Shown in pieces: positions 1 through 64,000 of a stretch of 64,000 nucleotides of DNA (position 1 is its first letter; every line of letters begins with the position of its first letter). The stretch is from Parahoeflea alexandrii. Lineage in GTDB: Bacteria > Pseudomonadota > Alphaproteobacteria > Rhizobiales > Rhizobiaceae. Below the pieces are notes generated by a model. It was not told where the DNA came from and did not search any database. It saw nothing but the letters and a program-made list of their open reading frames with translations. The DNA lies in contig NZ_JAAAML010000001.1 in assembly GCF_024105735.1 (NCBI RefSeq), positions 1,683,809 to 1,747,808 on the forward strand, in the 5' to 3' direction. Both the position numbers and the translations under genes were made by a program.

Positions 1-552
1 GGCTGCCGCCATCGGAACCAGATAATTGTTCATGAAGCCGGGCGAAAAGCCCCGCCAGTTGAGATAATCGCCGATCGAGCGTGCGGCGAGGTGGCCCTCG
101 GCGCGATCGAGCAGACAGATCTTGTTGAAGCGAAGGATCTCACGCAGCATCAGCAGGAACGAGGGACGCAGAAGATTGCGTTTCTGGGCGAACAGCGTCG
201 AGAGATTGTCGCCACCCCATTCGAGCTTGCCGTAGTCCAGTGACAGGGCAAAGCTCATGTCGCTGTCATGGGTTGTCACATCGAGGTGCTCGAACAGCGC
301 GGTGAGGTTCGGGTAGTTCAGCTCGTTGTAGACGATGAAGCCGGTATCCACCGAGATCGGGGCGCCGTCATAGTCAATGTCGACCGTTGCCGTATGCCCG
401 CCCGGCCGTTTTTCGGCTTCGTAGAGCGTGACGTCATGCAGATCGCGCATGGCCCAAGCCGCGGAAGCGCCGGAAATGCCCGAGCCGACAACGGCCACTT
501 TCAGGCGCTTGGGGCTCGTGGTGGCCGGGAAGGGTTTCATGTGTACGTTCAT
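1..552 (-). CDS. FAD/NAD(P)-binding amine-oxidase-like protein (COG2907), N-terminal part
   Basis: Only the first 184 residues are in the window; the gene runs off the left edge. A Rossmann dinucleotide-binding motif (VVGSGISG) sits near residues 21-28, followed by the E/K-rich region typical of flavin amine oxidases (TLYEAEKRPGGHTATVD). The sequence pattern (DTGFIVYNELNYPNL, RRNLLRPSFL-like) fits COG2907, predicted NAD/FAD proteins. The ATG overlaps the photolyase stop as ATGA, so the two are probably translationally coupled and share the promoter at 2062-2087. In other alphaproteobacteria COG2907 genes sit with a DUF1365 gene and a cyclopropane-fatty-acid-synthase-like gene in the sigma-E/ChrR photooxidative stress regulon; I infer such genes lie beyond the left edge. 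The exact substrate is unknown. Confidence 0.85.
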   Translation of the reverse strand, partial: MNVHMKPFPATTSPKRLKVAVVGSGISGASAAWAMRDLHDVTLYEAEKRPGGHTATVDIDYDGAPISVDTGFIVYNELNYPNLTALFEHLDVTTHDSDMSFALSLDYGKLEWGGDNLSTLFAQKRNLLRPSFLLMLREILRFNKICLLDRAEGHLAARSIGDYLNWRGFSPGFMNNYLVPMAAA

Positions 553-2018
553 GCGGCATCCTTGATCTGCTTATAGGCGTCCAGCGCGCGCTCTCGCGCC
601 CGTTTATGGTCGACAATCGGTGTAGGGTATGTGTCACCGAGGGAAACGCCAGCGGTTTTGAGAACCTTGTCGGGCGCGCTCCACGGTTTATGGATGAATT
701 TGGCCGGCATCTTTTCCAGTTCGGGCACAAATCGACGGACATAGTCTCCTTGAGGATCGAATTTCTCGCCCTGAAGCACCGGATTGAAGATCCTGAAATA
801 GGGAGCCGCATCGGCGCCGGAACCTGCGACCCATTGCCAGCTTGCCGCGTTGGAGGCGGCGTCGGCATCGACGAGGGTGTCCCAGAACCATTCCTCGCCC
901 TTGCGCCAGTCGATCATCAGATGCTTGGTGAGAAAGGACGCAACCACCATGCGGATGCGGTTGTGCATCCAGCCTGTCTGCCAGAGCTGGCGCATTCCTG
1001 CATCAACGATGGGATATCCGGTCTGCCCCTTCTGCCACGCAACCAACGCCTCGTCGTCATTGAGCCAGGGGAAGTCATCGAACTTGGAGTTGTGGTTTTT
1101 CTTCGCGAGTTCCGGTTGGTTGACCAGCAGGTGCCAGGAGAACTCACGCCAGCCGACTTCCTTGCGAAACGTGGTGCGATCATCGGAAGAGGCGCTGGTG
1201 TCCGCGTCCCTCATGGCTTCGATGATCTGTGCTGGCGAGATTTCGCCGTTGGCAAGGTGCGGCGAGAGGCCGGATGTGGCATCCACGCCGGGGATATCGC
1301 GACGCTCGGAGTAGCCCTTGAGCCGGTCTTCCAGGAAGTCGGCCAGCCGTTGTCGGGCGCCCGCTTCCCCGGGCGTCCAGGTCTCCCTGAGCCCTCCCGA
1401 CCAGTCGGGCTTGGTTGGAAGCAGACCCCAATCCTCAAGGTTTTCCGATTCGAGCCTGGAAATGCCGGGGAAGGCCTTGAGACTTTCGGGGGCGTCAAGC
1501 GGCGGCCGGTTTTCGATGCCGGATTCGATGGCACGCCAGAACGGGCTGTAGACCTTGTAGTAGGTTCCCGATCCCGTGCGCAGCCGGGTCGGCTCGTGCA
1601 GCAACTGACCGGGAAAGCTTTCCGCCACAAGCTCGTCTGACTGGAGTTCGGCCTTGAGAGCCGCATCGGCATCGCTGAAGGCCGGGTCGTATCTGCGGTT
1701 CCAGTACACTGTCGAGGCGCCTGTGGCCTTGACCAGCTGCGGGATCAGCTCAGCGGGCTTGCCGGTGAGCAGGACGAGCGGAGTTCCGCGGTTCTCGAGG
1801 TCGGACGCCAGCCGCGCAAGCGAATGATGGAGCCACCATTGCCGTGCCGCCCCGAGCGGGCGTGCCGAGCACGAGGTTTCTCGTATGTAGACCGGAATCA
1901 GGGACGCGTGGCTGCAAGCGGCAGCCAGCGCCTCGTTGTCGGAGAGCCGCAGGTCACCGCGAAACCAGACAATCGCCGGGCTCTCCAGATGGTCTGTGTC
2001 GCGTTCCATTCGATGCAT
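549..2018 (-). CDS. phrB: deoxyribodipyrimidine photo-lyase (class I CPD photolyase)
   Basis: Repairs cyclobutane pyrimidine dimers in DNA using light and reduced FAD. The 489-residue length is normal for class I enzymes. The N-terminal photolyase domain begins IVWFRGDLRLSDN (about residues 16-28). The C-terminal FAD domain has WREFSWHLL, the YPIVDAGMRQLWQTGWMHNR block and WQWVAGSGADAAPYFRIFNP, the FAD- and lesion-binding hallmarks. A second in-frame ATG lies three codons in (2009), and either may be used. It is first in a two-gene unit with the COG2907 flavoprotein (ATGA overlap). An ECF-type promoter lies 44-69 bases upstream, so induction by singlet oxygen/light is expected. A second, unrelated photolyase with an Fe-S cluster is encoded at 45314-46891. 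Confidence 0.95.
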   Translation of the reverse strand: MHRMERDTDHLESPAIVWFRGDLRLSDNEALAAACSHASLIPVYIRETSCSARPLGAARQWWLHHSLARLASDLENRGTPLVLLTGKPAELIPQLVKATGASTVYWNRRYDPAFSDADAALKAELQSDELVAESFPGQLLHEPTRLRTGSGTYYKVYSPFWRAIESGIENRPPLDAPESLKAFPGISRLESENLEDWGLLPTKPDWSGGLRETWTPGEAGARQRLADFLEDRLKGYSERRDIPGVDATSGLSPHLANGEISPAQIIEAMRDADTSASSDDRTTFRKEVGWREFSWHLLVNQPELAKKNHNSKFDDFPWLNDDEALVAWQKGQTGYPIVDAGMRQLWQTGWMHNRIRMVVASFLTKHLMIDWRKGEEWFWDTLVDADAASNAASWQWVAGSGADAAPYFRIFNPVLQGEKFDPQGDYVRRFVPELEKMPAKFIHKPWSAPDKVLKTAGVSLGDTYPTPIVDHKRARERALDAYKQIKDAA

Positions 2019-2061
2019 TGTTTCCGTTTTGGCGAAAGTCGCCGCGCCTTTTGAATGTCTC

Positions 2062-2087
2062 TACGGATGTACGTAAAAGCCGGATCA
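2062..2087 (-). promoter_or_regulatory. ECF sigma-E/ChrR (ECF11)-type promoter of phrB
   Basis: Read on the minus strand the site is TGATCC, 16 bases, CGTA (then GA). The -35 is at 2082-2087 and the -10 core at 2062-2065. This matches the promoter form known for group ECF11 sigma factors (RpoE with anti-sigma ChrR in Rhodobacter), whose core regulon includes photolyase and COG2907 genes, exactly the two genes downstream. The predicted start is about 35-40 bases before the phrB ATG. The motif match is seen directly; use by an ECF11 sigma is inference. Confidence 0.7.
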
Positions 2088-2188
2088 AAAGTTTCACGAA
2101 AAAATGCTTGATTGCGAAAGAGTTGCGGCCTGTCGCGAGCCGGCAAAAAAAGGCCGCAGTCCCGAGCGGGATGCGGCCTTTGGAAATC

Positions 2189-2263
2189 TGGCTCCCCGGG
2201 CCGGATTCGAACCAGCGACCGATCGATTAACAGTCGATTGCTCTACCACTGAGCTACCGGGGA
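2189..2263 (-). tRNA. tRNA-Asn (GTT)
   Basis: A 75-base cloverleaf with encoded CCA. The acceptor arm TCCCCGG pairs with CCGGGGA, and discriminator G follows. The anticodon loop reads CTGTTAA, giving anticodon GTT. The T-arm carries GGTTCGAATCC. It lies between phrB and a small membrane protein gene. Confidence 0.97.
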
Positions 2264-2436
2264 TCACTGCGTCAAGCAGCGTGGGGGGCCTATAACAAAT
2301 GCCTCTCTGATTTGCCAAGCGGTTTTTGAAGAAAATGTGTCGATCTTGCGAAGTCGTCTTCCAAAGCCCATCTCTTGCGCTCATCCAACCCGGCTCACCG
2401 CAGCCTCTTCAGCCGCCCTGGACGGCTCTGGTGACA

Positions 2437-2760
2437 ATGACCCGAAAACCGTTCTTCACATTCAATGCCGGCCGTGGTGAGATCCGGATCGGGTCGAGGC
2501 TGTTTGGCCTGCCGCGACACCCGTCCCTGCGAATCGCATTGGGCGTGGGTCTCATTCTTGGCGGAGTTCTCGGTTTCCTGCCAGTGCTTGGATTCTGGAT
2601 GCTTCCGCTTGGATTGCTGGTGCTTTCCCTTGATCTGCCGCTGGTCAGGCGTTGGCGCAGGTCTTTCGTGGTGCGCAGGGAACGACGGAACGGCAAGAAA
2701 GAGCAGCGCGAAGGCGCCGCGTCACGACGCCCGGCAGACAAGGAGGAGAAGGGGAAATGA
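2437..2760 (+). CDS. small two-segment membrane protein, PGPGW-like
   Basis: A 107-residue protein of unknown function. A basic, hydrophilic N-terminus of about 27 residues is followed by two hydrophobic segments (LRIALGVGLILGGVLGF and LGFWMLPLGLLVLSLD) separated by a tight turn, and then a strongly basic tail (RRWRRSFVVRRERRNGKK). The turn and second helix resemble the putative transmembrane PGPGW family, but the signature itself is not exact. The ATG at 2437 is chosen because the upstream extension of the reading frame is low-complexity and lacks a ribosome site; GTG at 2431 is an alternative. The stop is two bases before the tRNA-Cys gene on the other strand. Confidence 0.6.
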   Translation: MTRKPFFTFNAGRGEIRIGSRLFGLPRHPSLRIALGVGLILGGVLGFLPVLGFWMLPLGLLVLSLDLPLVRRWRRSFVVRRERRNGKKEQREGAASRRPADKEEKGK

Positions 2761-2761
2761 A

Positions 2762-2835
2762 TGGAGGCCTCGCCCGGAATCGAACCGGGGTGCAAGGATT
2801 TGCAGTCCTCTGCGTAACCACTCCGCCACGAGGCC
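2762..2835 (-). tRNA. tRNA-Cys (GCA)
   Basis: A 74-base cloverleaf with encoded CCA. The acceptor GGCCTCG pairs with CGAGGCC, leaving U73 as discriminator, a known identity base of tRNA-Cys. The anticodon loop CTGCAAA gives GCA. It faces the small membrane gene that ends just upstream on the plus strand. Confidence 0.97.
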
Positions 2836-3037
2836 TCTTGCCGGTTACTCACCGAACGGCTGGCAAATAGACGGAGAATCGCAGCGGCGCAAGGGGGGAT
2901 CTTGGCCCGCGTACCGGTTTCTAGTGAGCCTCTCCGGTTGAAAACCCTGAATTCGACGGGCGGCAGTCCGGATCAGCTTGAATCTCGCGGTGCGGCGCTT
3001 TAATGAAGCGCAAGACCAGATGCATCGGAGAGACCGG

Positions 3038-3712
3038 ATGGGCACCGACTATCAAGACGCGCGCCAGAAAATGGTGGACAACCAGATCCGCACGACGGAT
3101 GTGACATCGCATTCCGTTTTGAAGGCTTTCCTGACGGTTGCGCGTGAGGACTTTGTCCCAACGCCGCTCAAGCCGCTGGCTTACATCGACGACGATATCC
3201 GGATTGCTGTAGGCGGAGACGACGGCGTTGCCCGTTATGTCATGGAGCCGTCGCCGCTGGCAAAGATGCTTCAGCTGGCGCAGATCAACCGTGACCAGGT
3301 TGTCCTCGAGATCGGGTGCGGCTCGGGTTACACCGCGGCCATTCTGTCGCTGCTGGCAGGATCCGTGGTTGCGGTCGAAAGCGATTCGGAACTTGCAGAT
3401 GCGGCAAGCGAGAGGCTGAGTGACGGCGGCTACGACAATGTCGCGGTGGTGACCGGCGATCTCGAGAAGGGCTACGCAGCCGAAGCACCCTATGATGTGA
3501 TCTTCATCAACGGCGCGGTGGAAACGGTTCCTGCAGCCCTGTTCGACCAGTTGCGCGAGGGCGGCCGCCTTGTTGCCGCGGTCGGTGTCGGACTTTCCGC
3601 CCAGGCCAGACTCTTCGTCAAGGAGGGTGGCGCCGTGTCGGGCAGGGCAGCTTTCAACGTCTCCGTCAAACCGTTGCCAGGTTTCCGCAAGGCCGAAGAA
3701 TTCGTCTTCTAG
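3038..3712 (+). CDS. protein-L-isoaspartate O-methyltransferase family protein
   Basis: A 224-residue class I SAM-dependent methyltransferase of the PCMT family. The N-terminal ARQKMVDNQIRTTDVTSHSVLKAF segment (about residues 7-30) is the family's entry helix, and VLEIGCGSGYTAAILS (about residues 85-100) is SAM motif I. The ATG at 3038 follows a CGGAGAG site; the longer frame from 2978 has no such site. It lies upstream of tolC and popZ, an order common in rhizobia. A second paralogue sits next to surE at 28140, which is the likelier repair enzyme for isoaspartyl residues, so this copy may have a different substrate. Function is assigned at family level only. Confidence 0.82.
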   Translation: MGTDYQDARQKMVDNQIRTTDVTSHSVLKAFLTVAREDFVPTPLKPLAYIDDDIRIAVGGDDGVARYVMEPSPLAKMLQLAQINRDQVVLEIGCGSGYTAAILSLLAGSVVAVESDSELADAASERLSDGGYDNVAVVTGDLEKGYAAEAPYDVIFINGAVETVPAALFDQLREGGRLVAAVGVGLSAQARLFVKEGGAVSGRAAFNVSVKPLPGFRKAEEFVF

Positions 3713-3785
3713 CCTCCTGCCTCAAGGGGTTTGAAGGGTGCTGCCAATCGTCGCGCTGTTGCGCGATGGCAACTTGATGGGGATT

Positions 3786-3803
3786 AGTGAACGATTATTC
3801 ACT
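3786..3803. promoter_or_regulatory. perfect dyad upstream of tolC, candidate operator
   Basis: AGTGAA, six bases, TTCACT: a perfect 6+6 inverted repeat about 110 bases before the tolC start and within an AT-richer stretch. The size and symmetry suit a TetR- or MarR-type repressor operator, as efflux outer-membrane genes often have. No regulator gene is adjacent, so the assignment is a guess from form. Confidence 0.35.
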
Positions 3804-3913
3804 CTGCGCGATTGCGTCCTGCGGCGCCAGCCATCATATATTGATGGAACATCATGATGGTGTCCTGCGCAGCTTCGGGATCACCGCTTTCGCGCATGCT
3901 GGAGTATGTACTC

Positions 3914-5248
3914 GTGTCATTTCTCAAGAATTCACTGGCCTGTGTTGCCGTCGTTTCCATGGTCACCCTGGCTCCGCAGCCGGTTTTCGCAGAGACAATC
4001 TACCAGGCCATGGCAAAGGCCTACGAGAACAATCCCGATCTCAATGCTGCACGTGCCGGCTTGCGCGCAACCGACGAGGGGGTGGCGCTGGCGAAATCGG
4101 GCTACCGGCCGTTCATCGGTGCGGAAGCGACCACGGCAGTTGTCAACACCGAGGGGCGCGTCGCCAAATCGGCCAGCATCGGGGTCTCGATCACGCAAAC
4201 CCTTTTTGACGGATTCCAGACCCGCAACAATGTGCGGGCGGCCGAAGCTGCGGTGTTTGCCGGTCGCGAGAACCTTCGCGGTACCGAAATCGATATCCTG
4301 CTTGCAACCGTACAGGCCTATGCCAACGTCAACCGCGACAACCAGATCGTCGTCTACCGCAAGCAGAACATTGCGTTCCTTCAGGAGCAGTTTTCGGCGG
4401 CGCGGGCCCGTTTCGACGTTGGAGAGAGCACGCGTACGGACGTGAGCCTGGCCGAAGCCCAGCTCGCCGGCGCCAAGGCCAGCCTGACGGCGGCGGTGGC
4501 ACAGGCCAAGTCCAGCGCCGCTGTTTATGCCCAGATTGTCGGCTCGATGCCGAAGAACCTCAAGCCGGTGCCGTTGCCGGGCAAGTTGCTGCCTGCATCG
4601 CTCGATACAGCGGTGGCGCAGGGTACCCGCGAGCATCCGGCAGTGCTTGCCGCTCTCTTTGGTGTTGATGCAGCCGGGTACAAGGTCAAGTCCGAGGAGG
4701 GCGCGTTCCTTCCAGGTGTGACGGTGTCCGGATCGGTTGCGGAAGCCGATGGCGGCGTGAGCACCAGCCAGATCCAGGCCAAATTGACCGTGCCGCTCTA
4801 CCAGGGTGGCGCTGCCTCGGCGCAGGTGCGCCAGGCCAAGGAGCAGCTTGGCCAGCAGCGCATTCTGGTGGATTCGGCCCGTCGGTCGATCGAGCAGTCT
4901 GTGGTGTCCTCCTGGACGCAGATGGAAGCGGCGCGGGCGACCATCGAAGCCAACAGGGCGCAGCTTTCGGCCGCCAATCTTGCCCTGAACGGCGTGGTAG
5001 AGGAGCGCCGGGTCGGACAGCGCACGACGCTTGACGTGCTCAATGCCCAGCAGACTGTGCTCAATGCCAAGGAAGCGATTTCCCAGTCGGAACGAAATGC
5101 AATCGTTGCAAGCTTCTCCGTGCTTGCTTCGACGGGCAAGCTGACGATCGACCAGCTTGGCCTTCAGGTTGCCAACTACCGGCCTGAAGTCCATTACGAA
5201 GCGACCAAGGACCGCTGGTACGGTCTTCGGACCGTCGACGGCCGCTGA
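3914..5248 (+). CDS. tolC: TolC family outer membrane channel protein
   Basis: Outer-membrane exit duct for type I secretion and RND efflux pumps. The mature protein starts after a clear signal peptide (LKNSLACVAVVSMVTLAPQPVFA, cut before ETIYQAM). Two OEP repeats follow: ALEHN-like AYENNPDLNAARAGLRATDEGV in the first half and the HPAVLAALFGVDAAGYKVKSEEGAFLP repeat in the second, with the long coiled-coil helices of the tunnel. The C-terminal GQRTTLDVLNAQQTVLNAKEA block is typical. The start is taken as GTG 3914 because GGAG stands nine bases upstream; ATG 3896 would add six residues. About 444 residues, normal for the family. An operator-like dyad lies upstream. Confidence 0.9.
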   Translation: MSFLKNSLACVAVVSMVTLAPQPVFAETIYQAMAKAYENNPDLNAARAGLRATDEGVALAKSGYRPFIGAEATTAVVNTEGRVAKSASIGVSITQTLFDGFQTRNNVRAAEAAVFAGRENLRGTEIDILLATVQAYANVNRDNQIVVYRKQNIAFLQEQFSAARARFDVGESTRTDVSLAEAQLAGAKASLTAAVAQAKSSAAVYAQIVGSMPKNLKPVPLPGKLLPASLDTAVAQGTREHPAVLAALFGVDAAGYKVKSEEGAFLPGVTVSGSVAEADGGVSTSQIQAKLTVPLYQGGAASAQVRQAKEQLGQQRILVDSARRSIEQSVVSSWTQMEAARATIEANRAQLSAANLALNGVVEERRVGQRTTLDVLNAQQTVLNAKEAISQSERNAIVASFSVLASTGKLTIDQLGLQVANYRPEVHYEATKDRWYGLRTVDGR

Positions 5249-5430
5249 GCCGCCACGCTTGAGCCACGCTGCTGCCGCGCACTGCTGCAGCCGATGGCCG
5301 CCATGAATTCCTGTGCATGAACATGCAAGCGGCGGCCGGTGCGATTCTCAAATCCAGATCAATGCCGTAGACTGGGCTGGTGATTCGCCGGTTGGCATGA
5401 GCCTGGCGACGAGAGTAACGGAGCGTATTC

Positions 5431-6222
5431 ATGGGACAGGCCGGCGCACAGCGCGAACCGACGATGGAAGAAATCCTGGCTTCCATCCGCAGGATCATTG
5501 AGAACAACGAGCCTGGTGCCGATGGCAATCCACTCGGTCTTGGTCTCGCCGACGGCGACCCGGCCGGCCGGCACGACGCCGATGAAGTTTCCCACGACGC
5601 AGAAGCAGACACCTCCGAGGCGAGCGCCGCGGTTGGCGGTGTGGAGAGCCAGCGTTCAGCGGCGAATGATGCGGCTGGCGCGCAGCCGGTTTCGCTGGCC
5701 GAAGTGGCCGCGCGGGCGCGCACGATGCCCGAGACCGATCAGGCACCAATCCATGATCAGGGCGCAGAAGACTATGCCGCGGACCCCGCGCCCGAGGTAG
5801 TGGATGCGGCGGCAGAGGAATTGCGCGAAGCACTGGTGTCCGAGGAGCCGTTGGAAGCGCCGGTTCAGCCTGTGGCCGAAGAACCAAATCCGGTTTCAAA
5901 CGAGGCGGAAGAAGTCGAACACCCCGAAACGAAAGAAGCGGTTGCCGTCTCACCCGAAACGGCGTCCGGGGCTTCAGCGAGGGCTGAGGAGCCTCAGGGC
6001 GGGGGGCAGCTGGTTTCGCTGCAAACCGGCGAGAAGGTTGCGGCGGCGTTCAACGAACTTGATGCAGCGATTGCTGCCGGCCAGCAACGCTCCTTTGACG
6101 AGATTGCCGAAGAAATGCTGCGGCCGATGCTGACGCAGTGGCTCGATGACAATCTGCCGACCTTGGTCGAGCGGCTTGTAAGGGAAGAAATCGAGCGGGT
6201 ATCGCGCGGCAATCGCCGCTGA
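5431..6222 (+). CDS. popZ: PopZ family polar organising protein (DUF2497)
   Basis: Self-assembling polar hub that in Caulobacter and Agrobacterium anchors the chromosome origin (ParB) and recruits cell-cycle proteins to a cell pole. The architecture is exactly that of the family: a short conserved N-terminal helix (PTMEEILASIRRIIENNEPG, residues 10-29), a long acidic, Pro/Glu/Ala-rich disordered middle (about 30-200), and the conserved C-terminal helices (FDEIAEEMLRPMLTQWLDDNLPTLV, about 222-246) that drive oligomerisation. At 263 residues it is longer than Caulobacter PopZ (177), as in rhizobia. It lies between tolC and valS on the same strand. Confidence 0.93.
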   Translation: MGQAGAQREPTMEEILASIRRIIENNEPGADGNPLGLGLADGDPAGRHDADEVSHDAEADTSEASAAVGGVESQRSAANDAAGAQPVSLAEVAARARTMPETDQAPIHDQGAEDYAADPAPEVVDAAAEELREALVSEEPLEAPVQPVAEEPNPVSNEAEEVEHPETKEAVAVSPETASGASARAEEPQGGGQLVSLQTGEKVAAAFNELDAAIAAGQQRSFDEIAEEMLRPMLTQWLDDNLPTLVERLVREEIERVSRGNRR

Positions 6223-6406
6223 GGCGATGTGCTCATACGAAAAAATGTGAGCCCAAGACTACGAGCTGAGACCTCCTTTTACGCATTGGGCGTGCCCCGC
6301 CGACCCGGGGCGGTCCGATGCTTCGCAGTTTGACTGGCGGAGCCTGATGGTCCTTTGCAGCGGGTTTTGTGCCTGCTGCATGACGCCATCGGCAGTACCG
6401 CTCGTG

Positions 6407-6435
6407 TTGACACTGCCAATCGGTTCCGCTTTATC
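6407..6435 (+). promoter_or_regulatory. sigma-70-like promoter for valS
   Basis: TTGACA at 6407-6412, a 17-base spacer, then TTTATC at 6430-6435, about 40 bases before the valS start. The rest of the 251-base popZ-valS gap holds a short GC hairpin (6294-6311, stem GCCCCG/CGGGGC, no T-run) and nothing else I can name; no T-box features are visible. Confidence 0.55.
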
Positions 6436-6473
6436 ACAGTCCTATTCCCACAGATGCGAACGGTTCCCCGATC

Positions 6474-9287
6474 ATGCTCGAAAAAACCTATGACGCCGCG
6501 GCTATTGAGCCGAAAATTGCGACACGTTGGGCGGAGGCGAATGCATTCGCTGCCGGCGCGGGGGCGCAGCCAGAGCAGGATTCATTCTGTGTCGTGATCC
6601 CGCCGCCGAACGTCACCGGCTCTCTGCACATGGGGCACGCGCTCAACAACACGCTGCAGGATATCCTTGTGCGCTATCACCGCATGCTGGGTGAGAATGT
6701 TCTCTGGCAGCCCGGGATGGACCACGCGGGGATCGCAACCCAGATGGTTGTCGAGCGGCAGCTTGCGGAGCAGCAGATCCATCGCCGCGAAATTGGCCGG
6801 GAAGCGTTCGTTGACAAGATCTGGGAGTGGAAAGACCAGTCCGGCGGCATGATCTTCAACCAGCTCAAGCGGCTTGGCGCATCGTGTGACTGGTCGCGCG
6901 AGCGCTTCACCATGGATGAGGGGCTTTCGCGGGCCGTGCTGGAAGTCTTTGTCAGCCTCTACAAGGAAGGGCTGATCTACAAGGACAAGCGTCTGGTCAA
7001 CTGGGATCCCAAATTGCTGACGGCGATTTCCGATCTCGAGGTGGAGCAGGTCGAGGTCAAGGGTAATCTCTGGCATTTCCGTTACCCGCTGGCCGACGGC
7101 ATGACCTATGAGCATCCTGTTTCCCACGACGAGGAAAGCGGAACCCATACCTACGAGACCCGTGACTATATCATCGTCGCCACGACCCGGCCCGAAACCA
7201 TGCTGGGCGACACGGCTGTGGCGGTCAATCCGGAGGACGTGCGCTACAAGGACCTGATCGGCAAGCAGGTGGTTCTGCCGCTGGTTGGACGGCGCATACC
7301 GATCGTCGGCGACGACTATGCTGATGAAACGGCCGGGTCCGGCGCGGTGAAGATCACGCCGGCGCACGACTTCAACGATTTCGAGGTCGGCAAGCGGCAT
7401 CACCTCAAGGCGATCAACATCCTGACCGCCGATGGCAGCGTGACGCTCAAGGACAATGAGGATTTTCTCGAAGGCCTCAAGGTCGAGGGCAAGCTCATCG
7501 AGGTGATCGAGGAGCTTGACGGCATGGACCGTTTTGCCGCGCGCAAGGAAATCGTCTCCAAGATGGAGGAGATCGGCTGTCTCGACCATATCGAGCCGCA
7601 CACCCACATGGTGCCGCATGGCGACCGTGGCGGGGTGCCGATCGAGCCGTTCCTGACCGATCAATGGTATGTCAACGCTGCCGAAATGGCCAAGCCCGCC
7701 ATTGAAAGCGTGCGTGAGGGGCGGACCAACTTCGTTCCGAAGAACTGGGAAAAGACCTATTTCGAGTGGATGGAGAACATCCAGCCATGGTGCATTTCCC
7801 GGCAATTGTGGTGGGGGCACCAGATCCCGGCCTGGTATGGACCCGATGGCCAGGTGTTTGTCGAGAAGGATGAGGAAACCGCGCTCGAAGCCGCGATCCA
7901 GCACTACATCGCCCATGAGGGCCCCTGGAAGGCCTGGGTCGAGGAAAAGCTTGAGAACTTCAAGCCGGGAGAGATCCTGACCCGGGACGAGGACGTGCTC
8001 GATACCTGGTTTTCCTCCGCCCTGTGGCCGTTCTCGACCTTGGGTTGGCCCGACAAGACGCCAGAACTTGCCCGCTACTATCAGACCGACGTTCTGGTGA
8101 CGGGCTTCGACATCATCTTCTTCTGGGTTGCCCGGATGATGATGATGGGACTTCACTTCATGGATGAAGAGCCGTTTCACACGGTCTATGTCCATGCGCT
8201 GGTCCGCGACAAGGATGGCGCCAAGATGTCCAAGTCGAAGGGCAATGTCATCGATCCGCTGGACCTGATCGACGAGTATGGCGCAGATGCCTTGCGCTTC
8301 ACGCTGGCGATCATGGCGGCACAGGGCCGCGATGTGAAACTTGATCCTGCTCGGATCGCCGGTTACCGCAACTTTGGCACCAAGCTTTGGAACGCCGCCC
8401 GTTTTGCCGACATGAACGGCGCCGTGCTGGACCCGGCCTTCGATCCCTCTGCCGCGAAGCTGACGATCAACCGCTGGATTCTGACGGAACTGACCCGGAC
8501 CGCAAACGAGGTGAAAACCGCGATCGAGGCCTACAAGTTCAACGAAGCCTCGAGCGCTCTCTACCGGTTTGTCTGGAACCAGCTGTGCGACTGGTACCTG
8601 GAACTGCTCAAGCCGGTGTTCAACGGCGAGGACGAGGCGTCCAAGGTCGAGGCCCGCGCCTGTGCGGCCCACGTGCTGGCGGAAGCCGTCAAGCTGTTGC
8701 ATCCGTTCATGCCGTTCATGACCGAGGAACTCTGGGAGCATCTGGCCGGTGAGAGCGCCGGTCTTGCCTGCCATGCATCCTGGCCGCAGCCGGTGTTTTC
8801 GGATGAGGATGCGGCCTCGGAAATCAACTGGCTGATCGATCTGGTTTCCGGTTTGCGATCGGTGCGCGCGGAAATGAATGTTCCGCCATCGGCCAAAGCG
8901 GCGCTGGTGATGGTCGGCGCCAACCAGGCCACGGAAGCAAGGCTGTTGCGTCATGATCCCGCCATCAAGCGGCTGGCGCGGGTGACCGACATCATTTTGC
9001 AAGCCGCGGTGCCGTCTGGCTCGGCCCAGATCGTGGTGGGGGAGGCAACCGCCTGCCTTCCGCTCGGTGATCTTATCGATCTTGATGCGGAAAAGGCGCG
9101 GCTTGAAAAGGCGCTCGCCAAGGTTCGTGATGACATCGAGAAGATCGAGCGCAAGCTTGCCAACGAGAAGTTCGTGGCCAATGCCAAGCCGGAAGTGGTG
9201 GAAGCTGAGCGTGAAAAGCTCGTCGATCTCACCGGTCAGAACGAGAAGCTCGCGGCGGCCATCGAGCGACTTGGCCAGGCGGGCTGA
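6474..9287 (+). CDS. valS: valyl-tRNA synthetase
   Basis: Class I aminoacyl-tRNA synthetase that charges tRNA-Val and edits mischarged threonine. The HIGH signature appears as PPPNVTGSLHMGHAL (about residues 43-57) and the KMSKS loop as DGAKMSKSKGNV (about 582-593). The CP1 editing insert is recognisable by TTRPETMLGDTAVAVNP (about 239-255) and GSGAVKITPAHDFNDFEVG. The anticodon-binding domain and a C-terminal coiled coil (AEKARLEKALAKVRDDIEKIERKL, from about 867) complete the protein. At 937 residues it is normal for the bacterial enzyme. The ATG at 6474 has only a weak ribosome site. Two hairpins follow the gene. Confidence 0.97.
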   Translation: MLEKTYDAAAIEPKIATRWAEANAFAAGAGAQPEQDSFCVVIPPPNVTGSLHMGHALNNTLQDILVRYHRMLGENVLWQPGMDHAGIATQMVVERQLAEQQIHRREIGREAFVDKIWEWKDQSGGMIFNQLKRLGASCDWSRERFTMDEGLSRAVLEVFVSLYKEGLIYKDKRLVNWDPKLLTAISDLEVEQVEVKGNLWHFRYPLADGMTYEHPVSHDEESGTHTYETRDYIIVATTRPETMLGDTAVAVNPEDVRYKDLIGKQVVLPLVGRRIPIVGDDYADETAGSGAVKITPAHDFNDFEVGKRHHLKAINILTADGSVTLKDNEDFLEGLKVEGKLIEVIEELDGMDRFAARKEIVSKMEEIGCLDHIEPHTHMVPHGDRGGVPIEPFLTDQWYVNAAEMAKPAIESVREGRTNFVPKNWEKTYFEWMENIQPWCISRQLWWGHQIPAWYGPDGQVFVEKDEETALEAAIQHYIAHEGPWKAWVEEKLENFKPGEILTRDEDVLDTWFSSALWPFSTLGWPDKTPELARYYQTDVLVTGFDIIFFWVARMMMMGLHFMDEEPFHTVYVHALVRDKDGAKMSKSKGNVIDPLDLIDEYGADALRFTLAIMAAQGRDVKLDPARIAGYRNFGTKLWNAARFADMNGAVLDPAFDPSAAKLTINRWILTELTRTANEVKTAIEAYKFNEASSALYRFVWNQLCDWYLELLKPVFNGEDEASKVEARACAAHVLAEAVKLLHPFMPFMTEELWEHLAGESAGLACHASWPQPVFSDEDAASEINWLIDLVSGLRSVRAEMNVPPSAKAALVMVGANQATEARLLRHDPAIKRLARVTDIILQAAVPSGSAQIVVGEATACLPLGDLIDLDAEKARLEKALAKVRDDIEKIERKLANEKFVANAKPEVVEAEREKLVDLTGQNEKLAAAIERLGQAG

Positions 9288-9312
9288 CAGCAAGGCAGAA
9301 CGTCCAGAAGTG

Positions 9313-9338
9313 AAGGCGGTCCGGAAACGGGCCGCCTT
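9313..9338 (+). terminator. hairpin after valS
   Basis: AAGGCGG pairs with CCGCCTT around a 12-base loop, followed by TGTCTATT. It starts 26 bases after the valS stop. It is a moderate terminator by itself, without a true U-run. Confidence 0.5.
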
Positions 9339-9345
9339 GTCTATT

Positions 9346-9383
9346 GCGAGGCAGGAACATCGCGCGTGATGTTCCTGCCTCGC
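9346..9383. terminator. perfect 16-bp hairpin, probable strong terminator
   Basis: GCGAGGCAGGAACATC pairs without mismatch with GATGTTCCTGCCTCGC around a six-base loop GCGCGT, followed by TTGTCATT. The stem is longer than most intrinsic terminators in the window and stands immediately after the first hairpin, so the two probably act together at the end of the valS transcript. Confidence 0.5.
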
Positions 9384-9644
9384 TTGTCATTGAGATGCTT
9401 TTCGCCTGGTGGCGGCGCATCGATGGCTCTGCCCGGCTCGGCGTAGCTGTTCGAGCTTTCGATTTTTTGTCACTTGGATGCGCGAGATCACGCAATGTGA
9501 CGATTCCGCAACACATTTCATGAAAGCTTCTGCTATGAAAATGCAGGGGTATGAGATGCCCATTTCCCGCCACAAACGGGGCGCAGGGCAGGGTACCGTT
9601 TCAGCCCCGCGGCTCGCCCCTGCCGGCATGACGCGTCTGAGGAT

Positions 9645-11372
9645 ATGATGAGCACCACGAAGTTTGACAAGTCCCGCCTTCCGAGCCGTTATACGACGGT
9701 TGGGCCGGAGCGCGCCCCGCATCGCTCGTTCCTTTATGCAATGGGACTGTCAAGCGAGGAGATCGCACAGCCACTGGTCGGCGTGGCGTCCTGCTGGAAC
9801 GAGGCGGCGCCCTGCAATATCTCGCTGATGCGGCAGGCGCAGATCGTCAAGAAGGGTGTTGCCGCCGGCAAGGGCACACCACGTGAATTCTGCACCATCA
9901 CCGTGACCGATGGCATCGCCATGGGTCACCAGGGCATGAAGGCGTCGCTGGCAAGCCGTGACCTGATTGCCGATTCGGTGGAGCTCACCATGCGCGGCCA
10001 CTGCTATGATGCGATTGTGGGTCTTGCAGGCTGCGACAAGTCGCTGCCGGGCATGATGATGTCGATGGTCCGGCTCAATGTTCCCTCGATCTTCCTGTAT
10101 GGCGGATCGATCCTTCCGGGCAGCTACCGGGGCCGCCAGATTACGATCCAAGACGTGTTCGAAGCCGTCGGCCAGCATTCGGTTGGCGACATTTCGGACG
10201 AGGACCTGCTTGAGATCGAGCAGGCAGCCTGTCCCTCTGCAGGCTCCTGCGGCGCCCAGTTTACCGCCAACACCATGGCGACCGTGGCCGAGGCGATCGG
10301 ACTGGCTCTGCCTTATTCCTGCGGCGCTCCGGCAGCCTACGACATGCGCGACAAGTTCTGCTACGCGGCAGGCGAGAAGGTGATGGAGCTGATCGCCAAG
10401 CAGATCCGGCCGCGCGATATCGTCACGCGCAAATCGCTCGAGAATGCCGCGGCCGTCGTATCGGCCACCGGGGGGTCGACCAATGCGGCGCTGCACCTGC
10501 CGGCGCTTGCCCATGAATGCGGCATCGAGTTCGATCTTTTCGACGTTGCGAGGATCTTCGAGCGCACGCCCTACATCGCCAATCTGAAGCCCGGCGGCAA
10601 ATATGTTGCCAAGGACATGTTCGAAGCCGGCGGCATTCCGGTGCTGATGAAGACCATGCTGGAGCATGGCTATCTTCACGGTGACTGCATGACCGTGACC
10701 GGCCGGACGCTTGCCGAGAACATGGAGCATGTGCGCTGGAATGACGATCAGGACGTGGTGCATCCGGCCAACAAGCCGATCACCAAGACCGGTGGAGTTG
10801 TGGGCCTGAAGGGTAACTTGGCCGAAGACGGCGCGATCGTGAAGGTCGCCGGGATGTCGAAGCTGGCATTTACCGGTCCGGCACGGTGTTTCGATTCCGA
10901 GGAAGATTGCTTCAATGCTGTCACAAATCGGAATTACAAGGAAGGCGAGGTTCTGGTGATCCGCTATGAGGGCCCCAAGGGTGGCCCGGGCATGCGCGAG
11001 ATGCTGTCGACCACCGCGGCGCTCTACGGCCAGGGAATGGGCGACAAGGTAGCTCTGATCACCGACGGCCGGTTCTCCGGCGCGACCCGCGGTTTCTGCA
11101 TCGGCCATGTCGGCCCGGAAGCCGCCGAAGGCGGGCCGATCGGCCTGCTTCAAGATGGCGACATCATCGAGATCGATGCGGTTGCCGGTACATTGAATGT
11201 GCAACTTTCCGACGAGGAACTGGCTGCGCGCAGGGAAAAATGGATGGCGCGGGAGACTGATTACGCATCAGGCGCGCTTTGGAAATACGCCCAGACAGTG
11301 GGATCGGCGCGTTACGGTGCTGTCACCCATCCGGGCGGAGCGAAAGAAAAACACTGCTATGCAGACATCTAG
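9645..11372 (+). CDS. ilvD: dihydroxy-acid dehydratase (IlvD/Edd family)
   Basis: Dehydrates 2,3-dihydroxy-isovalerate and -methylvalerate in valine, leucine and isoleucine synthesis. The Fe-S ligand cysteines are present: C50 in [14 protein letters not shown]130 in [13 protein letters not shown] and C202 in [15 protein letters not shown], with the family block [16 protein letters not shown] in the middle and the C-terminal [20 protein letters not shown]. At 575 residues it belongs to the shorter form found in rhizobia (the E. coli enzyme has 616). Two ATGs are tandem at the start (9645 and 9648). Because related sugar-acid dehydratases share the fold, substrate is probable rather than certain. 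The 3' end overlaps the start of exoR by 14 bases. Confidence 0.88.
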
Positions 11373-12156
11373 CCGCACCCGGACGGGTCTTTTTGGTGTT
11401 GTTGTTGCCGCTGCCCTCGGCTTTGGCGGACAGGCGTTTGCGCTTGATCCGAATGCAGGGGTGACGCGCGAATCGGGACCGTTCGATCTCTTCAAGTTTG
11501 GCTTTTCAGCTTACAAGAGCGGCCGCAAGGATGAGGCGGTTGAGGCCTACCGGTATGCGGCTGAAAAGGGCCATCCGGGAGCGCGGTGGGCGCTTGCGAA
11601 CATGTACGCCTATGGCGATGGCGTGGTCGAAAACGACTACGAGGCTTTCAAGATCTATGACGATATCGCCCGCCAGGGTGTGGAACCGGGATCGCAGGAC
11701 ACCGGTTACTTCGTCAATGCGCTGCTGTCGCTGGCGACCTATTACCAGAAAGGTATTCCCGGCAGCCCGGTCAAGGCCAATCTCGGTGCCGCCCGGCAGC
11801 TCTATTTCCAGGCTGCTTCCGCTTTTGGCGTGCCGGAAGCGCAGTACCGGCTTGGACGCATGATCCTTGAAGGGCAGGGTGGCGCCAACGACATCCAGCA
11901 GGCCAAGAAATGGCTGAACCGCGCCCGGGTCAGCGGCCATCCGGCAGCCGCCGCGGTTCTCGGCAATGTGGTGTTTGAGGAGGGCCAGACCGTGCGCGGC
12001 CTGGCGTTCATGACCGCAGCGCTCGAGCGCTCGCCGGCCTCCGACAAGGCCTGGATCCAGTCGATGCAAGAGCGAGCCTTCTCGCTTGCCGGCGAAGCCG
12101 ACCGCCGTACCGCGATCGCGCTTGCACAGGATATGCTGGCGAAGGGCCTGAACTAG
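11359..12156 (+). CDS. exoR: ExoR, periplasmic Sel1-repeat regulator of the ExoS-ChvI system
   Basis: In rhizobia and Agrobacterium, ExoR binds the sensor kinase ExoS in the periplasm and keeps it off; its proteolysis in acid or host conditions activates ChvI, raising succinoglycan and lowering motility. The 265-residue protein has a signal peptide ([18 protein letters not shown]) and then a nearly canonical ExoR body: [50 protein letters not shown] (Sel1 repeat), [20 protein letters not shown] and further Sel1 repeats to about residue 220. The ATG at 11359 lies inside the ilvD 3' end, so translation is likely coupled to ilvD. No separate promoter is obvious. Confidence 0.92.
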
Positions 12157-12255
12157 GACAGCCGCAAACCGCTGCTCATTCGGTTAAGTGCCAGTTCACG
12201 ATGATCACCGTGTCTATGGCCGGTGGTTGACGTGTCAGCCTTTTTTCAGGGCAAC

Positions 12256-12537
12256 CTATCCAGCCTGCCACGGAGACATCTGCGACGGTGACGTTTCCGA
12301 CACCGGGCAGCCGTCCGAAATCTTCTTCCAGCTGGTGTTGTTGAGGTTGCGTTCGCAGCGCGCCAGATAGCGTTGCGACGAGCCGATCTGCAGGCAGATC
12401 ACGCCGCCTTCCTTGATGCGCTTGCCGTTGCCGACACACTCGCAGTCCTGGCCGGCAAATGCCGAAGGCGCGGTAAAAAAGGTAACGGCCACAAAACCGA
12501 TGCTCAAGGCAATCCGCTGTGTCAGAGCTTGTTTCAT
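12256..12537 (-). CDS. small secreted cysteine-containing protein
   Basis: 93 residues of unknown function. A classical signal peptide (IALSIGFVAVTFFTAPSAFA) is cut before GQDCECVGNG. The mature part of about 64 residues has five cysteines (in DCECVG, GVICLQIG, LARCERN and SDGCPV), suggesting a disulphide-stabilised periplasmic or secreted domain. It faces exoR tail to tail and follows xthA on the same strand with 78 bases between. I do not recognise a named family. Confidence 0.7.
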   Translation of the reverse strand: MKQALTQRIALSIGFVAVTFFTAPSAFAGQDCECVGNGKRIKEGGVICLQIGSSQRYLARCERNLNNTSWKKISDGCPVSETSPSQMSPWQAG

Positions 12538-12615
12538 AGCTCGATGATGCGCTCGTTCCGGAAATTTGGCAAGACTTGCCGGGCCGGGATCAAGGTGAGC
12601 GCGCGTTGCTGGTGA

Positions 12616-13398
12616 TCAGGCTGCCAGCAGGATCGCCACGGGGACGTGATCCGAAGGTTTCTCCCAGCCGCGAACGTGTTTTTCCACTGTTGCCGATTTC
12701 AGCAGGTTGGCCGCCTCGGGCGAGAGCATCAGGTGATCGATGCGGATGCCGTTGTTCTTGGGCCAGGCGCCGGCCTGATAATCCCAGAACGTATAGGTTT
12801 CCGCTTCGTCATTGACCGCCCGCAAGGCGTCGGTAAAGCCGAGATTCTCAAGCTGCCTGAAGGCATTGCGGGATTCGGGACGAAACAGTGCGTCCCCCTC
12901 CCAAGCCTTGGGGTCGTGGCAATCGACGGGCTCGGGAATGACATTGTAGTCGCCGGCAAGAACCAGTGGCTCCTCAAGCGCCAGCCGGTCTTCGGCGAAC
13001 GCCTGCAGACGCTTCATCCAGGACAGCTTGTAGGGAAACTTCTCGGTGTCGACTGGGTTGCCGTTGGGAAGATACAGTGACACCACACGCAGCACGCCGC
13101 CATCGGTCGAGAACACCGCCTCGATGAACCGGGCCTGCTCGTCGCTGTCATCGCCGGGAAGACCGCGATTGACTTCATCGGGGCTTTTCTTGGACAGGAT
13201 CGCTACGCCGTTGAAGCCCTTTTGTCCATGCGTTTCAACGTGATAGCCGAGCGCTTCAAGTTCCAGCCGGGGAAAGCCTTCATCCACTGACTTGATTTCC
13301 TGCAGGCAGGCAATGTCGGGATCGCTTTCCTTCAGCCAGGTCTGCAGATTGTCGATACGCGCCTTGACGCCATTGATGTTCCAGGTGACGATTTTCAA
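12616..13398 (-). CDS. xthA: exodeoxyribonuclease III
   Basis: Endonuclease/exonuclease/phosphatase-fold enzyme that cuts DNA at abasic sites and trims blocked 3' ends in base excision repair. Landmarks in order: MKIVTWNINGVKAR (metal site Asn), ACLQEIKSVDEGFP (catalytic Glu, about residues 34-37), LYLPNGNP (about 108-115), AGDYNVIPEP (Asp/Asn pair, about 147-156), RIDHLMLS and the terminal KPSDHVPV with the catalytic Asp-His. The 260-residue length is normal. It follows erpA on the same strand after 52 bases. Confidence 0.95.
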   Translation of the reverse strand: MKIVTWNINGVKARIDNLQTWLKESDPDIACLQEIKSVDEGFPRLELEALGYHVETHGQKGFNGVAILSKKSPDEVNRGLPGDDSDEQARFIEAVFSTDGGVLRVVSLYLPNGNPVDTEKFPYKLSWMKRLQAFAEDRLALEEPLVLAGDYNVIPEPVDCHDPKAWEGDALFRPESRNAFRQLENLGFTDALRAVNDEAETYTFWDYQAGAWPKNNGIRIDHLMLSPEAANLLKSATVEKHVRGWEKPSDHVPVAILLAA

Positions 13399-13450
13399 GG
13401 CATGTGTCCTTCAGCAGATGATCCGCCCGACTGCGGAATTGAACGGCTGC

Positions 13451-13786
13451 TCAAATGGAAAAGCTGGTGCCGCAGCCGCAGGAGGCGACGGCGTTGGGGT
13501 TCCTGATCTGGAACGCCTGTCCCATCAGATTGTCGACGAAATCAATCTCCGATCCGGCCATGTAGACAAGCGACACCTGGTCGATGAGCACCCTGGCGTC
13601 GTCCTTTTCCAGAACGATGTCATCGTCCGCTGGCTGATCGGCGAGATCGAACTTGTAGGAAAATCCGGAGCATCCGCCGCCTTCCACTGACACGCGAAGA
13701 GCGGACTTGCCGGCTTCGGCGGAAACGATCTCGCGGATCCTGCGGGCGGCTGAATCCGAAAGGGTGACATTGGCTGTTTCAGTCAT
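13451..13786 (-). CDS. erpA: iron-sulfur cluster insertion protein, HesB/IscA/ErpA family
   Basis: A-type carrier that delivers Fe-S clusters to target enzymes. The 111-residue protein carries the three conserved cysteines: one in [15 protein letters not shown] (about residue 39) and the CGC pair in the C-terminal [10 protein letters not shown] (about 103-105). In rhizobia one such gene regularly stands between xthA and dgt, as here. It is divergent from dgt. The ErpA versus IscA subtype is a best guess from the sequence [15 protein letters not shown]. Confidence 0.88.
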
Positions 13787-13926
13787 GGTACCTCCTTGCC
13801 GGGGTCAAGGTCCGGAAGAGACATGTTTCAAATCACTTGTTCTATAGGTATGAAGGCGCTGGCCCGGCGTCAATGCTTGGACGGAGCGAGTCGGGCATGT
13901 GTTTGGCGCCTGTTGACGGGATAGGC

Positions 13927-15132
13927 ATGGAAATCGACATCAAGCAACTGGGCTTCGGGACCGGTGGGCGTGCGCCATGGGCGGTTGATCCGTGGTCGAG
14001 CCGCGGCCGGCTGGTCGCCGAACCGGTCAGTCCGACCCGGTCCGAATTCCAGCGCGACCGGGACCGGATCATACACACCACGGCGTTCCGGCGGCTCAAG
14101 CACAAGACCCAGGTCTTCGTTGCCCATGAGGGCGACCACTACCGCACCCGACTGACGCACACCATCGAAGTGGCGCAGATTGCCCGGGCGCTGGCCAGGG
14201 CTCTGAAGCTGGACGAGGATCTGGCCGAAGGCGTGGCCCTGGTGCATGATTTCGGCCATACGCCGTTTGGCCATACCGGCGAAGAAGCGCTGGATGAGCT
14301 GATGGCGGATGCCGGCGGGTTCGATCACAATGCTCAGTCGCTGCGTATCGTCACCAAGCTGGAGCAGCGCTACGCCGATTTCGACGGGTTGAACCTGACC
14401 TGGGAAACGCTCGAAGGGCTGGTCAAGCATAACGGCCCTTTGATTGTCGAGGGCGGCAAGCCTGTGCCCGAGCCGATTGCGCACTACAATTCATCCCATG
14501 ATCTTTGGCTGTCTACCCATTCCAGCCTGGAGAGCCAGGTCGCGGCGATTGCCGACGATATCGCCTACAACACCCATGATATTGACGACGGGCTGCGGTC
14601 TGGGCTGATCACGCTCGAGATGCTTGAAGAACTGCCGCTGATTTCGCGTTTGCTGGCCGAGGTGCGGGATCGATATCCCGGTCTTGAGGAACCTCGTCTG
14701 ATTCACGAGGTGATGCGGCGGCAGATCACCCGTATGGTTGAAGACGTGATCGGGGTGACCCAGGCTCACATTCAAGAGATCAAGCCGCAATCGGCTGACG
14801 ATGTGCGTCATGCGGGACGGACGATGGCGCATTTCTCCGAAGAGTTCGTTGAGGCCGACCGACACATCAAGGCCTTCCTCTATCGCCATCTCTACCGTCA
14901 TCCGGATGTGATGCGGGTGAGGGCATCGGCCACCCTGATCGTGCGTGATCTGTTCTCAGCCTTCATGGCCAATCCTTCGGCGATGGGAGAGAAGCACCGG
15001 CATGCGGGAATCGAGGATTTGCCGGTCCACAAGCGTGCGCGAAAGGTGCGCGACTATCTTGCGGGGATGACGGACACTTACGCCATTGCGGCGCACCGGC
15101 GTTTGTTTGACCATACGCCGGATTTGCGATAG
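13927..15132 (+). CDS. dgt: deoxyguanosinetriphosphate triphosphohydrolase-like HD protein
   Basis: Hydrolyses dNTPs to nucleoside plus triphosphate, which controls dNTP pools. HD-domain metal ligands are visible: [15 protein letters not shown] (His), [18 protein letters not shown] (HD pair and helper His) and [13 protein letters not shown] (downstream Asp). The N-terminal [30 protein letters not shown] block is diagnostic. Start at ATG 13927 (401 residues) matches the usual rhizobial N-terminus; the open frame extends 30 codons further up but overlaps the divergent promoter region with erpA. Confidence 0.93.
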
Positions 15133-15195
15133 GCAGCGCTCACCTCGAGCGAGCAGCAGTCTCGCCCCGCATCCCGCCATATCCGGACTTTTACA

Positions 15196-16956
15196 ATGAA
15201 CGTGTTCAAGGACTTCGAAAACAGAATCAAGCAGGCTGTGCAAGCGCTTGATGCAGTGCAGGAAAAGGGCGGCGAAGTCAGCTTCGAGCGATTGGCTGTC
15301 GAGCCGCCCCGCGATCCCGCACATGGCGACATCTCGACCAATGCGGCCATGGTCCTTGCCAAGCCGCTGGGCATGAACCCGCGCGCACTGGCCGACATGA
15401 TCGCGGCACAATTTGCCGATGATGCCGACGTTGCCGAAACGGCCGTCGCGGGCCCCGGATTTCTCAATTTCAGGCTGACTGCTGCCTTCTGGCGCCGGCT
15501 GGCCGCAACGATAATCCGGGAGGGAACGGATTACGGGCGTTCCACCCTGGGTGCGGACCGCAAGGTCAATGTTGAGTATGTTTCGGCAAATCCGACCGGG
15601 CCGATGCATGTCGGCCATTGCCGCGGTGCGGTTGTCGGCGATGCGCTGGCGAACCTGATGGGGTTTGCCGGCTACCAGGTGACCAAGGAATACTACATCA
15701 ACGACGCCGGGTCGCAGATCGATGTGCTGGCGAAGTCGGTCTATCTGCGATACCGCGAGGCACTTGGCGAGGAGATCGGCGAGATCCCGGCAGGGCTTTA
15801 TCCCGGCGATTACCTTGTCCCGGTCGGGCAGAGCCTCGCCGATGAATTCGGCACGTCGCTCAGGGCGATGCCGGAAGCCGAGCGCATTGCCCTGATCAAG
15901 GACAGGACCATCGATGCGATGATGGACATGATCCGCTCTGACCTCAAGGCGCTCAATGTCGAGCACGACGTGTTCTTTTCCGAGCGCAGCCTGCATGCCG
16001 ACAGCGAACGCGCCATCCGCAACGCCATCAACGACCTGACCTTCAAGGGCCATGTCTACAAGGGCAAGCTGCCGCCGCCCAAGGGCCAGTCGCCCGAGGA
16101 CTGGGAAGATCGCGAGCAGACCCTGTTCCGCTCCACCGAGGTCGGCGACGACATTGACCGGCCGCTGATCAAGTCAGACGGCAGTTATACCTATTTCGCA
16201 GCTGACGTTGCCTATTTCCGCGACAAGTTCGAGCGCGGCTTCACCGAGATGATCTATGTGCTCGGCGCCGATCATGGTGGATACATCAAGCGGCTTGAAG
16301 CCGTTGCCAGGGCCGTGTCCGCCGGGGATGCGAAGCTCACCGTGCTGCTGTGCCAGCTTGTGAAGATCTATCGCAACGGCGAACCCGTCCGGATGTCAAA
16401 GCGCTCGGGCGATTTCGTCACGCTGCGCGATGTCGTGGATGAAGTCGGCGTGGATTCGGTGCGTTTCATGATGCTCTACCGCAAGAGCTCGGAATCGCTC
16501 GATTTCGACTTTGCCAAGGTGACCGAACAGTCCAAGGACAACCCGGTCTTCTATGTTCAATATGCCCACGCCCGCTGTGCCTCGGTGATGCGGCAGGCGC
16601 TTGAGACCTTTCCGGACCTCGATCTGGCGCCAGAAACGCTGGCTTCGGCCGATATGTCCGATCTCGCCCACGAGAGCGAGCTGGCGCTGATCGCCAAGCT
16701 CGGCGAGTATCCGCGGATGATTGAGGCTGCCGCTTCCGGCCAGGAGCCACACAGGGTCGCTTTCTACCTCTATGAACTGGCAAGTCTGCTGCACGGGCAC
16801 TGGAACAAGGGCCGGGATGAGCCGGGTTTGCGGTTTGTTAACGATAAAAACAGACAATCGACAATTGCCAGGTTGGGTCTGGTGTACGCAGTAGCGTCGG
16901 TGTTGAAGTCAGGTCTCGCCATTACAGGAACCGACGCACCCGAAGAAATGCGCTGA
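15196..16956 (+). CDS. argS: arginyl-tRNA synthetase
   Basis: Class I synthetase charging tRNA-Arg. The N-terminal Add-1 domain ([16 protein letters not shown] to about residue 90) is followed by the HIGH motif in [16 protein letters not shown] (about 133-148), the signature [22 protein letters not shown] in place of KMSKS (about 396-417), and a DALR anticodon-binding domain with [15 protein letters not shown]. At 586 residues it is normal. It lies between dgt and the SPOR gene, an order conserved in rhizobia. Confidence 0.96.
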
Positions 16957-17016
16957 ACGACACCTTTTCCCCACATTGCTCTGGCAGTAGAGTGTGCGAG
17001 AGTATGTGAGTGATGC

Positions 17017-20000
17017 ATGGCTGATCAATTCGATAACAACGCCCGGTCCCCGAATCCGGATGCCGAAATCGATGATCCTTTGGCAGAGCTTGCCAGGATC
17101 ATCGGTTACGAACGGCCATCCGGCGATACGGCGACGACCGACGGGGCTTCCCAATCGAGTGAATTCGATCTGGAAGCTGAGCTGATGCGCGAGCTCGATG
17201 TGCCGCTTGCTCCGTCCATCGACGAGCTGGACCGGATAGAGGCCGATGAAGCCCTTGATGTCATTCTCGCCGAAGCGCCTTTCGAGCCTCAGCCGGATCC
17301 GGAACCTGAAATCGAACCGGAAGCCGGGCCTGATGATGCTGAAGGTGCGGACGATGCCTTCGCTTATCTGCCTGACGATTTCCAGGGCGATGAAATCCAG
17401 GACGCCAGTAGTGCGGACCGCACGCCCGTAGAGGGGCAATCCTCCGAATCCCTGCTCAAGGCGATAGAGAACGAGTTTCCCTCCGAACCAGAAGAAAGTG
17501 CCGCGGCTGACCTGTTGGCTGGCGAAGACGATCATTGGTTTGTCTCTTCGGAACCAGAGGAGTTGCCAGCAGAACAGCCAGCTGCGCCCGACGAGCAGCC
17601 CGTTTACGAAGAAGACACTCCCCAATATTTGACCGAAGCTGCCGTGGAAGCCGAGGACATTGTCCAGCCGGCATATCCGGCAGATGCGATCGATGATCAG
17701 GTTCTTGCCGACATGGCCCGGTTCGAGTTGTCTTCGAAGGATCCGCGGGATCCGCAAGGCACGGTGTCGACGCAGAACGTTGCTGACAGTGGTTCGGGCA
17801 GTGGTGCGGGGTCCGACACTACGAGCCGGGAAGCGGCTCTGGACTTCGAAGAGTATTTGTCGACAGAACTCGATGTCTTCGAGCAGGAATACTCGATGGG
17901 CGAAGTTGGCGGCGTTTCCGATACTGGGCAACAGACCCCGGTACCGGACGCCACGCCGCAGTCTTCAGACGCTGATGATCCCTTCGATGTCGGAAACGCT
18001 CTGGAAGCGTTGAATGACAGCACGCTTGATGATGATGTCACGGTTTTCGATGATGCAGCAGAGGAATTGCTGGCTGCAATCAACGATGATGTCGAGTTCA
18101 GCGGCCGATCAGCGGCCGCGGGCGAGACTCCCGATGATTGGTCGATCGAAAGCATCGAGGAAGGCGCCGCAGAAGAGCTCGACGAAGAGCTTGGCGACAT
18201 GTTCGGCCTGCCCGAGCGCAGTGCCGATCCCGTCGCTGCGAGACCGGATGCGGGCGATGATCTGGAGTTTGATCTGGAAAAGATCCTGGCTGACAGCTTC
18301 GACGGCGACGACGACTGGGCGGAGCCGGTGGAAATCGAGCCTGAGATCGAAGCCGTTGCTGGTGTTGAAAATGACGATTGGCTTTCCTCGTATCCCACGG
18401 ACGATCAACCGCCGCAGCGGGACGAGTTGACCGAGGCGTTTCAGGGCCTGCTGCCCGATGAAGAGCCGCCCACCTCGCAAGCCGCAACGGCTGCGGTGCC
18501 TGCGAATACCGGTGATGCGGGTGGCAATCCCGCCGGGCAGGGCGACTGGCTTGCCGGGTTCGATGCCGCGGACGAGACCGCCAATGAAGCTTCCGGAAGA
18601 TCGCCATCTTCGGATTACTATTTCGATGCGGATCTGATTTCCGAACCGGATGAAGCGGTTGAGATTGTTCCCGATATCGATGTGCCGGAACTTGAGCATC
18701 AGGAGCCGCAAACGGTGGATCCGGATTATGATATCGAGATAGAGCGTGAGTTTGCCGATATCATCGATCGCAATGAGCCGAGCGCGGACAGTCTTCCGGT
18801 TGACGGCGGCGGTGCGGTCTTTGCCGCAGCCGAAGGATGGAGCCGGGATACGGCAACTCCGCGCGGCTACGAGGTTTCAGATGATTACATCGCGCTCGAA
18901 CGCGAGCTTGGCAGTGGTGCGGAGCGGACGAATTTCGCTGCCGCAGCAACCGCGGATCTGATTGGCGACAGGCTGTCGGATACCGGCGATTTTTCCGACG
19001 CCTCGGAGAATGATCCGGCTGAGGCCGACAACCGCTCACGCGGCCCGATGGTGGTCATCGCGGTGCTGGCGCTGGCCGTGGTCGCGGGCATTGGCGGGTT
19101 TGGCTGGAGCATGCTGTCCGGCGGTGACTCGACAACGGCCGACGGAGGCCCCCGGATCATCCGCGCCGACAAGGAGCCGGTGAAGGTGCTGCCCGAAAAT
19201 CCCGGTGGCGTGACCGTGCCCAACCAGGACAAGGCTGTCTATGACCGCGTCGCCGGCGGATCCGAATCCTCGACCGGGCAGCCGGCGCTGGTGAATTCGG
19301 CCGAAGAACCGGTCGATGTCGTTCAGCGGACACTTGATCCTGAAATCCTTCCGCTGGAAGGGAGGACAGATTTCTCCGTCAAGTCCGAAGAACGCCTGTC
19401 GGCCGAAACCAATGGCGAGGAGACCGCTGCAGGCGGTGCGCCGGCGCCGGTTGTTTCACCGCGCAAGGTGCGCACCATGATCGTCAAGCCCGATGGTTCC
19501 ATTGTCGCGCGCGAGGTTTCCGAGCCTGAAACAGTCGCGCCGCAGACTTCCGAAGCCGCTCCACAGGCTCTTGCTGCGGCCTCGTCGCAGGATGCTGCTG
19601 CGGCCGGACCGGTGGCTGATGGCGAGGCTGCGGAGACAGCCGCTTCGACACAGACGCAAGCCGGATCGCAGGAGCAGGCCGCCGCAACCGAGACACCGGC
19701 GGCTGAAGGCACGCTGGCGCCGGTACGGGTTGTCACGACCCAGCCGATCCGGCCCGTTGCCAATGCTCCGGTTCCGCAGGGCCGTCCCGCAGACCAGCCG
19801 GTCAATGTGGTTGGCACCGTCAGCCAGGCTGGCCGGGTTGGTGCCGCACCCGCAACCACCACAGCGCCGACGGCAACCGCTGCTCCGGTCGCGCCTGCGG
19901 CTGTCACGCCTGCTCCGGTCGAAGTTGCTGCCGCACCCCAGGCCGTGGCACCTGCAGCCAACCCTGGCGGATATTACGTGCAGATTGCATCTCAGCCGAC

Positions 20001-20208
20001 AGCGGAGGGCGCGCAGGCCTCTTGGCAGACCCTGTCCAATCGTTACAGCTCCGTCCTGGGCGGGCGCGGCGTGGATATCCAGCGTGCGGACATTCCCGGC
20101 AAGGGAGTGTTTCACCGGGTGCGTGTGCCTGCAGGCACACGTGATCAGGCCAATGCCTTGTGTAGCCGCTACAAGGCGGCCGGTGGAAGCTGTTTCGTCT
20201 CGCGCTGA
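17017..20208 (+). CDS. very long SPOR-domain protein with acidic cytoplasmic region
   Basis: 1063 residues. The first 670 or so are extremely acidic and low in complexity (Asp/Glu/Ala/Pro rich), probably disordered and cytoplasmic. A single membrane segment follows (MVVIAVLALAVVAGIGGFGWSML, about 678-700). A Pro/Ala/Thr/Gln-rich periplasmic linker (700-980) then leads to a C-terminal SPOR domain (GGYYVQIASQPTAEGAQASWQ to the end, about 984-1063), which binds denuded septal peptidoglycan. Proteins of this layout sit between argS and nagZ in rhizobia. The role is inferred to be in division or polar growth. A terminator-like hairpin follows. Confidence 0.88.
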   Translation: MADQFDNNARSPNPDAEIDDPLAELARIIGYERPSGDTATTDGASQSSEFDLEAELMRELDVPLAPSIDELDRIEADEALDVILAEAPFEPQPDPEPEIEPEAGPDDAEGADDAFAYLPDDFQGDEIQDASSADRTPVEGQSSESLLKAIENEFPSEPEESAAADLLAGEDDHWFVSSEPEELPAEQPAAPDEQPVYEEDTPQYLTEAAVEAEDIVQPAYPADAIDDQVLADMARFELSSKDPRDPQGTVSTQNVADSGSGSGAGSDTTSREAALDFEEYLSTELDVFEQEYSMGEVGGVSDTGQQTPVPDATPQSSDADDPFDVGNALEALNDSTLDDDVTVFDDAAEELLAAINDDVEFSGRSAAAGETPDDWSIESIEEGAAEELDEELGDMFGLPERSADPVAARPDAGDDLEFDLEKILADSFDGDDDWAEPVEIEPEIEAVAGVENDDWLSSYPTDDQPPQRDELTEAFQGLLPDEEPPTSQAATAAVPANTGDAGGNPAGQGDWLAGFDAADETANEASGRSPSSDYYFDADLISEPDEAVEIVPDIDVPELEHQEPQTVDPDYDIEIEREFADIIDRNEPSADSLPVDGGGAVFAAAEGWSRDTATPRGYEVSDDYIALERELGSGAERTNFAAAATADLIGDRLSDTGDFSDASENDPAEADNRSRGPMVVIAVLALAVVAGIGGFGWSMLSGGDSTTADGGPRIIRADKEPVKVLPENPGGVTVPNQDKAVYDRVAGGSESSTGQPALVNSAEEPVDVVQRTLDPEILPLEGRTDFSVKSEERLSAETNGEETAAGGAPAPVVSPRKVRTMIVKPDGSIVAREVSEPETVAPQTSEAAPQALAAASSQDAAAAGPVADGEAAETAASTQTQAGSQEQAAATETPAAEGTLAPVRVVTTQPIRPVANAPVPQGRPADQPVNVVGTVSQAGRVGAAPATTTAPTATAAPVAPAAVTPAPVEVAAAPQAVAPAANPGGYYVQIASQPTAEGAQASWQTLSNRYSSVLGGRGVDIQRADIPGKGVFHRVRVPAGTRDQANALCSRYKAAGGSCFVSR

Positions 20209-20229
20209 TTTTCAGAGGGACCGTGATCC

Positions 20230-20270
20230 AACAGGAGGCCGCGCAGCTTATGGCAGCGCGGCCTTTCCTG
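20230..20270 (+). terminator. terminator-like hairpin after the SPOR gene
   Basis: GGCCGCGC pairs with GCGCGGCC around a loop of 11 bases; the stem extends as ACAGGA with TCCTGT across a two-base bulge, giving about 14 pairs in total. It starts 22 bases after the stop codon. The lack of a long U-run makes it a moderate candidate. Confidence 0.55.
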
Positions 20271-20329
20271 TTCTGGTGATCTGGCCATGTCTTGCTGTCA
20301 AAACCAGGCGGTTGGACTAGGATTGTCCG

Positions 20330-21346
20330 ATGAGCGAATCAAGAGCAGTCATTTTCGGGTGTGCCGGGCCTGAGCTTAGCCCGGCGGAAGCCGCGTTTTT
20401 TGCAGATACAAGGCCGTGGGGGTTCATCCTTTTCGGCCGAAATATCGTCAGTCTCAATCAGGTCGCGGAACTGACCAACAGCCTGCGCGAAAGCATCGGC
20501 CGGCCCGACGCGCCGGTGCTGATCGACCAGGAAGGCGGGCGGGTGCAGCGGTTCAAACCGCCGCTGGTCCCGCAATATCCATCCGGAGCCGACCTCGGCG
20601 CACTCTATAATGCGAACCCGGAGGCAGGTCTGCGGGCAACCTGGATCATGTCGCGACTGCATGCGTTCGATCTGTATCCGCTCGGGATCAATGTCGACTG
20701 CCTGCCGGTGCTGGATGTGCCGTCACCGGGTGGACATGAGGTCATCGGCAGCCGAGCCTATGGCATCACGCCCGATGTGGTCTCTGTCCTCGGCGCTGCG
20801 GCGTGCGAAGGTCTCAAGGCGGGGGGGCTGTTGCCGGTGATCAAGCACATTCCCGGGCATGGCCGTGCCGGGGCGGATACACACCACGAACTGCCGCATG
20901 TGGATGCGAGCCGCTCCGAACTGTCAGGCCGTGATTTTGTTCCGTTCAAGGCGCTTGCCGGCGAAGCCATGGCGATGTCGGCGCATGTGGTGTTCACCGA
21001 CATAGATCCTGCCAACCCGGCGACGACCTCGCGCCGTGTGGTCGATGAGGTGATCCGCGGCGAGATCGGTTTTGACGGGCTGTTGATGTCCGATGATGTG
21101 TCGATGAACGCGCTTTCTGGGGATTTCGCCACAAGGGCCAGTGCAATTTTCGCCGGAGGATGCGATGTCACATTGCACTGCAATGGTGATCGCGCCGAAA
21201 TGGACGCCGTGGTGTCGGTCACGCCAACGCTTTCCGGCGAAAGCCTGCGCCGTGCAAATGCGGTGATGGCGGCGTTCAAGGCGCCCGACAAGAGCGACGA
21301 GGCGGCATTGCGGGACGAATTCGAGGGGTTGATGGCGGCCTCCTAA
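20330..21346 (+). CDS. nagZ: beta-N-acetylhexosaminidase (NagZ, GH3)
   Basis: Removes N-acetylglucosamine from anhydro-muropeptides in cytoplasmic peptidoglycan recycling. The GH3 landmarks are VLIDQEGGRVQRF (residues 63-75), the NagZ loop KHIPGHGRAGADTHHELPHVD (172-192) with its acid/base histidine, and LLMSDDVSM (251-259) with the nucleophile aspartate in SDD. No signal peptide is present, as expected for NagZ. 338 residues. The stop lies about six bases before scpA, so they are likely co-transcribed. Confidence 0.94.
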   Translation: MSESRAVIFGCAGPELSPAEAAFFADTRPWGFILFGRNIVSLNQVAELTNSLRESIGRPDAPVLIDQEGGRVQRFKPPLVPQYPSGADLGALYNANPEAGLRATWIMSRLHAFDLYPLGINVDCLPVLDVPSPGGHEVIGSRAYGITPDVVSVLGAAACEGLKAGGLLPVIKHIPGHGRAGADTHHELPHVDASRSELSGRDFVPFKALAGEAMAMSAHVVFTDIDPANPATTSRRVVDEVIRGEIGFDGLLMSDDVSMNALSGDFATRASAIFAGGCDVTLHCNGDRAEMDAVVSVTPTLSGESLRRANAVMAAFKAPDKSDEAALRDEFEGLMAAS

Positions 21347-21352
21347 CCTCTG

Positions 21353-22234
21353 GTGCGAAAGGTGGCAGGTGTGAGCAACGGCAACCGGCAGAATGCTGGA
21401 AATCCTGGCAGGGCGGCCCAGGGCAAAACGCCCATGGACGTGATGTGGGATGATGCCAAGGCCGACCGGGCAACCGGCGACCCCGCCCTGGTGATCGATG
21501 TCGCCGGTTTCGAAGGACCGCTCGATCTGCTTCTGCATCTGGCGCGCACCCAGCGGGTCGACCTCGCGCGGATTTCGGTCCTGGCGCTTGCCGAGCAATA
21601 TCTGCAATTTGTCGAGAAGGCTCGTGCGCTCCGGCTCGAGCTTGCGGCCGACTATCTGGTGATGGCTGCCTGGCTTGCCTATCTCAAGTCGAAGCTCTTG
21701 ATCCCGCAAGGCCCGAAGGGCGACGAGCCCAGCGGCGAGGAAATGGCGGCACAGCTGGCCTTCCGGCTGAAACGGCTCGAAGCGATGCGGGAAGCTGCGA
21801 CGCGGCTGGTCAACCGCAAACGGCTTGGCCGCGATGTCTTCGCCCGCGGTGCGCCAGAGCCGATGGTGATCGACAAGGAATCGAGCTTTGAGGCAAGCCT
21901 CTACGATCTGCTGACGGCCTATGCCGCGCAGAAGCAGCGGCAAACCATCACCCAGGTGACGATTTCACGGCGGCGGGTCTGGTCGCTCAGCGACGCCCGG
22001 GTGATCCTGATCCGGCTGATTGGAGAGCTCAAGGACTGGACCGCGCTGGACCAGTATCTGTTGCGCTATCTGTCCGATCCGGAAGAACGGACCACGGCGA
22101 TTGCCAGTTCGTTCGCCGCCAGTCTTGAAATGGTGCGGGAAGGGCGGCTGGAAATCCGTCAGGACGGTGCGTTCCAGCCAATCTTCATGCGACGGCCGCC
22201 GGAGAGTGCCGTCAGCGCAGGGAGCAAAGCATGA
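21353..22234 (+). CDS. scpA: segregation and condensation protein A
   Basis: Kleisin that bridges SMC heads and binds ScpB in the bacterial condensin. The N-terminal kleisin helix block FEGPLDLLLHLARTQRVDLARISVLALAEQYL (about residues 51-82) is canonical, and the winged C-terminal end carries TFLALLEL-like LEMVREGRLEIRQDGAFQPIF. The start is not settled: GTG 21353, GTG 21371 (after AGGTGGCAGG) and ATG 21434 are all possible. The stop overlaps the scpB start as ATGA. Confidence 0.92.
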   Translation: MRKVAGVSNGNRQNAGNPGRAAQGKTPMDVMWDDAKADRATGDPALVIDVAGFEGPLDLLLHLARTQRVDLARISVLALAEQYLQFVEKARALRLELAADYLVMAAWLAYLKSKLLIPQGPKGDEPSGEEMAAQLAFRLKRLEAMREAATRLVNRKRLGRDVFARGAPEPMVIDKESSFEASLYDLLTAYAAQKQRQTITQVTISRRRVWSLSDARVILIRLIGELKDWTALDQYLLRYLSDPEERTTAIASSFAASLEMVREGRLEIRQDGAFQPIFMRRPPESAVSAGSKA

Positions 22235-22989
22235 TTATGGATCCAGGCCACAGCGCAGCTTTCGCCTACGGGGCAGAGACGGATGGCGCGGAGGACGGCG
22301 AGATGGGGTCGGACGCACTTGATGCGCTCAAGGAGCGGGCCCTGCACGAGGCCGAACGGATTGCCGAGGCGCTGGTGTTTGCCTCAAGCGAACCGGTCTC
22401 GGAAAAACTGATCTCGGGCAAGCTGCCCGAAGATACACCGGTTGGGGTGGTCATGGAACGGCTTGCCGAGCGCTATGCGGCGCGCGGGGTCAACCTTGTG
22501 CGTGTCGGCGACGCCTGGGCGTTCCGGACGGCGGCCGATCTCGGTTTCCTGATCCGCCGGGACGAGACCGAGGTCAAGAAGCTCTCGCGGGCCGGCCTGG
22601 AGGTTTTGTCGACGATCGCCTATCACCAGCCGGTGACGCGGGCGGAGATCGAGGATGTGCGTGGCGTGGCGACCTCGAAGGGAACGCTCGATGTGCTGCT
22701 GGAGACCGGCTGGGTGCGCATGCGCGGCCGCCGCCGTTCGCCGGGCCGTCCTGTGACCTATGGCACGACGATGGCGTTTCTCGATCATTTCGGCCTTGAG
22801 GACCTGCGCGACCTGCCGGGAATGGACGAACTCAAGGGCGCGGGCCTGCTCTCGGGACGGGTGCCCTCGAACTTCCAGCCGCCGCTTCTGCCATCGGGCG
22901 ACGAGCTTACCGATGACGAGGATCCGATTACCCAACTCGATTTGGAAGAGCTTGGTCTCTTGACACCGATGGGTGAAGCGGAGGACTAA
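22231..22989 (+). CDS. scpB: segregation and condensation protein B
   Basis: Dimeric winged-helix partner of ScpA and SMC. Recognisable blocks are EAERIAEALVFASSEPVSEKLI (first winged helix, about residues 34-56) and LSRAGLEVLSTIAYHQPVTRAEIEDVRGV (about 118-146) followed by GRPVTYGTTMAFLDHFGLEDLRDLP. Start ATG overlaps the scpA stop (ATGA), which indicates coupled translation. 252 residues with a short acidic C-terminal tail. A GC-rich hairpin (22998-23015, CCCCGG/CCGGGG) lies just after the stop, without a U-run. Confidence 0.93.
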   Translation: MIMDPGHSAAFAYGAETDGAEDGEMGSDALDALKERALHEAERIAEALVFASSEPVSEKLISGKLPEDTPVGVVMERLAERYAARGVNLVRVGDAWAFRTAADLGFLIRRDETEVKKLSRAGLEVLSTIAYHQPVTRAEIEDVRGVATSKGTLDVLLETGWVRMRGRRRSPGRPVTYGTTMAFLDHFGLEDLRDLPGMDELKGAGLLSGRVPSNFQPPLLPSGDELTDDEDPITQLDLEELGLLTPMGEAED

Positions 22990-23018
22990 GCGTCCGGCCC
23001 CGGAACTTTCCGGGGTGC

Positions 23019-24143
23019 TTGAGGCTGATTGCAAGGGTTGCGACCATCGTTACACAGCAGACAAGAACGGCGATCGCGCGCAGGACGGCCGGTGTTACCT
23101 TTGCCGCGCGTCTGGCCTTCGAGGATGTTCATCATTCCTATGGTGAGCTGCCGACGCTGCGTGGCGTGACGCTGGCGGCAGAACCGGGCGAGGTGCTGTG
23201 CCTTCTCGGTCCTTCAGGCTCGGGCAAGACGACGTTATTGCGGCTTGCGGCGGGAATCGAACCGCTGCACCGCGGACGGCTGCTGCTCAACGACCGCGAG
23301 ATTGCCGGGCCCTTGATCAATCTGCCGCCTGAACGGCGCGGCATCGGGCTGATGTTTCAGGATTTCGCGCTGTTTCCCCATTTGACAATTCTTGACAATG
23401 TCCGGTTCGGGCTGACCGCACTTTCGTCAGTGGACGCCAAGCGGGAAGCGCTTGCCGCGCTCGATCGTGTCGGCATGGTGCATTATGCCGACAACTATCC
23501 GCATGCCCTGTCGGGCGGCGAACAGCAGCGCGTGGCGCTGGCGCGCGCCCTGGCGCCGCGTCCGGCGGTGCTGCTCATGGACGAGCCTTTCTCGGGGCTG
23601 GATTCCCGGCTCAAGGACAGTGTGAGGGCCGAGACGCTTGCCATCCTGCGTGAGGCGCGGGCCACGGCGATCGTGGTCACCCATGATGCCGAGGAAGCGA
23701 TGCGGATGGGCGACAGGATCGCCCTGCTCAAGGATGGAGCGCTGGAACAGGTCGGTACAGCGGAAGATCTCTATCATCGCCCCGCCAACCTGTTTGCCGC
23801 CGGATTCTTTTCCGAAATCAACGTTTTCGAGGGGACGGTTTCGGACGAGTACGCACAAACCCCGCTTGGACCGGTTGCGGCCAAGGGTTTTAGAGATGGT
23901 GCTAACGTCTCGATTGCCATAAGGCTTCCGGGCGTTGAAGTTACGGAAACGCCTTGCGGTGTTTCGGCACGAATTGTGGCGCGGCGGTTCCTCGGAGTGG
24001 AGGAACTGGTGACAGTGGTGGTTGCGGGAGGAGAAAACCCGATTGACGCGCGCATCCGCGCAGGTCAATTGAGGGGCGGCATCCGCGATGTTTCGGTCAC
24101 TGTCAACGCGCGTGACATTTTGGTGTTTGAAAGAAACGGATAA
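23019..24143 (+). CDS. orphan ABC transporter ATP-binding protein (FbpC/PotA type with TOBE domain)
   Basis: A complete nucleotide-binding subunit: Walker [10 protein letters not shown] (about residues 65-73), Q-loop [12 protein letters not shown], signature [19 protein letters not shown], Walker [18 protein letters not shown] and H-loop [15 protein letters not shown], followed by a C-terminal TOBE-like domain from about 260. This layout fits importers of ferric iron, spermidine, thiamine or sulfate. No permease or binding protein is nearby. No ATG precedes the conserved part: the only upstream candidate in frame is TTG 23019, so the start is uncertain. It stands between scpB and tatA, which are normally neighbours in rhizobia, so it looks inserted. 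Confidence 0.85.
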
Positions 24144-24181
24144 ACACCCTAAATCAGGGTAGGTGCATACAGGAGAGTATC

Positions 24182-24385
24182 ATGGGTTCATTCAGCATTT
24201 GGCATTGGCTAATCGTTCTGGTCGTCGTTCTGCTTCTTTTCGGTCGCGGCAAGATTCCGGAACTGATGGGCGATGTAGCCAAGGGCATCAAGAGCTTCAA
24301 AAAAGGCATGGGCGAGGAAGAAACTCCGCCAGCCGAAACCAAGACAGTCGAAAGCAAGGCCGAAGAAGCCAAGGATCGCGGCTAA
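24182..24385 (+). CDS. tatA: Sec-independent translocase subunit TatA
   Basis: Pore-forming subunit of the twin-arginine pathway, which exports folded proteins. 67 residues: one N-terminal membrane helix ([15 protein letters not shown]), the invariant [23 protein letters not shown] hinge and amphipathic helix, and a short charged tail. AGGAGAG precedes the ATG. It is first in tatA-tatB-tatC. Confidence 0.95.
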
Positions 24386-24426
24386 TATCCCTATCCCGTT
24401 GCCCTGACGGGTGAGGAGACGCCTGA

Positions 24427-25152
24427 ATGTTAGACATCGGTTGGCCAGAGCTTCTGGTCGTAGCCATTGTGCTGATCGTCGTGGTTGGTCCGAAGGACTT
24501 GCCGCCAATGCTGCGCGCTTTCGGACGGACCACCAAGAAACTCCGGGGCATGGCCTCGGAGTTTCGCGGGCAGTTCGACGAAGCGTTGCGGGAGGCGGAG
24601 CTCGATGACGTCAAGAAGACGTTTGACGACGCGCGCAAGCTCAACCCAATGCAGGGCATTCGCGATGCCGTAAATCCGCTCAAGGACACGGCGAAGGATA
24701 TCAAGGCGGATCTTGAAAAATCGGTGAACTCACCATCTTCGGCGGAAAAAGAGCCGCCGAAGATGACCGCTCCGGAGCCGTCCATGAAGCTGTCTGACGG
24801 TCCGCCGGAGTTCAAGGCGGAGGCTCCGGCCAAAACAGCGGGATCGCCGGCGAAATCCGATGCCGGACAAGCTGCTGCCAAGACAAAATCTGACACAAAG
24901 AAGGTCGCCGCGGCCAAGCCTGCCAAAGCTGCGTCTGCCACAAAGGCCAAACCCGCCGCTGCCAAGCCAGCAGGTACCAAGTCTGCCGCTGCTAAGTCCA
25001 CGGCGAAACCGGCAGCCACAAAAGCCGCTGCGTCGAAACCCGCTTCAAAGACCGCGGCTTCAGGTATCAAGGCGAAATCGTCCGCCAAACCTGCAACGAC
25101 GAAAACTGCGCCTCGCGCCAGTAAACCCAAGCAAGGCGAGGACAAGGCGTGA
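24427..25152 (+). CDS. tatB: Sec-independent translocase subunit TatB with long Lys/Ala/Pro tail
   Basis: Receptor subunit that hands twin-arginine substrates from TatC to TatA. The first 60 residues are canonical: MLDIGWPELLVVAIVLIVVVGPKDLPPMLRAFGR, then an amphipathic helix. After about residue 130 the protein becomes a low-complexity tail of Ala, Lys, Pro, Ser and Thr, about 110 residues resembling a histone H1 tail; nothing like this is in E. coli TatB (171 residues). The stop overlaps the GTG start of tatC by four bases (GTGA). Confidence 0.93.
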   Translation: MLDIGWPELLVVAIVLIVVVGPKDLPPMLRAFGRTTKKLRGMASEFRGQFDEALREAELDDVKKTFDDARKLNPMQGIRDAVNPLKDTAKDIKADLEKSVNSPSSAEKEPPKMTAPEPSMKLSDGPPEFKAEAPAKTAGSPAKSDAGQAAAKTKSDTKKVAAAKPAKAASATKAKPAAAKPAGTKSAAAKSTAKPAATKAAASKPASKTAASGIKAKSSAKPATTKTAPRASKPKQGEDKA

Positions 25153-25988
25153 CCGACGATATCGAAGACAAGCCGCAGCCGCTGCTGGCGCACTTGCTGG
25201 AGTTGCGCAATCGCCTGATGTGGGCGATCGGCGCCTTCTTCATCGCATTCCTGTTGTGTTTCTCCTTTGCAAAACCGCTGTTCAACATGCTGGTTCAGCC
25301 CTTTACCTGGGCGGTCGACTGGGCGGGGATGTCGGATCGCAAGATCGAGTTGATCTACACCGCGCCGCAGGAGTTTTTCTTCACGCAGATCAAGATCGGC
25401 ATGTTCGGCGGTCTGGTGCTGGCGTTTCCGATGATTGCCGCGCAGGTCTACAAGTTTGTCGCTCCTGGGCTCTACAAGAACGAGCGAGGCGCCTTCCTGC
25501 CGTTTCTGGTGGCATCTCCGCTGCTTTTCCTGCTCGGCGCGGCGCTGGTCTATTTCTTCTTCACGCCGATGGTGATGTGGTTCTTCCTGTCGATGGAGCA
25601 GGTAGGCGGCACCGGTGAAGCCTCGATCATGCTGCTTCCCAAGGTTTCCGAGTATCTCGGGTTGATCATGACGCTGATCTTCGCCTTCGGGCTGGTGTTC
25701 CAGCTGCCCGTGGTGACGACGTTGCTCGCCCGTGTCGGGCTGGTAAGCAGTCAGGGGCTCGCCGACAAGCGCAAGTACGCCATCGTCGCGGCTTTCATTG
25801 CGGCGGCCATCCTGACGCCGCCGGACCCGGTCTCCCAGATCGGGCTTGCGCTGCCAACCATCCTTCTTTACGAGATTGCAATCTATTGCGCCCGACTCGT
25901 GGAGCGCCAGCGCGCCGCGAACGCGGCCTTGGCGGAAGCCGATGACAAGAAATCGGCGGCAGCCTCTGATCCCGAAGGGGACGCCTGA
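25149..25988 (+). CDS. tatC: Sec-independent translocase subunit TatC
   Basis: Six-helix membrane protein that recognises the twin-arginine signal. Landmarks: PLLAHLLELRNRLMWAIGAFF at the N-terminus (the conserved HLxELRxR entry), FFTQIKIGMFGGLVLAFPMIAAQVYKFVAPGLYKNE (about residues 77-113) and FGLVFQLPVVTTLLARVGL. The GTG start at 25149 overlaps the tatB stop. 279 residues including an Ala-rich cytoplasmic tail. Confidence 0.95.
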   Translation: MTDDIEDKPQPLLAHLLELRNRLMWAIGAFFIAFLLCFSFAKPLFNMLVQPFTWAVDWAGMSDRKIELIYTAPQEFFFTQIKIGMFGGLVLAFPMIAAQVYKFVAPGLYKNERGAFLPFLVASPLLFLLGAALVYFFFTPMVMWFFLSMEQVGGTGEASIMLLPKVSEYLGLIMTLIFAFGLVFQLPVVTTLLARVGLVSSQGLADKRKYAIVAAFIAAAILTPPDPVSQIGLALPTILLYEIAIYCARLVERQRAANAALAEADDKKSAAASDPEGDA

Positions 25989-26069
25989 GCTCCGTATTGA
26001 TGTGCAGACCGTACCGTCTGGCGGCACGGTTGCGGGTTTGGCGCTGCCATTTAAGTACCGGAACCTGCC

Positions 26070-27353
26070 ATGCTTGACATCAAATGGATACGTGAGAACC
26101 CCGCAGCTCTCGACGCGGCGCTTGCCAAGCGCGGTGCCGAGCCTCAGTCGGAACAGCTGATTGCGCTTGATGAGGCGCGCCGAAGCCATGTCGGTGCGCT
26201 GCAGGCCCTGCAGGAACGCCGCAATGCTGCCTCCAAGGATATCGGCAAGGCCATGGCGGCCAAGGATCAGGTAACGGCCGACAGTCTGAAGGCGGAGGTG
26301 GCCAAACTCAAGGACGAGTTGCAGGCCGGCGAAGCCAGGGAACGCGAACTCGACGATGCGCTCAAGCACGCGCTTTCGGTGTTGCCGAACATTCCGCATG
26401 ATGACGTGCCGGTGGGCAAGGACGAGAGCGACAATGTCGAGATCCGGGTTTCAGGGGCGAAACCTGAACTCGGCTTCGAGACCAGGGAGCATTTCGAACT
26501 CGGCGAAGCGCTGGGCATGATGGATTTCGAACGTGCGGCCAAGATGTCAGGCTCAAGGTTCACCATCCTGTCGGGCGGTCTGGCGCGGCTCGAGCGCGCG
26601 CTCGGTCAGTACATGCTGGATCTGCACACCGGCGAGCACGGTTACACGGAAGTCAATCCGCCGCTGATGGTCAATGACGCGGCAGCCTACGGCACCGACA
26701 AGCTTCCCAAGTTTGGCGACGATCTGTTCCGCACCACCGATGGCCGGTGGCTGATCCCGACGGCGGAAGTGCCGCTGACCTACATGGCGGCAGGCGAAAT
26801 CATTGCCGAGGAAGAGCTGCCGAAGCGCTATGCGGCACAAACGGCCTGCTTCCGTTCCGAAGCCGGTTCGGCGGGACGTGACACGCGCGGCATGCTGCGC
26901 CAGCACCAGTTCACCAAGGTCGAGCTTGTTTCGGTGACCACGCCTGAAACCTCGCTGGAGGAGCACGAGCGGATGACCGCGAGCGCGGAAGCCGTGCTGA
27001 AGGGGTTGGGTCTGCATTTCCGCACCATTGTGCTGTGCACCGGAGACATGGGGTTCGGCGCGCGCAAGACCTATGACATCGAGGTTTGGCTGCCCGGGCA
27101 GAAGGCTTACCGCGAAATCTCGTCCTGTTCGGTATGTGGCGATTTCCAGGCACGGCGCATGAACGCACGCTGCCGGAAGGCCGGAGACAAGGCCACGCGC
27201 TTTGTCCATACCCTGAACGGCTCCGGCGTGGCCGTCGGACGTGCCCTGATCGCGGTCATGGAAAACTATCAGAACGCCGATGGTTCGATCACCGTGCCCG
27301 ACGTATTGCGGCCCTATATGGGCGGAATCACGAAGATCGAGAAGGCGGCGTAA
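26070..27353 (+). CDS. serS: seryl-tRNA synthetase
   Basis: Class II synthetase for serine, which also charges tRNA-Sec where present. The N-terminal long coiled-coil arm that grips the tRNA covers about residues 25-105. The catalytic core has motif 2 [25 protein letters not shown] (about 265-289) and motif 3 near [19 protein letters not shown] (about 378-396). 427 residues is normal. It is followed after 24 bases by surE. Confidence 0.96.
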
Positions 27354-27377
27354 CGCATTCAATTCAGGAGAGCAGGC

Positions 27378-28136
27378 ATGCGCATACTCATCACCAATGA
27401 CGACGGCATCCACGCCGAGGGACTGGAGGTGCTTGAGCGCATCGCAAGGACACTCTCGGATGATGTCTGGATCGTCGCGCCTGAAACCGACCAGAGCGGG
27501 CTTGCGCACTCCCTGACTTTGTCGGAGCCGCTCAGGCTGCGCAAGGTCCGCGACAAGACCTACGCGTTGCGCGGCACGCCCACCGATTGTGTGATCATGG
27601 CCATCAGGAGCCTGATGGACGAGGCTCCGGACCTGGTGCTTTCCGGTGTGAACTCGGGCCAGAATGTTGCCGACGATGTGACCTATTCCGGCACGGTTGC
27701 AGGCGCCATGGAAGGCACGCTGCTCGGCGTCCGCTCGATCGCGATCAGTCAGGCCTACAACTTCGTCAATGGCAGGATCGTTCCCTGGGATGTGGTCGAG
27801 ACGCTGGCGCCGGACCTTCTCAAGAAGCTGGTGAAGATCGATCTTCCGGCAGGCACGCTGCTCAATGTCAACTTCCCCAATTGCGCCGCCGACGAGGTCA
27901 AGGGGGTGATCGTCACAGACCAGGGACAAATGACCCACGGGCTGTCGATCGAAGAACGCCATGACGGGCGCGGCTTTCCCTATTTCTGGCTCAAATTCGG
28001 TCGCCGCGATTTTTCGCCCGAGGCCAACAGCGACATCAAGGCGATCTCCAACGGCTACATATCGGTGACGCCGTTGAAGCTGGATCTGACAAATCACGAG
28101 GTTCAGGAACAGATCGCCAGCGTGCTGGAAAACTGA
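27378..28136 (+). CDS. surE: 5'/3'-nucleotidase SurE
   Basis: Metal-dependent survival phosphatase acting on nucleoside monophosphates. The metal site [13 protein letters not shown] (residues 3-15) with Asp8-Asp9 is exact; further family motifs are [15 protein letters not shown] (Ser loop), [32 protein letters not shown] (about 92-116). AGGAGAG stands before the ATG. It precedes pcm by three bases, the arrangement surE-pcm-nlpD seen also in enterobacteria. Confidence 0.95.
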
Positions 28137-28139
28137 ACG

Positions 28140-28793
28140 ATGGATGTGCGGCTGGCGGAGAAGGAAGGGTTTGCCGGGCTTTTTCTTCGCCTCAGGGCCG
28201 AAGGGCTTGCCGACAAGTCGCTGTTGACAGCGCTCGAGCAGACGCCGCGTACGCTGTTCCTGTCTGCCGCCTATTCAGATTGTGCATACCAGGACCGGCT
28301 GGTGCCGATCGATTGCGGTGGATTTGCTGAAAGCGCAGACCTCGTCGCAAGACTGATCGTGGCGCTCGGGATCGAACCCGGGCACCGGGTTCTCGATCTG
28401 GGAACCGGCAGCGGTTTTCTTGCAGCGGTTGCAGCAAGGCTTTCCGAGAGAGTGGTGACGGTGGACCGTTTCAAGACACTGATCCAGCTTGCCCAGCAGC
28501 GGTTTGCCCATCTCGGGCTCGGCAATGTTGTGTCGCGGCAGGCGGATGGGCTCAAGGGTATGAACGGGGAGGGCAGTTTCGACAGGGTCATTGCAACCTG
28601 CGCTTTTGACGCAATGCCACGCCAGTTTGTCGACCAGCTCGCCTCCGGCGGCGTGATGCTCGCGCCGATGCTTCAGGAAAACGGCAAGGCGAGGATGGTA
28701 CGGTTGACAAAGATCGGCAGTCGCTTCGAGCGCGAGGACCTGTTCGAAGTGCCCTACCGGGCATTCATCCCGGGCGTGGCCGCCGCCTTGTAG
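28140..28793 (+). CDS. pcm: protein-L-isoaspartate O-methyltransferase
   Basis: Methylates isoaspartyl residues so that aged proteins can revert to normal aspartate. The 217-residue length and motifs fit the true Pcm group: FLSAAYSDCAYQDRLVPIDCGGFAES in the substrate-entry region (about residues 40-65), SAM motif I VLDLGTGSGFLAAVAARL (about 81-98) and the later RVIATCAFDAMP block. It is three bases after surE and lies before the nlpD-like gene, supporting the repair role better than for the paralogue at 3038. Confidence 0.9.
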   Translation: MDVRLAEKEGFAGLFLRLRAEGLADKSLLTALEQTPRTLFLSAAYSDCAYQDRLVPIDCGGFAESADLVARLIVALGIEPGHRVLDLGTGSGFLAAVAARLSERVVTVDRFKTLIQLAQQRFAHLGLGNVVSRQADGLKGMNGEGSFDRVIATCAFDAMPRQFVDQLASGGVMLAPMLQENGKARMVRLTKIGSRFEREDLFEVPYRAFIPGVAAAL

Positions 28794-28831
28794 CGCCAAA
28801 ATCGCCACAAAAAGCATCGAATTTCGCCAGC

Positions 28832-28847
28832 TTAACCGATGAGTAAC
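28832..28847 (+). promoter_or_regulatory. near-consensus CtrA-type site before nlpD
   Basis: TTAA, seven bases, GTAAC: one mismatch from the TTAA-N7-TTAAC box of the cell-cycle regulator CtrA, 52 bases before the start of a division-associated lipoprotein. The match is seen; binding is inferred. Confidence 0.3.
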
Positions 28848-28898
28848 ACTAACGCGCTTTAATCATCCCAGTTGGTTTTGCGTTGATTGGGTAGTGTT

Positions 28899-30626
28899 AT
28901 GCGTCTCAGACAGACTGTTGTTTCCGGTGCTTCGGTAACCCGTTTGCTCGGTGTTGCGCTCCTGGCGGGTTCTGCTGCCGCGTGCAGCTCGGACGCCAGC
29001 CGCTTCGCCTATCGAAACACGGATCAGTTGACGACGGCTTCCGTACCGCAGCCGTCCGCCGACCGGCTTGCCCCGATGGGTGATATCGGTGCAGGCGCGG
29101 CACCGCAGGGTTTCCCGCAGGCGCCTGCCTATCCGCAGAGCAATTCCTTTCCCCAGAACAACTCCTATCCGGCCGCTCCTGCGTCGGTGTCCCAGGCCTT
29201 TCCTGGAGACTACCGGTCGCCGTCACAGCCGGCATACGACCCCGGATCGACGGGGTCCATACCCGGTTCGGTGGCGCGGGTGGCGTCTTCGTCCTCGAAC
29301 ATCATCACCAACGGAGTGCAGCGCGTGTCTTCGGTTGCGCGCAACGTGTTGCCGTCGCGGCAGCCGGTCCAGCAGCCGTTGCTTGAGCCGATGTCCCAGC
29401 CTGCTGCTCAGGCACCCCAGGCGCCCCAGGCACAGGCTTTCCCCGAGCGCCCGCAGCAACTTTCCTCCTCGGTCCCGGTCAATCCGCGCTATCAGAACGC
29501 CGATCCGGTTCTGGCGCCTGATCCGATCGTTACCGGTTCAGCGCCGCAGAGCGCCGGCTGGACCACCGCAGGCGCCACCAGGATCACGCTGGGCCAGGGT
29601 GAGACGATCTATAACCTGTCAAAGCGTTATGGAGTTCCGGCGAACGAGATCATGAAGGCAAACGGCATCACCGACGCCTCCAATGTGGCGAGCGGGCGGC
29701 AGTTGCTGATTCCGGTCTATGTCTACTCGCGGCAGGCGCCGGTGTCTGCGCCGGACAACAACCCCAAGACGCGGGCGTCGCATTCCAGTTCCGGTCTCGT
29801 CGGCGAGGTCAAGCATGACAGACTGCCGGTACCTGCGCCGTCGCCGGGTCGTGACGTCGCGGTCCTGCCGAGCGCACCGGTCCTGCGCAGCCCGTCGAAC
29901 CAGTCGGCATCGAACCAGGCCGTTTCCGGCACTGCCTCCAACACCGGACAGGCTGCCGGTGGGGTTTATGTCGTCAAGGGTGGCGACACGCTGAGCAAGA
30001 TCGCGCGGAACCACGGTGTCAGCGTCGATGCGCTGAAGGCTGCCAACAATGTGGCGGGCTCCAACATCCGTATCGGGCAGGCGCTCTCTATACCTGGAAC
30101 CGGTTCAGCCGGGCTCGAACCCTCATCGACCGCATCGGTTCCGGAGGCAAAAGCGCCCAAGGCCTACACGCCTCCGGCAAGTGCAGCGACCGACACTGTC
30201 GCGGCAAAGACCAAGGTGGAAACCGCAGCCGTTGCGCCTGCCGCCACCGGCATCGGCAAGTTCCGCTGGCCTGCGCGCGGACAGGTCATCACCGGCTTTG
30301 CCAAGAGCGAAAATGGCAAGCGCAACGACGGCATTGACATCTCGATGCCGACGGGAACACCGATCAAGGCCGCTGAGAATGGTGTGGTGATCTATTCGGG
30401 CGACGGGCTCAAGGAATACGGTAAGACTGTTCTGATCCGGCACGATGACGGCCTCGTCACGGTCTATGCCCACGCCGACCAGCTTCAGGTCAACCGTGGC
30501 GACAAGGTGGCGCGCGGTCAGGTGATCGCCAGTTCCGGCATGACAGGCGTGGCAAAGACCCCGCGTCTGCACTTCGAAGTCCGCAAGAACGCCTCACCGG
30601 TCGATCCGATGAAGTATCTGGAATAG
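28899..30626 (+). CDS. nlpD: NlpD-like LysM/M23 lipoprotein with degenerate catalytic site
   Basis: A 575-residue envelope protein, probably an activator of cell-wall amidases at division. A signal peptide ends in SAAAC with Cys29 as lipidation site (weak lipobox). Two LysM peptidoglycan-binding domains follow (ITLGQGETIYNLSKRYGV..., about 228-275, and YVVKGGDTLSKIARNHGV..., about 357-400), linked by Pro/Ser-rich spacers, then an M23 (LytM) domain from about 445. Two zinc ligands are lost: Asn476 replaces the first His in NDGIDI, and Arg556 replaces the first His of HxH in PRLHFEVR; E. coli NlpD is degenerate in the same way. Start ATG 28899. A clear terminator follows. Confidence 0.88.
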   Translation: MRLRQTVVSGASVTRLLGVALLAGSAAACSSDASRFAYRNTDQLTTASVPQPSADRLAPMGDIGAGAAPQGFPQAPAYPQSNSFPQNNSYPAAPASVSQAFPGDYRSPSQPAYDPGSTGSIPGSVARVASSSSNIITNGVQRVSSVARNVLPSRQPVQQPLLEPMSQPAAQAPQAPQAQAFPERPQQLSSSVPVNPRYQNADPVLAPDPIVTGSAPQSAGWTTAGATRITLGQGETIYNLSKRYGVPANEIMKANGITDASNVASGRQLLIPVYVYSRQAPVSAPDNNPKTRASHSSSGLVGEVKHDRLPVPAPSPGRDVAVLPSAPVLRSPSNQSASNQAVSGTASNTGQAAGGVYVVKGGDTLSKIARNHGVSVDALKAANNVAGSNIRIGQALSIPGTGSAGLEPSSTASVPEAKAPKAYTPPASAATDTVAAKTKVETAAVAPAATGIGKFRWPARGQVITGFAKSENGKRNDGIDISMPTGTPIKAAENGVVIYSGDGLKEYGKTVLIRHDDGLVTVYAHADQLQVNRGDKVARGQVIASSGMTGVAKTPRLHFEVRKNASPVDPMKYLE

Positions 30627-30647
30627 ATGCCCCTCCAGGCAAAACGC

Positions 30648-30681
30648 AAAAAGGCCGGTGCTGTAAGGTGCCGGCCTTTTT
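30648..30681 (+). terminator. intrinsic terminator after nlpD
   Basis: GGCCGG pairs with CCGGCC, flanked by five A on the left and five T on the right, so the stem can extend through A-T pairs. A 12-base loop separates the arms. It lies 22 bases after the stop codon and could also serve the convergent DUF815 gene in the other direction. Confidence 0.85.
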
Positions 30682-30825
30682 CGTTGCCTGGCTTTTTCGT
30701 TGCCGGGCTAACGGTGGCACTGCGCCAGTGCATGCCGGACAAGAATTGTATCGACACCGCGGTAAAGACATTTAAAAACAAAAGATTGAACCGCGCAATG
30801 TGGGGCCGGATCGATGCGGTGCGCC

Positions 30826-31752
30826 TTAGAGCCTATGTCCGCTCCTACCCGCCAGGTCCTGTATGAATTGCCAGGCTACGCGACCGGAGCGTGCGCCTCG
30901 TGTGGTCGACCACTCAAGCGCCTGAGCCTTCAGGTCTTCGTGAGCGGTCTCGAGGCCAAAATGCTGAGCATAGCCGTCGACCATTTCGAGATAGTCCTCC
31001 TGGGAGCACTTGTGAAAGCCGAGCCACAGTCCGAACCGGTCGGAGAGCGAGACCTTTTCCTCGACGGCTTCGCTGGGGTTGATCGCTGTTGAGCGTTCAT
31101 TCTCCATCATGTCACGCGGCAGCAAGTGACGGCGGTTGGAGGTGGCGTAGAGCACGACGTTGTCGGGCCGTCCCTCGATGCCACCGTCAAGAGCTGCCTT
31201 GAGCGATTTGTAGGCGGTGTCATCATGGTCGAAGGACAGGTCATCGCAAAACAGGATGAAGCGGGCGGTGGCCGGTCTGAGAATGGCCATAAGCTCGGGG
31301 AGGCTGTTGATGTCCTCCCGGTGGATCTCAACCAGCTTCAATGGTGCGATGGTCTCGGCCTCTGCGGCCAGTTCGGCATGAGCTGACTTGACCAGAGACG
31401 ATTTTCCCATGCCGCGCGCGCCCCACAGCAAGACATTGTTGGCAGGCAGCCCGCGGGCAAAACGCCGGGTGTTGTCGACCAGGATGTCGCGGACATGATC
31501 TACGCCCTTGATAAGGCCAATATCGATACGGTTCGGCTTGGCGACCGGAGCGAGATGAGCAGCCTCTGCGTTCCACACAAAACACTGTGCGGCATCGAAA
31601 TCATTCTCTGCCGATCTTGCCGGCGCCAGGGATTCCACCGCGCGGGAGAGCCGTGTGAGTTCCGCGAGGATTTGGCGGGCGATTTCATCTTGCATATGGC
31701 TGGTCCATGTCTCAGGGCGCCCGTAGGTCGGCGTTTGCGGTGTCGTGCCCAT
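30826..31752 (-). CDS. AAA-type ATPase of the DUF815 family
   Basis: 308-residue P-loop ATPase of unknown cellular role. Walker A is GARGMGKSSL (residues 111-120), Walker B ILFCDDLSFD (166-175), and a sensor-like YATSNRRHLLPRDMMENE (about 204-221) is characteristic of DUF815. The downstream KVSLSDRFGLWLGFHKCSQEDYLEMV block completes the family pattern. A shorter start at Met20 (31695) is possible. It stands between nlpD and yajC on the opposite strand, a place it also holds in many rhizobia. Confidence 0.88.
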   Translation of the reverse strand: MGTTPQTPTYGRPETWTSHMQDEIARQILAELTRLSRAVESLAPARSAENDFDAAQCFVWNAEAAHLAPVAKPNRIDIGLIKGVDHVRDILVDNTRRFARGLPANNVLLWGARGMGKSSLVKSAHAELAAEAETIAPLKLVEIHREDINSLPELMAILRPATARFILFCDDLSFDHDDTAYKSLKAALDGGIEGRPDNVVLYATSNRRHLLPRDMMENERSTAINPSEAVEEKVSLSDRFGLWLGFHKCSQEDYLEMVDGYAQHFGLETAHEDLKAQALEWSTTRGARSGRVAWQFIQDLAGRSGHRL

Positions 31753-32001
31753 TCAAGATACGGTACGGGCTGCGGAAGGCACGGCGCGGGCTATGTCTTG
31801 CTTAACACCGGTAAATGCGGCGGGCGGCTGGTTGTCAAAACCGGGTAGCACGCTGGACAGAAGCCGAAAAGCGGTTTTGAGCGTGAAATCAGCTGGAAAG
31901 GGGCCATGTTTGCGTTGCATTCGGCCATCTTGCCACTATATTCCGCTCGACCGCTGGAGGCCCCGTGAAGGCCGCCATGCCTTATCTTCAAGGAGTTTTT
32001 C

Positions 32002-32325
32002 ATGTTTGTTACCCCGGCCTATGCCCAGACCGCAGGCGGTGGCGGCGAGATCCTTATGTCGATCCTGCCGTTCCTGCTGATCTTCGTGATCATGTATTTT
32101 CTCATCATCCGGCCGCAGCGGACTCAGATGAAGAAGCGCGAAGAAATGCTCAAGAACGTGCGGCGCGGCGATCAGGTGATCACCGGTGGCGGTGTTGTCG
32201 GCAAGGTCACAAAGGTGATTGACGACGCGGAACTCGAAGTTGAAATCGCCGACGGCGTCAAGGTACGCCTCGTTCGCAGCCTGATCGCGGACGTTCGGGT
32301 CAAGGGCGAACCGGTCAAGGAATAA
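32002..32325 (+). CDS. yajC: preprotein translocase subunit YajC
   Basis: Small accessory subunit of the SecDF complex. 107 residues: a membrane helix (ILMSILPFLLIFVIMYFLII, about 16-36) followed by the RPQRTQMKKREEMLKNVRRGDQVITGGGVVGKV cytoplasmic domain. AAGGAG lies ahead of the ATG. It is followed by secDF after 94 bases. Confidence 0.95.
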   Translation: MFVTPAYAQTAGGGGEILMSILPFLLIFVIMYFLIIRPQRTQMKKREEMLKNVRRGDQVITGGGVVGKVTKVIDDAELEVEIADGVKVRLVRSLIADVRVKGEPVKE

Positions 32326-32419
32326 CCGCAAATCGCGGACAGGATCGCGGTCCTGTCCGCCTGCCGGCGGCATTGATTACCTAACCCCATTTCGTCCCCG
32401 AGGATGAACCGAGAGCCCC

Positions 32420-34990
32420 ATGCTTTATTTCTCCCGTTGGAAAACAACCCTGATCTGGCTAGCCGTGCTCGCCAGTGTGGTGTTCGCATTCCCCAATCTT
32501 CTGAGCCAGCAGCAGGCGGACAGCCTGCCGGATTGGGCGCCTTCGAAGAAAATCACTCTCGGTCTCGACCTGCAGGGCGGCTCCTACATGCTGCTGCAGG
32601 TGGAGCGGCAGGACATTATCAAGGATCGCCTGACAACCACGGTTGATGACGTGCGGCGGCTTTTGCGTGAGGCCGGCATCGGATACACCGGATTGTCTGG
32701 CACCGGGCAGATGGTTCAGGTCCGGATCCGCGACGATGCACGGATAGAGGAAGCTAAAACAGTTCTTTCCGAGCTGACCGAGCCGGTCAATTCCGGCCTG
32801 TTCGGCGGTGGTACTGTTTCCGAGGCCACAATCGAGGAAATGCAGCCTGGCCAGCTTCGGATTCTTCTGACCGATGACGGCATCACCTACCGGATTTCGT
32901 CCGCCGTTACCCAGTCGATCGAGGTGGTGCGCAAGCGTATCGACGAACTCGGAACGACCGAGCCTGTCATCCAGCGGCAGGGTGCAGACCGGATCCTCGT
33001 CCAGGTTCCCGGTCTTGACGATCCGGAGCGTCTGAAGAGCCTGCTCAACCAGACCGCCAAGCTGGCCTTCCGCATGGTGGACACCACGATGCCGGTGCAG
33101 GAAGCCATCCAGGGTCGACCGCCGGCAAATTCGGAAGTTCTCTACACAACCGATGACCCGCCGATTCCCTATCTCATCCAGCGTTCTGTCCTGGTTTCGG
33201 GTGAAAACCTGGTCGATGCGCAGGCCGGATATGACCAGCGCACCAATGAGCCGATCGTCAGCTTCCGCTTCGATTCCAAAGGTGGGCAGCGGTTCGGCCA
33301 GGCAACCACGCAGAATGTCGGTTTGCCTTTTGCCATCGTGCTCGATGAACAGGTGATTTCGGCACCGGTGATCCGCGAACCGATTCTCGGCGGTACCGGA
33401 CAGATCTCCGGCAATTTCGATGTTCAGAGTGCCAACGATCTGGCGATCCTGCTGCGCGCGGGTGCATTGCCCGCAACCCTGACGGTGATCGAAGAGCGGA
33501 CCGTCGGGCCCGGCCTCGGCGCCGATTCGGTGGCCGCCGGTGAAATCGCCGGTATCATTGGCGCGGTCCTGGTGCTGTTTTTCATGTTCGTGGCCTACGG
33601 CATGCTTGGCTTCATCGCCAATCTGGCGCTGATTGCCAACGTTGTGATGATCATGGCGGTGCTGACCATGATCGGCGCGACGCTGACCTTGCCTGGTATT
33701 GCGGGTATTGTGCTGACCGTCGGTATGGCGGTCGATTCCAACGTGCTGATCTACGAGCGCATCCGCGAGGAGCATCGTTCGGGCCGATCACTGATTCAGG
33801 CCATCGACGCGGGCTTCTCCAAGGCTTTTGCGACCATTCTGGATGCCAACGTGACCACCCTGATCGCAGCCGTGATCCTGTTCTATCTCGGCACCGGTCC
33901 GGTGCGCGGCTTCGCGGTGACGCTTGCCGTCGGTATCGTCACCACCGTGTTCACGGCTTTCACCTTTACCCGGTGGATGGTGGCCGAGTGGGTCAAGCGC
34001 AGGCGGCCAAAATCAATGCCGAGGGGGGCGCTGGATGGCATCATCCGCGATTTCACCTTCCGGTTCATGAAGTTGCGCAGGTTCACCTTCATGCTGTCGG
34101 CCGTACTCTCGGTCGGTGCAATGGTTCTGTTTGCCACGATCAACATGAACTACGGCATCGACTTCAAGGGTGGATCGATGATCGAGGTCCAGGCGAAGGA
34201 AGGCAATGCCGATGTTGCCGATATCCGCGCACGCATGTCCGAGCTCAATCTTGGCGATATCCAGGTACAGGAGTTCGGCTCACCGCGTGAAGTGCTGATC
34301 CGGGTTCAGGCGCAGGGCGGCGGCGAGAATGCCGAGCAGACCGTCATCACCCTGGTGCGCGGCGAACTCGAGGGCGATTACGACATCCGCCGTGTCGAGG
34401 TTGTCGGACCGACGGTGTCGGGCGAGCTGGCCCAGGCCGGCACGATCGCTGTGATCGCGTCCCTGCTTGCGATCCTGGTCTACATCTGGTTCCGGTTCGA
34501 GTGGCAGTTCGCGCTCGGCGCGATTATCGCGACGCTGCACGATGTGGTGCTGACGATCGGGATCTTCGTGTTGTCGGGTATAGAGTTCAACCTTTCGAGT
34601 ATCGCGGCGGTGCTGACGATTGTCGGCTATTCGCTCAACGATACGGTTGTCGTCTATGACCGTGTGCGCGAGAACCTGAGGCGTTACAAGAAGATGCCGT
34701 TGACCGGGCTGCTTGATCTATCGATCAACCAGATGTTGCCGCGAACCATCCTGACTTCTGTCACGACGCTTCTGGCGCTTCTGGCTCTGTTCATCTTTGG
34801 CGGGGAGGTTATCCGCTCGTTCACATTCGCCATGATCTTCGGTGTCGCTGTGGGCACGTACTCCTCGATCTTCATCGCGGCGCCGGTGCTGATCCTTTTC
34901 AAGCTCCGTGCGGACAATTTCCGGGTCGGGCTGGATGCGGAGACCGAAGGAGAGACGCCTCCCGAGATGCCGGGCCAGAGCAGGGCCTGA
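32420..34990 (+). CDS. secDF: fused protein translocase subunit SecDF
   Basis: Proton-driven motor that pulls exported proteins through SecYEG on the periplasmic side. One polypeptide of 856 residues contains SecD (residues 1 to about 520: LGLDLQGGSYMLLQV, the periplasmic P1 domain, and the GMAVDSNVLIYERIREE motif of helix 4) and SecF (from about 550: MNYGIDFKGGSMIEVQ, VGYSLNDTVVVYDRVRENLR). The linker around residue 540 (RRRPKSMPRGAL) marks the fusion point. Fused SecDF is usual in alphaproteobacteria. Downstream genes follow at 3-4 bases, forming one operon. Confidence 0.96.
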   Translation: MLYFSRWKTTLIWLAVLASVVFAFPNLLSQQQADSLPDWAPSKKITLGLDLQGGSYMLLQVERQDIIKDRLTTTVDDVRRLLREAGIGYTGLSGTGQMVQVRIRDDARIEEAKTVLSELTEPVNSGLFGGGTVSEATIEEMQPGQLRILLTDDGITYRISSAVTQSIEVVRKRIDELGTTEPVIQRQGADRILVQVPGLDDPERLKSLLNQTAKLAFRMVDTTMPVQEAIQGRPPANSEVLYTTDDPPIPYLIQRSVLVSGENLVDAQAGYDQRTNEPIVSFRFDSKGGQRFGQATTQNVGLPFAIVLDEQVISAPVIREPILGGTGQISGNFDVQSANDLAILLRAGALPATLTVIEERTVGPGLGADSVAAGEIAGIIGAVLVLFFMFVAYGMLGFIANLALIANVVMIMAVLTMIGATLTLPGIAGIVLTVGMAVDSNVLIYERIREEHRSGRSLIQAIDAGFSKAFATILDANVTTLIAAVILFYLGTGPVRGFAVTLAVGIVTTVFTAFTFTRWMVAEWVKRRRPKSMPRGALDGIIRDFTFRFMKLRRFTFMLSAVLSVGAMVLFATINMNYGIDFKGGSMIEVQAKEGNADVADIRARMSELNLGDIQVQEFGSPREVLIRVQAQGGGENAEQTVITLVRGELEGDYDIRRVEVVGPTVSGELAQAGTIAVIASLLAILVYIWFRFEWQFALGAIIATLHDVVLTIGIFVLSGIEFNLSSIAAVLTIVGYSLNDTVVVYDRVRENLRRYKKMPLTGLLDLSINQMLPRTILTSVTTLLALLALFIFGGEVIRSFTFAMIFGVAVGTYSSIFIAAPVLILFKLRADNFRVGLDAETEGETPPEMPGQSRA

Positions 34991-34993
34991 CGG

Positions 34994-35380
34994 ATGGGGT
35001 CAGGCATCGAGATCCGCGAGGCGCATTTTCCGGGAAGGCCGCCGATAGACGCCTATGGCAATGGCGGATTCCGGTTTGCGGAGATGTCGCACCGCGGCTC
35101 AATCCTGTGTCTGCCGTCTGGCGTGCACGGCTGGGATGTGACGGAGGATATGCCGCTGAACATGGAGCAGTTCCGGCGCGTTCTCGATGAAGCCGGGGAC
35201 ATAGAGTTCCTGCTGGTTGGCACCGGCTCCTCGATCCGGCCCTTGCCGGTCGATCTGAAAGCGGCATTGCGGGCTGCCAATGTATCTTCGGATCCCATGA
35301 GCACGGGGGCCGCAGTGCGTACCTACAATGTCATGCTGGCCGAATCACGCGCGGTGGCAGTCGCGCTGATCGCTGTCTGA
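34994..35380 (+). CDS. Mth938-like domain protein (NDUFAF3 homologue)
   Basis: 128 residues of the Mth938/DUF498 family. Landmarks are IDAYGNGGFRF (about 17-27), GSILCLPSGVHGWDV (34-48), IEFLLVGTGSSIRPLP (69-84) and the C-terminal STGAAVRTYNVMLAESRAVAVALIAV, the signature of the family that includes mitochondrial complex I assembly factor NDUFAF3. It starts three bases after secDF and is followed at four bases by a phytoene-synthase-like gene. In alphaproteobacteria the family often accompanies secDF. A role in complex I or membrane protein assembly is inference. Confidence 0.85.
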   Translation: MGSGIEIREAHFPGRPPIDAYGNGGFRFAEMSHRGSILCLPSGVHGWDVTEDMPLNMEQFRRVLDEAGDIEFLLVGTGSSIRPLPVDLKAALRAANVSSDPMSTGAAVRTYNVMLAESRAVAVALIAV

Positions 35381-35384
35381 GCGG

Positions 35385-36254
35385 ATGGCCGCCTCGTCAA
35401 TGCAGCCGGCTGACAGTTCCCGGTCAGGCATGCTGGCAGCGCTTCGCGAGGCGGATATCGACCGGTACCTCTCGCTGTTGCTGATGCCTGACGCCGTTCG
35501 CAACGACCTGCTGGCGCTGTTCTTGTTCAACACCGAGATCGCATCCATCCGTGACAGGATTCGCGAAGCCCTGCCCGGGGAAGTCCGTCTGCAGTGGTGG
35601 AGGGATGTGCTTTACGGGCAAAGGGATAGCGAGGCGCGGGCGCATCCGGTTGCTTCCGCCCTGGTTGAGGTAATAGAGCGGCGGGCAATGCCCGTCGCTC
35701 CGCTGATTGCCATGTGTGACGCGCGGGTGTTCGATCTCTATGACGATCCGATGCCTGACCGCACCAGTTACGAGGGCTACGCGGGCGAGACGGCTTCCGC
35801 GCTTCTGCAGATGTCGGCGTTTTTGATCGATCCGGATGCCTCCACGCTGAGCGCGACGGCCAGTGGCCATGCCGGCGTTGCGCAGGCCGTGGCAGGGCAT
35901 CTGCTGATGCTTCCCATTTCCCAGGCGCGGGGACAGGTCTTCATTCCTGGCGACCTGCTGGCGGCGACCGGGCTCGATCGCGAGGCTTTCCTGGTTGGCA
36001 CGGAAACCGAAAGGGTGACGAATGCGGTTCGTGCCTTCGCCGGCTTCGGTCGCGAGCATCTCGACAAGGCGAGGCGGGCCCTGACCGGTGTTCCGGCTTC
36101 CGCCCGCCCGGCCTATCTGCCGGTCGCGCTTGCCGAATCGGTTTTTGCCAGAGCCGAGCGCGAGGGCGCCGGCTGCCTCAGCACCTCGGTTCGCTTGCCG
36201 CAATGGCGGCGGCAGTGGCAGCTCTGGAGCGCCGCGCGGCGCGGAAGTATCTGA
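35385..36254 (+). CDS. squalene/phytoene-synthase-like protein (NDUFAF6-type)
   Basis: 289-residue protein of the trans-isoprenyl diphosphate synthase superfamily. Recognisable are DIDRYLSLLLMPDAVRNDLLALFLFNTEIASIRD (about residues 17-50), LRLQWWRDVL-like VRLQWWRDVLY (63-73) and FDLYDDPMPD. The second Asp-rich catalytic block of true synthases is not evident, which fits the NDUFAF6 branch that assists complex I assembly rather than making carotenoids. It lies directly behind the NDUFAF3-like gene. Confidence 0.82.
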   Translation: MAASSMQPADSSRSGMLAALREADIDRYLSLLLMPDAVRNDLLALFLFNTEIASIRDRIREALPGEVRLQWWRDVLYGQRDSEARAHPVASALVEVIERRAMPVAPLIAMCDARVFDLYDDPMPDRTSYEGYAGETASALLQMSAFLIDPDASTLSATASGHAGVAQAVAGHLLMLPISQARGQVFIPGDLLAATGLDREAFLVGTETERVTNAVRAFAGFGREHLDKARRALTGVPASARPAYLPVALAESVFARAEREGAGCLSTSVRLPQWRRQWQLWSAARRGSI

Positions 36255-36393
36255 GTTTTTCATTGATGCTCGCTCGATTTGTGCGGAAAACCGCCTCGCG
36301 CAAGGATTCTATGGTGGCTTGCGCAGTGTTAGCTGGAGCGGCATAGTCACGAGACGTTGACGCGGTCGCAAGCTACGTCAGTCGGAGGAATGC

Positions 36394-36852
36394 ATGAGTC
36401 TTGGAGCCCTGATCGTTGTCGTCGCCTTCGCGGTCATGCTGGTGATCGGCGTGGTTCACTATACCGGCGGATCGCGCCAGAGGACCGGTCGTGACCACGG
36501 CGAGGTCATCATGGAGTTCGCCCGCGCCTATCCCGGTGAGGCGATCCGCTCCGTCACCATGACGAAGGACGGCAATGCCAGCTTCCTGAGGCTGGCGGAT
36601 GGCAAGACCGGCTTCATACAAAGTATGGGCCGGCATCAGGTGGCACGGCTGATCCTTCCCGGCGACGTCAGCGTGGAAGCTCTCGAGGAGCAGCCTGGTC
36701 TACGGGTACAGTTCCACGAATCGACGCTCAAGGGCGGAGATTATGTTTTCGATTCGACCGAGGACGCTGCGGAGGTCTCGCTCTGGCTTTGCGGCACATT
36801 TGCCCTGGCGAGCCCCGGGCATGAAACACCTGAGGAAAACGGCAATGCCTGA
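36394..36852 (+). CDS. membrane-anchored protein of unknown function
   Basis: 152 residues. A single N-terminal membrane helix (LGALIVVVAFAVMLVIGVVHY, residues 3-23) is followed by a soluble domain of about 115 residues (EAIRSVTMTKDGNASFLRLADGKTGFIQSMGRHQVARLI and GGDYVFDSTEDAAEVSLWLCG). I do not recognise the family. The stop overlaps the start of the next gene by eight bases (ATGCCTGA), implying translational coupling and possibly a shared job with the fatty-acid-hydroxylase protein. Confidence 0.75.
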   Translation: MSLGALIVVVAFAVMLVIGVVHYTGGSRQRTGRDHGEVIMEFARAYPGEAIRSVTMTKDGNASFLRLADGKTGFIQSMGRHQVARLILPGDVSVEALEEQPGLRVQFHESTLKGGDYVFDSTEDAAEVSLWLCGTFALASPGHETPEENGNA

Positions 36853-37822
36853 CCTCAAGGATTTTCCCGATGTAACGCAGATGGCGATTCCGTTCTTCGT
36901 GATCGCCATCCTCATAGAGGTCTTCGTGATCCGCTATCTCAAGGGGCGTGGCGACTATGAGACACGCGATACCACGACCTCTTTGCTGATGGGGGTGGGC
37001 AATGTGGCATCGGGCCTGCTGCTCGGCTTCGTAGCCTTCGGCGTCCTGATGTGGGCCTGGCAGTTCCGCCTCGTTGACCTCGGCAGCTCCTGGTGGGTGA
37101 TAGCGCTTTGCTTCCTGCTCGATGATCTGCGCTACTACTGGTACCACCGGATTGCGCATCGTTGCCGCTGGGTCTGGGCGGAGCATGTCATCCACCACTC
37201 CTCGCAGCACTACAATCTTTCAACCGCGCTCAGGCAGAGCTGGACCGGAACATTCACCGGCATGTTCATCCTGAGGATACCGCTGGCGTTGATCGGGTTT
37301 CATCCGGTGCTGTTGCTGTTTGTCGGCGGTCTCAACCTGGTCTACCAGTTCTGGATCCATACCGAGACGATTGGCCGGGTGTGGAAGCCAATCGAGGCGA
37401 TCTTCAACACGCCGTCACACCACCGGGTGCATCATGCCACCAATCCGCGCTATCTCGATTCGAACTATGCCGGCACGCTGATCATCTGGGACCGGATGTT
37501 CGGCACCTTCGTGCCCGAACTCGACGAGGACATGCCGCGCTACGGCATCGTCAAGAACATCGGCACGTTCAACCCGGTGCGGGTCGCCTTTCATGAATGG
37601 GTCGACATGTTCAGGGATGCGATGCGGCCAGGCTTGAACATCAGGCAGAGGCTGTCCTATCTGTTCGCGCCGCCGGGCTGGAGCCACGACGGGTCGCGAA
37701 AAGGCTCGGAACTGCTCAAGGCCGATTATGTAGCACTGCATCCTGAGGCCGCCGGCATGCCGGGCCTGCCAGGCCGCGCTACCGGCCCCGGTGCATCGAC
37801 GCCGGTAGCGGCAGCGGAATAG
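36845..37822 (+). CDS. fatty acid hydroxylase / sterol desaturase family membrane protein
   Basis: 325-residue integral membrane di-iron enzyme candidate. The histidine boxes are present in order: HRIAHRCRW (HxxxH, about residues 102-106), HVIHHSSQHYN (HxxHH, about 114-124) and HHRVHH (about 196-201), with several hydrophobic segments between residues 10 and 170. Such enzymes hydroxylate or desaturate lipids. The ATG at 36845 follows GAGGAAA by seven bases and overlaps the stop of the preceding gene. The substrate cannot be told. Confidence 0.85.
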   Translation: MPDLKDFPDVTQMAIPFFVIAILIEVFVIRYLKGRGDYETRDTTTSLLMGVGNVASGLLLGFVAFGVLMWAWQFRLVDLGSSWWVIALCFLLDDLRYYWYHRIAHRCRWVWAEHVIHHSSQHYNLSTALRQSWTGTFTGMFILRIPLALIGFHPVLLLFVGGLNLVYQFWIHTETIGRVWKPIEAIFNTPSHHRVHHATNPRYLDSNYAGTLIIWDRMFGTFVPELDEDMPRYGIVKNIGTFNPVRVAFHEWVDMFRDAMRPGLNIRQRLSYLFAPPGWSHDGSRKGSELLKADYVALHPEAAGMPGLPGRATGPGASTPVAAAE

Positions 37823-37864
37823 CTGCCCGCGCAATGGCACCGTTACCAGCCTGAAACCCGGCGG

Positions 37865-38494
37865 TCAGTTGTCCGGGTCGGGCGGGCTTTCCCCCGGCGC
37901 AGGCTCGCTCACCTGTTCGATGATGATTTCGTTGCCGCCGGGATCGGTGACTGTTCTGGCTTTCCAGGCAAAACCGGTTTCGGGCTCCACCCAGTACTCG
38001 CTGTGGACCGGGGTGCCGGTGTTGTAGATAGCGTAGTCCACGGTGAAGTGGTTGACGGACCTGCCATCCAGGTCGACGCCGTAGTTGCAGGTGATGTTGG
38101 TTGCGTTCTCGGCCTGGGAGGCAAGTCCCTCGCGGGTCTGCGCCATCACCTCGGGCGAATAGGTCTGCACCAGCGTCCAGGTCTCGCCCTTGTCGGCGGT
38201 GGTGTAGAACTTGTCCTCGCGAAAGAGCGAAACCGGAACGCCGTTTTCGTCCATCGTCAGGTGGTTCTTGCCTTCGGTCAGTCCGAGATTGACCATTTTC
38301 AGACCACCGGCCATCGTCGTGGTCGACCTGCTTCTCACTGGAATCTCTATCGATGGCGAGCCCTGTATCAGGGCTCGGACCGCATCGGCACATTCGGTTG
38401 CAGCCTGAGCTGGCGCCGCGCCAACAGCGGCAAGCATTGCTGCTGCCGCGAAGCCTTTGGTACTTGCGTTGATTGCCCCGCTTTCAAACCCCAT
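37865..38494 (-). CDS. secreted protein of unknown function
   Basis: About 209 residues from ATG 38494. A signal peptide (FAAAAMLAAVGAAPAQA, cut before ATECADAVRAL) is followed by a beta-rich soluble part with two further cysteines (one in TECAD, one in NITCNYGVDLDG). Segments such as EWTLVQTYSPEV-like WTLVQTYSPEVMAQTREGL suggest a periplasmic beta domain. The longer frame from 38626 would overlap trmFO, so the shorter start is preferred. The tail is acidic and Pro-rich (PAPGESPPDPDN). No named family recognised. Confidence 0.7.
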   Translation of the reverse strand: MGFESGAINASTKGFAAAAMLAAVGAAPAQAATECADAVRALIQGSPSIEIPVRSRSTTTMAGGLKMVNLGLTEGKNHLTMDENGVPVSLFREDKFYTTADKGETWTLVQTYSPEVMAQTREGLASQAENATNITCNYGVDLDGRSVNHFTVDYAIYNTGTPVHSEYWVEPETGFAWKARTVTDPGGNEIIIEQVSEPAPGESPPDPDN

Positions 38495-38573
38495 GACGCC
38501 CACCCCTGTGTTTAAGAAGGGCATGGTGAAACGCCAGAAGGCGTGGGTCAATCGTTCGATTGGAAGAAGGGCG

Positions 38574-40019
38574 CTATTCGGCAGCCTGCCGCGCGCCGGA
38601 CTGACCCAGCCAGGCACCGAAGTCATTCAGGGCACGGCGGGCCATGGCCTGTTTCTTTGCCTTGGCCTTTTCCTTGCCGCGGAAGCGGCCGCCACCTTCC
38701 GGGCGAACTATGGCGCCCGGCTCCAGCGGCGGAAACAGCCCGAAATTGACATTCATCGGCTGGAACGAGCGTTTGCCCGGCTCATCGTTGCTGATGATGT
38801 GACCACCGGTGATGTGATTGAGCAGTGCGCCGAAGGCAGATGTCAGCGGCGGCGCGGACAGTTCGTCGCCAAGGCGCTCGGCTGCGGCGAAGCGGCCGGC
38901 CAGCAGCCCGATGGCCGCGCTTTCGACATATCCCTCGCAACCGGTGATCTGCCCGGCAAAGCGAAGCCCGGGCCGGCTCTTGAGTTGAAGGGTTCCGTCA
39001 AGCAGCAGCGGTGAGTTGAGATAGGTGTTGCGATGCAGGCCGCCGAGCCTTGCAAATTCAGCGTTTTCAAGGCCCGGAATCATCCGGAAGATGTCGCCCT
39101 GGGCTCCGTATTTCAGCTTGGTCTGGAAACCGACCATGTTGTAAAGTGTGCCGAGCGCATTGTCCTGGCGCAGCTGTACAACCGCATAGGGCTTGATGTC
39201 GGGCTGGTGCGCATTGGTCAGCCCCATCGGCTTCATCGGCCCGTGACGCAGGGTCTCGCGGCCCCGCTCGGCCATGATCTCGATCGGCAGGCAGCCGTCG
39301 AAATAGGGCGTGCCTTCCCATTCCTTGAAACCGGTGGTGTCGCCGGCGATCAGTGCGTCGATGAAGGCGTCATACTGATCCTTGTCCATCGGGCAGTTGA
39401 TGTAATCCTTGCCGGAGCCGCCAGGCCCGACCTTGTCGTAGCGGGACTGGAACCAGCAGACCGACATGTCGATCGAATCGGTATGGATGATCGGTGCGAT
39501 GGCATCGAAAAAGGCCAGCGCGTCCTGGCCTGTCTCGGCACTGATGGCTTCCGCGAGCCCCTGTGCGGTCAGCGGTCCGGTGGCGATGATGGTCTGATCC
39601 CACTCTGCCGGCGGCAGGCCGGTGACTTCCTCGCGTGCGATGGTGATCAGCGGCTCGGCCTCAACCGCATCGGTTACGGCCTGGGCAAAGCCTTCACGGT
39701 CGACGGCAAGCGCGCCGCCGGCGGGAACCTGATTGGCGTCAGCACAGGACATGATCAGCGAACCTGCCATGCGCATTTCCGCGTGAATGACGCCGACGGC
39801 GTTGTTTTCCGCATCATCGGAACGGAACGAGTTGGAACAGACCAGCTCGGCAAGGCTGTCGGTCTTGTGTGCGTCGGTGCCGCGCACCGGGCGCATTTCA
39901 TGCAGGACCACCGGAAGGCCGCGCCGGGCGATCTGCCAGGCGGCTTCGGAGCCGGCGAGTCCGCCGCCAATGACGTGGATCGGGGCGGGTGAAGGTCTGG
40001 TCTGGGTCATGGCGTCCAT
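38574..40019 (-). CDS. trmFO: methylenetetrahydrofolate-tRNA-(uracil-5-)-methyltransferase TrmFO
   Basis: Makes ribothymidine 54 in the T-loop of tRNA using methylene-THF and FADH2. The N-terminal FAD motif [32 protein letters not shown] (about residues 13-44), [25 protein letters not shown] (about 59-83) and the later [23 protein letters not shown] are diagnostic and separate it from MnmG. 481 residues. A second ATG lies three codons inside (40010). TrmFO replaces the SAM-dependent TrmA of enterobacteria. Confidence 0.95.
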
Positions 40020-40062
40020 TTACCACGGGCGCGATGCCGTCTCAAAGCTGTTTTCTGTTCGA

Positions 40063-40095
40063 CCAAAACGAAAACGGCGCCCCGAGGGACGCCGT
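40063..40095 (-). terminator. terminator of the first DUF1127 gene
   Basis: On the minus strand ACGGCGTCCC pairs with GGGGCGCCGT (one G-U pair) around the loop TCG, then TTTTCGTTTT follows. It lies 24 bases after the stop of the gene at 40120-40266 and ends before the trmFO start. Confidence 0.85.
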
Positions 40096-40119
40096 AACGA
40101 ACGGACAGTGTGTATGCAA

Positions 40120-40266
40120 TCAGCGTGTGCGCAGACCGCGGGCCACGTTGTCGATGTCGAAACGGGTCAGGCCGATGTCGGCGAGGGTCTCGTTGGAAAG
40201 GTTTGCGAGTTCCTGTGCAGTCTGGCGCGATTTCATCCAGTTGCGGGCTCTGCTGAGAATCTTCAT
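40120..40266 (-). CDS. DUF1127 micro-protein 1
   Basis: 48 residues, MKILSRARNWMKSRQTAQEL then the DUF1127 core LANLSNETLADIGLTRFDIDNVARG (about residues 19-43). AGGAG stands eight bases before the ATG. DUF1127 proteins are tiny, Arg-rich and stress- or virulence-linked in alphaproteobacteria; some bind RNA or influence sRNA turnover. It is the first of three tandem copies, each with its own promoter and terminator. The open frame extends upstream past the promoter, but that part is not coding. Confidence 0.92.
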   Translation of the reverse strand: MKILSRARNWMKSRQTAQELANLSNETLADIGLTRFDIDNVARGLRTR

Positions 40267-40329
40267 GGCAGTCTCCTGAGGTGCGCCCGGTTCGGGCGGT
40301 GATGACGATGTAAGCAATCTTATGCCTGT

Positions 40330-40364
40330 CATATAGGCGATTGCTGCCCATTTGTGCAGCGCAA
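40330..40364 (-). promoter_or_regulatory. promoter with shared box, DUF1127 gene 1
   Basis: On the minus strand: TTGCGCTGCACA (40353-40364), 17 bases, TATATG (40330-40335). The same design precedes the other two DUF1127 genes with the same spacing. The -10 lies about 64 bases before the start codon. Confidence 0.7.
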
Positions 40365-40493
40365 TAATCGCAGCCCTGATATGCAAGCCCGGAATGGCTG
40401 GATTATCGGATTGTCAATACTTCGACATGATCAATAGTTGGGCACTGCCGCGATCGGGGTGACCGGACACGGCTGCAGACTTTACCAAGCGCT

Positions 40494-40525
40494 CAAACAG
40501 AAACAGCGCCCTGTTTCCAGGGCGC
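40494..40525 (-). terminator. terminator of the second DUF1127 gene
   Basis: On the minus strand GCGCCCTG pairs perfectly with CAGGGCGC around a GAAA tetraloop, then TGTTTCTGTTT follows. A further hairpin stands just before it (40536-40556, GACCGGTC repeated around five bases), so the 3' UTR of this gene also carries two stems. Confidence 0.8.
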
Positions 40526-40570
40526 CGTTTGACATGACCGGTCAATCGGACCGGTCAGGGCTGTTGCCGT

Positions 40571-40714
40571 TTACTGGCCGGGACGGCGTGCAACGAAGGG
40601 GATGTCGCCGCGGGAGATGCCGAGGTCGTTGAGTTCGCGCTCGGACATGCGGGAGAGTTCGTTGACGGTGTTGCGGTATTCGCGCCAGTCTTTGTAAGCC
40701 TTACGGAAGTTCAT
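40571..40714 (-). CDS. DUF1127 micro-protein 2
   Basis: 47 residues: MNFRKAYKDWREYRNTVNELSRMSERELNDLGISRGDIPFVARRPGQ-type sequence with the DUF1127 core ELSRMSERELNDLGISRGDIPFVAR (about residues 19-43). GAAAGG lies ahead of the ATG. It is closer in sequence to copy 3 than to copy 1. The promoter box is at 40775-40809. Confidence 0.93.
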   Translation of the reverse strand: MNFRKAYKDWREYRNTVNELSRMSERELNDLGISRGDIPFVARRPGQ

Positions 40715-40774
40715 GGTCTTTTCCTTTCGATGTGGTGCCGTTCCGAAGAATGGCCGCCGTGTTTGGTTGATCCT

Positions 40775-40809
40775 GATATAGGTGCAAACGGGTGTTTTGT
40801 GCAGTGCAA
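40775..40809 (-). promoter_or_regulatory. promoter with shared box, DUF1127 gene 2
   Basis: On the minus strand: TTGCACTGCACA (40798-40809), 17 bases, TATATC (40775-40780). A second, weaker copy of the box (9 of 12 bases) lies 37 bases further upstream at 40835-40846, as if a regulator had two sites here. Confidence 0.72.
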
Positions 40810-41011
40810 AATATTGCAAAGGAGCCATGCGGTTTGTGCATTGCGCCTTAACAAACGGTTGTTAATGATCGTTAATTTGCATGGCTTGGAAAATGGCTTG
40901 GCAATCAGTGAGCGCGATCCGTGCCGCTGGGCGCAATGGCAGCGGCTCGAATAAGCGCGCTGACCAGCGGGCTTTAAGGGAGATGATGTTTGGTGGGATG
41001 ATGCAATGCGG

Positions 41012-41152
41012 ACAAAAAAATAACGCCCACCGGGGGAGGAGGATCCGGTGGGCGTCATTTTGGGAGACTGACGCTCGGGAGGAGGATGAACGCCAGTCAC
41101 ATCGAAGCGGCTATTGGGAGGAGGAGGATGCCGCTCCGAATTCCTAAATCTG
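41012..41152 (-). ncRNA. CCUCCUCCC triple-hairpin RNA in the 3' UTR of DUF1127 gene 3 (cuckoo/CcsR-like)
   Basis: Downstream of the third DUF1127 stop, the minus-strand transcript forms three successive hairpins, each with CCUCCUCCC in its loop. Hairpin 1 (41106-41135): AGCGGC/GCCGCU, 18-base loop. Hairpin 2 (41066-41098): GACUGGCG/CGUCAGUC with one G-U pair, 17-base loop. Hairpin 3 (41023-41055): 11 perfect pairs, 11-base loop, then UAUUUUUUU, so it is also the terminator. In Rhodobacter the CcsR RNAs with this motif are processed from the 3' UTR of a DUF1127 gene (RSP_6037/CcaF1), and the wider group is called cuckoo RNAs. The arrangement here fits that class. The loops can pair with Shine-Dalgarno sequences of mRNAs. 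Confidence 0.85.
41014..41055 (-). terminator. terminator carrying the third CCUCCUCCC loop
   Basis: ACGCCCACCGG pairs with CCGGTGGGCGT around an 11-base loop, followed on the minus strand by TA and seven T. It is the strongest terminator in the window, and its loop is the RNA's third motif copy. Confidence 0.9.
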
Positions 41153-41293
41153 TTACAGGGCGCGCCGTGCGGCGAATGGAATATCGCCCCGCGTCATGCC
41201 GATATCGCTCAACTCGCGTTCCGAAAGCCGGTTCAGCTCGACGCAGGTTTCGCGGTACTTCCGCCAGCTGGCGTAGGATTGGATCAGTTTCAT
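41153..41293 (-). CDS. DUF1127 micro-protein 3, host gene of the hairpin RNA
   Basis: 46 residues: MKLIQSYASWRKYRETCVEL followed by the DUF1127 core LNRLSERELSDIGMTRGDIPFAARRAL. The ATG at 41293 is preceded by AAAGGACGAT. A 5' UTR of about 54 bases leads from the promoter at 41354-41388. The mRNA continues 13-15 bases past the stop into the first of three CCUCCUCCC hairpins, so this gene is the counterpart of the Rhodobacter DUF1127 gene that hosts CcsR RNAs. Confidence 0.93.
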   Translation of the reverse strand: MKLIQSYASWRKYRETCVELNRLSERELSDIGMTRGDIPFAARRAL

Positions 41294-41353
41294 GGTCGAT
41301 CGTCCTTTGTCCTGCTGTTGTCCGGTCCACCACCGTGGCGTTCCGATGTTTTG

Positions 41354-41388
41354 AATATAGGGGCATTCAATCGATTTGTGCAGTGCAA
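41354..41388 (-). promoter_or_regulatory. promoter with shared box, DUF1127 gene 3
   Basis: On the minus strand: TTGCACTGCACA (41377-41388), 17 bases, TATATT (41354-41359). Box and spacing are identical to those of gene 2. Confidence 0.72.
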
Positions 41389-41564
41389 TATCGTCATGGA
41401 AGCCATTCCGAGAACGCATAACTGGGTGGTGATCCAGTGTTATTTGCCTCAGAGCTGTGCAATGTGGCCGCAATCAGCGGGCAGTGTGCCTTAAATCTCG
41501 CCGTTGTGCGGTTCGGCCGTTGATGTAATCTCGAAACCGGCTGCTGCAAGGGAAGAATCGCCAG

Positions 41565-42677
41565 ATGTTTCGGAGATACCTGTCGCGCGAAATCGATCAC
41601 TGGATCCGGACCGGATTGCTTGAGCCGGAGAAAGGCCAGGCGCTGCTCAAGGATCATGACCGTCGCCATACAGGCTTCAGCCTTTCCAGCGTGCTGGCGG
41701 TACTGGCTGCCCTGCTGCTGGGTGGCGCGGTCGTGGCGCTCATCGCGGCCAATTGGGAAGCCATCGCCCGGCCCGTGCGTGTGGCAATGATCATCTTCTT
41801 TATTGTGGGCGCCTTGGTGGCGGCGGCCTTTGCCGTGCGCCGCAACGCCCGCTGGGTGATGGAAGCGGCACTTGTGTTTGCGGTGCTGTGCTACGGGGCA
41901 GGTGTCGCCCTGGTGGGGCAGATGTATCATCTCAGTGGTGACGAAGCCGCCTTCATGCTGACATGGACCATCGGGGCGCTGGTCGTATCGCTGGCGTTTT
42001 CGTCGGCGATGGCCGCCATCGGTGCAGGGTTTTTGGGTCTCGGCTACCTTTTCGCTGAGGCCGCAGTCTTCGATTTCCGGTCGGTCGACCTGATCAATGT
42101 GGCTGCATACCTGAGTGTGCTGGCGGTAGCGATTGCGATCGGGGTGTCGGCCTGGCGGTCGCGCTCCGTCGTCGCGGGGCATCTTTGCGCTTTACTCTGT
42201 CTTGGATGGGTCATCTGGGTTGTTGTCGAGACGACGGACAGCAATCCGGGCTACATGCTGGCGGTGATCGGCGTTGCAGCCTTTGTCATGGGATCGCTTG
42301 CGCCTCCGATTCTGGCCGGCGTGGTGGCGCGGCACGGGGTGCTGTCGGCCTATGGCGCCTTTCTGATCTTGTCAGGGCTCGGCATGGTTCAGCTGGATCT
42401 CCATGATGCCAGCCTTGCGTGGGAGGTGGGCTTGGCCGGGCTCATTCTGGCAGCGAGCGTCATCCTCCTCATCATGGCCGGCAGAGAGAACCGGTTGATT
42501 CGAACCTTTGCCTATTTCGCCTTTGCCTGCGAAACCATCTATGTGGTCAGCGAAACCCTGGGCTCACTTCTGGGCAGCTCCGGCTTTCTGTTCTTCGGAG
42601 GCGTGGTGCTGGCCGTTGTCGCCTTTGTCGTGATGAAGATTGAAAAGCGCTTCAAGAGCGGGGAGGGCCTGTCATGA
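41565..42677 (+). CDS. DUF2157 multi-pass membrane protein
   Basis: 370 residues. A hydrophilic N-terminal helix pair (REIDHWIRTGLLEPEKGQALL, about 8-28) typical of DUF2157 is followed by about ten hydrophobic segments to the end, including VLAVLAALLLGGAVVALIAANWEAI with the family's ANW motif. Function is unknown. The stop overlaps the ATG of the next gene (ATGA); DUF2157 and GDYXXLXY proteins are often paired in this way and may form a membrane complex. Confidence 0.85.
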   Translation: MFRRYLSREIDHWIRTGLLEPEKGQALLKDHDRRHTGFSLSSVLAVLAALLLGGAVVALIAANWEAIARPVRVAMIIFFIVGALVAAAFAVRRNARWVMEAALVFAVLCYGAGVALVGQMYHLSGDEAAFMLTWTIGALVVSLAFSSAMAAIGAGFLGLGYLFAEAAVFDFRSVDLINVAAYLSVLAVAIAIGVSAWRSRSVVAGHLCALLCLGWVIWVVVETTDSNPGYMLAVIGVAAFVMGSLAPPILAGVVARHGVLSAYGAFLILSGLGMVQLDLHDASLAWEVGLAGLILAASVILLIMAGRENRLIRTFAYFAFACETIYVVSETLGSLLGSSGFLFFGGVVLAVVAFVVMKIEKRFKSGEGLS

Positions 42678-43285
42678 GCATGCTGGATAGGCTGCTCCGC
42701 CGCGAACTCAATCCGCTGCTGGCAGCGATCGTGTGCAGCGTTGTTCTGGTCGGAAGTTTGGTCGTGATGATACAGGGCCGTGCCGCAATCCTGCGTGACG
42801 GGGCTGAAATCGTGCTCAAGACCGAACCGGTCGATCCGCGCGATCTGATGCGCGGCGATTATGTCCGTCTGGGCTACACCGACATCTCATCCATAGATAA
42901 AGGCCTTATCGAGGGCGGCTGGCCCGCGCAGGACACGACCGCGCCGGTGTGGCTGATCCTGGCACCGGGCGGCGATGGTGCCTATGTCCCCAAGGCTGCT
43001 CGTTTCTCGAAGCCCTCGGTGATGGCTTTGCAGGAACTCGTGGTTCTCAGGTCGCTGCCAGTGCGCATAACGGTCGCTCGTCCCGACGGCGGGCTGAATT
43101 CCATTGGTCCGCTGAGATTTGGGATCGAACGCTATTATGTTCCCGAAGGCGAGGGGCTCGAGATCGAGAAGGCACAGAACGAAGGCCGGACAACAGTCGC
43201 GGTTCGCGTGTCAGAGGATGGAGAGCCACAAATTTCCCGCCTGATGATCGACGGCGAGACCCTATATGAGGAGCCGTTGTACTGA
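42674..43285 (+). CDS. GDYXXLXY-family membrane-anchored protein
   Basis: 203 residues. One N-terminal membrane helix (LLAAIVCSVVLVGSLVVMIQG, about 15-35) is followed by a periplasmic domain with the name-giving motif in DLMRGDYVRLGYTDIS (about 56-71) and a second matching strand GIERYYVPEGEGLEIE (about 148-163). The function is unknown. It is translationally coupled to the DUF2157 gene. Confidence 0.88.
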   Translation: MSMLDRLLRRELNPLLAAIVCSVVLVGSLVVMIQGRAAILRDGAEIVLKTEPVDPRDLMRGDYVRLGYTDISSIDKGLIEGGWPAQDTTAPVWLILAPGGDGAYVPKAARFSKPSVMALQELVVLRSLPVRITVARPDGGLNSIGPLRFGIERYYVPEGEGLEIEKAQNEGRTTVAVRVSEDGEPQISRLMIDGETLYEEPLY

Positions 43286-43435
43286 AAAGCCGGCTTCAAA
43301 ACCGCCCGGTGCAACAATAGGCCTCAAAATCCCTGACGCTCGGGGTGATTTTTCCTTTGATCACCGGCAATCGGGTGATATAGAGCGACCGCGTTCAGGG
43401 TCGCCTCGCGCGAGCGTGGTTTTGCGGCCCTAAGA

Positions 43436-43520
<85 letters not shown>

Positions 43521-43700
43521 GATTAAGGTCCGGTCCGATCACCGCATGGTGTTGGATGGCAGGGCGTGCACGAAAGGCATTCAGTCGGTTGATCCGGTCT
43601 GGGGCTTATAATGAAGAAAGCCACAAGCGACGCCGGAGAACCGGCCCAGTCGCGGGGCCAACCCGAACGGTCGCAGTCGCGAGGAAATGAAGGTTTGAAC

Positions 43701-45122
43701 ATGCAGGTAACCGAAACGCTTGCCGAAGGGCTGAAGCGCGAATTGAAGATTGTCGTTCCGGCTGCGGACATGACATCGCAGATGAACGAGAAGCTTGCCG
43801 AAGCCAAGGGCAAGATGCAGATCAAGGGCTTCCGCCCCGGCAAGGTGCCGATCTCGCATCTGAAGAAGGTCTACGGCAAGTCGATCATGGCGCAGCTGGT
43901 CAATGAAATGATCCAGGAAAAGCCGGCCTCTATCCTTGCAGAGCGGGGCGAACGCTCGGCGACCCAGCCCGAGATCTCGATGACCGAGGACGAGAAGGAA
44001 GCCGACCAGATCCTCAACGGTGCGGCCGATTTCGAGTTCACCATGTCCTACGAAGTGATCCCGGCATTCGATATCGCCGATCTTTCGGGCGTGAAGGTTG
44101 TCCGTGAAGTGGTTGAAGTTCCTGCCGAAGAAGTCGAGGAGCAGGTGCTGCGCGTTGCCGAAAACAGCCGCAGCTTCGAGCCCAAGAAGGGCAAGGCCGC
44201 CGACGGCGACAAGGTGACGATCGACTACCTCGGCAAGGTCGATGGCGAGCCTTTCGAAGGCGGCGCCGACCAGGATGCGGAGCTGGTGATCGGCTCGAAC
44301 CGTTTCATTCCGGGTTTCGAGGAGCAGCTGGTTGGCCTCAAGGAAGGTGACGAGAAGGTCATCACCGTGACCTTCCCTGCCGAATACCAGGCTGCACACC
44401 TTGCCGGCAAGGAAGCCACCTTCGATATCAAGGTCAAGGCCATTGCCGCACCGGGCGAGCTGGAAATCAACGACGAACTGGCCAAGACGCTGGGCCTGGA
44501 GTCGGCTGACAAGCTGCGCGAGATCGTGCGGTCGCAGATCGAAGATCAGTATGGTCAGGTCACCCGCCAGAAGCTGAAGCGGCAGATCCTTGATCAGCTC
44601 GATGAAGCGCACAAGTTCGATACGCCGTCGAAGCTTGTCGACGCCGAGTTCGAAAGCATCTGGCGCCAGATCAACCAGGAACTGTCCGACAACGGCAAGA
44701 CCTTCGCCGACGAGGACACCACCGAGGAAGCCGCGCGGGAAGAGTACCGCGCCCTGGCCGAGCGCCGGGTCCGCCTTGGACTGGTTCTGTCGAAGATCGG
44801 CGAAGAGGCCGGTGTCGAAGTCAGCGACGAAGAGCTGCAGCGCTCGCTGTTCGAACAGGTTCGCAGGTTCCCGGGCCAGGAACAGGAAATCTACGAATAC
44901 TTCCAGAAGACACCCGGCGCCGTCGCCTCGCTGCGCGCGCCGATCTTCGAAGAAAAGACCGTCGATCACCTGATGACCGTCATCGAGGTGACCGACAAGA
45001 CGGTGACCAAGGACGAGCTGATGGCCGAAGACGAGGCGGAAGCCTCGGAAAAGCCGGCCGCGAAGAAAAAGGCGCCTGCCAAGAAAAAGGCCGCCAAGAA
45101 GGATGAAGCGGCTTCCGAGTAA
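43701..45122 (+). CDS. tig: trigger factor
   Basis: Ribosome-bound chaperone and prolyl isomerase meeting nascent chains. N-terminal ribosome-binding domain: [24 protein letters not shown] and the signature [17 protein letters not shown] (about residues 44-60). Central FKBP-type PPIase: [21 protein letters not shown] (about 169-189). The C-terminal chaperone domain continues to about 450, then a Lys/Ala-rich tail ([15 protein letters not shown]). ATG 43701 behind GAGGAAATGAAGG is the usual start; the frame opens 30 codons earlier. 473 residues. Confidence 0.95.
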
Positions 45123-45143
45123 GCCCTTCGTTCCCAGATCGGA

Positions 45144-45173
45144 AAAACGCCGGGGCTTGCTCCGGCGTTTTTG
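45144..45173 (+). terminator. intrinsic terminator after tig
   Basis: AAAAACGCCGG pairs with CCGGCGTTTTT around an eight-base loop, 21 bases after the tig stop. The five T and the GC stem make it a clear terminator. Confidence 0.88.
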
Positions 45174-45313
45174 CGTTTGTGGGCAGCATTTGCCGACGGC
45201 AGACGGATGCCGGCCAGTCCCGTGCCCGGCAATCCATATCGCATCCTGCACCGTAGGTAGGGCAGGCCCGCCGCTGATGGTTGCGGCATTTCTGGCCTGA
45301 GCCGGGAGACCTC

Positions 45314-46891
45314 ATGGTAAAAGACAAAGTACTGAGATTTGTCCTGGGCGATCAGCTGTCGCGCTGGATTTCAAGCCTTGAAGATGCCCGACCCGACACC
45401 GATGTGATCTTCATGGCGGAGGTGATGGCCGAGGCGACTTCGGTCAAACATCACAAGAAGAAGATTGCGTTCCTGTTTTCGGCCATGCGGCACTTCGCCG
45501 AAAATCTCCGGGACGAAGGTTTTACGGTCGACTATCTGTGCCTGGATGCACAGAACAGTCCTGGCGATTTCGGCAGCGCGCTGGCCGAAGCGGTGGAACG
45601 GCATGACGCGGCCCGCGTGGTCATGACGGAGCCGTCCGAAATGCGGGTGCTCGAGGCGGCCGAGAGCTGGCGCGAGGAACTTGACGTCGATCTCGACATC
45701 CTGGCCGATAACCGTTTTCTGGCGAGCCATGAAGACTTCGTCAGCTGGGCGACGAAAGATGATGGCGGTCAGCCGAAATCACTGCGGATGGAGTATTTCT
45801 ACCGCGAGATGCGGCGGCGGACCGGATATCTGATGGACGATGGCGAGCCTACCGGCGGAGAATGGAACTATGACGCCGAGAACCGCAAGTCGCTGCCCGA
45901 TTCGATCAAGGTTCCGAAGCGTCCCGAATTTGCACCCGACGAGACCACGCGCGCAGTGATGGAGCTCGTCGCCGACCGGTTTGACGGGCATTTTGGCGAT
46001 CTCGAACCCTTCGATTATCCGGTGAAGGCCAAGGATGCGAAAGCCTATCTCGACTGGTTCGTGGCCGAAGCGCTTCCCTGTTTCGGCGACTGGCAGGACG
46101 CCATGAAACAGGGCGAGCCGCTGCTGTTTCACAGTCACCTCTCGACGCTGATCAATTGCGGCCTGCTGGACCCGCGTGAGTGTTGTGAAAAGGCCGAGCA
46201 GGCCTATCGGGACGGAGACGCGCCGCTCAACGCGGTCGAAGGCTTCATCCGGCAGATCATTGGCTGGCGCGAATTCATTCGCGGTGTTTACTGGCTGAAG
46301 ATGCCTGACTATGCCAACAGCAATGCGCTGGAGGCGACGCGACCCCTGCCGGGTTTTTTCTGGACCGGCGAAACAGCTATGAACTGCCTGAGCCAGGCGA
46401 TCTCGGAAACCAGATCCAACGCCTATGCCCACCATATCCAGCGGCTGATGGTGATCGGCAATTTCTGCCTGATTGCCGGCATTGATCCGCGCGAGGTCCA
46501 AGAGTGGTTCCTGATCGTCTATTCCGACGCCTATGAATGGGTGGAGATGCCCAATGTGGTGGGCATGGCCCTGTTCGCCGATGGCGGCTTCGTCGCCTCC
46601 AAGCCCTATGCGGCCTCGGGATCCTACATCAACAAGATGAGCGATTATTGTGGTTCCTGCCGGTTCGATGTGAAGCAGAAGAGCGGGGAGAAGGCCTGTC
46701 CGTTCAACTATCTCTACTGGAATTTCCTGTACGAGAACGAGAAGGTTCTGAAGAAGAACCACCGCATGGGACTCATCATGGGGTCGCTCGGCAAGATGAA
46801 GAAGGAACGGCTGGAGGAGGTGCGGACTGATTCCGAACGGTTTTTCGACAGCTCCGAAATGAGGGTATGGGACGAATCCGCGTCCGGTTAG
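45314..46891 (+). CDS. iron-sulfur bacterial cryptochrome/photolyase, (6-4) type (FeS-BCP)
   Basis: 525-residue homologue of Agrobacterium PhrB and Rhodobacter CryB, which repair (6-4) photoproducts and bind FAD, a ribolumazine antenna and a [4Fe-4S] cluster. Four cluster cysteines are visible: C358 (MNCLSQ), C446 and C449 (DYCGSC) and C462 (KACPF); their spacing of 88, 3 and 13 is the same as in Agrobacterium PhrB. His373-His374 (YAHHIQRL) sit where the catalytic His of PhrB is expected. The N-terminal [10 protein letters not shown] block also marks this family. The 3' end overlaps the convergent radC stop by four bases. Confidence 0.95.
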
Positions 46892-47751
46892 ATCAGCTTC
46901 AGCCCCTTGAGGCTCGCATGGCCGTCCTTGCCGATAATGATGTGGTCATGGACAGTGATCCCAAGCGGGCGGGCGGTGTCGATGATCAGCTTGGTCATCT
47001 CGATGTCAGCGCGTGACGGGGTCGGGTCGCCGGAAGGGTGATTGTGGACCAGAATAATCGCGGTGGCGGAGAGTTCGAGCGCGCGCTTGACCACCTCGCG
47101 TGGATAGACTGGTGTGTGATCGACTGTACCCGTCTGCTGCACCTCGTCGGCGATGAGGGCATTCTTCTTGTCGAGGAACAGCACCCGAAACTGCTCGCGG
47201 GCCTCGAACGCCATCGCCGCGCGGCAATACTCGATCACTGACGTCCAGGAGGCCAGCACCTGCCGGTCCTTGAGCTCGCCCTTGAGCATGCGGTGGGCGA
47301 TTGCAGCGGTGAGCTTGAGCTCGGTGGCGACACTCTCTCCGACGCCCTTGATCTCGGTAAGCAGGTGCGCCGGTGCGCCGAGCACTTCGGCCAGGGAGCC
47401 AAACCGGGCCAGCAGCGCCTTGGCGACCGGCTTGGTGTCGCGGCGCGGGATCAGCCTGAACAGCAGCAGCTCGAGCAGTTCGTAATCGGCGAGCGCCCGG
47501 TCGCCGCCGTCGCGGAAGCGTTGACGCAGCCGATCGCGGTGGCCGTGAAAATGCTCGTCGCGTGCGGCAGGTGCGGCGTCAGCTCCGGGACCGAGCGCCT
47601 GTCCGCGGGTCTTGCCCTGGCGGCTCTCGGCGAAGTAGGTGCGTTCGTCCTGCGGCAGGTCGTCGGAAGGCTCAGCTCCAAGACGTTCATCGTTCATGCC
47701 GTCTGCCTCCGGTCCCTCCTCCTTCAGACCTGGGCGACGGCGTGATGTCAT
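46888..47751 (-). CDS. radC: JAB/MPN domain protein RadC
   Basis: About 287 residues. An N-terminal helix-hairpin-helix region ([34 protein letters not shown]) precedes a JAB metalloprotease-like domain with [19 protein letters not shown], and [18 protein letters not shown] supplying the metal ligands. Historically named for DNA repair, but its true role is unsettled. ATG 47751 overlaps the map stop (ATGA), which favours this start; MNDERL at 47697 is an alternative. The mRNA between them holds GGAGGAGGG (47714-47722), fully complementary to the CCUCCUCCC motif at 41 kb. Confidence 0.9.
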
Positions 47752-48575
47752 GCGGGAAGGCCGGGCCGGTCCAGACCGGCTGGCGAGAGGGTGAAGATCT
47801 CGCATCCGGTTTCTGTGACGCCGATCGTGTGCTCGTACTGTGCCGTCAGTGATCGGTCACGGGTCACGGCTGTCCAGCCGTCCGAGAGAACCTTGACGTG
47901 GGGACGGCCCAGATTGATCATCGGCTCGATGGTGAAGATCATGCCGGGACGCATTTCCGGACCTTCCTCGGCGCGGCCGTAGTGCAGGATATTGGGTGCG
48001 TCGTGAAACAGCTTTCCAACGCCATGGCCGCAGAAATCGCGGACCACCGAACAGCGTTCGGCTTCGGCGTATTTCTGGATCGCTTCGCCGATGGCGCCGG
48101 TCCGCGCGCCGGGCTTGACCGCCTCGATACCCAGCATCAGCGTCTTGTGGGTGATTTCCAGCAGCCGCTCGGCAGCGCGCTTGATCTCGCCGACGGGGTA
48201 CATCCGGCTTGAATCGCCATGCCAGCCATCGAGCACGTATGTGACGTCGATGTTGACGATCTCGCCTTCGCGCAGTGGCTTGTCATTGGGAATGCCGTGA
48301 CAGACGACGTGGTTGATCGAGGTGCAGCAGGATTTCGTGTAGCCGCGGTAGTTGAGTGTTGCGGGAAGGGCGCCGTGGTCCATGCCGAATTCGTAGACGA
48401 AACGGTCGATCTCGTTGGTGGTTACACCGGGGACTACGCGGCTGACCAGTTCATCAAGGCAGCGGGCGGTAATCTGGCTCGCCTTGCGCATGCCTTCGAA
48501 GCCTTCCGGGCCGTAAAGCCGGATCTGGCCGGTGTTTTTCATCGGGGCCGAAGCGGCATCGATATAGGTAACCAT
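47748..48575 (-). CDS. map: type I methionine aminopeptidase
   Basis: Removes the initiator methionine from new proteins. The metal-binding series typical of type I MAPs is present: [23 protein letters not shown] (two Asp, about residues 102-124), [17 protein letters not shown] (His, about 181-197), [10 protein letters not shown] (Glu) and [14 protein letters not shown] (Glu). 275 residues is normal. The stop overlaps the radC start (ATGA). Confidence 0.96.
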
Positions 48576-48621
48576 GTCAGGCTCACTCTGTCTTGTCGCG
48601 GCCGCAAGGGCCGGTATTGCT

Positions 48622-49344
48622 TCATGATACGCTGTTTACACCGGATTCCTCAACGGGAACCATCGTTTCAGCATCTATATGCTCAGATGTGATCTTGCAT
48701 CGTATGGCGCAAGCTTCAACCCCGCGTTTCATGGCGCGATCGAAGGCTAAGGCATAGGCCGGATCGAGATCGCGGCACAAGCTGAGGCTGTCGACGTCGC
48801 TGCGCTGAATGAGATAGACCATTATGGCGCGGTGTCCAGCCTCCACCATGGCGCCGAGTTCCTCGAGATGCTTGGCGCCGCGTGCGGTGACGCTGTCGGG
48901 AAACTCAGCCATGCGGCCGGTGCGGCGGAAGTGGACATTCTTGACCTCGACATAGGCCAATCCCTTCGACGGGTCGCTCAGCAGAATATCGATGCGCGAA
49001 TTGATCCCGTATTTCTGCTCGGCCTTGCGTTCGGTGTAGCCTTCGAGAGATCTGATCAGGCCCCGGTCAATCGCTTCTTCAACCAGCCGGTTGGGGCGCG
49101 CGGTGTTGATGCCTACCAGCGTGCCGTCCGCCTCGACCAGTTCAAGCGCGTGAGGGTATTTGCGGGTGCCTCCGGAATGCCGGGTGAGGAAACATCTGGA
49201 GCCGGGTGTTGTCAGACCACGCATCGAGCCCGTGTTGGGGCACGACCCGGTGATCCTTTCTCCGGTTTCGAGTTCCGCGTCGAAGAGGAAGCGCTTGTAG
49301 CGGCGGATGAGAGTGGCGGGCACCAGGGGCGGGTCGAACTTCAT
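48622..49344 (-). CDS. sfsA: SfsA family protein (DNA-binding/nuclease-like)
   Basis: 240 residues. SfsA was named for sugar fermentation stimulation; the family has a PD-(D/E)XK-like core. Landmarks are ATLIRRYKRFLFDAELETGE (N-terminal OB-like part), SCPNTGSMRGLTTPGSRCFLTRH (about 34-56), GINSRIDILLSDPSKGLAYVEVKNVHF (about 113-139, with the D...EVK catalytic-like triad) and FPDSVTARGAKHLEEL. It precedes map on the same strand. Confidence 0.93.
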   Translation of the reverse strand: MKFDPPLVPATLIRRYKRFLFDAELETGERITGSCPNTGSMRGLTTPGSRCFLTRHSGGTRKYPHALELVEADGTLVGINTARPNRLVEEAIDRGLIRSLEGYTERKAEQKYGINSRIDILLSDPSKGLAYVEVKNVHFRRTGRMAEFPDSVTARGAKHLEELGAMVEAGHRAIMVYLIQRSDVDSLSLCRDLDPAYALAFDRAMKRGVEACAIRCKITSEHIDAETMVPVEESGVNSVS

Positions 49345-49434
49345 GCTCCGGCACCTAGCACAGTGCGCGCCGTGCTGAAAACACGGGTGGTCTAGCGGGC
49401 CAAGCCCTCATTGGTCGCGCTCGGGTGGGGTTGC

Positions 49435-51270
49435 TCAAACCCGGGAGCGAACATAGGAGCCCGGCGCATCCTCGATCGGCTTGAGTTTCTTGCCGCCGGG
49501 CTTGCGTGCCGGAACCTCTTCATTCGAGCCCTCGCGGATCCAGTTGTGCCAGTGCGGCCACCAGGAACCGGGTGTTTCCCTGGCGCCGGCTACCCAGTCC
49601 TCGAACTCGGCATTCTGCGGGCCATCCGACCAGAACTGGTACTTGCCGGCTTCCGGCGGATTGACGACGCCGGCGATGTGACCGGATCCGGCCATCACAT
49701 AGGTGACTTCGCCGCCCAACAGCTTGCCGCCGATATAGGCTGAGCGGGCAGGGGCGATGTGATCTTCCTTTGCGGCCAGATTGTAGATCGGGATCTTGAT
49801 GTCCCCGAGCTTCAACGTTCTGCCGGCGAGCTCCATCTTGCCCTGAGACAGGTTGTTCTCGAGATAGCAATTGCGCAGGTAGTAGGAGTGATTGGCCGCG
49901 GGCATGCGGGTCGCATCCGAATTCCAGTAGAGCAGGTCGAAGGGCATCGGATCCTTGCCCTTGAGGTAGTTGTTGACCACATAGGGCCAGATCAGGTCGG
50001 ACGCTCGCAGCATGTTGAATGCGGTCGCCATCTTGGAGCCGTCGAGATAGCCGTTCTTCTGCATTGCCGATTCGATGGACGCGATCTGAGCCTCGTCGAC
50101 AAAGACCTTCAGATCCCCGGCATAGGTGAAGTCGGTCTGCGTGGTGAAGAAGGTCGCGGTGGCGATCCGGCTGTCCTTTTCCTGAGCGTGCAAGGCAAGG
50201 GTTGCGGCCAGCAATGTTCCGCCGACGCAATAGCCGATGGCGTTGACCTCGCGCTCGCCGGTGGCTTTTTCGACGGTGTCGAGCGCAAAGGAAATGCCCT
50301 CTCGCGAGTAGGCTTCCCAGTCCTTGGTGGCATGGCGCTGGTCGGGATTGACCCAGGAAATCACAAACACCGTATGGCCCTGGTCGACGGCCCACTTGAT
50401 GAAAGACTTCTTGGGGTTGAGGTCGAGAATGTAAAATTTGTTGATCCAGGGCGGCACGATCAGCAGAGGGCGTTTGAGAACGGTTTCGGTCGAAGGCTCG
50501 TACTGGATGATCTGGCAGACTTCATTCTGGGCGATTACCTTGCCAGGCGAAACGGCGACGTTCTCTCCGACCTTGAACTTCGACGCATCGGATTGACGCA
50601 GCCGCAACTCGCCCTTGCCGGCGGCGATGTCCTCGGCAAGCATCTGCATGCCCTTGACCAGGTTTTCGCCATTGGACGCGACCATTTCCTTGTAGAGCTC
50701 GGGATTGGTGGCGAGAAAATTGGCCGGCGACAGCGCGCTGGTGATCTGGCGGACATAGAAGGCGGCCTTGTGCCTTGTGTGCTCGTCCAAGCCCTCGCTG
50801 TCGTCGACAAGCTTGTTGGCCCAGTCCGATGTGATGAAATAGGCGTTCTTGAGAAACTCGAAGAACGGATTGTTCTCCCAATCAGGATCGGAGAAGCGCT
50901 TGTCGCCGGTTTTCGGTTTGGGGCTTTCGTCTTCGCCGGACATGCGCTTGACTGACTGGCTCCACATGTCGAAATAGCCTGTCAGCAGAGAGGTTTGTGC
51001 CTCGAGCGCGCGTTTGGGATCGGATAGCCAGTACTCCCCGACCTTGGAAAAGGTCTTGACCATGTCGGCCATGGGTTCGGAAACGGTGTCGACGACCTCG
51101 CCCTTTTCGCGTGGTTCCACCCAGGCGGAGGCTGCCTTGCCAAGGCCTTCGAGCATGCGTGCGACGTTGCGGGCAAAGGCTTCGGGGTTCCTGACAATAT
51201 AGGCGTCCGCAGGAGATGAGCTTGTCTCCGCGCCATCTTTTCCGGCCGTGGTTTTCCCCTTGTCCGCCAT
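49435..51270 (-). CDS. phaC: class I poly(3-hydroxyalkanoate) synthase
   Basis: Polymerises 3-hydroxyacyl-CoA to storage polyester on granule surfaces. 611 residues with the N-terminal PhaC domain and the alpha/beta hydrolase core. The catalytic triad is visible: Cys348 in [12 protein letters not shown] (lipase-like box), Asp503 in AAKEDHIAP and His531 in [35 protein letters not shown] is typical of class I. The mRNA has an extended AGGAGGAGG ribosome site seven bases before ATG 51270. phaA/phaB/phaR are not in the window. Confidence 0.96.
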
Positions 51271-51277
51271 GATGGCG

Positions 51278-51286
51278 CCTCCTCCT
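51278..51286 (-). promoter_or_regulatory. extended Shine-Dalgarno of phaC
   Basis: AGGAGGAGG on the minus strand, seven bases before the start codon. It is complementary over eight bases to CCUCCUCC and so is a possible target of the hairpin RNA encoded at 41012-41152. Confidence 0.7.
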
Positions 51287-51439
51287 GAGTTCCCGAGCTT
51301 GCCTCCGGCCCGTCTTCTGCCTTAAATCGGCTTACTTGCTTTGCTTGTGTGCCGTTACTGGCATCTATCCTTTCTTGATACGGGCTTTTTTTGTCCATGT
51401 CATGACCACCATTTGGTGGAGACCGGAATAATCACGATC

Positions 51440-51955
51440 ATGAGACCGAGAATTCGTCCCGCACTTGTCTGCCTCGCCGGCCTTATCGTGGCCGGCTGCC
51501 AGACCGCTTCGCTGGAAGACGCGGCCCCGAGGCAGGCCCAGGTCGTGCGGTCCGATGTCGTGCCGGTGGATGAGACGACAGTTTCTGACGCGACAACGCC
51601 ACCACCCGGCGAGGCAGCCGGAGGCGGCAGCTCAACGCCGGGGGTGGTGCGCAACAATCCCGGGTTTATTTCGCCTGTCCCGATCGAAAAGACCGCTCCG
51701 GCGAGAACCAGCGATTTCGTCGCTGCCGGCGCCAGCCGGAGCGGGCGGTATCCGACGTTTGGCCGGCAGCCTGTCGCGGCAAATGTGCAATTGAGCGAAG
51801 CGGACAAGCTGGCGGCGGAAGCCGAGATGACCGAGTTGCTGCGAAACCGGGCCACCACGGCCGATGCGCGGGCCCAATACGAGGCGCGGCTCAGGCAATT
51901 GCGGGCGCTTGCGGCCAACCATGGCAATGACACGCAGCAGGAAATCGAGAATTAG
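51440..51955 (+). CDS. predicted lipoprotein of unknown function
   Basis: 171 residues. The signal peptide ends in the lipobox IVAGC with Cys20. The middle is Thr/Pro/Gly-rich and looks disordered, and the C-terminal 40 residues form a helix (LSEADKLAAEAEMTELLRNRATTADARAQYEARLRQLRAL). I know no named family. It is divergent from phaC with 169 bases between, and the aminotransferase gene follows after 78 bases. Confidence 0.75.
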   Translation: MRPRIRPALVCLAGLIVAGCQTASLEDAAPRQAQVVRSDVVPVDETTVSDATTPPPGEAAGGGSSTPGVVRNNPGFISPVPIEKTAPARTSDFVAAGASRSGRYPTFGRQPVAANVQLSEADKLAAEAEMTELLRNRATTADARAQYEARLRQLRALAANHGNDTQQEIEN

Positions 51956-52033
51956 CGCTTGCGTTTGACTTGGTTTGGACGCAAATCCGTGCGATCAGAC
52001 AGCGCAGTCAAGCCCACAATTCCGGGGAATTCC

Positions 52034-53254
52034 ATGGAAGAATTTCACAAGGTCCGCAGACTTCCACCTTATGTCTTCGAGCAGGTCAACCGGCTGAAGG
52101 CGTCGGCGCGGGCCGGGGGCGCCGATATCATCGATCTCGGGATGGGCAATCCCGATCTGCCGACACCCACGGCCATCGTCGACAAATTGTGTGAGGCGGT
52201 CCGGGATCCGCGTACCCACCGCTATTCCACCTCGCGCGGGATTCCGGGGCTCAGGCGCGCCCAGGCCAATTATTACCAGAGACGTTTTGGCGTCAAACTC
52301 AATCCCGACACACAGGTGGTCGCCACGCTGGGGTCGAAGGAAGGGTTTGCCAACATGGCCCAGGCGATTACCGCTCCGGGCGACGTGATCCTGTGCCCGA
52401 ATCCGACCTATCCGATCCATGCGTTCGGGTTCATCATGTCGGGAGGCGTCATCCGTTCGCTTGACGTGGTGCCGGACAACAGTTTCTTTGCGGCGCTTGA
52501 ACGCGCCGTGCGGCATTCGATCCCCAAGCCGCTGGCACTGATCCTGAATTATCCGTCCAACCCGACCAGCTATGTGGCGACGCTCGATTTCTACAAGGAG
52601 GTCGTGGCCTTTGCCAGGAAACACGACATCATCGTGCTCTCCGACCTGGCCTATGCCGAAATCTATTTCGACGACATGCCGCCACCTTCGGTTCTCGAGG
52701 TGCCGGGGGCGATGGACATCTGCGTCGAATTCACCTCCATGTCGAAAACCTTTTCGATGCCGGGCTGGCGGATGGGCTTCGCGGTTGGCAACGAGCGGCT
52801 GATTTCCGCGCTGACAAGGGTCAAATCCTATCTCGACTACGGCGCATTCACTCCGATCCAGGTGGCGGCGACCGCGGCGCTCAATGGTGATGGCTCCGAC
52901 ATTGCCGAAGTCCGCTCGGTCTACAAACGCCGTCGCGACGTGCTCGTGGACAGCTTCGGCAAGGCCGGTTGGGTTGTGCCGCCGCCGGCGGCGACAATGT
53001 TTGCCTGGGCGCCGATCCCGGACCAGTTCAAGCACCTGGGGTCGCTGGAATTCTCGAAACTCCTGGTGGAGAAGGCCGACGTGGCGGTCGCACCCGGCAT
53101 CGGCTTCGGTGAACATGGCGACGAACATGTCCGCATAGCGTTGGTCGAGAACGAGCATCGCATCCGCCAGGCGGCCCGCAACATCAAGCGTTTCTTCTCG
53201 ACCGCCACCAATGGCGGCGGCGAGAATGTGGTTTCCCTGACCGCCCGGCGTTGA
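52034..53254 (+). CDS. PLP-dependent aminotransferase, AlaC-like
   Basis: 406 residues, fold-type I class I/II aminotransferase. The N-terminus FHKVRRLPPYVFEQVNRLK and DIIDLGMGNPDLPTP match the AlaC/diaminopimelate aminotransferase subgroup. PLP-site residues include NYPSNPTSYVA (Asn), SDLAYAEIYFDD (Asp, Tyr) and FTSMSKTFSMPGWRMGFAVGN with the Schiff-base Lys in SMSKTFS. The start is ATG 52034 because the frame upstream is not conserved-looking. It precedes hom after 87 bases, a conserved pairing in rhizobia. The substrate could be alanine/pyruvate or another amino acid. Confidence 0.88.
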   Translation: MEEFHKVRRLPPYVFEQVNRLKASARAGGADIIDLGMGNPDLPTPTAIVDKLCEAVRDPRTHRYSTSRGIPGLRRAQANYYQRRFGVKLNPDTQVVATLGSKEGFANMAQAITAPGDVILCPNPTYPIHAFGFIMSGGVIRSLDVVPDNSFFAALERAVRHSIPKPLALILNYPSNPTSYVATLDFYKEVVAFARKHDIIVLSDLAYAEIYFDDMPPPSVLEVPGAMDICVEFTSMSKTFSMPGWRMGFAVGNERLISALTRVKSYLDYGAFTPIQVAATAALNGDGSDIAEVRSVYKRRRDVLVDSFGKAGWVVPPPAATMFAWAPIPDQFKHLGSLEFSKLLVEKADVAVAPGIGFGEHGDEHVRIALVENEHRIRQAARNIKRFFSTATNGGGENVVSLTARR

Positions 53255-53341
53255 CCGTCCGGCTTGCCGCCGTTAAACCCGCCGGGAGTTTCATTGGCCC
53301 GCACAGTCGTTGCGGGCAATCCCATACAGGTGGTTCTTGAT

Positions 53342-54664
53342 ATGACTGATGCCCTGAAAATCGGCATTGCGGGCCTAGGCACTGTCGGCGCGGCACTGTT
53401 CCAGATCGTTTCCAGCCGGCACAATCTGCTGGCCGATATCTGCGGTCGCGAAATTTCGATTACCGCTGTGTGCGCCCGCGACCGCAGCCGCGACCGGGGT
53501 CTCAACCTTGACGGCGTGGCCTGGTTCGATGATCCGGTGGTGATGGCGCGCGACGCCGATATCGATGTCCTGGTCGAGCTGATCGGCGGGGAGGGCGATC
53601 CTGCCCATGCAGCGGCGACTGCCGCGCTGACCGCCGGGCGTCACGTGGTTACGGCCAACAAGGCAATGCTGGCGCGGCATGGCGTCGAACTCGCACTGCT
53701 TGCCGAATCCAACGGTGTCCTGCTGAACTTCGAAGCCGCTGTTGCCGGTGGCATTCCTGTGATCAAGGCCATGCGGGAATCGCTGACCGGCAATGCTGTG
53801 ACGCGGATCTACGGCATTCTCAACGGCACCTGCAACTACATCCTGACGCGGATGCAGCGCGACAACATGGGATTTGCCGAGTGTCTGGCGGAAGCGCAGC
53901 GGCTTGGCTACGCGGAGGCCGACCCGGCTTTCGACATCGAAGGCAACGACACCGCGCACAAGCTCTCGATCCTGACCAGCCTTGCGTTCGGAACGCAGAT
54001 TGCTGCGGACGAAGTCTATATCGAGGGCATCACCAATATCTCCATTGACGATATTCACGCCGCCGATGAGCTTGGCTACAGGATCAAGCTTCTTGGCGTG
54101 TCGCAGCGCACGGCGACCGGCATCGAGCAGCGTGTGCACCCGACCATGGTGCCGAAGGGATCGATGATCGCCCAGGTCGAAGGCGTGACCAATGCGGTGA
54201 CGATCGAGGCCGATATTCTGGGCGAACTGATGCTTTCCGGGCCCGGTGCCGGCGGCGATGCCACGGCTTCAGCGGTTCTGGGGGATATCGCCGACATCGC
54301 CAAGAGCCGGCCCGGCCATCAGCATGCGCCGGCGCTTGGCCGTCCAGCTGACAAGCTCGAACCCTACACGCGGGCGCAGATCCAGAGCCATGAAGGCGGC
54401 TATTTCATCTCGCTCAAGGTGGATGACCGGGCAGGGGTGTTCGCCTCCATCGCCACCTTGATGGCGAAGAACGACATCTCACTGGAATCGATCGTCCAGC
54501 GGGCACGTCCCTCCGCCGCCGAGGCGGGGCCGCAGACGGTCATCCTGGTCACGCATGCGACCACGGAATCCCGGGTGCGCGCCGCCGTAGACGCCATCAA
54601 GAGCGAAGGCTATCTCTCCGGTGAGCCGCAGGTGATCCGGATCGAGCGGACCCGGGAAAGCTGA
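53342..54664 (+). CDS. hom: homoserine dehydrogenase with ACT domain
   Basis: Reduces aspartate semialdehyde to homoserine for threonine, methionine and isoleucine synthesis. 440 residues: NAD(P) motif GIAGLGTVGAAL (about 8-19), VTANKAMLARHG (about 102-113), catalytic core GILNGTCNYILTRM (about 160-173) and EADPAFDIEGNDTAHKLSIL (about 193-212), and a C-terminal ACT domain (ISLKVDDRAGVFASIATLMAKNDISLESI, about 356-384) for feedback by threonine. ATG 53342 is the natural start. Confidence 0.95.
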   Translation: MTDALKIGIAGLGTVGAALFQIVSSRHNLLADICGREISITAVCARDRSRDRGLNLDGVAWFDDPVVMARDADIDVLVELIGGEGDPAHAAATAALTAGRHVVTANKAMLARHGVELALLAESNGVLLNFEAAVAGGIPVIKAMRESLTGNAVTRIYGILNGTCNYILTRMQRDNMGFAECLAEAQRLGYAEADPAFDIEGNDTAHKLSILTSLAFGTQIAADEVYIEGITNISIDDIHAADELGYRIKLLGVSQRTATGIEQRVHPTMVPKGSMIAQVEGVTNAVTIEADILGELMLSGPGAGGDATASAVLGDIADIAKSRPGHQHAPALGRPADKLEPYTRAQIQSHEGGYFISLKVDDRAGVFASIATLMAKNDISLESIVQRARPSAAEAGPQTVILVTHATTESRVRAAVDAIKSEGYLSGEPQVIRIERTRES

Positions 54665-54728
54665 AACCAGGTCGGAACAGCGGCGGTGTTCAGCCGCTGG
54701 CCTGCTGGCGCTTCGCAGCGTCGCGCGC

Positions 54729-56177
54729 CTAGTTGAACCAGATCGCGTAGGACCAGAATCCGTTCCGTCCGAAGGCGCGTGTGAGCTCTCTCCAATCACG
54801 GTTCGAGGCCACCGACCCCGTCTCCAGGTAGGGTTGGGCACCCGGGCCGGTGATTGTCAGGACCAAGTCGAATGGCGTGGGCTCGTCGAAGAACCTTTTC
54901 AGGTTGAATCCGCGGTCCGCAAACCGGATGTGCGGCAGCAGTATGCGGCCTTCCAGCGCATTTTCAAACAGGTCCAGCGCATCATGCCATGCCGCGACGG
55001 TTTCCCCGCTGACCTCAAGTGTTGTCAGGGGGTGCGGCCCGGGCTGCTGTGGACCCGGCAGCCATTCGCGCTCATTGTCCGTTTCAGCCTGGATCGACCG
55101 CCAGTTCAGGCGGGACAAACGTACCATCTCGAGCAGATCGAGACGGATCCCGGCTCTCGCATCAGCGTCTGCAAGCGGCCAATTGACCGTATGGATAAGG
55201 CTTATGGCGTCAAAAATCTCGGAGTTGAGGCCGCCGTTGCCCGTCCCGCGAAGCTCCCTCTGATAAAGCATCATCGCCATTTTCGCATCCCGCTCCAGGC
55301 GTTGCTGCCTGGACGCCGGAAGCGCCTCGATCTCTCGCGACAACCTCTGTTTTGCTTCTTCCGTTTCGGCAAACTCCAGACCCAGATAGGGGTTGCGTCT
55401 GATCTGGGCATTGATTTTCTGCCGGGCGACGTCCGCACGGTCAGGCGCTGCTGCGGCCATCCCCGCGCCGGGAAAGAACATCTGAAACGAGGTGTCGAAG
55501 GTCTTGCTGAAATCGTGGGCCAGCCACATGCGTGCGTTGGCGGAGACGAAATTCGCGTAGCCCTGAAGCCAGTAGCCGTCGGCGCGGTCAAACCGGAAGG
55601 ACGGCGAAAGGGGCGATGACTGCGTGTCGTCATTTGTCTGGGCGCGAGCCGTCCGGCCACGGCGTTGCGGCCCGCTGATCGCCTGGAAGATCACGGCAAC
55701 GCTTTCGCTTTCGTCGAGCAGGCCGTCTGAATTGAGATCGAAGCGCAAGGCGTTCAAGTCGACATCGATACCGATCTCTGCATCGTCCGGGATATCGGCC
55801 AGCATGGATTTGGCTTTATCGAGATCGGCGACGAGTTCGGCAAGGGTGCTGCGCCATGTCTCGTAGGTCATGGTCTCGGGGGTCGCGTTCTCGGGCACCG
55901 GCAACCGCAGCAGCGGAAGCAGGGTGATACGAGGAGAGCGGAAGCCGTGCCGGTGCAGCGCCTGCCCGAATCTCTCGATCGAGGAGAGCGCCTGCCAGGT
56001 GGCAAGTGTCATGGCAGTTTCGGGAGACCGTCGTTCATTTTCAAGAGCCTGCAGGGCCGCGTCGCGCTCGGCCACCGTTTTCGCCGCAAACGGGGCGGCT
56101 GCTTCTGTTGCCCTTGATTCGGTCATGAAGCTGAGACAGCACACGGCAAGGATTAGACCGGCGATCGGGTGGTTCAT
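54729..56177 (-). CDS. secreted protein with an EF-hand, unknown function
   Basis: 482 residues from ATG 56177, which follows AGAGGAGAG. A signal peptide (PIAGLILAVCCLSFMTESRATEA) leads into a helix-rich body. Residues 147-158 read DLNSDGLLDESE, a canonical EF-hand calcium loop (ligands at 1, 3, 5, 9, 12). The middle has a helical region with LLPLLRLPVPE and YWLQGYANFVSANARMWLAHDF; the C-terminus ends FGRNGFWSYAIWFN. I do not recognise the family. It lies on the opposite strand between hom and glpX, which are normally adjacent in rhizobia, and so looks like an accessory insertion. Confidence 0.75.
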   Translation of the reverse strand: MNHPIAGLILAVCCLSFMTESRATEAAAPFAAKTVAERDAALQALENERRSPETAMTLATWQALSSIERFGQALHRHGFRSPRITLLPLLRLPVPENATPETMTYETWRSTLAELVADLDKAKSMLADIPDDAEIGIDVDLNALRFDLNSDGLLDESESVAVIFQAISGPQRRGRTARAQTNDDTQSSPLSPSFRFDRADGYWLQGYANFVSANARMWLAHDFSKTFDTSFQMFFPGAGMAAAAPDRADVARQKINAQIRRNPYLGLEFAETEEAKQRLSREIEALPASRQQRLERDAKMAMMLYQRELRGTGNGGLNSEIFDAISLIHTVNWPLADADARAGIRLDLLEMVRLSRLNWRSIQAETDNEREWLPGPQQPGPHPLTTLEVSGETVAAWHDALDLFENALEGRILLPHIRFADRGFNLKRFFDEPTPFDLVLTITGPGAQPYLETGSVASNRDWRELTRAFGRNGFWSYAIWFN

Positions 56178-56493
56178 GGGGCTCTCCTCTGGGTTGAGTG
56201 ATGTCAGGTCTACCAGTCGAGAGGCGATGTGCAAGCCGCCACAGCGCATCGACCTTTACCATTGATGAACCGGTTAGGGACGTTGCCGTGCAGGCAAGCG
56301 CCGGTGACCCACGGCCGGTTCGCGCGCCGGGCGCCGAAGGGTGGGCCGGGAAAGCGCACGCTTTAATCGATTTAGTGTTGGATCAGGCCATTATCTCGAA
56401 AAAACAACGGCTTTTAATGCGCGGTTCACATTGCCTTGATAGCTTTCAAAGCTGTATGAGCGGCCAAGAATTTACCCTGAGGAAAATCTGAAC
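56178..56493. other. 316-base divergent gap before glpX
   Basis: No gene is visible. The left part is GC-rich; the right part (about 56360-56470) is AT-richer and is the likely glpX promoter region. AGCTTTCAAAGCT (56441-56453) is a perfect 6+1+6 dyad about 40 bases before the glpX start and might be an operator. GAGGAAAA before the ATG is a good ribosome site. Confidence 0.4.
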
Positions 56494-57480
56494 ATGGCGA
56501 AACCATCGATGGAAACGAGCGGGCTGGACCGGATTCTGACGCTTGAAATTGCGCGCGTGACCGAGCGGGCGGCGGTTGCCGCGGCCCGGCTTCGCGGACG
56601 GGGCGATGAAATGGCTGCCGACCAGGTGGCCGTTGACGCCATGCGCCAGGAGCTGAACCGGCTCCCGATCGACGGCACCGTGGTGATCGGCGAAGGTGAG
56701 CGCGATGAAGCGCCGATGCTCTATATCGGCGAGGAAGTCGGCACACGCGAGGGCGCCAAGGTGGACATCGCGCTTGACCCGCTCGAAGGCACGACGATCT
56801 GCGCCAAGAACCTGCCGAATTCGCTGGCCGTGATCGCGATTGCGGAAAAAGGCAGCCTGCTTTACGCGCCGGACGTCTACATGGAGAAGATCGCCATCGG
56901 CCCGGGGTATCCGGCCAACACGGTTGCGCTGGAGGCTTCGGCCACCGAGAACATTCACGCGGTCGCCCGTGCAAAGGGTGTTTCCGTGGACCAGGTAACT
57001 GCGTGTATTCTCGACCGGCCCCGCCATGCGCGCATGATCGAGGAGGTGCGGGCCACCGGTGCCGCGATCCGGCTGATCGGCGACGGTGACGTGGCCGGAG
57101 TGATCCACACGACCGATCCCGACGAGACCGGCATCGACATCTATCTCGGTATCGGCGGCGCGCCCGAAGGGGTTCTCGCCGCGGCGGCGCTGAGGTGCAT
57201 TGGCGGCCAGATGCAGGGCAGGCTCCAGCTTAACACTGAGGAGAAGGTGGCTCGCGCCGCCAAGATGGGGATTTCCGATCCCAACAAGATCTACACGATG
57301 GAAGAAATGGCGCGCGGTGACGTGCTGTTTGCTGCCACCGGTGTCACGGACGGCAACCTGCTGCAGGGCGTACGGTTTGCCCGGGATGCGATCGTCACCC
57401 ACACCATTGTCATGCGCTCCTCATCGCGCACCGTGCGTGAGATCAAGGCGCGCCATCAGGACCTGGCCAAGTTCGACTAG
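56494..57480 (+). CDS. glpX: class II fructose-1,6-bisphosphatase
   Basis: Gluconeogenic (or Calvin cycle) hydrolysis of fructose-1,6-bisphosphate. 328 residues. Metal site motifs: VIGEGERDEAPMLYIGEEVG (about 63-82) and DIALDPLEGTTICAKN (about 89-104); GVLAAAALRCIGGQMQGRL (about 225-243) is the substrate region. The family is Li+-sensitive and unrelated to class I FBPases. It lies upstream of recJ, as in other rhizobia. Confidence 0.95.
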   Translation: MAKPSMETSGLDRILTLEIARVTERAAVAAARLRGRGDEMAADQVAVDAMRQELNRLPIDGTVVIGEGERDEAPMLYIGEEVGTREGAKVDIALDPLEGTTICAKNLPNSLAVIAIAEKGSLLYAPDVYMEKIAIGPGYPANTVALEASATENIHAVARAKGVSVDQVTACILDRPRHARMIEEVRATGAAIRLIGDGDVAGVIHTTDPDETGIDIYLGIGGAPEGVLAAAALRCIGGQMQGRLQLNTEEKVARAAKMGISDPNKIYTMEEMARGDVLFAATGVTDGNLLQGVRFARDAIVTHTIVMRSSSRTVREIKARHQDLAKFD

Positions 57481-57520
57481 AACCGGCGTTTCCGGTTTCC
57501 GCGTTCAATGGTTCAATTGT

Positions 57521-57552
57521 TTCGCCCCGTCTTCCGCCGAAGACGGGGCGAA
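57521..57552. terminator. perfect 14-bp hairpin between glpX and recJ
   Basis: TTCGCCCCGTCTTC pairs without mismatch with GAAGACGGGGCGAA around the tetraloop CGCC, 40 bases after the glpX stop. It is flanked by T on the left and A on the right so could act on both strands. Strong stem, weak U-run. Confidence 0.55.
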
Positions 57553-57665
57553 ACTGTCTGTCGGGTCCGTCAGGGCTGCTTTGCCGCACCGGCCGGTTTG
57601 CGCTATGAGCGGTCCTTGGCCCTGTCGATGCATACCCGGCACGGCGGCAACAGGTTGGTGAGTGG

Positions 57666-59465
57666 ATGACAGGCAAGACCACATCGGAGCGCGCTTTTCT
57701 CGGGGTTGAGCAATCCTTTTCCGGCCAGAAATGGGTGGCGCGGCTCGACATGGCTGGCGAGAACAAGGCGATCTCGATTGCTCAGACGACCGGGTTGCCG
57801 GATGTGATCGCGCGCGTCCTGGCCGGGCGGGACATCGCCATCGGTGACGCGAAGGCCTTTCTCGACCCGACCATCAAGGCGTTGATGCCCGACCCCTCGA
57901 AGCTGACGGATTGCGACAAGGCGGCCGAGAGGATCGGCCAGGCAATTGCCCGAAACGAACGGGTGGCGATCTTTGGCGACTATGATGTCGACGGGGCTGC
58001 TTCCTCCGCGCTGATGCAGCGCTTCCTGCGCCATTTCGGTGTTGTCAGCGAGATCTATATTCCCGACCGGATCTTCGAAGGCTACGGACCCAATCCGACG
58101 GCCATCGGCGAGCTTGTCGATCGCGGAGCCGGGTTGATCGTCACGGTTGACTGCGGCTCGACCAGCCACGAGGCGCTGGCGGAGGCCGCGCGGCGCGGGG
58201 TGGATGTCGTGGTGATCGACCATCACCAGGTGGCAAACGAGCTGCCTGTGGCCCGCGCGCTGGTCAATCCGAACCGGGAGGATGACCTCTCGGGTCTCGG
58301 GCACCTGTGCGCCTGCGGCGTGGTGTTCATGGTGCTGGCGGGCACCTTGCGGCTTTTGCGCGGCAAGGGCGACAGCCGCGCTTCCAGCTTTGATCTGCTG
58401 GCATCCCTGGACCTCGTCGCTCTGGCGACAGTATGCGACGTGGTGCCGCTCAGGGGGCTCAATCGTGCCTTTGTGGTCAAGGGGCTGCTTGCGGCGCGGA
58501 GCATGGGCAATATCGGGCTTGCGGCGCTTGCGCAGAGAGCCGGTGTCAACGGTCCCCTGACGCCCTATCATCTGGGCTTCCTGATCGGTCCGCGGATCAA
58601 TGCCGGCGGGCGCATTGGTGACGCGGCGCTGGGCAGCCGGTTGCTGACGCTTGAGGATCGCGACGAAGCGGCAGCGATCGCCGAGCGGCTCGAGGAGCTC
58701 AACCGCGAACGCCAGGCCATAGAGGCCGCAATGCTGGAGGAAGCCGACGCGGAAGCTGCGGCCGAAATGGCCAGTGGCGAGGGACCCGCAATCATTGTGA
58801 CTGAACGCCAGGGATGGCACCCGGGCGTGGTCGGGCTGCTCGCCTCACGACTCAAGGAACGTTATCGCCGGCCGGCCTTCGCGATTGCCTTTGACGGCAA
58901 CGGCAAGGGCACCGGCTCGGGCCGCTCAGTGCCTGGGATCGATCTCGGAAGGCTGGTTCGCAAGGCGGTGGAAACCGGCCTGCTGGTCAAGGGCGGCGGG
59001 CACGCGATGGCTGCGGGACTGACCGTGGAGCAGAGCCGCCTCGGAGAGCTTCGGGCGTTCTTCGAAGACAGCGCCAAGGAAGCGGTGGCGGGGCTGACAT
59101 CGACGCACCGGCTGAAGATCGACGGGGCTGTTTCCGCGTCGGGCGCAACTCTGGATCTGGTCGACATGATCGAGCGCGCCGGGCCTTACGGTGCCGGTCA
59201 TCCACAGCCTGTCTTTGCGATGCCCGGTCACACGCTCAAGAACGCCCGCGTGGTCGGGCAGAATCACATCAAGCTGTCCTTTGCCGGTCCCGACGGAGGC
59301 CGCCTGAACGGAATCGCATTCCGAGCGGCCGATACGGAAATGGGAGCCGCGCTGCTTGGCGGGCAGGGCATGAGTTTTCATGTCGCGGGTACGCTCTCGG
59401 CGGATTACTGGCAGGGTGTCAGGCGGGTCCAGATGCGCGTCACCGACGCCGCGCCGGCACGCTAG
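57666..59465 (+). CDS. recJ: single-stranded-DNA-specific exonuclease RecJ
   Basis: 5'-3' exonuclease for recombination and mismatch repair. 599 residues. DHH motifs: IFGDYDVDGAASSAL (metal Asp, about residues 102-116), VTVDCGSTSHEAL, VVIDHHQVANELP (DHH, about 181-193) and CACGVVF. The DHHA1 part is marked by RINAGGRIGDAALGSRLL and KGGGHAMAAGLT (about 441-452), with a C-terminal OB-fold. Start at ATG 57666 or the downstream MAGENKAIS is possible. Follows glpX. Confidence 0.95.
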   Translation: MTGKTTSERAFLGVEQSFSGQKWVARLDMAGENKAISIAQTTGLPDVIARVLAGRDIAIGDAKAFLDPTIKALMPDPSKLTDCDKAAERIGQAIARNERVAIFGDYDVDGAASSALMQRFLRHFGVVSEIYIPDRIFEGYGPNPTAIGELVDRGAGLIVTVDCGSTSHEALAEAARRGVDVVVIDHHQVANELPVARALVNPNREDDLSGLGHLCACGVVFMVLAGTLRLLRGKGDSRASSFDLLASLDLVALATVCDVVPLRGLNRAFVVKGLLAARSMGNIGLAALAQRAGVNGPLTPYHLGFLIGPRINAGGRIGDAALGSRLLTLEDRDEAAAIAERLEELNRERQAIEAAMLEEADAEAAAEMASGEGPAIIVTERQGWHPGVVGLLASRLKERYRRPAFAIAFDGNGKGTGSGRSVPGIDLGRLVRKAVETGLLVKGGGHAMAAGLTVEQSRLGELRAFFEDSAKEAVAGLTSTHRLKIDGAVSASGATLDLVDMIERAGPYGAGHPQPVFAMPGHTLKNARVVGQNHIKLSFAGPDGGRLNGIAFRAADTEMGAALLGGQGMSFHVAGTLSADYWQGVRRVQMRVTDAAPAR

Positions 59466-59663
59466 GAGAGCCCCTGCTGACATGCTGCGCGCAGCGCCTC
59501 CAGGGTTCGCCGCAGATCCATTCCAGGCGGCTCGATCGGTCCCATTTCACGGCGCTTGCCAGATAGCCTGGACAGCGAAACGACCGCACAGCGGCCGCTG
59601 TCCGTGAGCAATGGCCAAGTTCATTTTTCAGGTGAGAATTTCAAGCTAAGTGCTTGAAGAGGG

Positions 59664-59738
59664 TGGCACGCCCTAGGGGAGTCGAACCCCTCTTTCCAGA
59701 ATGAAAATCTGGCGTCCTAACCGATAGACGAAGGGCGC
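59664..59738 (-). tRNA. tRNA-Glu (TTC)
   Basis: A 75-base cloverleaf with encoded CCA. The anticodon loop holds TTTTCAT, giving TTC, and the T-arm is GGGGTTCGACTCCCC. The acceptor has one G-U pair at the end. Just after it on the minus strand is a small stem (TTCAAGC/GCTTGAA, 59640-59658), possibly its terminator. Confidence 0.96.
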
Positions 59739-59891
59739 GTGCGATGAGGCGTCTTATAATCAGACCGCTTTCGGACCGCAAGCGGATAATTGGCCTCAGA
59801 GAGAAAAAAATGACATCCGTGTGAAGATTTTTTGGCTTGGGAGAAGTCAGGTGGAGGGCGACGCTAAAGCCTCGCCGTTTCCGGCCCGGTT

Positions 59892-61169
59892 TTACTTGCG
59901 GCGACGGCAGCGCCAGTTCCAGTCACGGCTGTTTCCAATATCGATATGAACCGATTCCGTATGGCAATAGGTGCCGACGCCACCCCGGCCCGGCATCGAG
60001 CGCAGGTACTTTGCCAACTGCCACTTGGAAACGCCCTCGACCTGGATGTCTGCTGCTTCACAGGAGGTGTGGCGCGATCCCGACGCACCACCGATTCGCC
60101 GGTTGTGCTTGGGGCTGCGGTATCCGGAAGTGACCATCACCGGGCGGCCGTAATGGCGCTCGATGCTCTTGAGCGTGCGGACAAGCTGAGGCTTGAAACA
60201 GGCAACTTCCACCTTCTCGGTCTGAAGGTGCAGCCCGTTCGGTGCAAGGCGCGCCAGGCCTGCGGCGGAGGCGAGCTGGATCTGGCCCGAGTCGGGATCC
60301 GTCGGGGCGTTCAGCGATTCCGTGCCAAGGGCTCTCGCCACGTTGACGCCTGGAAGTGCACTTGCCCCGGCGGACGCAACTGTTACCGGAGCTGGCTTCT
60401 GAGATACGAGACGTTTTTTCGTGCCTGCGCGGGCATCGCTGCTCGAAGTCTTCTGCGGGGCGAACATGCGCGCAAAGATCGACTTCTTCTTGGGTGGCGC
60501 GACAACGGCGAGTTCCTGCACCGGAGGCTGCGGTTCGGCGACTGACGCGTCATCCTCTGCAGCGACAGTTTCACCGGAAGGCACAGCCTGTTCAGCGGCC
60601 GGCTGCAGAGCCGTGTTCGTTGCCTCAACCGCTACCGGGGCCGCCGGGGCCGTGTAGAGATTGGCAACGGGCTGGGCAGTCTGGGTTTGCGTGATGCCGC
60701 GATTGAGCGCGTCTACCTCTGTGCTGGCCATGACAACCGATTGTCCGGGGGACAGCGCCGTCTGGGGCGCTGCATCCGTCGGCGCAGGCATGCGGCTTGT
60801 TGCGTCGGATGCACTGGGCGAGGGGACCGGCATAGGAACGCCACCGGCGGTTTGGGTCGCGGTGTCACCGTTCATGGCCATCTGCGTGGAGGGATCAACG
60901 ATCATGCCGCTGTCGGCGAGGCCGGGAGTGCCTGGTGTGAAGCCCTGAACGGCAAACATCTCAGGGTCAGCTGCCGACACGCATCCACTGAGAATGACTG
61001 CCGCTCCGGCCAACAGCAACGCACGCGAGGTGCCGCGCCCGTTGCCCGTTTTGTTCCCGCCTGTTTGCAAACTCTGGAGCCCCCGGGGTCTGTTGCAGTG
61101 GCGGACCCGAAGGTCCGAAAAAGTGCCTACCGATTTGCGACGATTTTGTAAACGAGCATGCAGGCACAT
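59892..61169 (-). CDS. lipoprotein with C-terminal M15/DUF882 peptidase-like domain (YcbK type)
   Basis: About 425 residues. A signal peptide ends in the lipobox VILSGC. A long Ala/Pro/Gln/Thr-rich linker (about 250 residues) follows, and then a compact C-terminal domain: GRPVMVTSGYRSPKHNRRIGG, SGSRHTSCEAADIQVEGV and TESVHIDIG. The zinc ligands of the M15_3 fold (His in SRHT, Asp in AAD, His in VHID) are all there, so it probably cleaves or binds peptidoglycan cross-bridges. The start is unsettled: ATG 61169 and TTG 61070 are both possible; the longer frame to 61364 is not convincing. The first 30 residues after ATG 61169 are not signal-like. Confidence 0.8.
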   Translation of the reverse strand: MCLHARLQNRRKSVGTFSDLRVRHCNRPRGLQSLQTGGNKTGNGRGTSRALLLAGAAVILSGCVSAADPEMFAVQGFTPGTPGLADSGMIVDPSTQMAMNGDTATQTAGGVPMPVPSPSASDATSRMPAPTDAAPQTALSPGQSVVMASTEVDALNRGITQTQTAQPVANLYTAPAAPVAVEATNTALQPAAEQAVPSGETVAAEDDASVAEPQPPVQELAVVAPPKKKSIFARMFAPQKTSSSDARAGTKKRLVSQKPAPVTVASAGASALPGVNVARALGTESLNAPTDPDSGQIQLASAAGLARLAPNGLHLQTEKVEVACFKPQLVRTLKSIERHYGRPVMVTSGYRSPKHNRRIGGASGSRHTSCEAADIQVEGVSKWQLAKYLRSMPGRGGVGTYCHTESVHIDIGNSRDWNWRCRRRK

Positions 61170-61330
61170 TGATAAGGCATTCCGGCGCGGACGCCAAAAT
61201 CCATGCGATGCGTCGCAAATACGGCGAAAGCATGACCCTTGAGCCAAGGCTAAGGCTCGATCGTTGCGTGAGCCTTGTGCGTCGCGAAGACCCGGCACAG
61301 CGACAGTTCCGGGCATCTTGTCGGCGAGCC

Positions 61331-61771
61331 TTACCAGGTGCCGCTGTTCTCCATCGACTTCCATGGTTCGGCGGGCTCAAGAGCGTCACCCTTCTGCAGC
61401 AGCTCGATCGAGATTCCGTCGGGCGACTTGACGAAGGCCATGCGGCCGTCACGCGGTGGACGGTTGATGATGACACCGTTCTCCATCAGCGACTGACACA
61501 GGTCGTAGATATTGTCGACAACATAGGCGAGATGTCCGAAATTACGGCCGCCGTCATAGTCTTCCGGATCCCAGTTGTAGGTTAGTTCGAGAAGAGGCGC
61601 CTGTTCGGCCAGCCCGCGCTCCTTGTCTTCCGGCGCGGCCAGAAAAATCAGCGTGAAACGGCCGGCTTCGCTTTCATGGCGACGGATTTCCACAAGTCCC
61701 ATTTTGTTGCAGTAGAAGTCGAGAGATGCATCGACGTCGGAGACTCGGACCATCGTGTGCAGATAACGCAT
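61331..61771 (-). CDS. gloA: glyoxalase I / VOC family lyase (GloA-like)
   Basis: 146 residues. Converts the methylglyoxal-glutathione hemithioacetal to S-lactoylglutathione. All four metal ligands of the GloA type appear: His5 in MRYLHTMVRV, Glu56 region in LLELTYNWDP, His74 region in NFGHLAYVVDN and Glu122 region in GISIELLQKG. The sequence follows E. coli GloA closely through SDVDASLDFY and SPDGISIEL. ATG 61771 is preferred over longer frames. Ni2+-type is inferred from the length. Confidence 0.9.
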   Translation of the reverse strand: MRYLHTMVRVSDVDASLDFYCNKMGLVEIRRHESEAGRFTLIFLAAPEDKERGLAEQAPLLELTYNWDPEDYDGGRNFGHLAYVVDNIYDLCQSLMENGVIINRPPRDGRMAFVKSPDGISIELLQKGDALEPAEPWKSMENSGTW

Positions 61772-61961
61772 TGGCTTTACCTCATGATTCTTGATGGGCG
61801 TAACGATAGGCGGAAAAGTCCATGAGGCAATGGCCGAAGGATATGCGGGGATGAATGAACAAGTTTTCAGGCGGGGCTTGCGCTGTCCTCGCAATACAAT
61901 GTTAATGTTTTAATCAAGAATCACTTCAGTTGTTTGTGGCGCGTATTGGAGAGGCATCCGG

Positions 61962-62537
61962 ATGGGGGAAAGGTCCTCAGAGAAAAACCAGGCTGACGCC
62001 GAGGCCCGCGGCGACGCGGTGGATCTCATGGAGATTACCGGCGTCATCAAGTGGTTTGACGTCGCCAAGGGGTTCGGTTTCATCATTCCGGACAACGGAA
62101 TGGAGGATGTTCTTCTGCACGTGACCTGCCTGCGCCGCGACGGATATCAAACCGTTCTTGAAGGCACCCGTGTTGTCTGCGAAATCCAGAAGCGGGAACG
62201 CGGCTACCAGACATTCAGAATCATCTCCATGGACACTTCGACGGCGGTTCACCCATCGCAACTGCCGCCGGTCCGCACCCATGTGCAGGTCAAGCCGTCC
62301 AGCGGACTTGAACGCGCGATCGTCAAGTGGTTCAACCGGACCAAGGGGTTCGGCTTCCTGACCCGGGGCGAGGGGACGGAAGACATCTTTATCCACATGG
62401 AGACGCTCAGGCGCTACGGGCTGGCGGAGCTGCGGCCTGGCCAGGTGGTGCTGGTGCGGTTCGGCGACGGCGAGAAGGGCCTTATGGCGGCCGAAATCCA
62501 TCCGGATATCGATGCGCCCATCCCGAATTCCCACTGA
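61962..62537 (+). CDS. double cold-shock-domain protein
   Basis: 191 residues with two CSDs. The first (about 24-95) has [28 protein letters not shown], the second (about 117-185) [28 protein letters not shown]; both carry RNP1 (KGFGFI/L) and RNP2 (DVLLHV/DIFIHM). Single-CSD proteins of 65-75 residues are the rule, but rhizobia have this two-domain form. It binds single-stranded nucleic acid, probably as an RNA chaperone. The DUF192 gene starts eight bases after its stop. Confidence 0.92.
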
Positions 62538-62544
62538 CGCTGCC

Positions 62545-63012
62545 ATGCGCCACTTCAAGCAGGTCGCGGCATTCCTGATTTTCCTGGTTCTGTGTTTCGG
62601 TCCCGCTGCCTTGGTGGCGGGTCCGCTTCCCGTCGATTCGGAACGGCTTTTCATCGATACTTCCAAGGGGTCGGTCGGTTTTACGGTCGAGCTGGCGCTG
62701 ACACCCGAAAACCGGGCGACCGGATTGATGAACCGGCAGAGCATGGCAGCCGACCACGGGATGCTGTTCAGATTTGACCAGACACGCGACGTTCTGATGT
62801 GGATGAAAAACACGCCGCTCTCGCTTGATATGCTCTTCATCGCGGAGAACGGGCGGATCGCCCGTATAGCAGAGAACACGGTTCCCTATTCGGAGACCAT
62901 CATCCCGTCTGGAAGCCCGGTCCGGTATGTGCTCGAATTGAATGCCGGAACGGCCGCGAAGACCGGTGTTTCGGTGGGTGACCGGGTGCGGCACCGGGTG
63001 ATCGGCAACTGA
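62545..63012 (+). CDS. DUF192 secreted protein
   Basis: 155 residues. A signal peptide (VAAFLIFLVLCFGPAALVAG) is followed by the DUF192 domain: FTVELALTPENRATGLMNRQSMAADHGMLFRF (about 47-78), WMKNTPLSLDMLFIAENGRI (about 86-105) and a terminal VRYVLELNAGTAAKTGVSVGDRV. The function is unknown. Possibly co-transcribed with the cold-shock gene; ATG 62545 is eight bases after its stop, while the longer frame overlaps it. Confidence 0.85.
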   Translation: MRHFKQVAAFLIFLVLCFGPAALVAGPLPVDSERLFIDTSKGSVGFTVELALTPENRATGLMNRQSMAADHGMLFRFDQTRDVLMWMKNTPLSLDMLFIAENGRIARIAENTVPYSETIIPSGSPVRYVLELNAGTAAKTGVSVGDRVRHRVIGN

Positions 63013-63093
63013 TTTGCCGCCATGTCCGGATAAGCGACGATTTGGAGTTGCGGGGCATGGCTTTCCGGTGTATCCGGGTCACGCCTTAGGCAT

Positions 63094-63170
<77 letters not shown>

Positions 63171-63260
63171 CTTTTTTCGCATCCGGTTTCCGGACGTGAT
63201 GAATTAGGGCGCCGTGTTCCGCCTCTTACGGTGGAAACCGCCATGAAGAGGGATTGGGAC

Positions 63261-63566
63261 ATGACCGCGAAAATCTATCGTCCCGCAAAGACAGCGATGC
63301 AATCGGGCAAGGCCAAGAGCCTCGACTGGGTTCTCGAATTCGAGCAGGAGAAGCCCCGCAGTATCGATCCGATGATGGGCTATACATCCTCCGCCGACAT
63401 GAAGAGCCAGATCCGCATGACGTTCGAAACACGTGATGCGGCGGTTGCCTATGCAACCCGCAACGGAATTGCCTACCGGGTGGACGAGCCGAAGGAAAGC
63501 AAGCGGCGCCGGGTCGCCTACTCGGACAATTTCCGCTTTGACCGCCGCCAGCCCTGGACCCACTAG
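63261..63566 (+). CDS. NDUFS4-like ETC complex I subunit conserved-region protein
   Basis: 101 residues. The ETC complex I (NDUFS4/Ndufs4-type) fold is marked by AKIYRPAKTAMQSGKAKSLDWVLEFE (about 4-29), DPMMGYTSSADMKSQIRMTFETRDAAVAYATRNGIAY (about 37-73) and the terminal ADNFRFDR-like SDNFRFDRRQPWTH. ATG 63261 has GAGGGAT eight bases upstream. The gene stands alone between two tRNAs, not with the nuo operon. A supernumerary subunit of NADH dehydrogenase is the inferred role. Confidence 0.9.
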   Translation: MTAKIYRPAKTAMQSGKAKSLDWVLEFEQEKPRSIDPMMGYTSSADMKSQIRMTFETRDAAVAYATRNGIAYRVDEPKESKRRRVAYSDNFRFDRRQPWTH

Positions 63567-63608
63567 AAACCGGCGTTTGGCCGCATCGAATGTCTGGTCA
63601 AGCGTAAC

Positions 63609-63685
63609 GGCCCCTTAGCTCAGCTGGATAGAGCACCGGCCTTCTAAGCCGACGGTCGCAGGTTCGAATCCTGCAGGGGTCGCCA
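63609..63685 (+). tRNA. tRNA-Arg (TCT)
   Basis: A 77-base cloverleaf with encoded CCA. Acceptor GGCCCCT pairs with AGGGGTC (one G-U). The anticodon loop CTTCTAA gives TCT, reading AGA/AGG. One non-pairing base pair at 27-43 (C-A) is as commonly found in this tRNA. Confidence 0.95.
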
Positions 63686-63854
63686 TTCGCATGACTGTCA
63701 CTGCTTCGAGAGACATTTTGTTACCTGCAGCCGGACGACACACGCGGCGGGCATTTTCACACTTGCTCAAATGCCGTATAACATATGACATATCATGTGA
63801 TGTTGCCTTTGATTATCGCAGCGTTATCGAAACATCGGATTCGAAAGAGACATT

Positions 63855-64000
63855 ATGCTGGTGACGGAAACCGCCCTCCATCTTGGTCCTGAGCTTGCAC
63901 GTGCTTTAAACCGGATCGATTTCTTCCGGCTGTTCAAATCCCTGACGGACAGTCATGGTTTTTCCCATTTCGGCGTTGCCGAGATCGCGGCTGAGGACCA
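63855..64000 (+). CDS. possible LuxR-type regulator, N-terminal fragment
   Basis: Only about 48 residues are in the window; the gene runs off the right edge. ATG 63855 has a weak GAAAGAGA site. The visible part, MLVTETALHLGPELARALNRID then FFRLFKSLTDSHGFSHFGVAEI, resembles the start of the autoinducer-binding domain of LuxR-family proteins, but the diagnostic Trp/Asp residues lie beyond the edge. AT-rich repeats (CATATGACATATCATGTGATG-like, 63780-63802) lie before it and may be a regulator site. Low certainty for the family. Confidence 0.45.
   Translation, partial: MLVTETALHLGPELARALNRIDFFRLFKSLTDSHGFSHFGVAEIAAED

Follow-up and report, generated by a model that had tools for sequence, protein, structure and literature searches.

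A three-hairpin ar14 RNA behind a DUF1127 gene in Parahoeflea alexandrii, and a possible mRNA origin of stand-alone ar14 RNAs in core Rhizobiaceae

The RNA element behind DUF1127 gene 3

The window analysed here, a stretch of 64,000 nucleotides from Parahoeflea alexandrii, holds three small DUF1127 genes on its minus strand, all of them matching PF06568. The third lies directly upstream of a structured RNA on the same strand, which is a feature of the CIN1-type layout, and this RNA bears three hairpins:

41153..41293, minus: DUF1127 gene 3 (46 aa; PF06568, 53.5 bits), the upstream partner of the RNA
40571..40714, minus: DUF1127 gene 2 (47 aa; PF06568), without RNA
40120..40266, minus: DUF1127 gene 1 (48 aa; PF06568), without RNA
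41018..41144, minus: ar14 (RF02344) RNA with three CCUCCUCCC hairpins (Rfam covariance-model match)
41102..41139, minus: hairpin 1, with an 18-nt loop including UCCUCCUCCUCCC (predicted fold and genus alignment)
41066..41098, minus: hairpin 2, with an 11-nt loop including CCUCCUCCC (predicted fold and genus alignment)
41017..41061, minus: hairpin 3, with a motif loop and a terminator-like stem entering UUAUUUUUUU (sequence, fold and genus alignment)

The ar14 match is of full length (model positions 1–123) and reaches 101.5 bits (E 1.4e-17), above the gathering cut-off of 58.8. The covariance search that the preliminary description of this DNA had proposed for its cuckoo/CcsR-like RNA behind a DUF1127 gene thus upholds both the family and the layout, the association between DUF1127 and CcsR being known as CIN1 (PMC10253847), a name credited to a 2015 paper. 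The model R1 scores the same unit at 115.9 bits, by construction, since it was built with the window unit. The stop codon of gene 3 ends at 41153, and the Rfam match follows 8 bases further (41144) and stem 1 13 bases further (41139). Read on the plus strand, GGGAGGAGG occurs at 41034–41042, 41077–41085, and 41116–41124, and nowhere else on either strand of the window; at least three matches were obtained in 3 of 100 dinucleotide shuffles of the whole window, which ignore the packing into 91 bases.

The minus strand from 41016 to 41147 is predicted to fold into three hairpins that leave the CCUCCUCCC motif unpaired in every loop, with an energy of −63.3 kcal/mol (z −8.1), and none of 200 shuffles was as stable. 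The three motif-exposing hairpins announced by the preliminary description are therefore all present, as are the differing stems that it named (AGCGGC, GACTGGCG, and ACGCCCACCGG), and genes 1 and 2 indeed lack the motif, no GGGAGGAGG being found behind either. It had also called the last stem a terminator with a seven-U run: the stem, its 11-nt loop, and the seven U of UUAUUUUUUU (41014–41020) are there, and by sequence the hairpin is terminator-like. Its reading of the hairpins as three units in one 3' UTR did not hold, as they form one ordinary three-hairpin ar14 unit, and neither did the suggestion that three is an unusual number, which is in fact the norm of the family. The ar14 members are described with three hairpins, identical loops, and differing stems (PMC10746234, PMC7143759), and the Rhizobiales CCUCCUCCC multi-hairpin family, including SmelA075/NfeR1, goes back to a 2011 description, in which members have three or four hairpins and some are linked to stress (PMC3927594). 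Because this family and the CIN1 link have already been described, the RNA and its DUF1127 partner represent a new instance of a known arrangement; as an RNA, the finding is real and ordinary, with a known family and a known partner.

Within the genus, an ar14 match is found in 18 of 18 genomes, above the cut-off in 17, and 30 of the 38 matches were fetched and read. The DUF1127 stop codon lies 22–27 nt before motif 1 in 17 of the 18 genomes (18 loci), the exception being G128, which is 77% complete. A broad alignment (A1) was made with 51 of 66 three-motif units, 57 being left after redundancy removal and six further ones omitted. RNAalifold detected two-sided changes in 18 of its 23 pairs and recovered hairpins 2 and 3, while hairpin 1 was misaligned because the stems shift by two bases between lineages. 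Covariation was therefore counted in a genus alignment of 17 distinct rows (A2), where 98.4% of cells pair and 7 pairs are changed on both sides, compared with 38–55% of cells and at most one such pair when the partners are slid by 1–3 columns. Hairpin 1 (helix 1) is paired in 98.7% of cells, and hairpin 2 (helix 3) in 100%, with two-sided changes at 4 pairs.

As for the loops, 67 units drawn from many genera were examined (the window and 66 other model matches of at least 72 bits, leaving out the four-hairpin match L032), and 196 of their 201 motif cores are fully unpaired in a hairpin loop, compared with 523 of 4020 (13.0%) after shuffling of the flanks; all three cores are open in 62 of these units, and two in the remaining 5. 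The earlier view that selection acts on the loop, with stems free to change as long as they pair, is borne out by these figures, and the proposed comparison of stems across relatives returned both retained pairing and compensatory changes in the genus. A wider sample, comprising 121 genomes from the order, yielded an ar14 match at E 0.001 in 40 and one above the cut-off in 15.

Several variants of this unit were observed. Six tandem model matches, spaced 137–140 bases, lie behind a single DUF1127 gene in Aurantimonas (L040, 4083–4893); there are four in L054, and three each in L033, L042, and L051. Two genus genomes each hold a stand-alone unit with four successive motif sites (L150 in G124 and L159 in G122), which resembles the four-hairpin RFMSmelA099 form (PMC3927594). 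At the trmFO locus of Brucella rhizosphaerae (L032), DUF1127 is followed by four motif hairpins, and neither the LsrB nor the VtlR motif was found in the upstream region. The genome of the window holds a second, degenerate ar14 copy below the cut-off (L003 4894–5040, minus, contig C9; 42.8 bits), which by eye stands alone behind an ABC-transporter gene and bears two motif loops plus a terminator-like hairpin with the loop CUCCGCCC. Other matches below the cut-off and of comparable length are present in 16 of the 18 genomes of the genus, and ten were read.

The common promoter box and the LsrB motif

All three DUF1127 genes are preceded by the consensus TTGC[AG]CTGCACAA, with CTATAT 15 bases on, and by sequences resembling the binding motif of the LysR-type activator LsrB:

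41355..41360, minus: CTATAT, the -10-like element of the gene 3 promoter (from sequence; predicted start near 41349)
41376..41388, minus: TTGCACTGCACAA box upstream of gene 3 (from sequence)
40797..40809, minus: TTGCACTGCACAA box upstream of gene 2 (from sequence)
40352..40364, minus: TTGCGCTGCACAA box upstream of gene 1 (from sequence)
41405..41418, minus: LsrB-like motif TGCGTTCTCGGAAT upstream of gene 3, with two mismatches to TGCA-N6-GCAT
40827..40840, minus: exact LsrB motif TGCACAAACCGCAT upstream of gene 2

The 13-bp box TTGCRCTGCACAA has 4 sites in the 4.9-Mb genome, 3 of them at the DUF1127 genes, while the reversed pattern has none. The fourth copy (L087, C9:423860) precedes a phasin gene (PF09361), hinting that the box regulator possibly acts on PHB granules too. 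At gene 3, the box stands together with the sigma-70-like CTATAT. In each of the 18 DUF1127-ar14 loci of the genus that were read, the box lies upstream of the ORF, 255–266 nt before the TCCTCCTCCC motif (263 in the window).

TGCA-N6-GCAT has been described as the LsrB motif at -72 to -60 of the NfeR1 promoter, and NfeR1 is activated by LsrB (PMC10746234). Taken together, the window, the loci of the genus, and the relatives (the best 80 of 589) have 79 box sites. Upstream of 44 of them this motif is present with at most one mismatch, at an offset of 30–31 in 43 of the 44, against a background of 1.5%. Exact copies lie upstream of DUF1127 in 23 of 30 DUF1127-ar14 loci and in 16 of 40 other DUF1127 loci, compared with 1.8% of random stretches; in the same 30 loci, three permuted patterns and a spacing of 7 gave 0/30, and a spacing of 5 gave 3/30. 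As exact copies also precede RNA-less DUF1127 genes, the motif marks DUF1127 promoters and not the RNA. Of the 44 upstream regions taken from 28 loci, 22 hold the VtlR consensus GCAT-N3-TG-N3-T, against a background of 3.1%. A single ar15 (AbcR-family) RNA is present in the genome, adjoining a LysR gene and holding an exact LsrB motif at -71, and it is solely by this adjacency that the LysR gene becomes a candidate for LsrB (VtlR). We infer that LsrB may control the window locus, with the two mismatches at gene 3, and likewise two in the LsrB-like motif of gene 1, counting against it.

Layouts of the trmFO-tig locus across Hyphomicrobiales

The neighbours of the window locus include genes for trigger factor, a GDYXXLXY protein, and a DUF2157 protein. 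A gene for a 536-aa deoxyribodipyrimidine photolyase-related protein (PF04244), at 45281–46888 on the plus strand, adjoins that of trigger factor. The layout of this locus was surveyed in Hyphomicrobiales, using the best 80 of the 589 trmFO loci detected. Among these, ar14 is located directly behind a DUF1127 ORF in 30 (29 and one with both layouts), stands without such an ORF in 22, and is missing in 28. The survey included 90 of 96 R1 model matches, leaving out the window's own match, L003, the 5'-cut L048, the weak L039, L045 on the minus strand, and L007 4307; the matches L067 (37.5 bits), L061, L079, and L022 were weak and kept. Among the same best 80 of 589, relatives of the trigger factor, GDYXXLXY, and DUF2157 genes are found in 41, 31, and 29 loci, respectively, in both layouts. 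Since synteny and box are shared by both layouts, many loci correspond in their position, their promoter, and their RNA and differ in whether the ORF is there.

In a TrmFO tree built by a quick method, with SH-aLRT support only and midpoint rooting used for the drawing, the stand-alone loci of core Rhizobiaceae group together: one clade of 29 rows (support 99) takes in 21 of all 22 stand-alone loci, and its other 8 rows hold no ar14. Just outside this clade are the window with two Oricola loci, all of the DUF1127-ar14 layout (support 81), and Pararhizobium haloflavum, which holds both. Two changes of layout are needed on this tree when 'both' is counted as DUF1127-ar14 and loci with none are omitted, and one of them is taken to be a weak Bauldia row.

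The stand-alone copies number 23 (the 22 loci and L035), and 17 of them hold the box, with up to two mismatches, without the ORF. Fifteen of these 17 also hold the LsrB motif (at most one mismatch, offset 30–31), and 12 a CTAT-type -10, an element absent from its expected place in 11 of all 23; no box is found in six (L007, L015, L022, L037, L063, and L067). In 14 stand-alone loci, the distance between box and motif is 102–195 bases, compared with 263 in the window. In a promoter comparison of 14 loci, the identity to the gene 3 promoter outside the box is modest (mean 43–62%). This likeness is on average highest to gene 3 in 12 of the 14, L009 and L035 being slightly nearer to gene 1 promoters. 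No DUF1127 relic was detected in the 14 leaders searched in three frames (best E 0.037), so that the arguments for the proposed loss of the ORF are synteny, the likeness of the promoters, and the tree.

Some of these loci hold two ar14 copies. In the Sinorhizobium/Ensifer loci L006, L027, and L031, the predicted first-copy RNAs are of 222–224 nt and lie 156–157 nt before a second copy of 127–129 nt. In several second copies of Rhizobiaceae, the RNA is immediately preceded by a TAT-rich element, and an LsrB-like motif lies near -70. SmelC398 of S. meliloti is reported to be 217 nt long and to lie 151 nt before SmelC397 (NfeR1, 124 nt) on the same strand (PMC2873474). The fit of the first copies to SmelC398 suggests that the box promoter is in use there, and the equivalent of NfeR1 is probably the second copy, the genus loci read having a single unit at this place.

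From the sequences compared, we infer that the DUF1127-ar14 layout would be the older one at trmFO-tig, and that core Rhizobiaceae would have lost the ORF while keeping the promoter and the RNA. The chances are about even that the ar14 RNAs standing alone at this locus in core Rhizobiaceae (SmelC398, and NfeR1 by tandem duplication) are former DUF1127 mRNAs that kept an LsrB-driven promoter and the 3' RNA, with the genus of the window representing the state before the loss. The common promoter and the history of ORF loss are where the value of this analysis lies, and the data support them without proving them.

Proposed mechanism and comparison with known systems

It is likely, as far as sequence allows a judgement, that an LsrB-type promoter gives rise to a single mRNA for both the DUF1127 protein and a 3' RNA of the ar14/NfeR1 type that blocks Shine-Dalgarno sites, and that the ORF was later lost in core Rhizobiaceae. 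LsrB (VtlR) would drive one transcript of ~335 nt, from the predicted start to the end of hairpin 3, from which the DUF1127 protein would be translated. RNase E would then cut before hairpin 1, perhaps aided by the DUF1127 protein, as CcaF1 for CcsR, at the following site:

41139..41143, minus: GAAUU, candidate RNase E site just upstream of hairpin 1 (match to the RNWUU consensus)

Once freed, the RNA of ~125 nt would block the translation of its target mRNAs, whose Shine-Dalgarno sites of the GGGAGGAG type could pair with each of the three loops. The consensus of RNase E is RNWUU, and RNWTT is present within the first 13 nt in all 18 genus rows and in 35 of the 51 A1 rows, compared with 6.7% of random 13-mers, a conservation that hints at RNase E processing. 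Similarly, CcsR1-4 are processed from the ccaF1 3' UTR (PMC8625941). The binding of RNA by DUF1127 proteins is debated, and YjiS, a DUF1127 protein of Salmonella, is reported to have shown no RNA binding (PMC12501420).

Regarding the targets, the loops of NfeR1 are reported to silence ntrB and transporter mRNAs (PMC10746234, PMC7143759). The pattern GGGAGGAG-N4-10-ATG has 36 sites in the genome (one being the locus's own plus strand), compared with 6 for a reversed control, numbers that reflect complementarity only. Thirty of these sites became loci, and a scan of their 22 ORFs with a minimum length of 100 aa gave 7 solute-binding proteins and 4 AMP-binding enzymes. In a control of 24 loci holding GGGAGG and not GGGAGGAG, the ORFs of this minimum length numbered 15 and comprised 2 solute-binding proteins and four other transporter parts. 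The excess of solute-binding proteins (7/22 versus 2/15) is not significant (Fisher p 0.26) and is therefore not counted as support.

Other explanations can be given for these hairpins. They might work in cis only, as a terminator or 3' stabiliser of the DUF1127 mRNA, with loops that capture the Shine-Dalgarno sites of their own or neighbouring genes and no RNA acting in trans, a role to which the start of the RNA 8 bases past the stop codon and its terminator-like end lend themselves. This is unlikely, since the three loops stay nearly invariant while the stems change, which is more than termination requires, a similar RNA is present with no such ORF before it in 22 of the loci surveyed (the best 80 of 589), and the NfeR1 of S. 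meliloti is trans-acting (PMC10746234). Separate transcription of the RNA, from a promoter of its own within DUF1127 gene 3 and without the protein, is very unlikely. Despite the sigma-70 promoter described for NfeR1 itself (PMC10746234) and the TAT-rich and LsrB-like elements of the second copies mentioned above, the gap of 8 nt between stop codon and RNA is too short for a promoter, and the conserved promoter elements, including the box in all 18 genus loci read, precede the ORF, in a scan that lay outside the ORF itself.

Coding by the repeats on the plus strand, where the GGAGGAGGATG sites would serve as ribosome sites of small ORFs (88–111 aa), is scarcely credible. Such ORFs exist mechanically, and one of these sites appears among the results of the search for Shine-Dalgarno patterns, but this reading was rejected because the ATG abuts the GGAGG run without a spacer at the 41077 and 41116 sites, and because the length differences of loop 1 in the genus are not divisible by three. 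Furthermore, the sequence changes track pairing on the minus strand.

If the ORF was lost as proposed, control of DUF1127 proteins and of NfeR1 by VtlR/LsrB would be one conserved module, and some of the 'small protein' transcripts of the VtlR/LsrB regulon would hide an overlooked trans-acting RNA. This would join two lines of research, LsrB-NfeR1 in rhizobia and VtlR-DUF1127 in other Hyphomicrobiales, and would offer a testable case of a possible route to a stand-alone bacterial small RNA, in which an mRNA with a regulatory 3' UTR sheds its coding part. It also raises the question of whether phenotypes of DUF1127 deletions could partly stem from the loss of the RNA where the 3' UTR is also removed.

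Among the known systems, the ar14 RNA NfeR1 from S. meliloti (Smr14C2, SmelC397) shares with the window RNA three CCUCCUCCC-loop hairpins with variable stems and a terminator-like third hairpin. However, the window RNA follows a DUF1127 ORF, whereas NfeR1 is described with a promoter of its own. The literature search found no paper treating NfeR1 and DUF1127 together, the 2015 cuckoo-family paper, where an earlier mention is possible, lying outside it. SmelC398 (sra38/Sm7) resembles the first copies of L006, L027, and L031 in size and spacing, the two features on which the identification is based; unlike the window, these relatives hold no DUF1127 ORF. In CcaF1-CcsR1-4 from Rhodobacter sphaeroides (CIN1, cuckoo), a DUF1127 ORF likewise holds small RNAs in its 3' UTR (PMC10253847, PMC8625941). 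This likeness concerns the layout, and that system is described with four CcsR and an RpoHI/RpoHII promoter, in contrast to the one three-hairpin unit and LsrB-type promoter predicted here.

On the other hand, the VtlR (LsrB) regulator of Brucella controls AbcR2 and activates three DUF1127 genes (PMC12595884), and in Agrobacterium AbcR1 and atu1667 are under VtlR/LsrB control (PMC7486931). TGCA-N6-GCAT likewise accompanies the DUF1127 genes and the ar15 RNA beside a LysR gene in this genome. Unlike here, where the connection is read from sequence, the available parts of those two papers make no mention of an ar14 RNA behind DUF1127 genes. With the RpoH consensus outside the scan, the closest regulatory parallel was found in the LsrB/VtlR control of NfeR1, AbcR, and DUF1127, and not in the Rhodobacter RpoH promoter.
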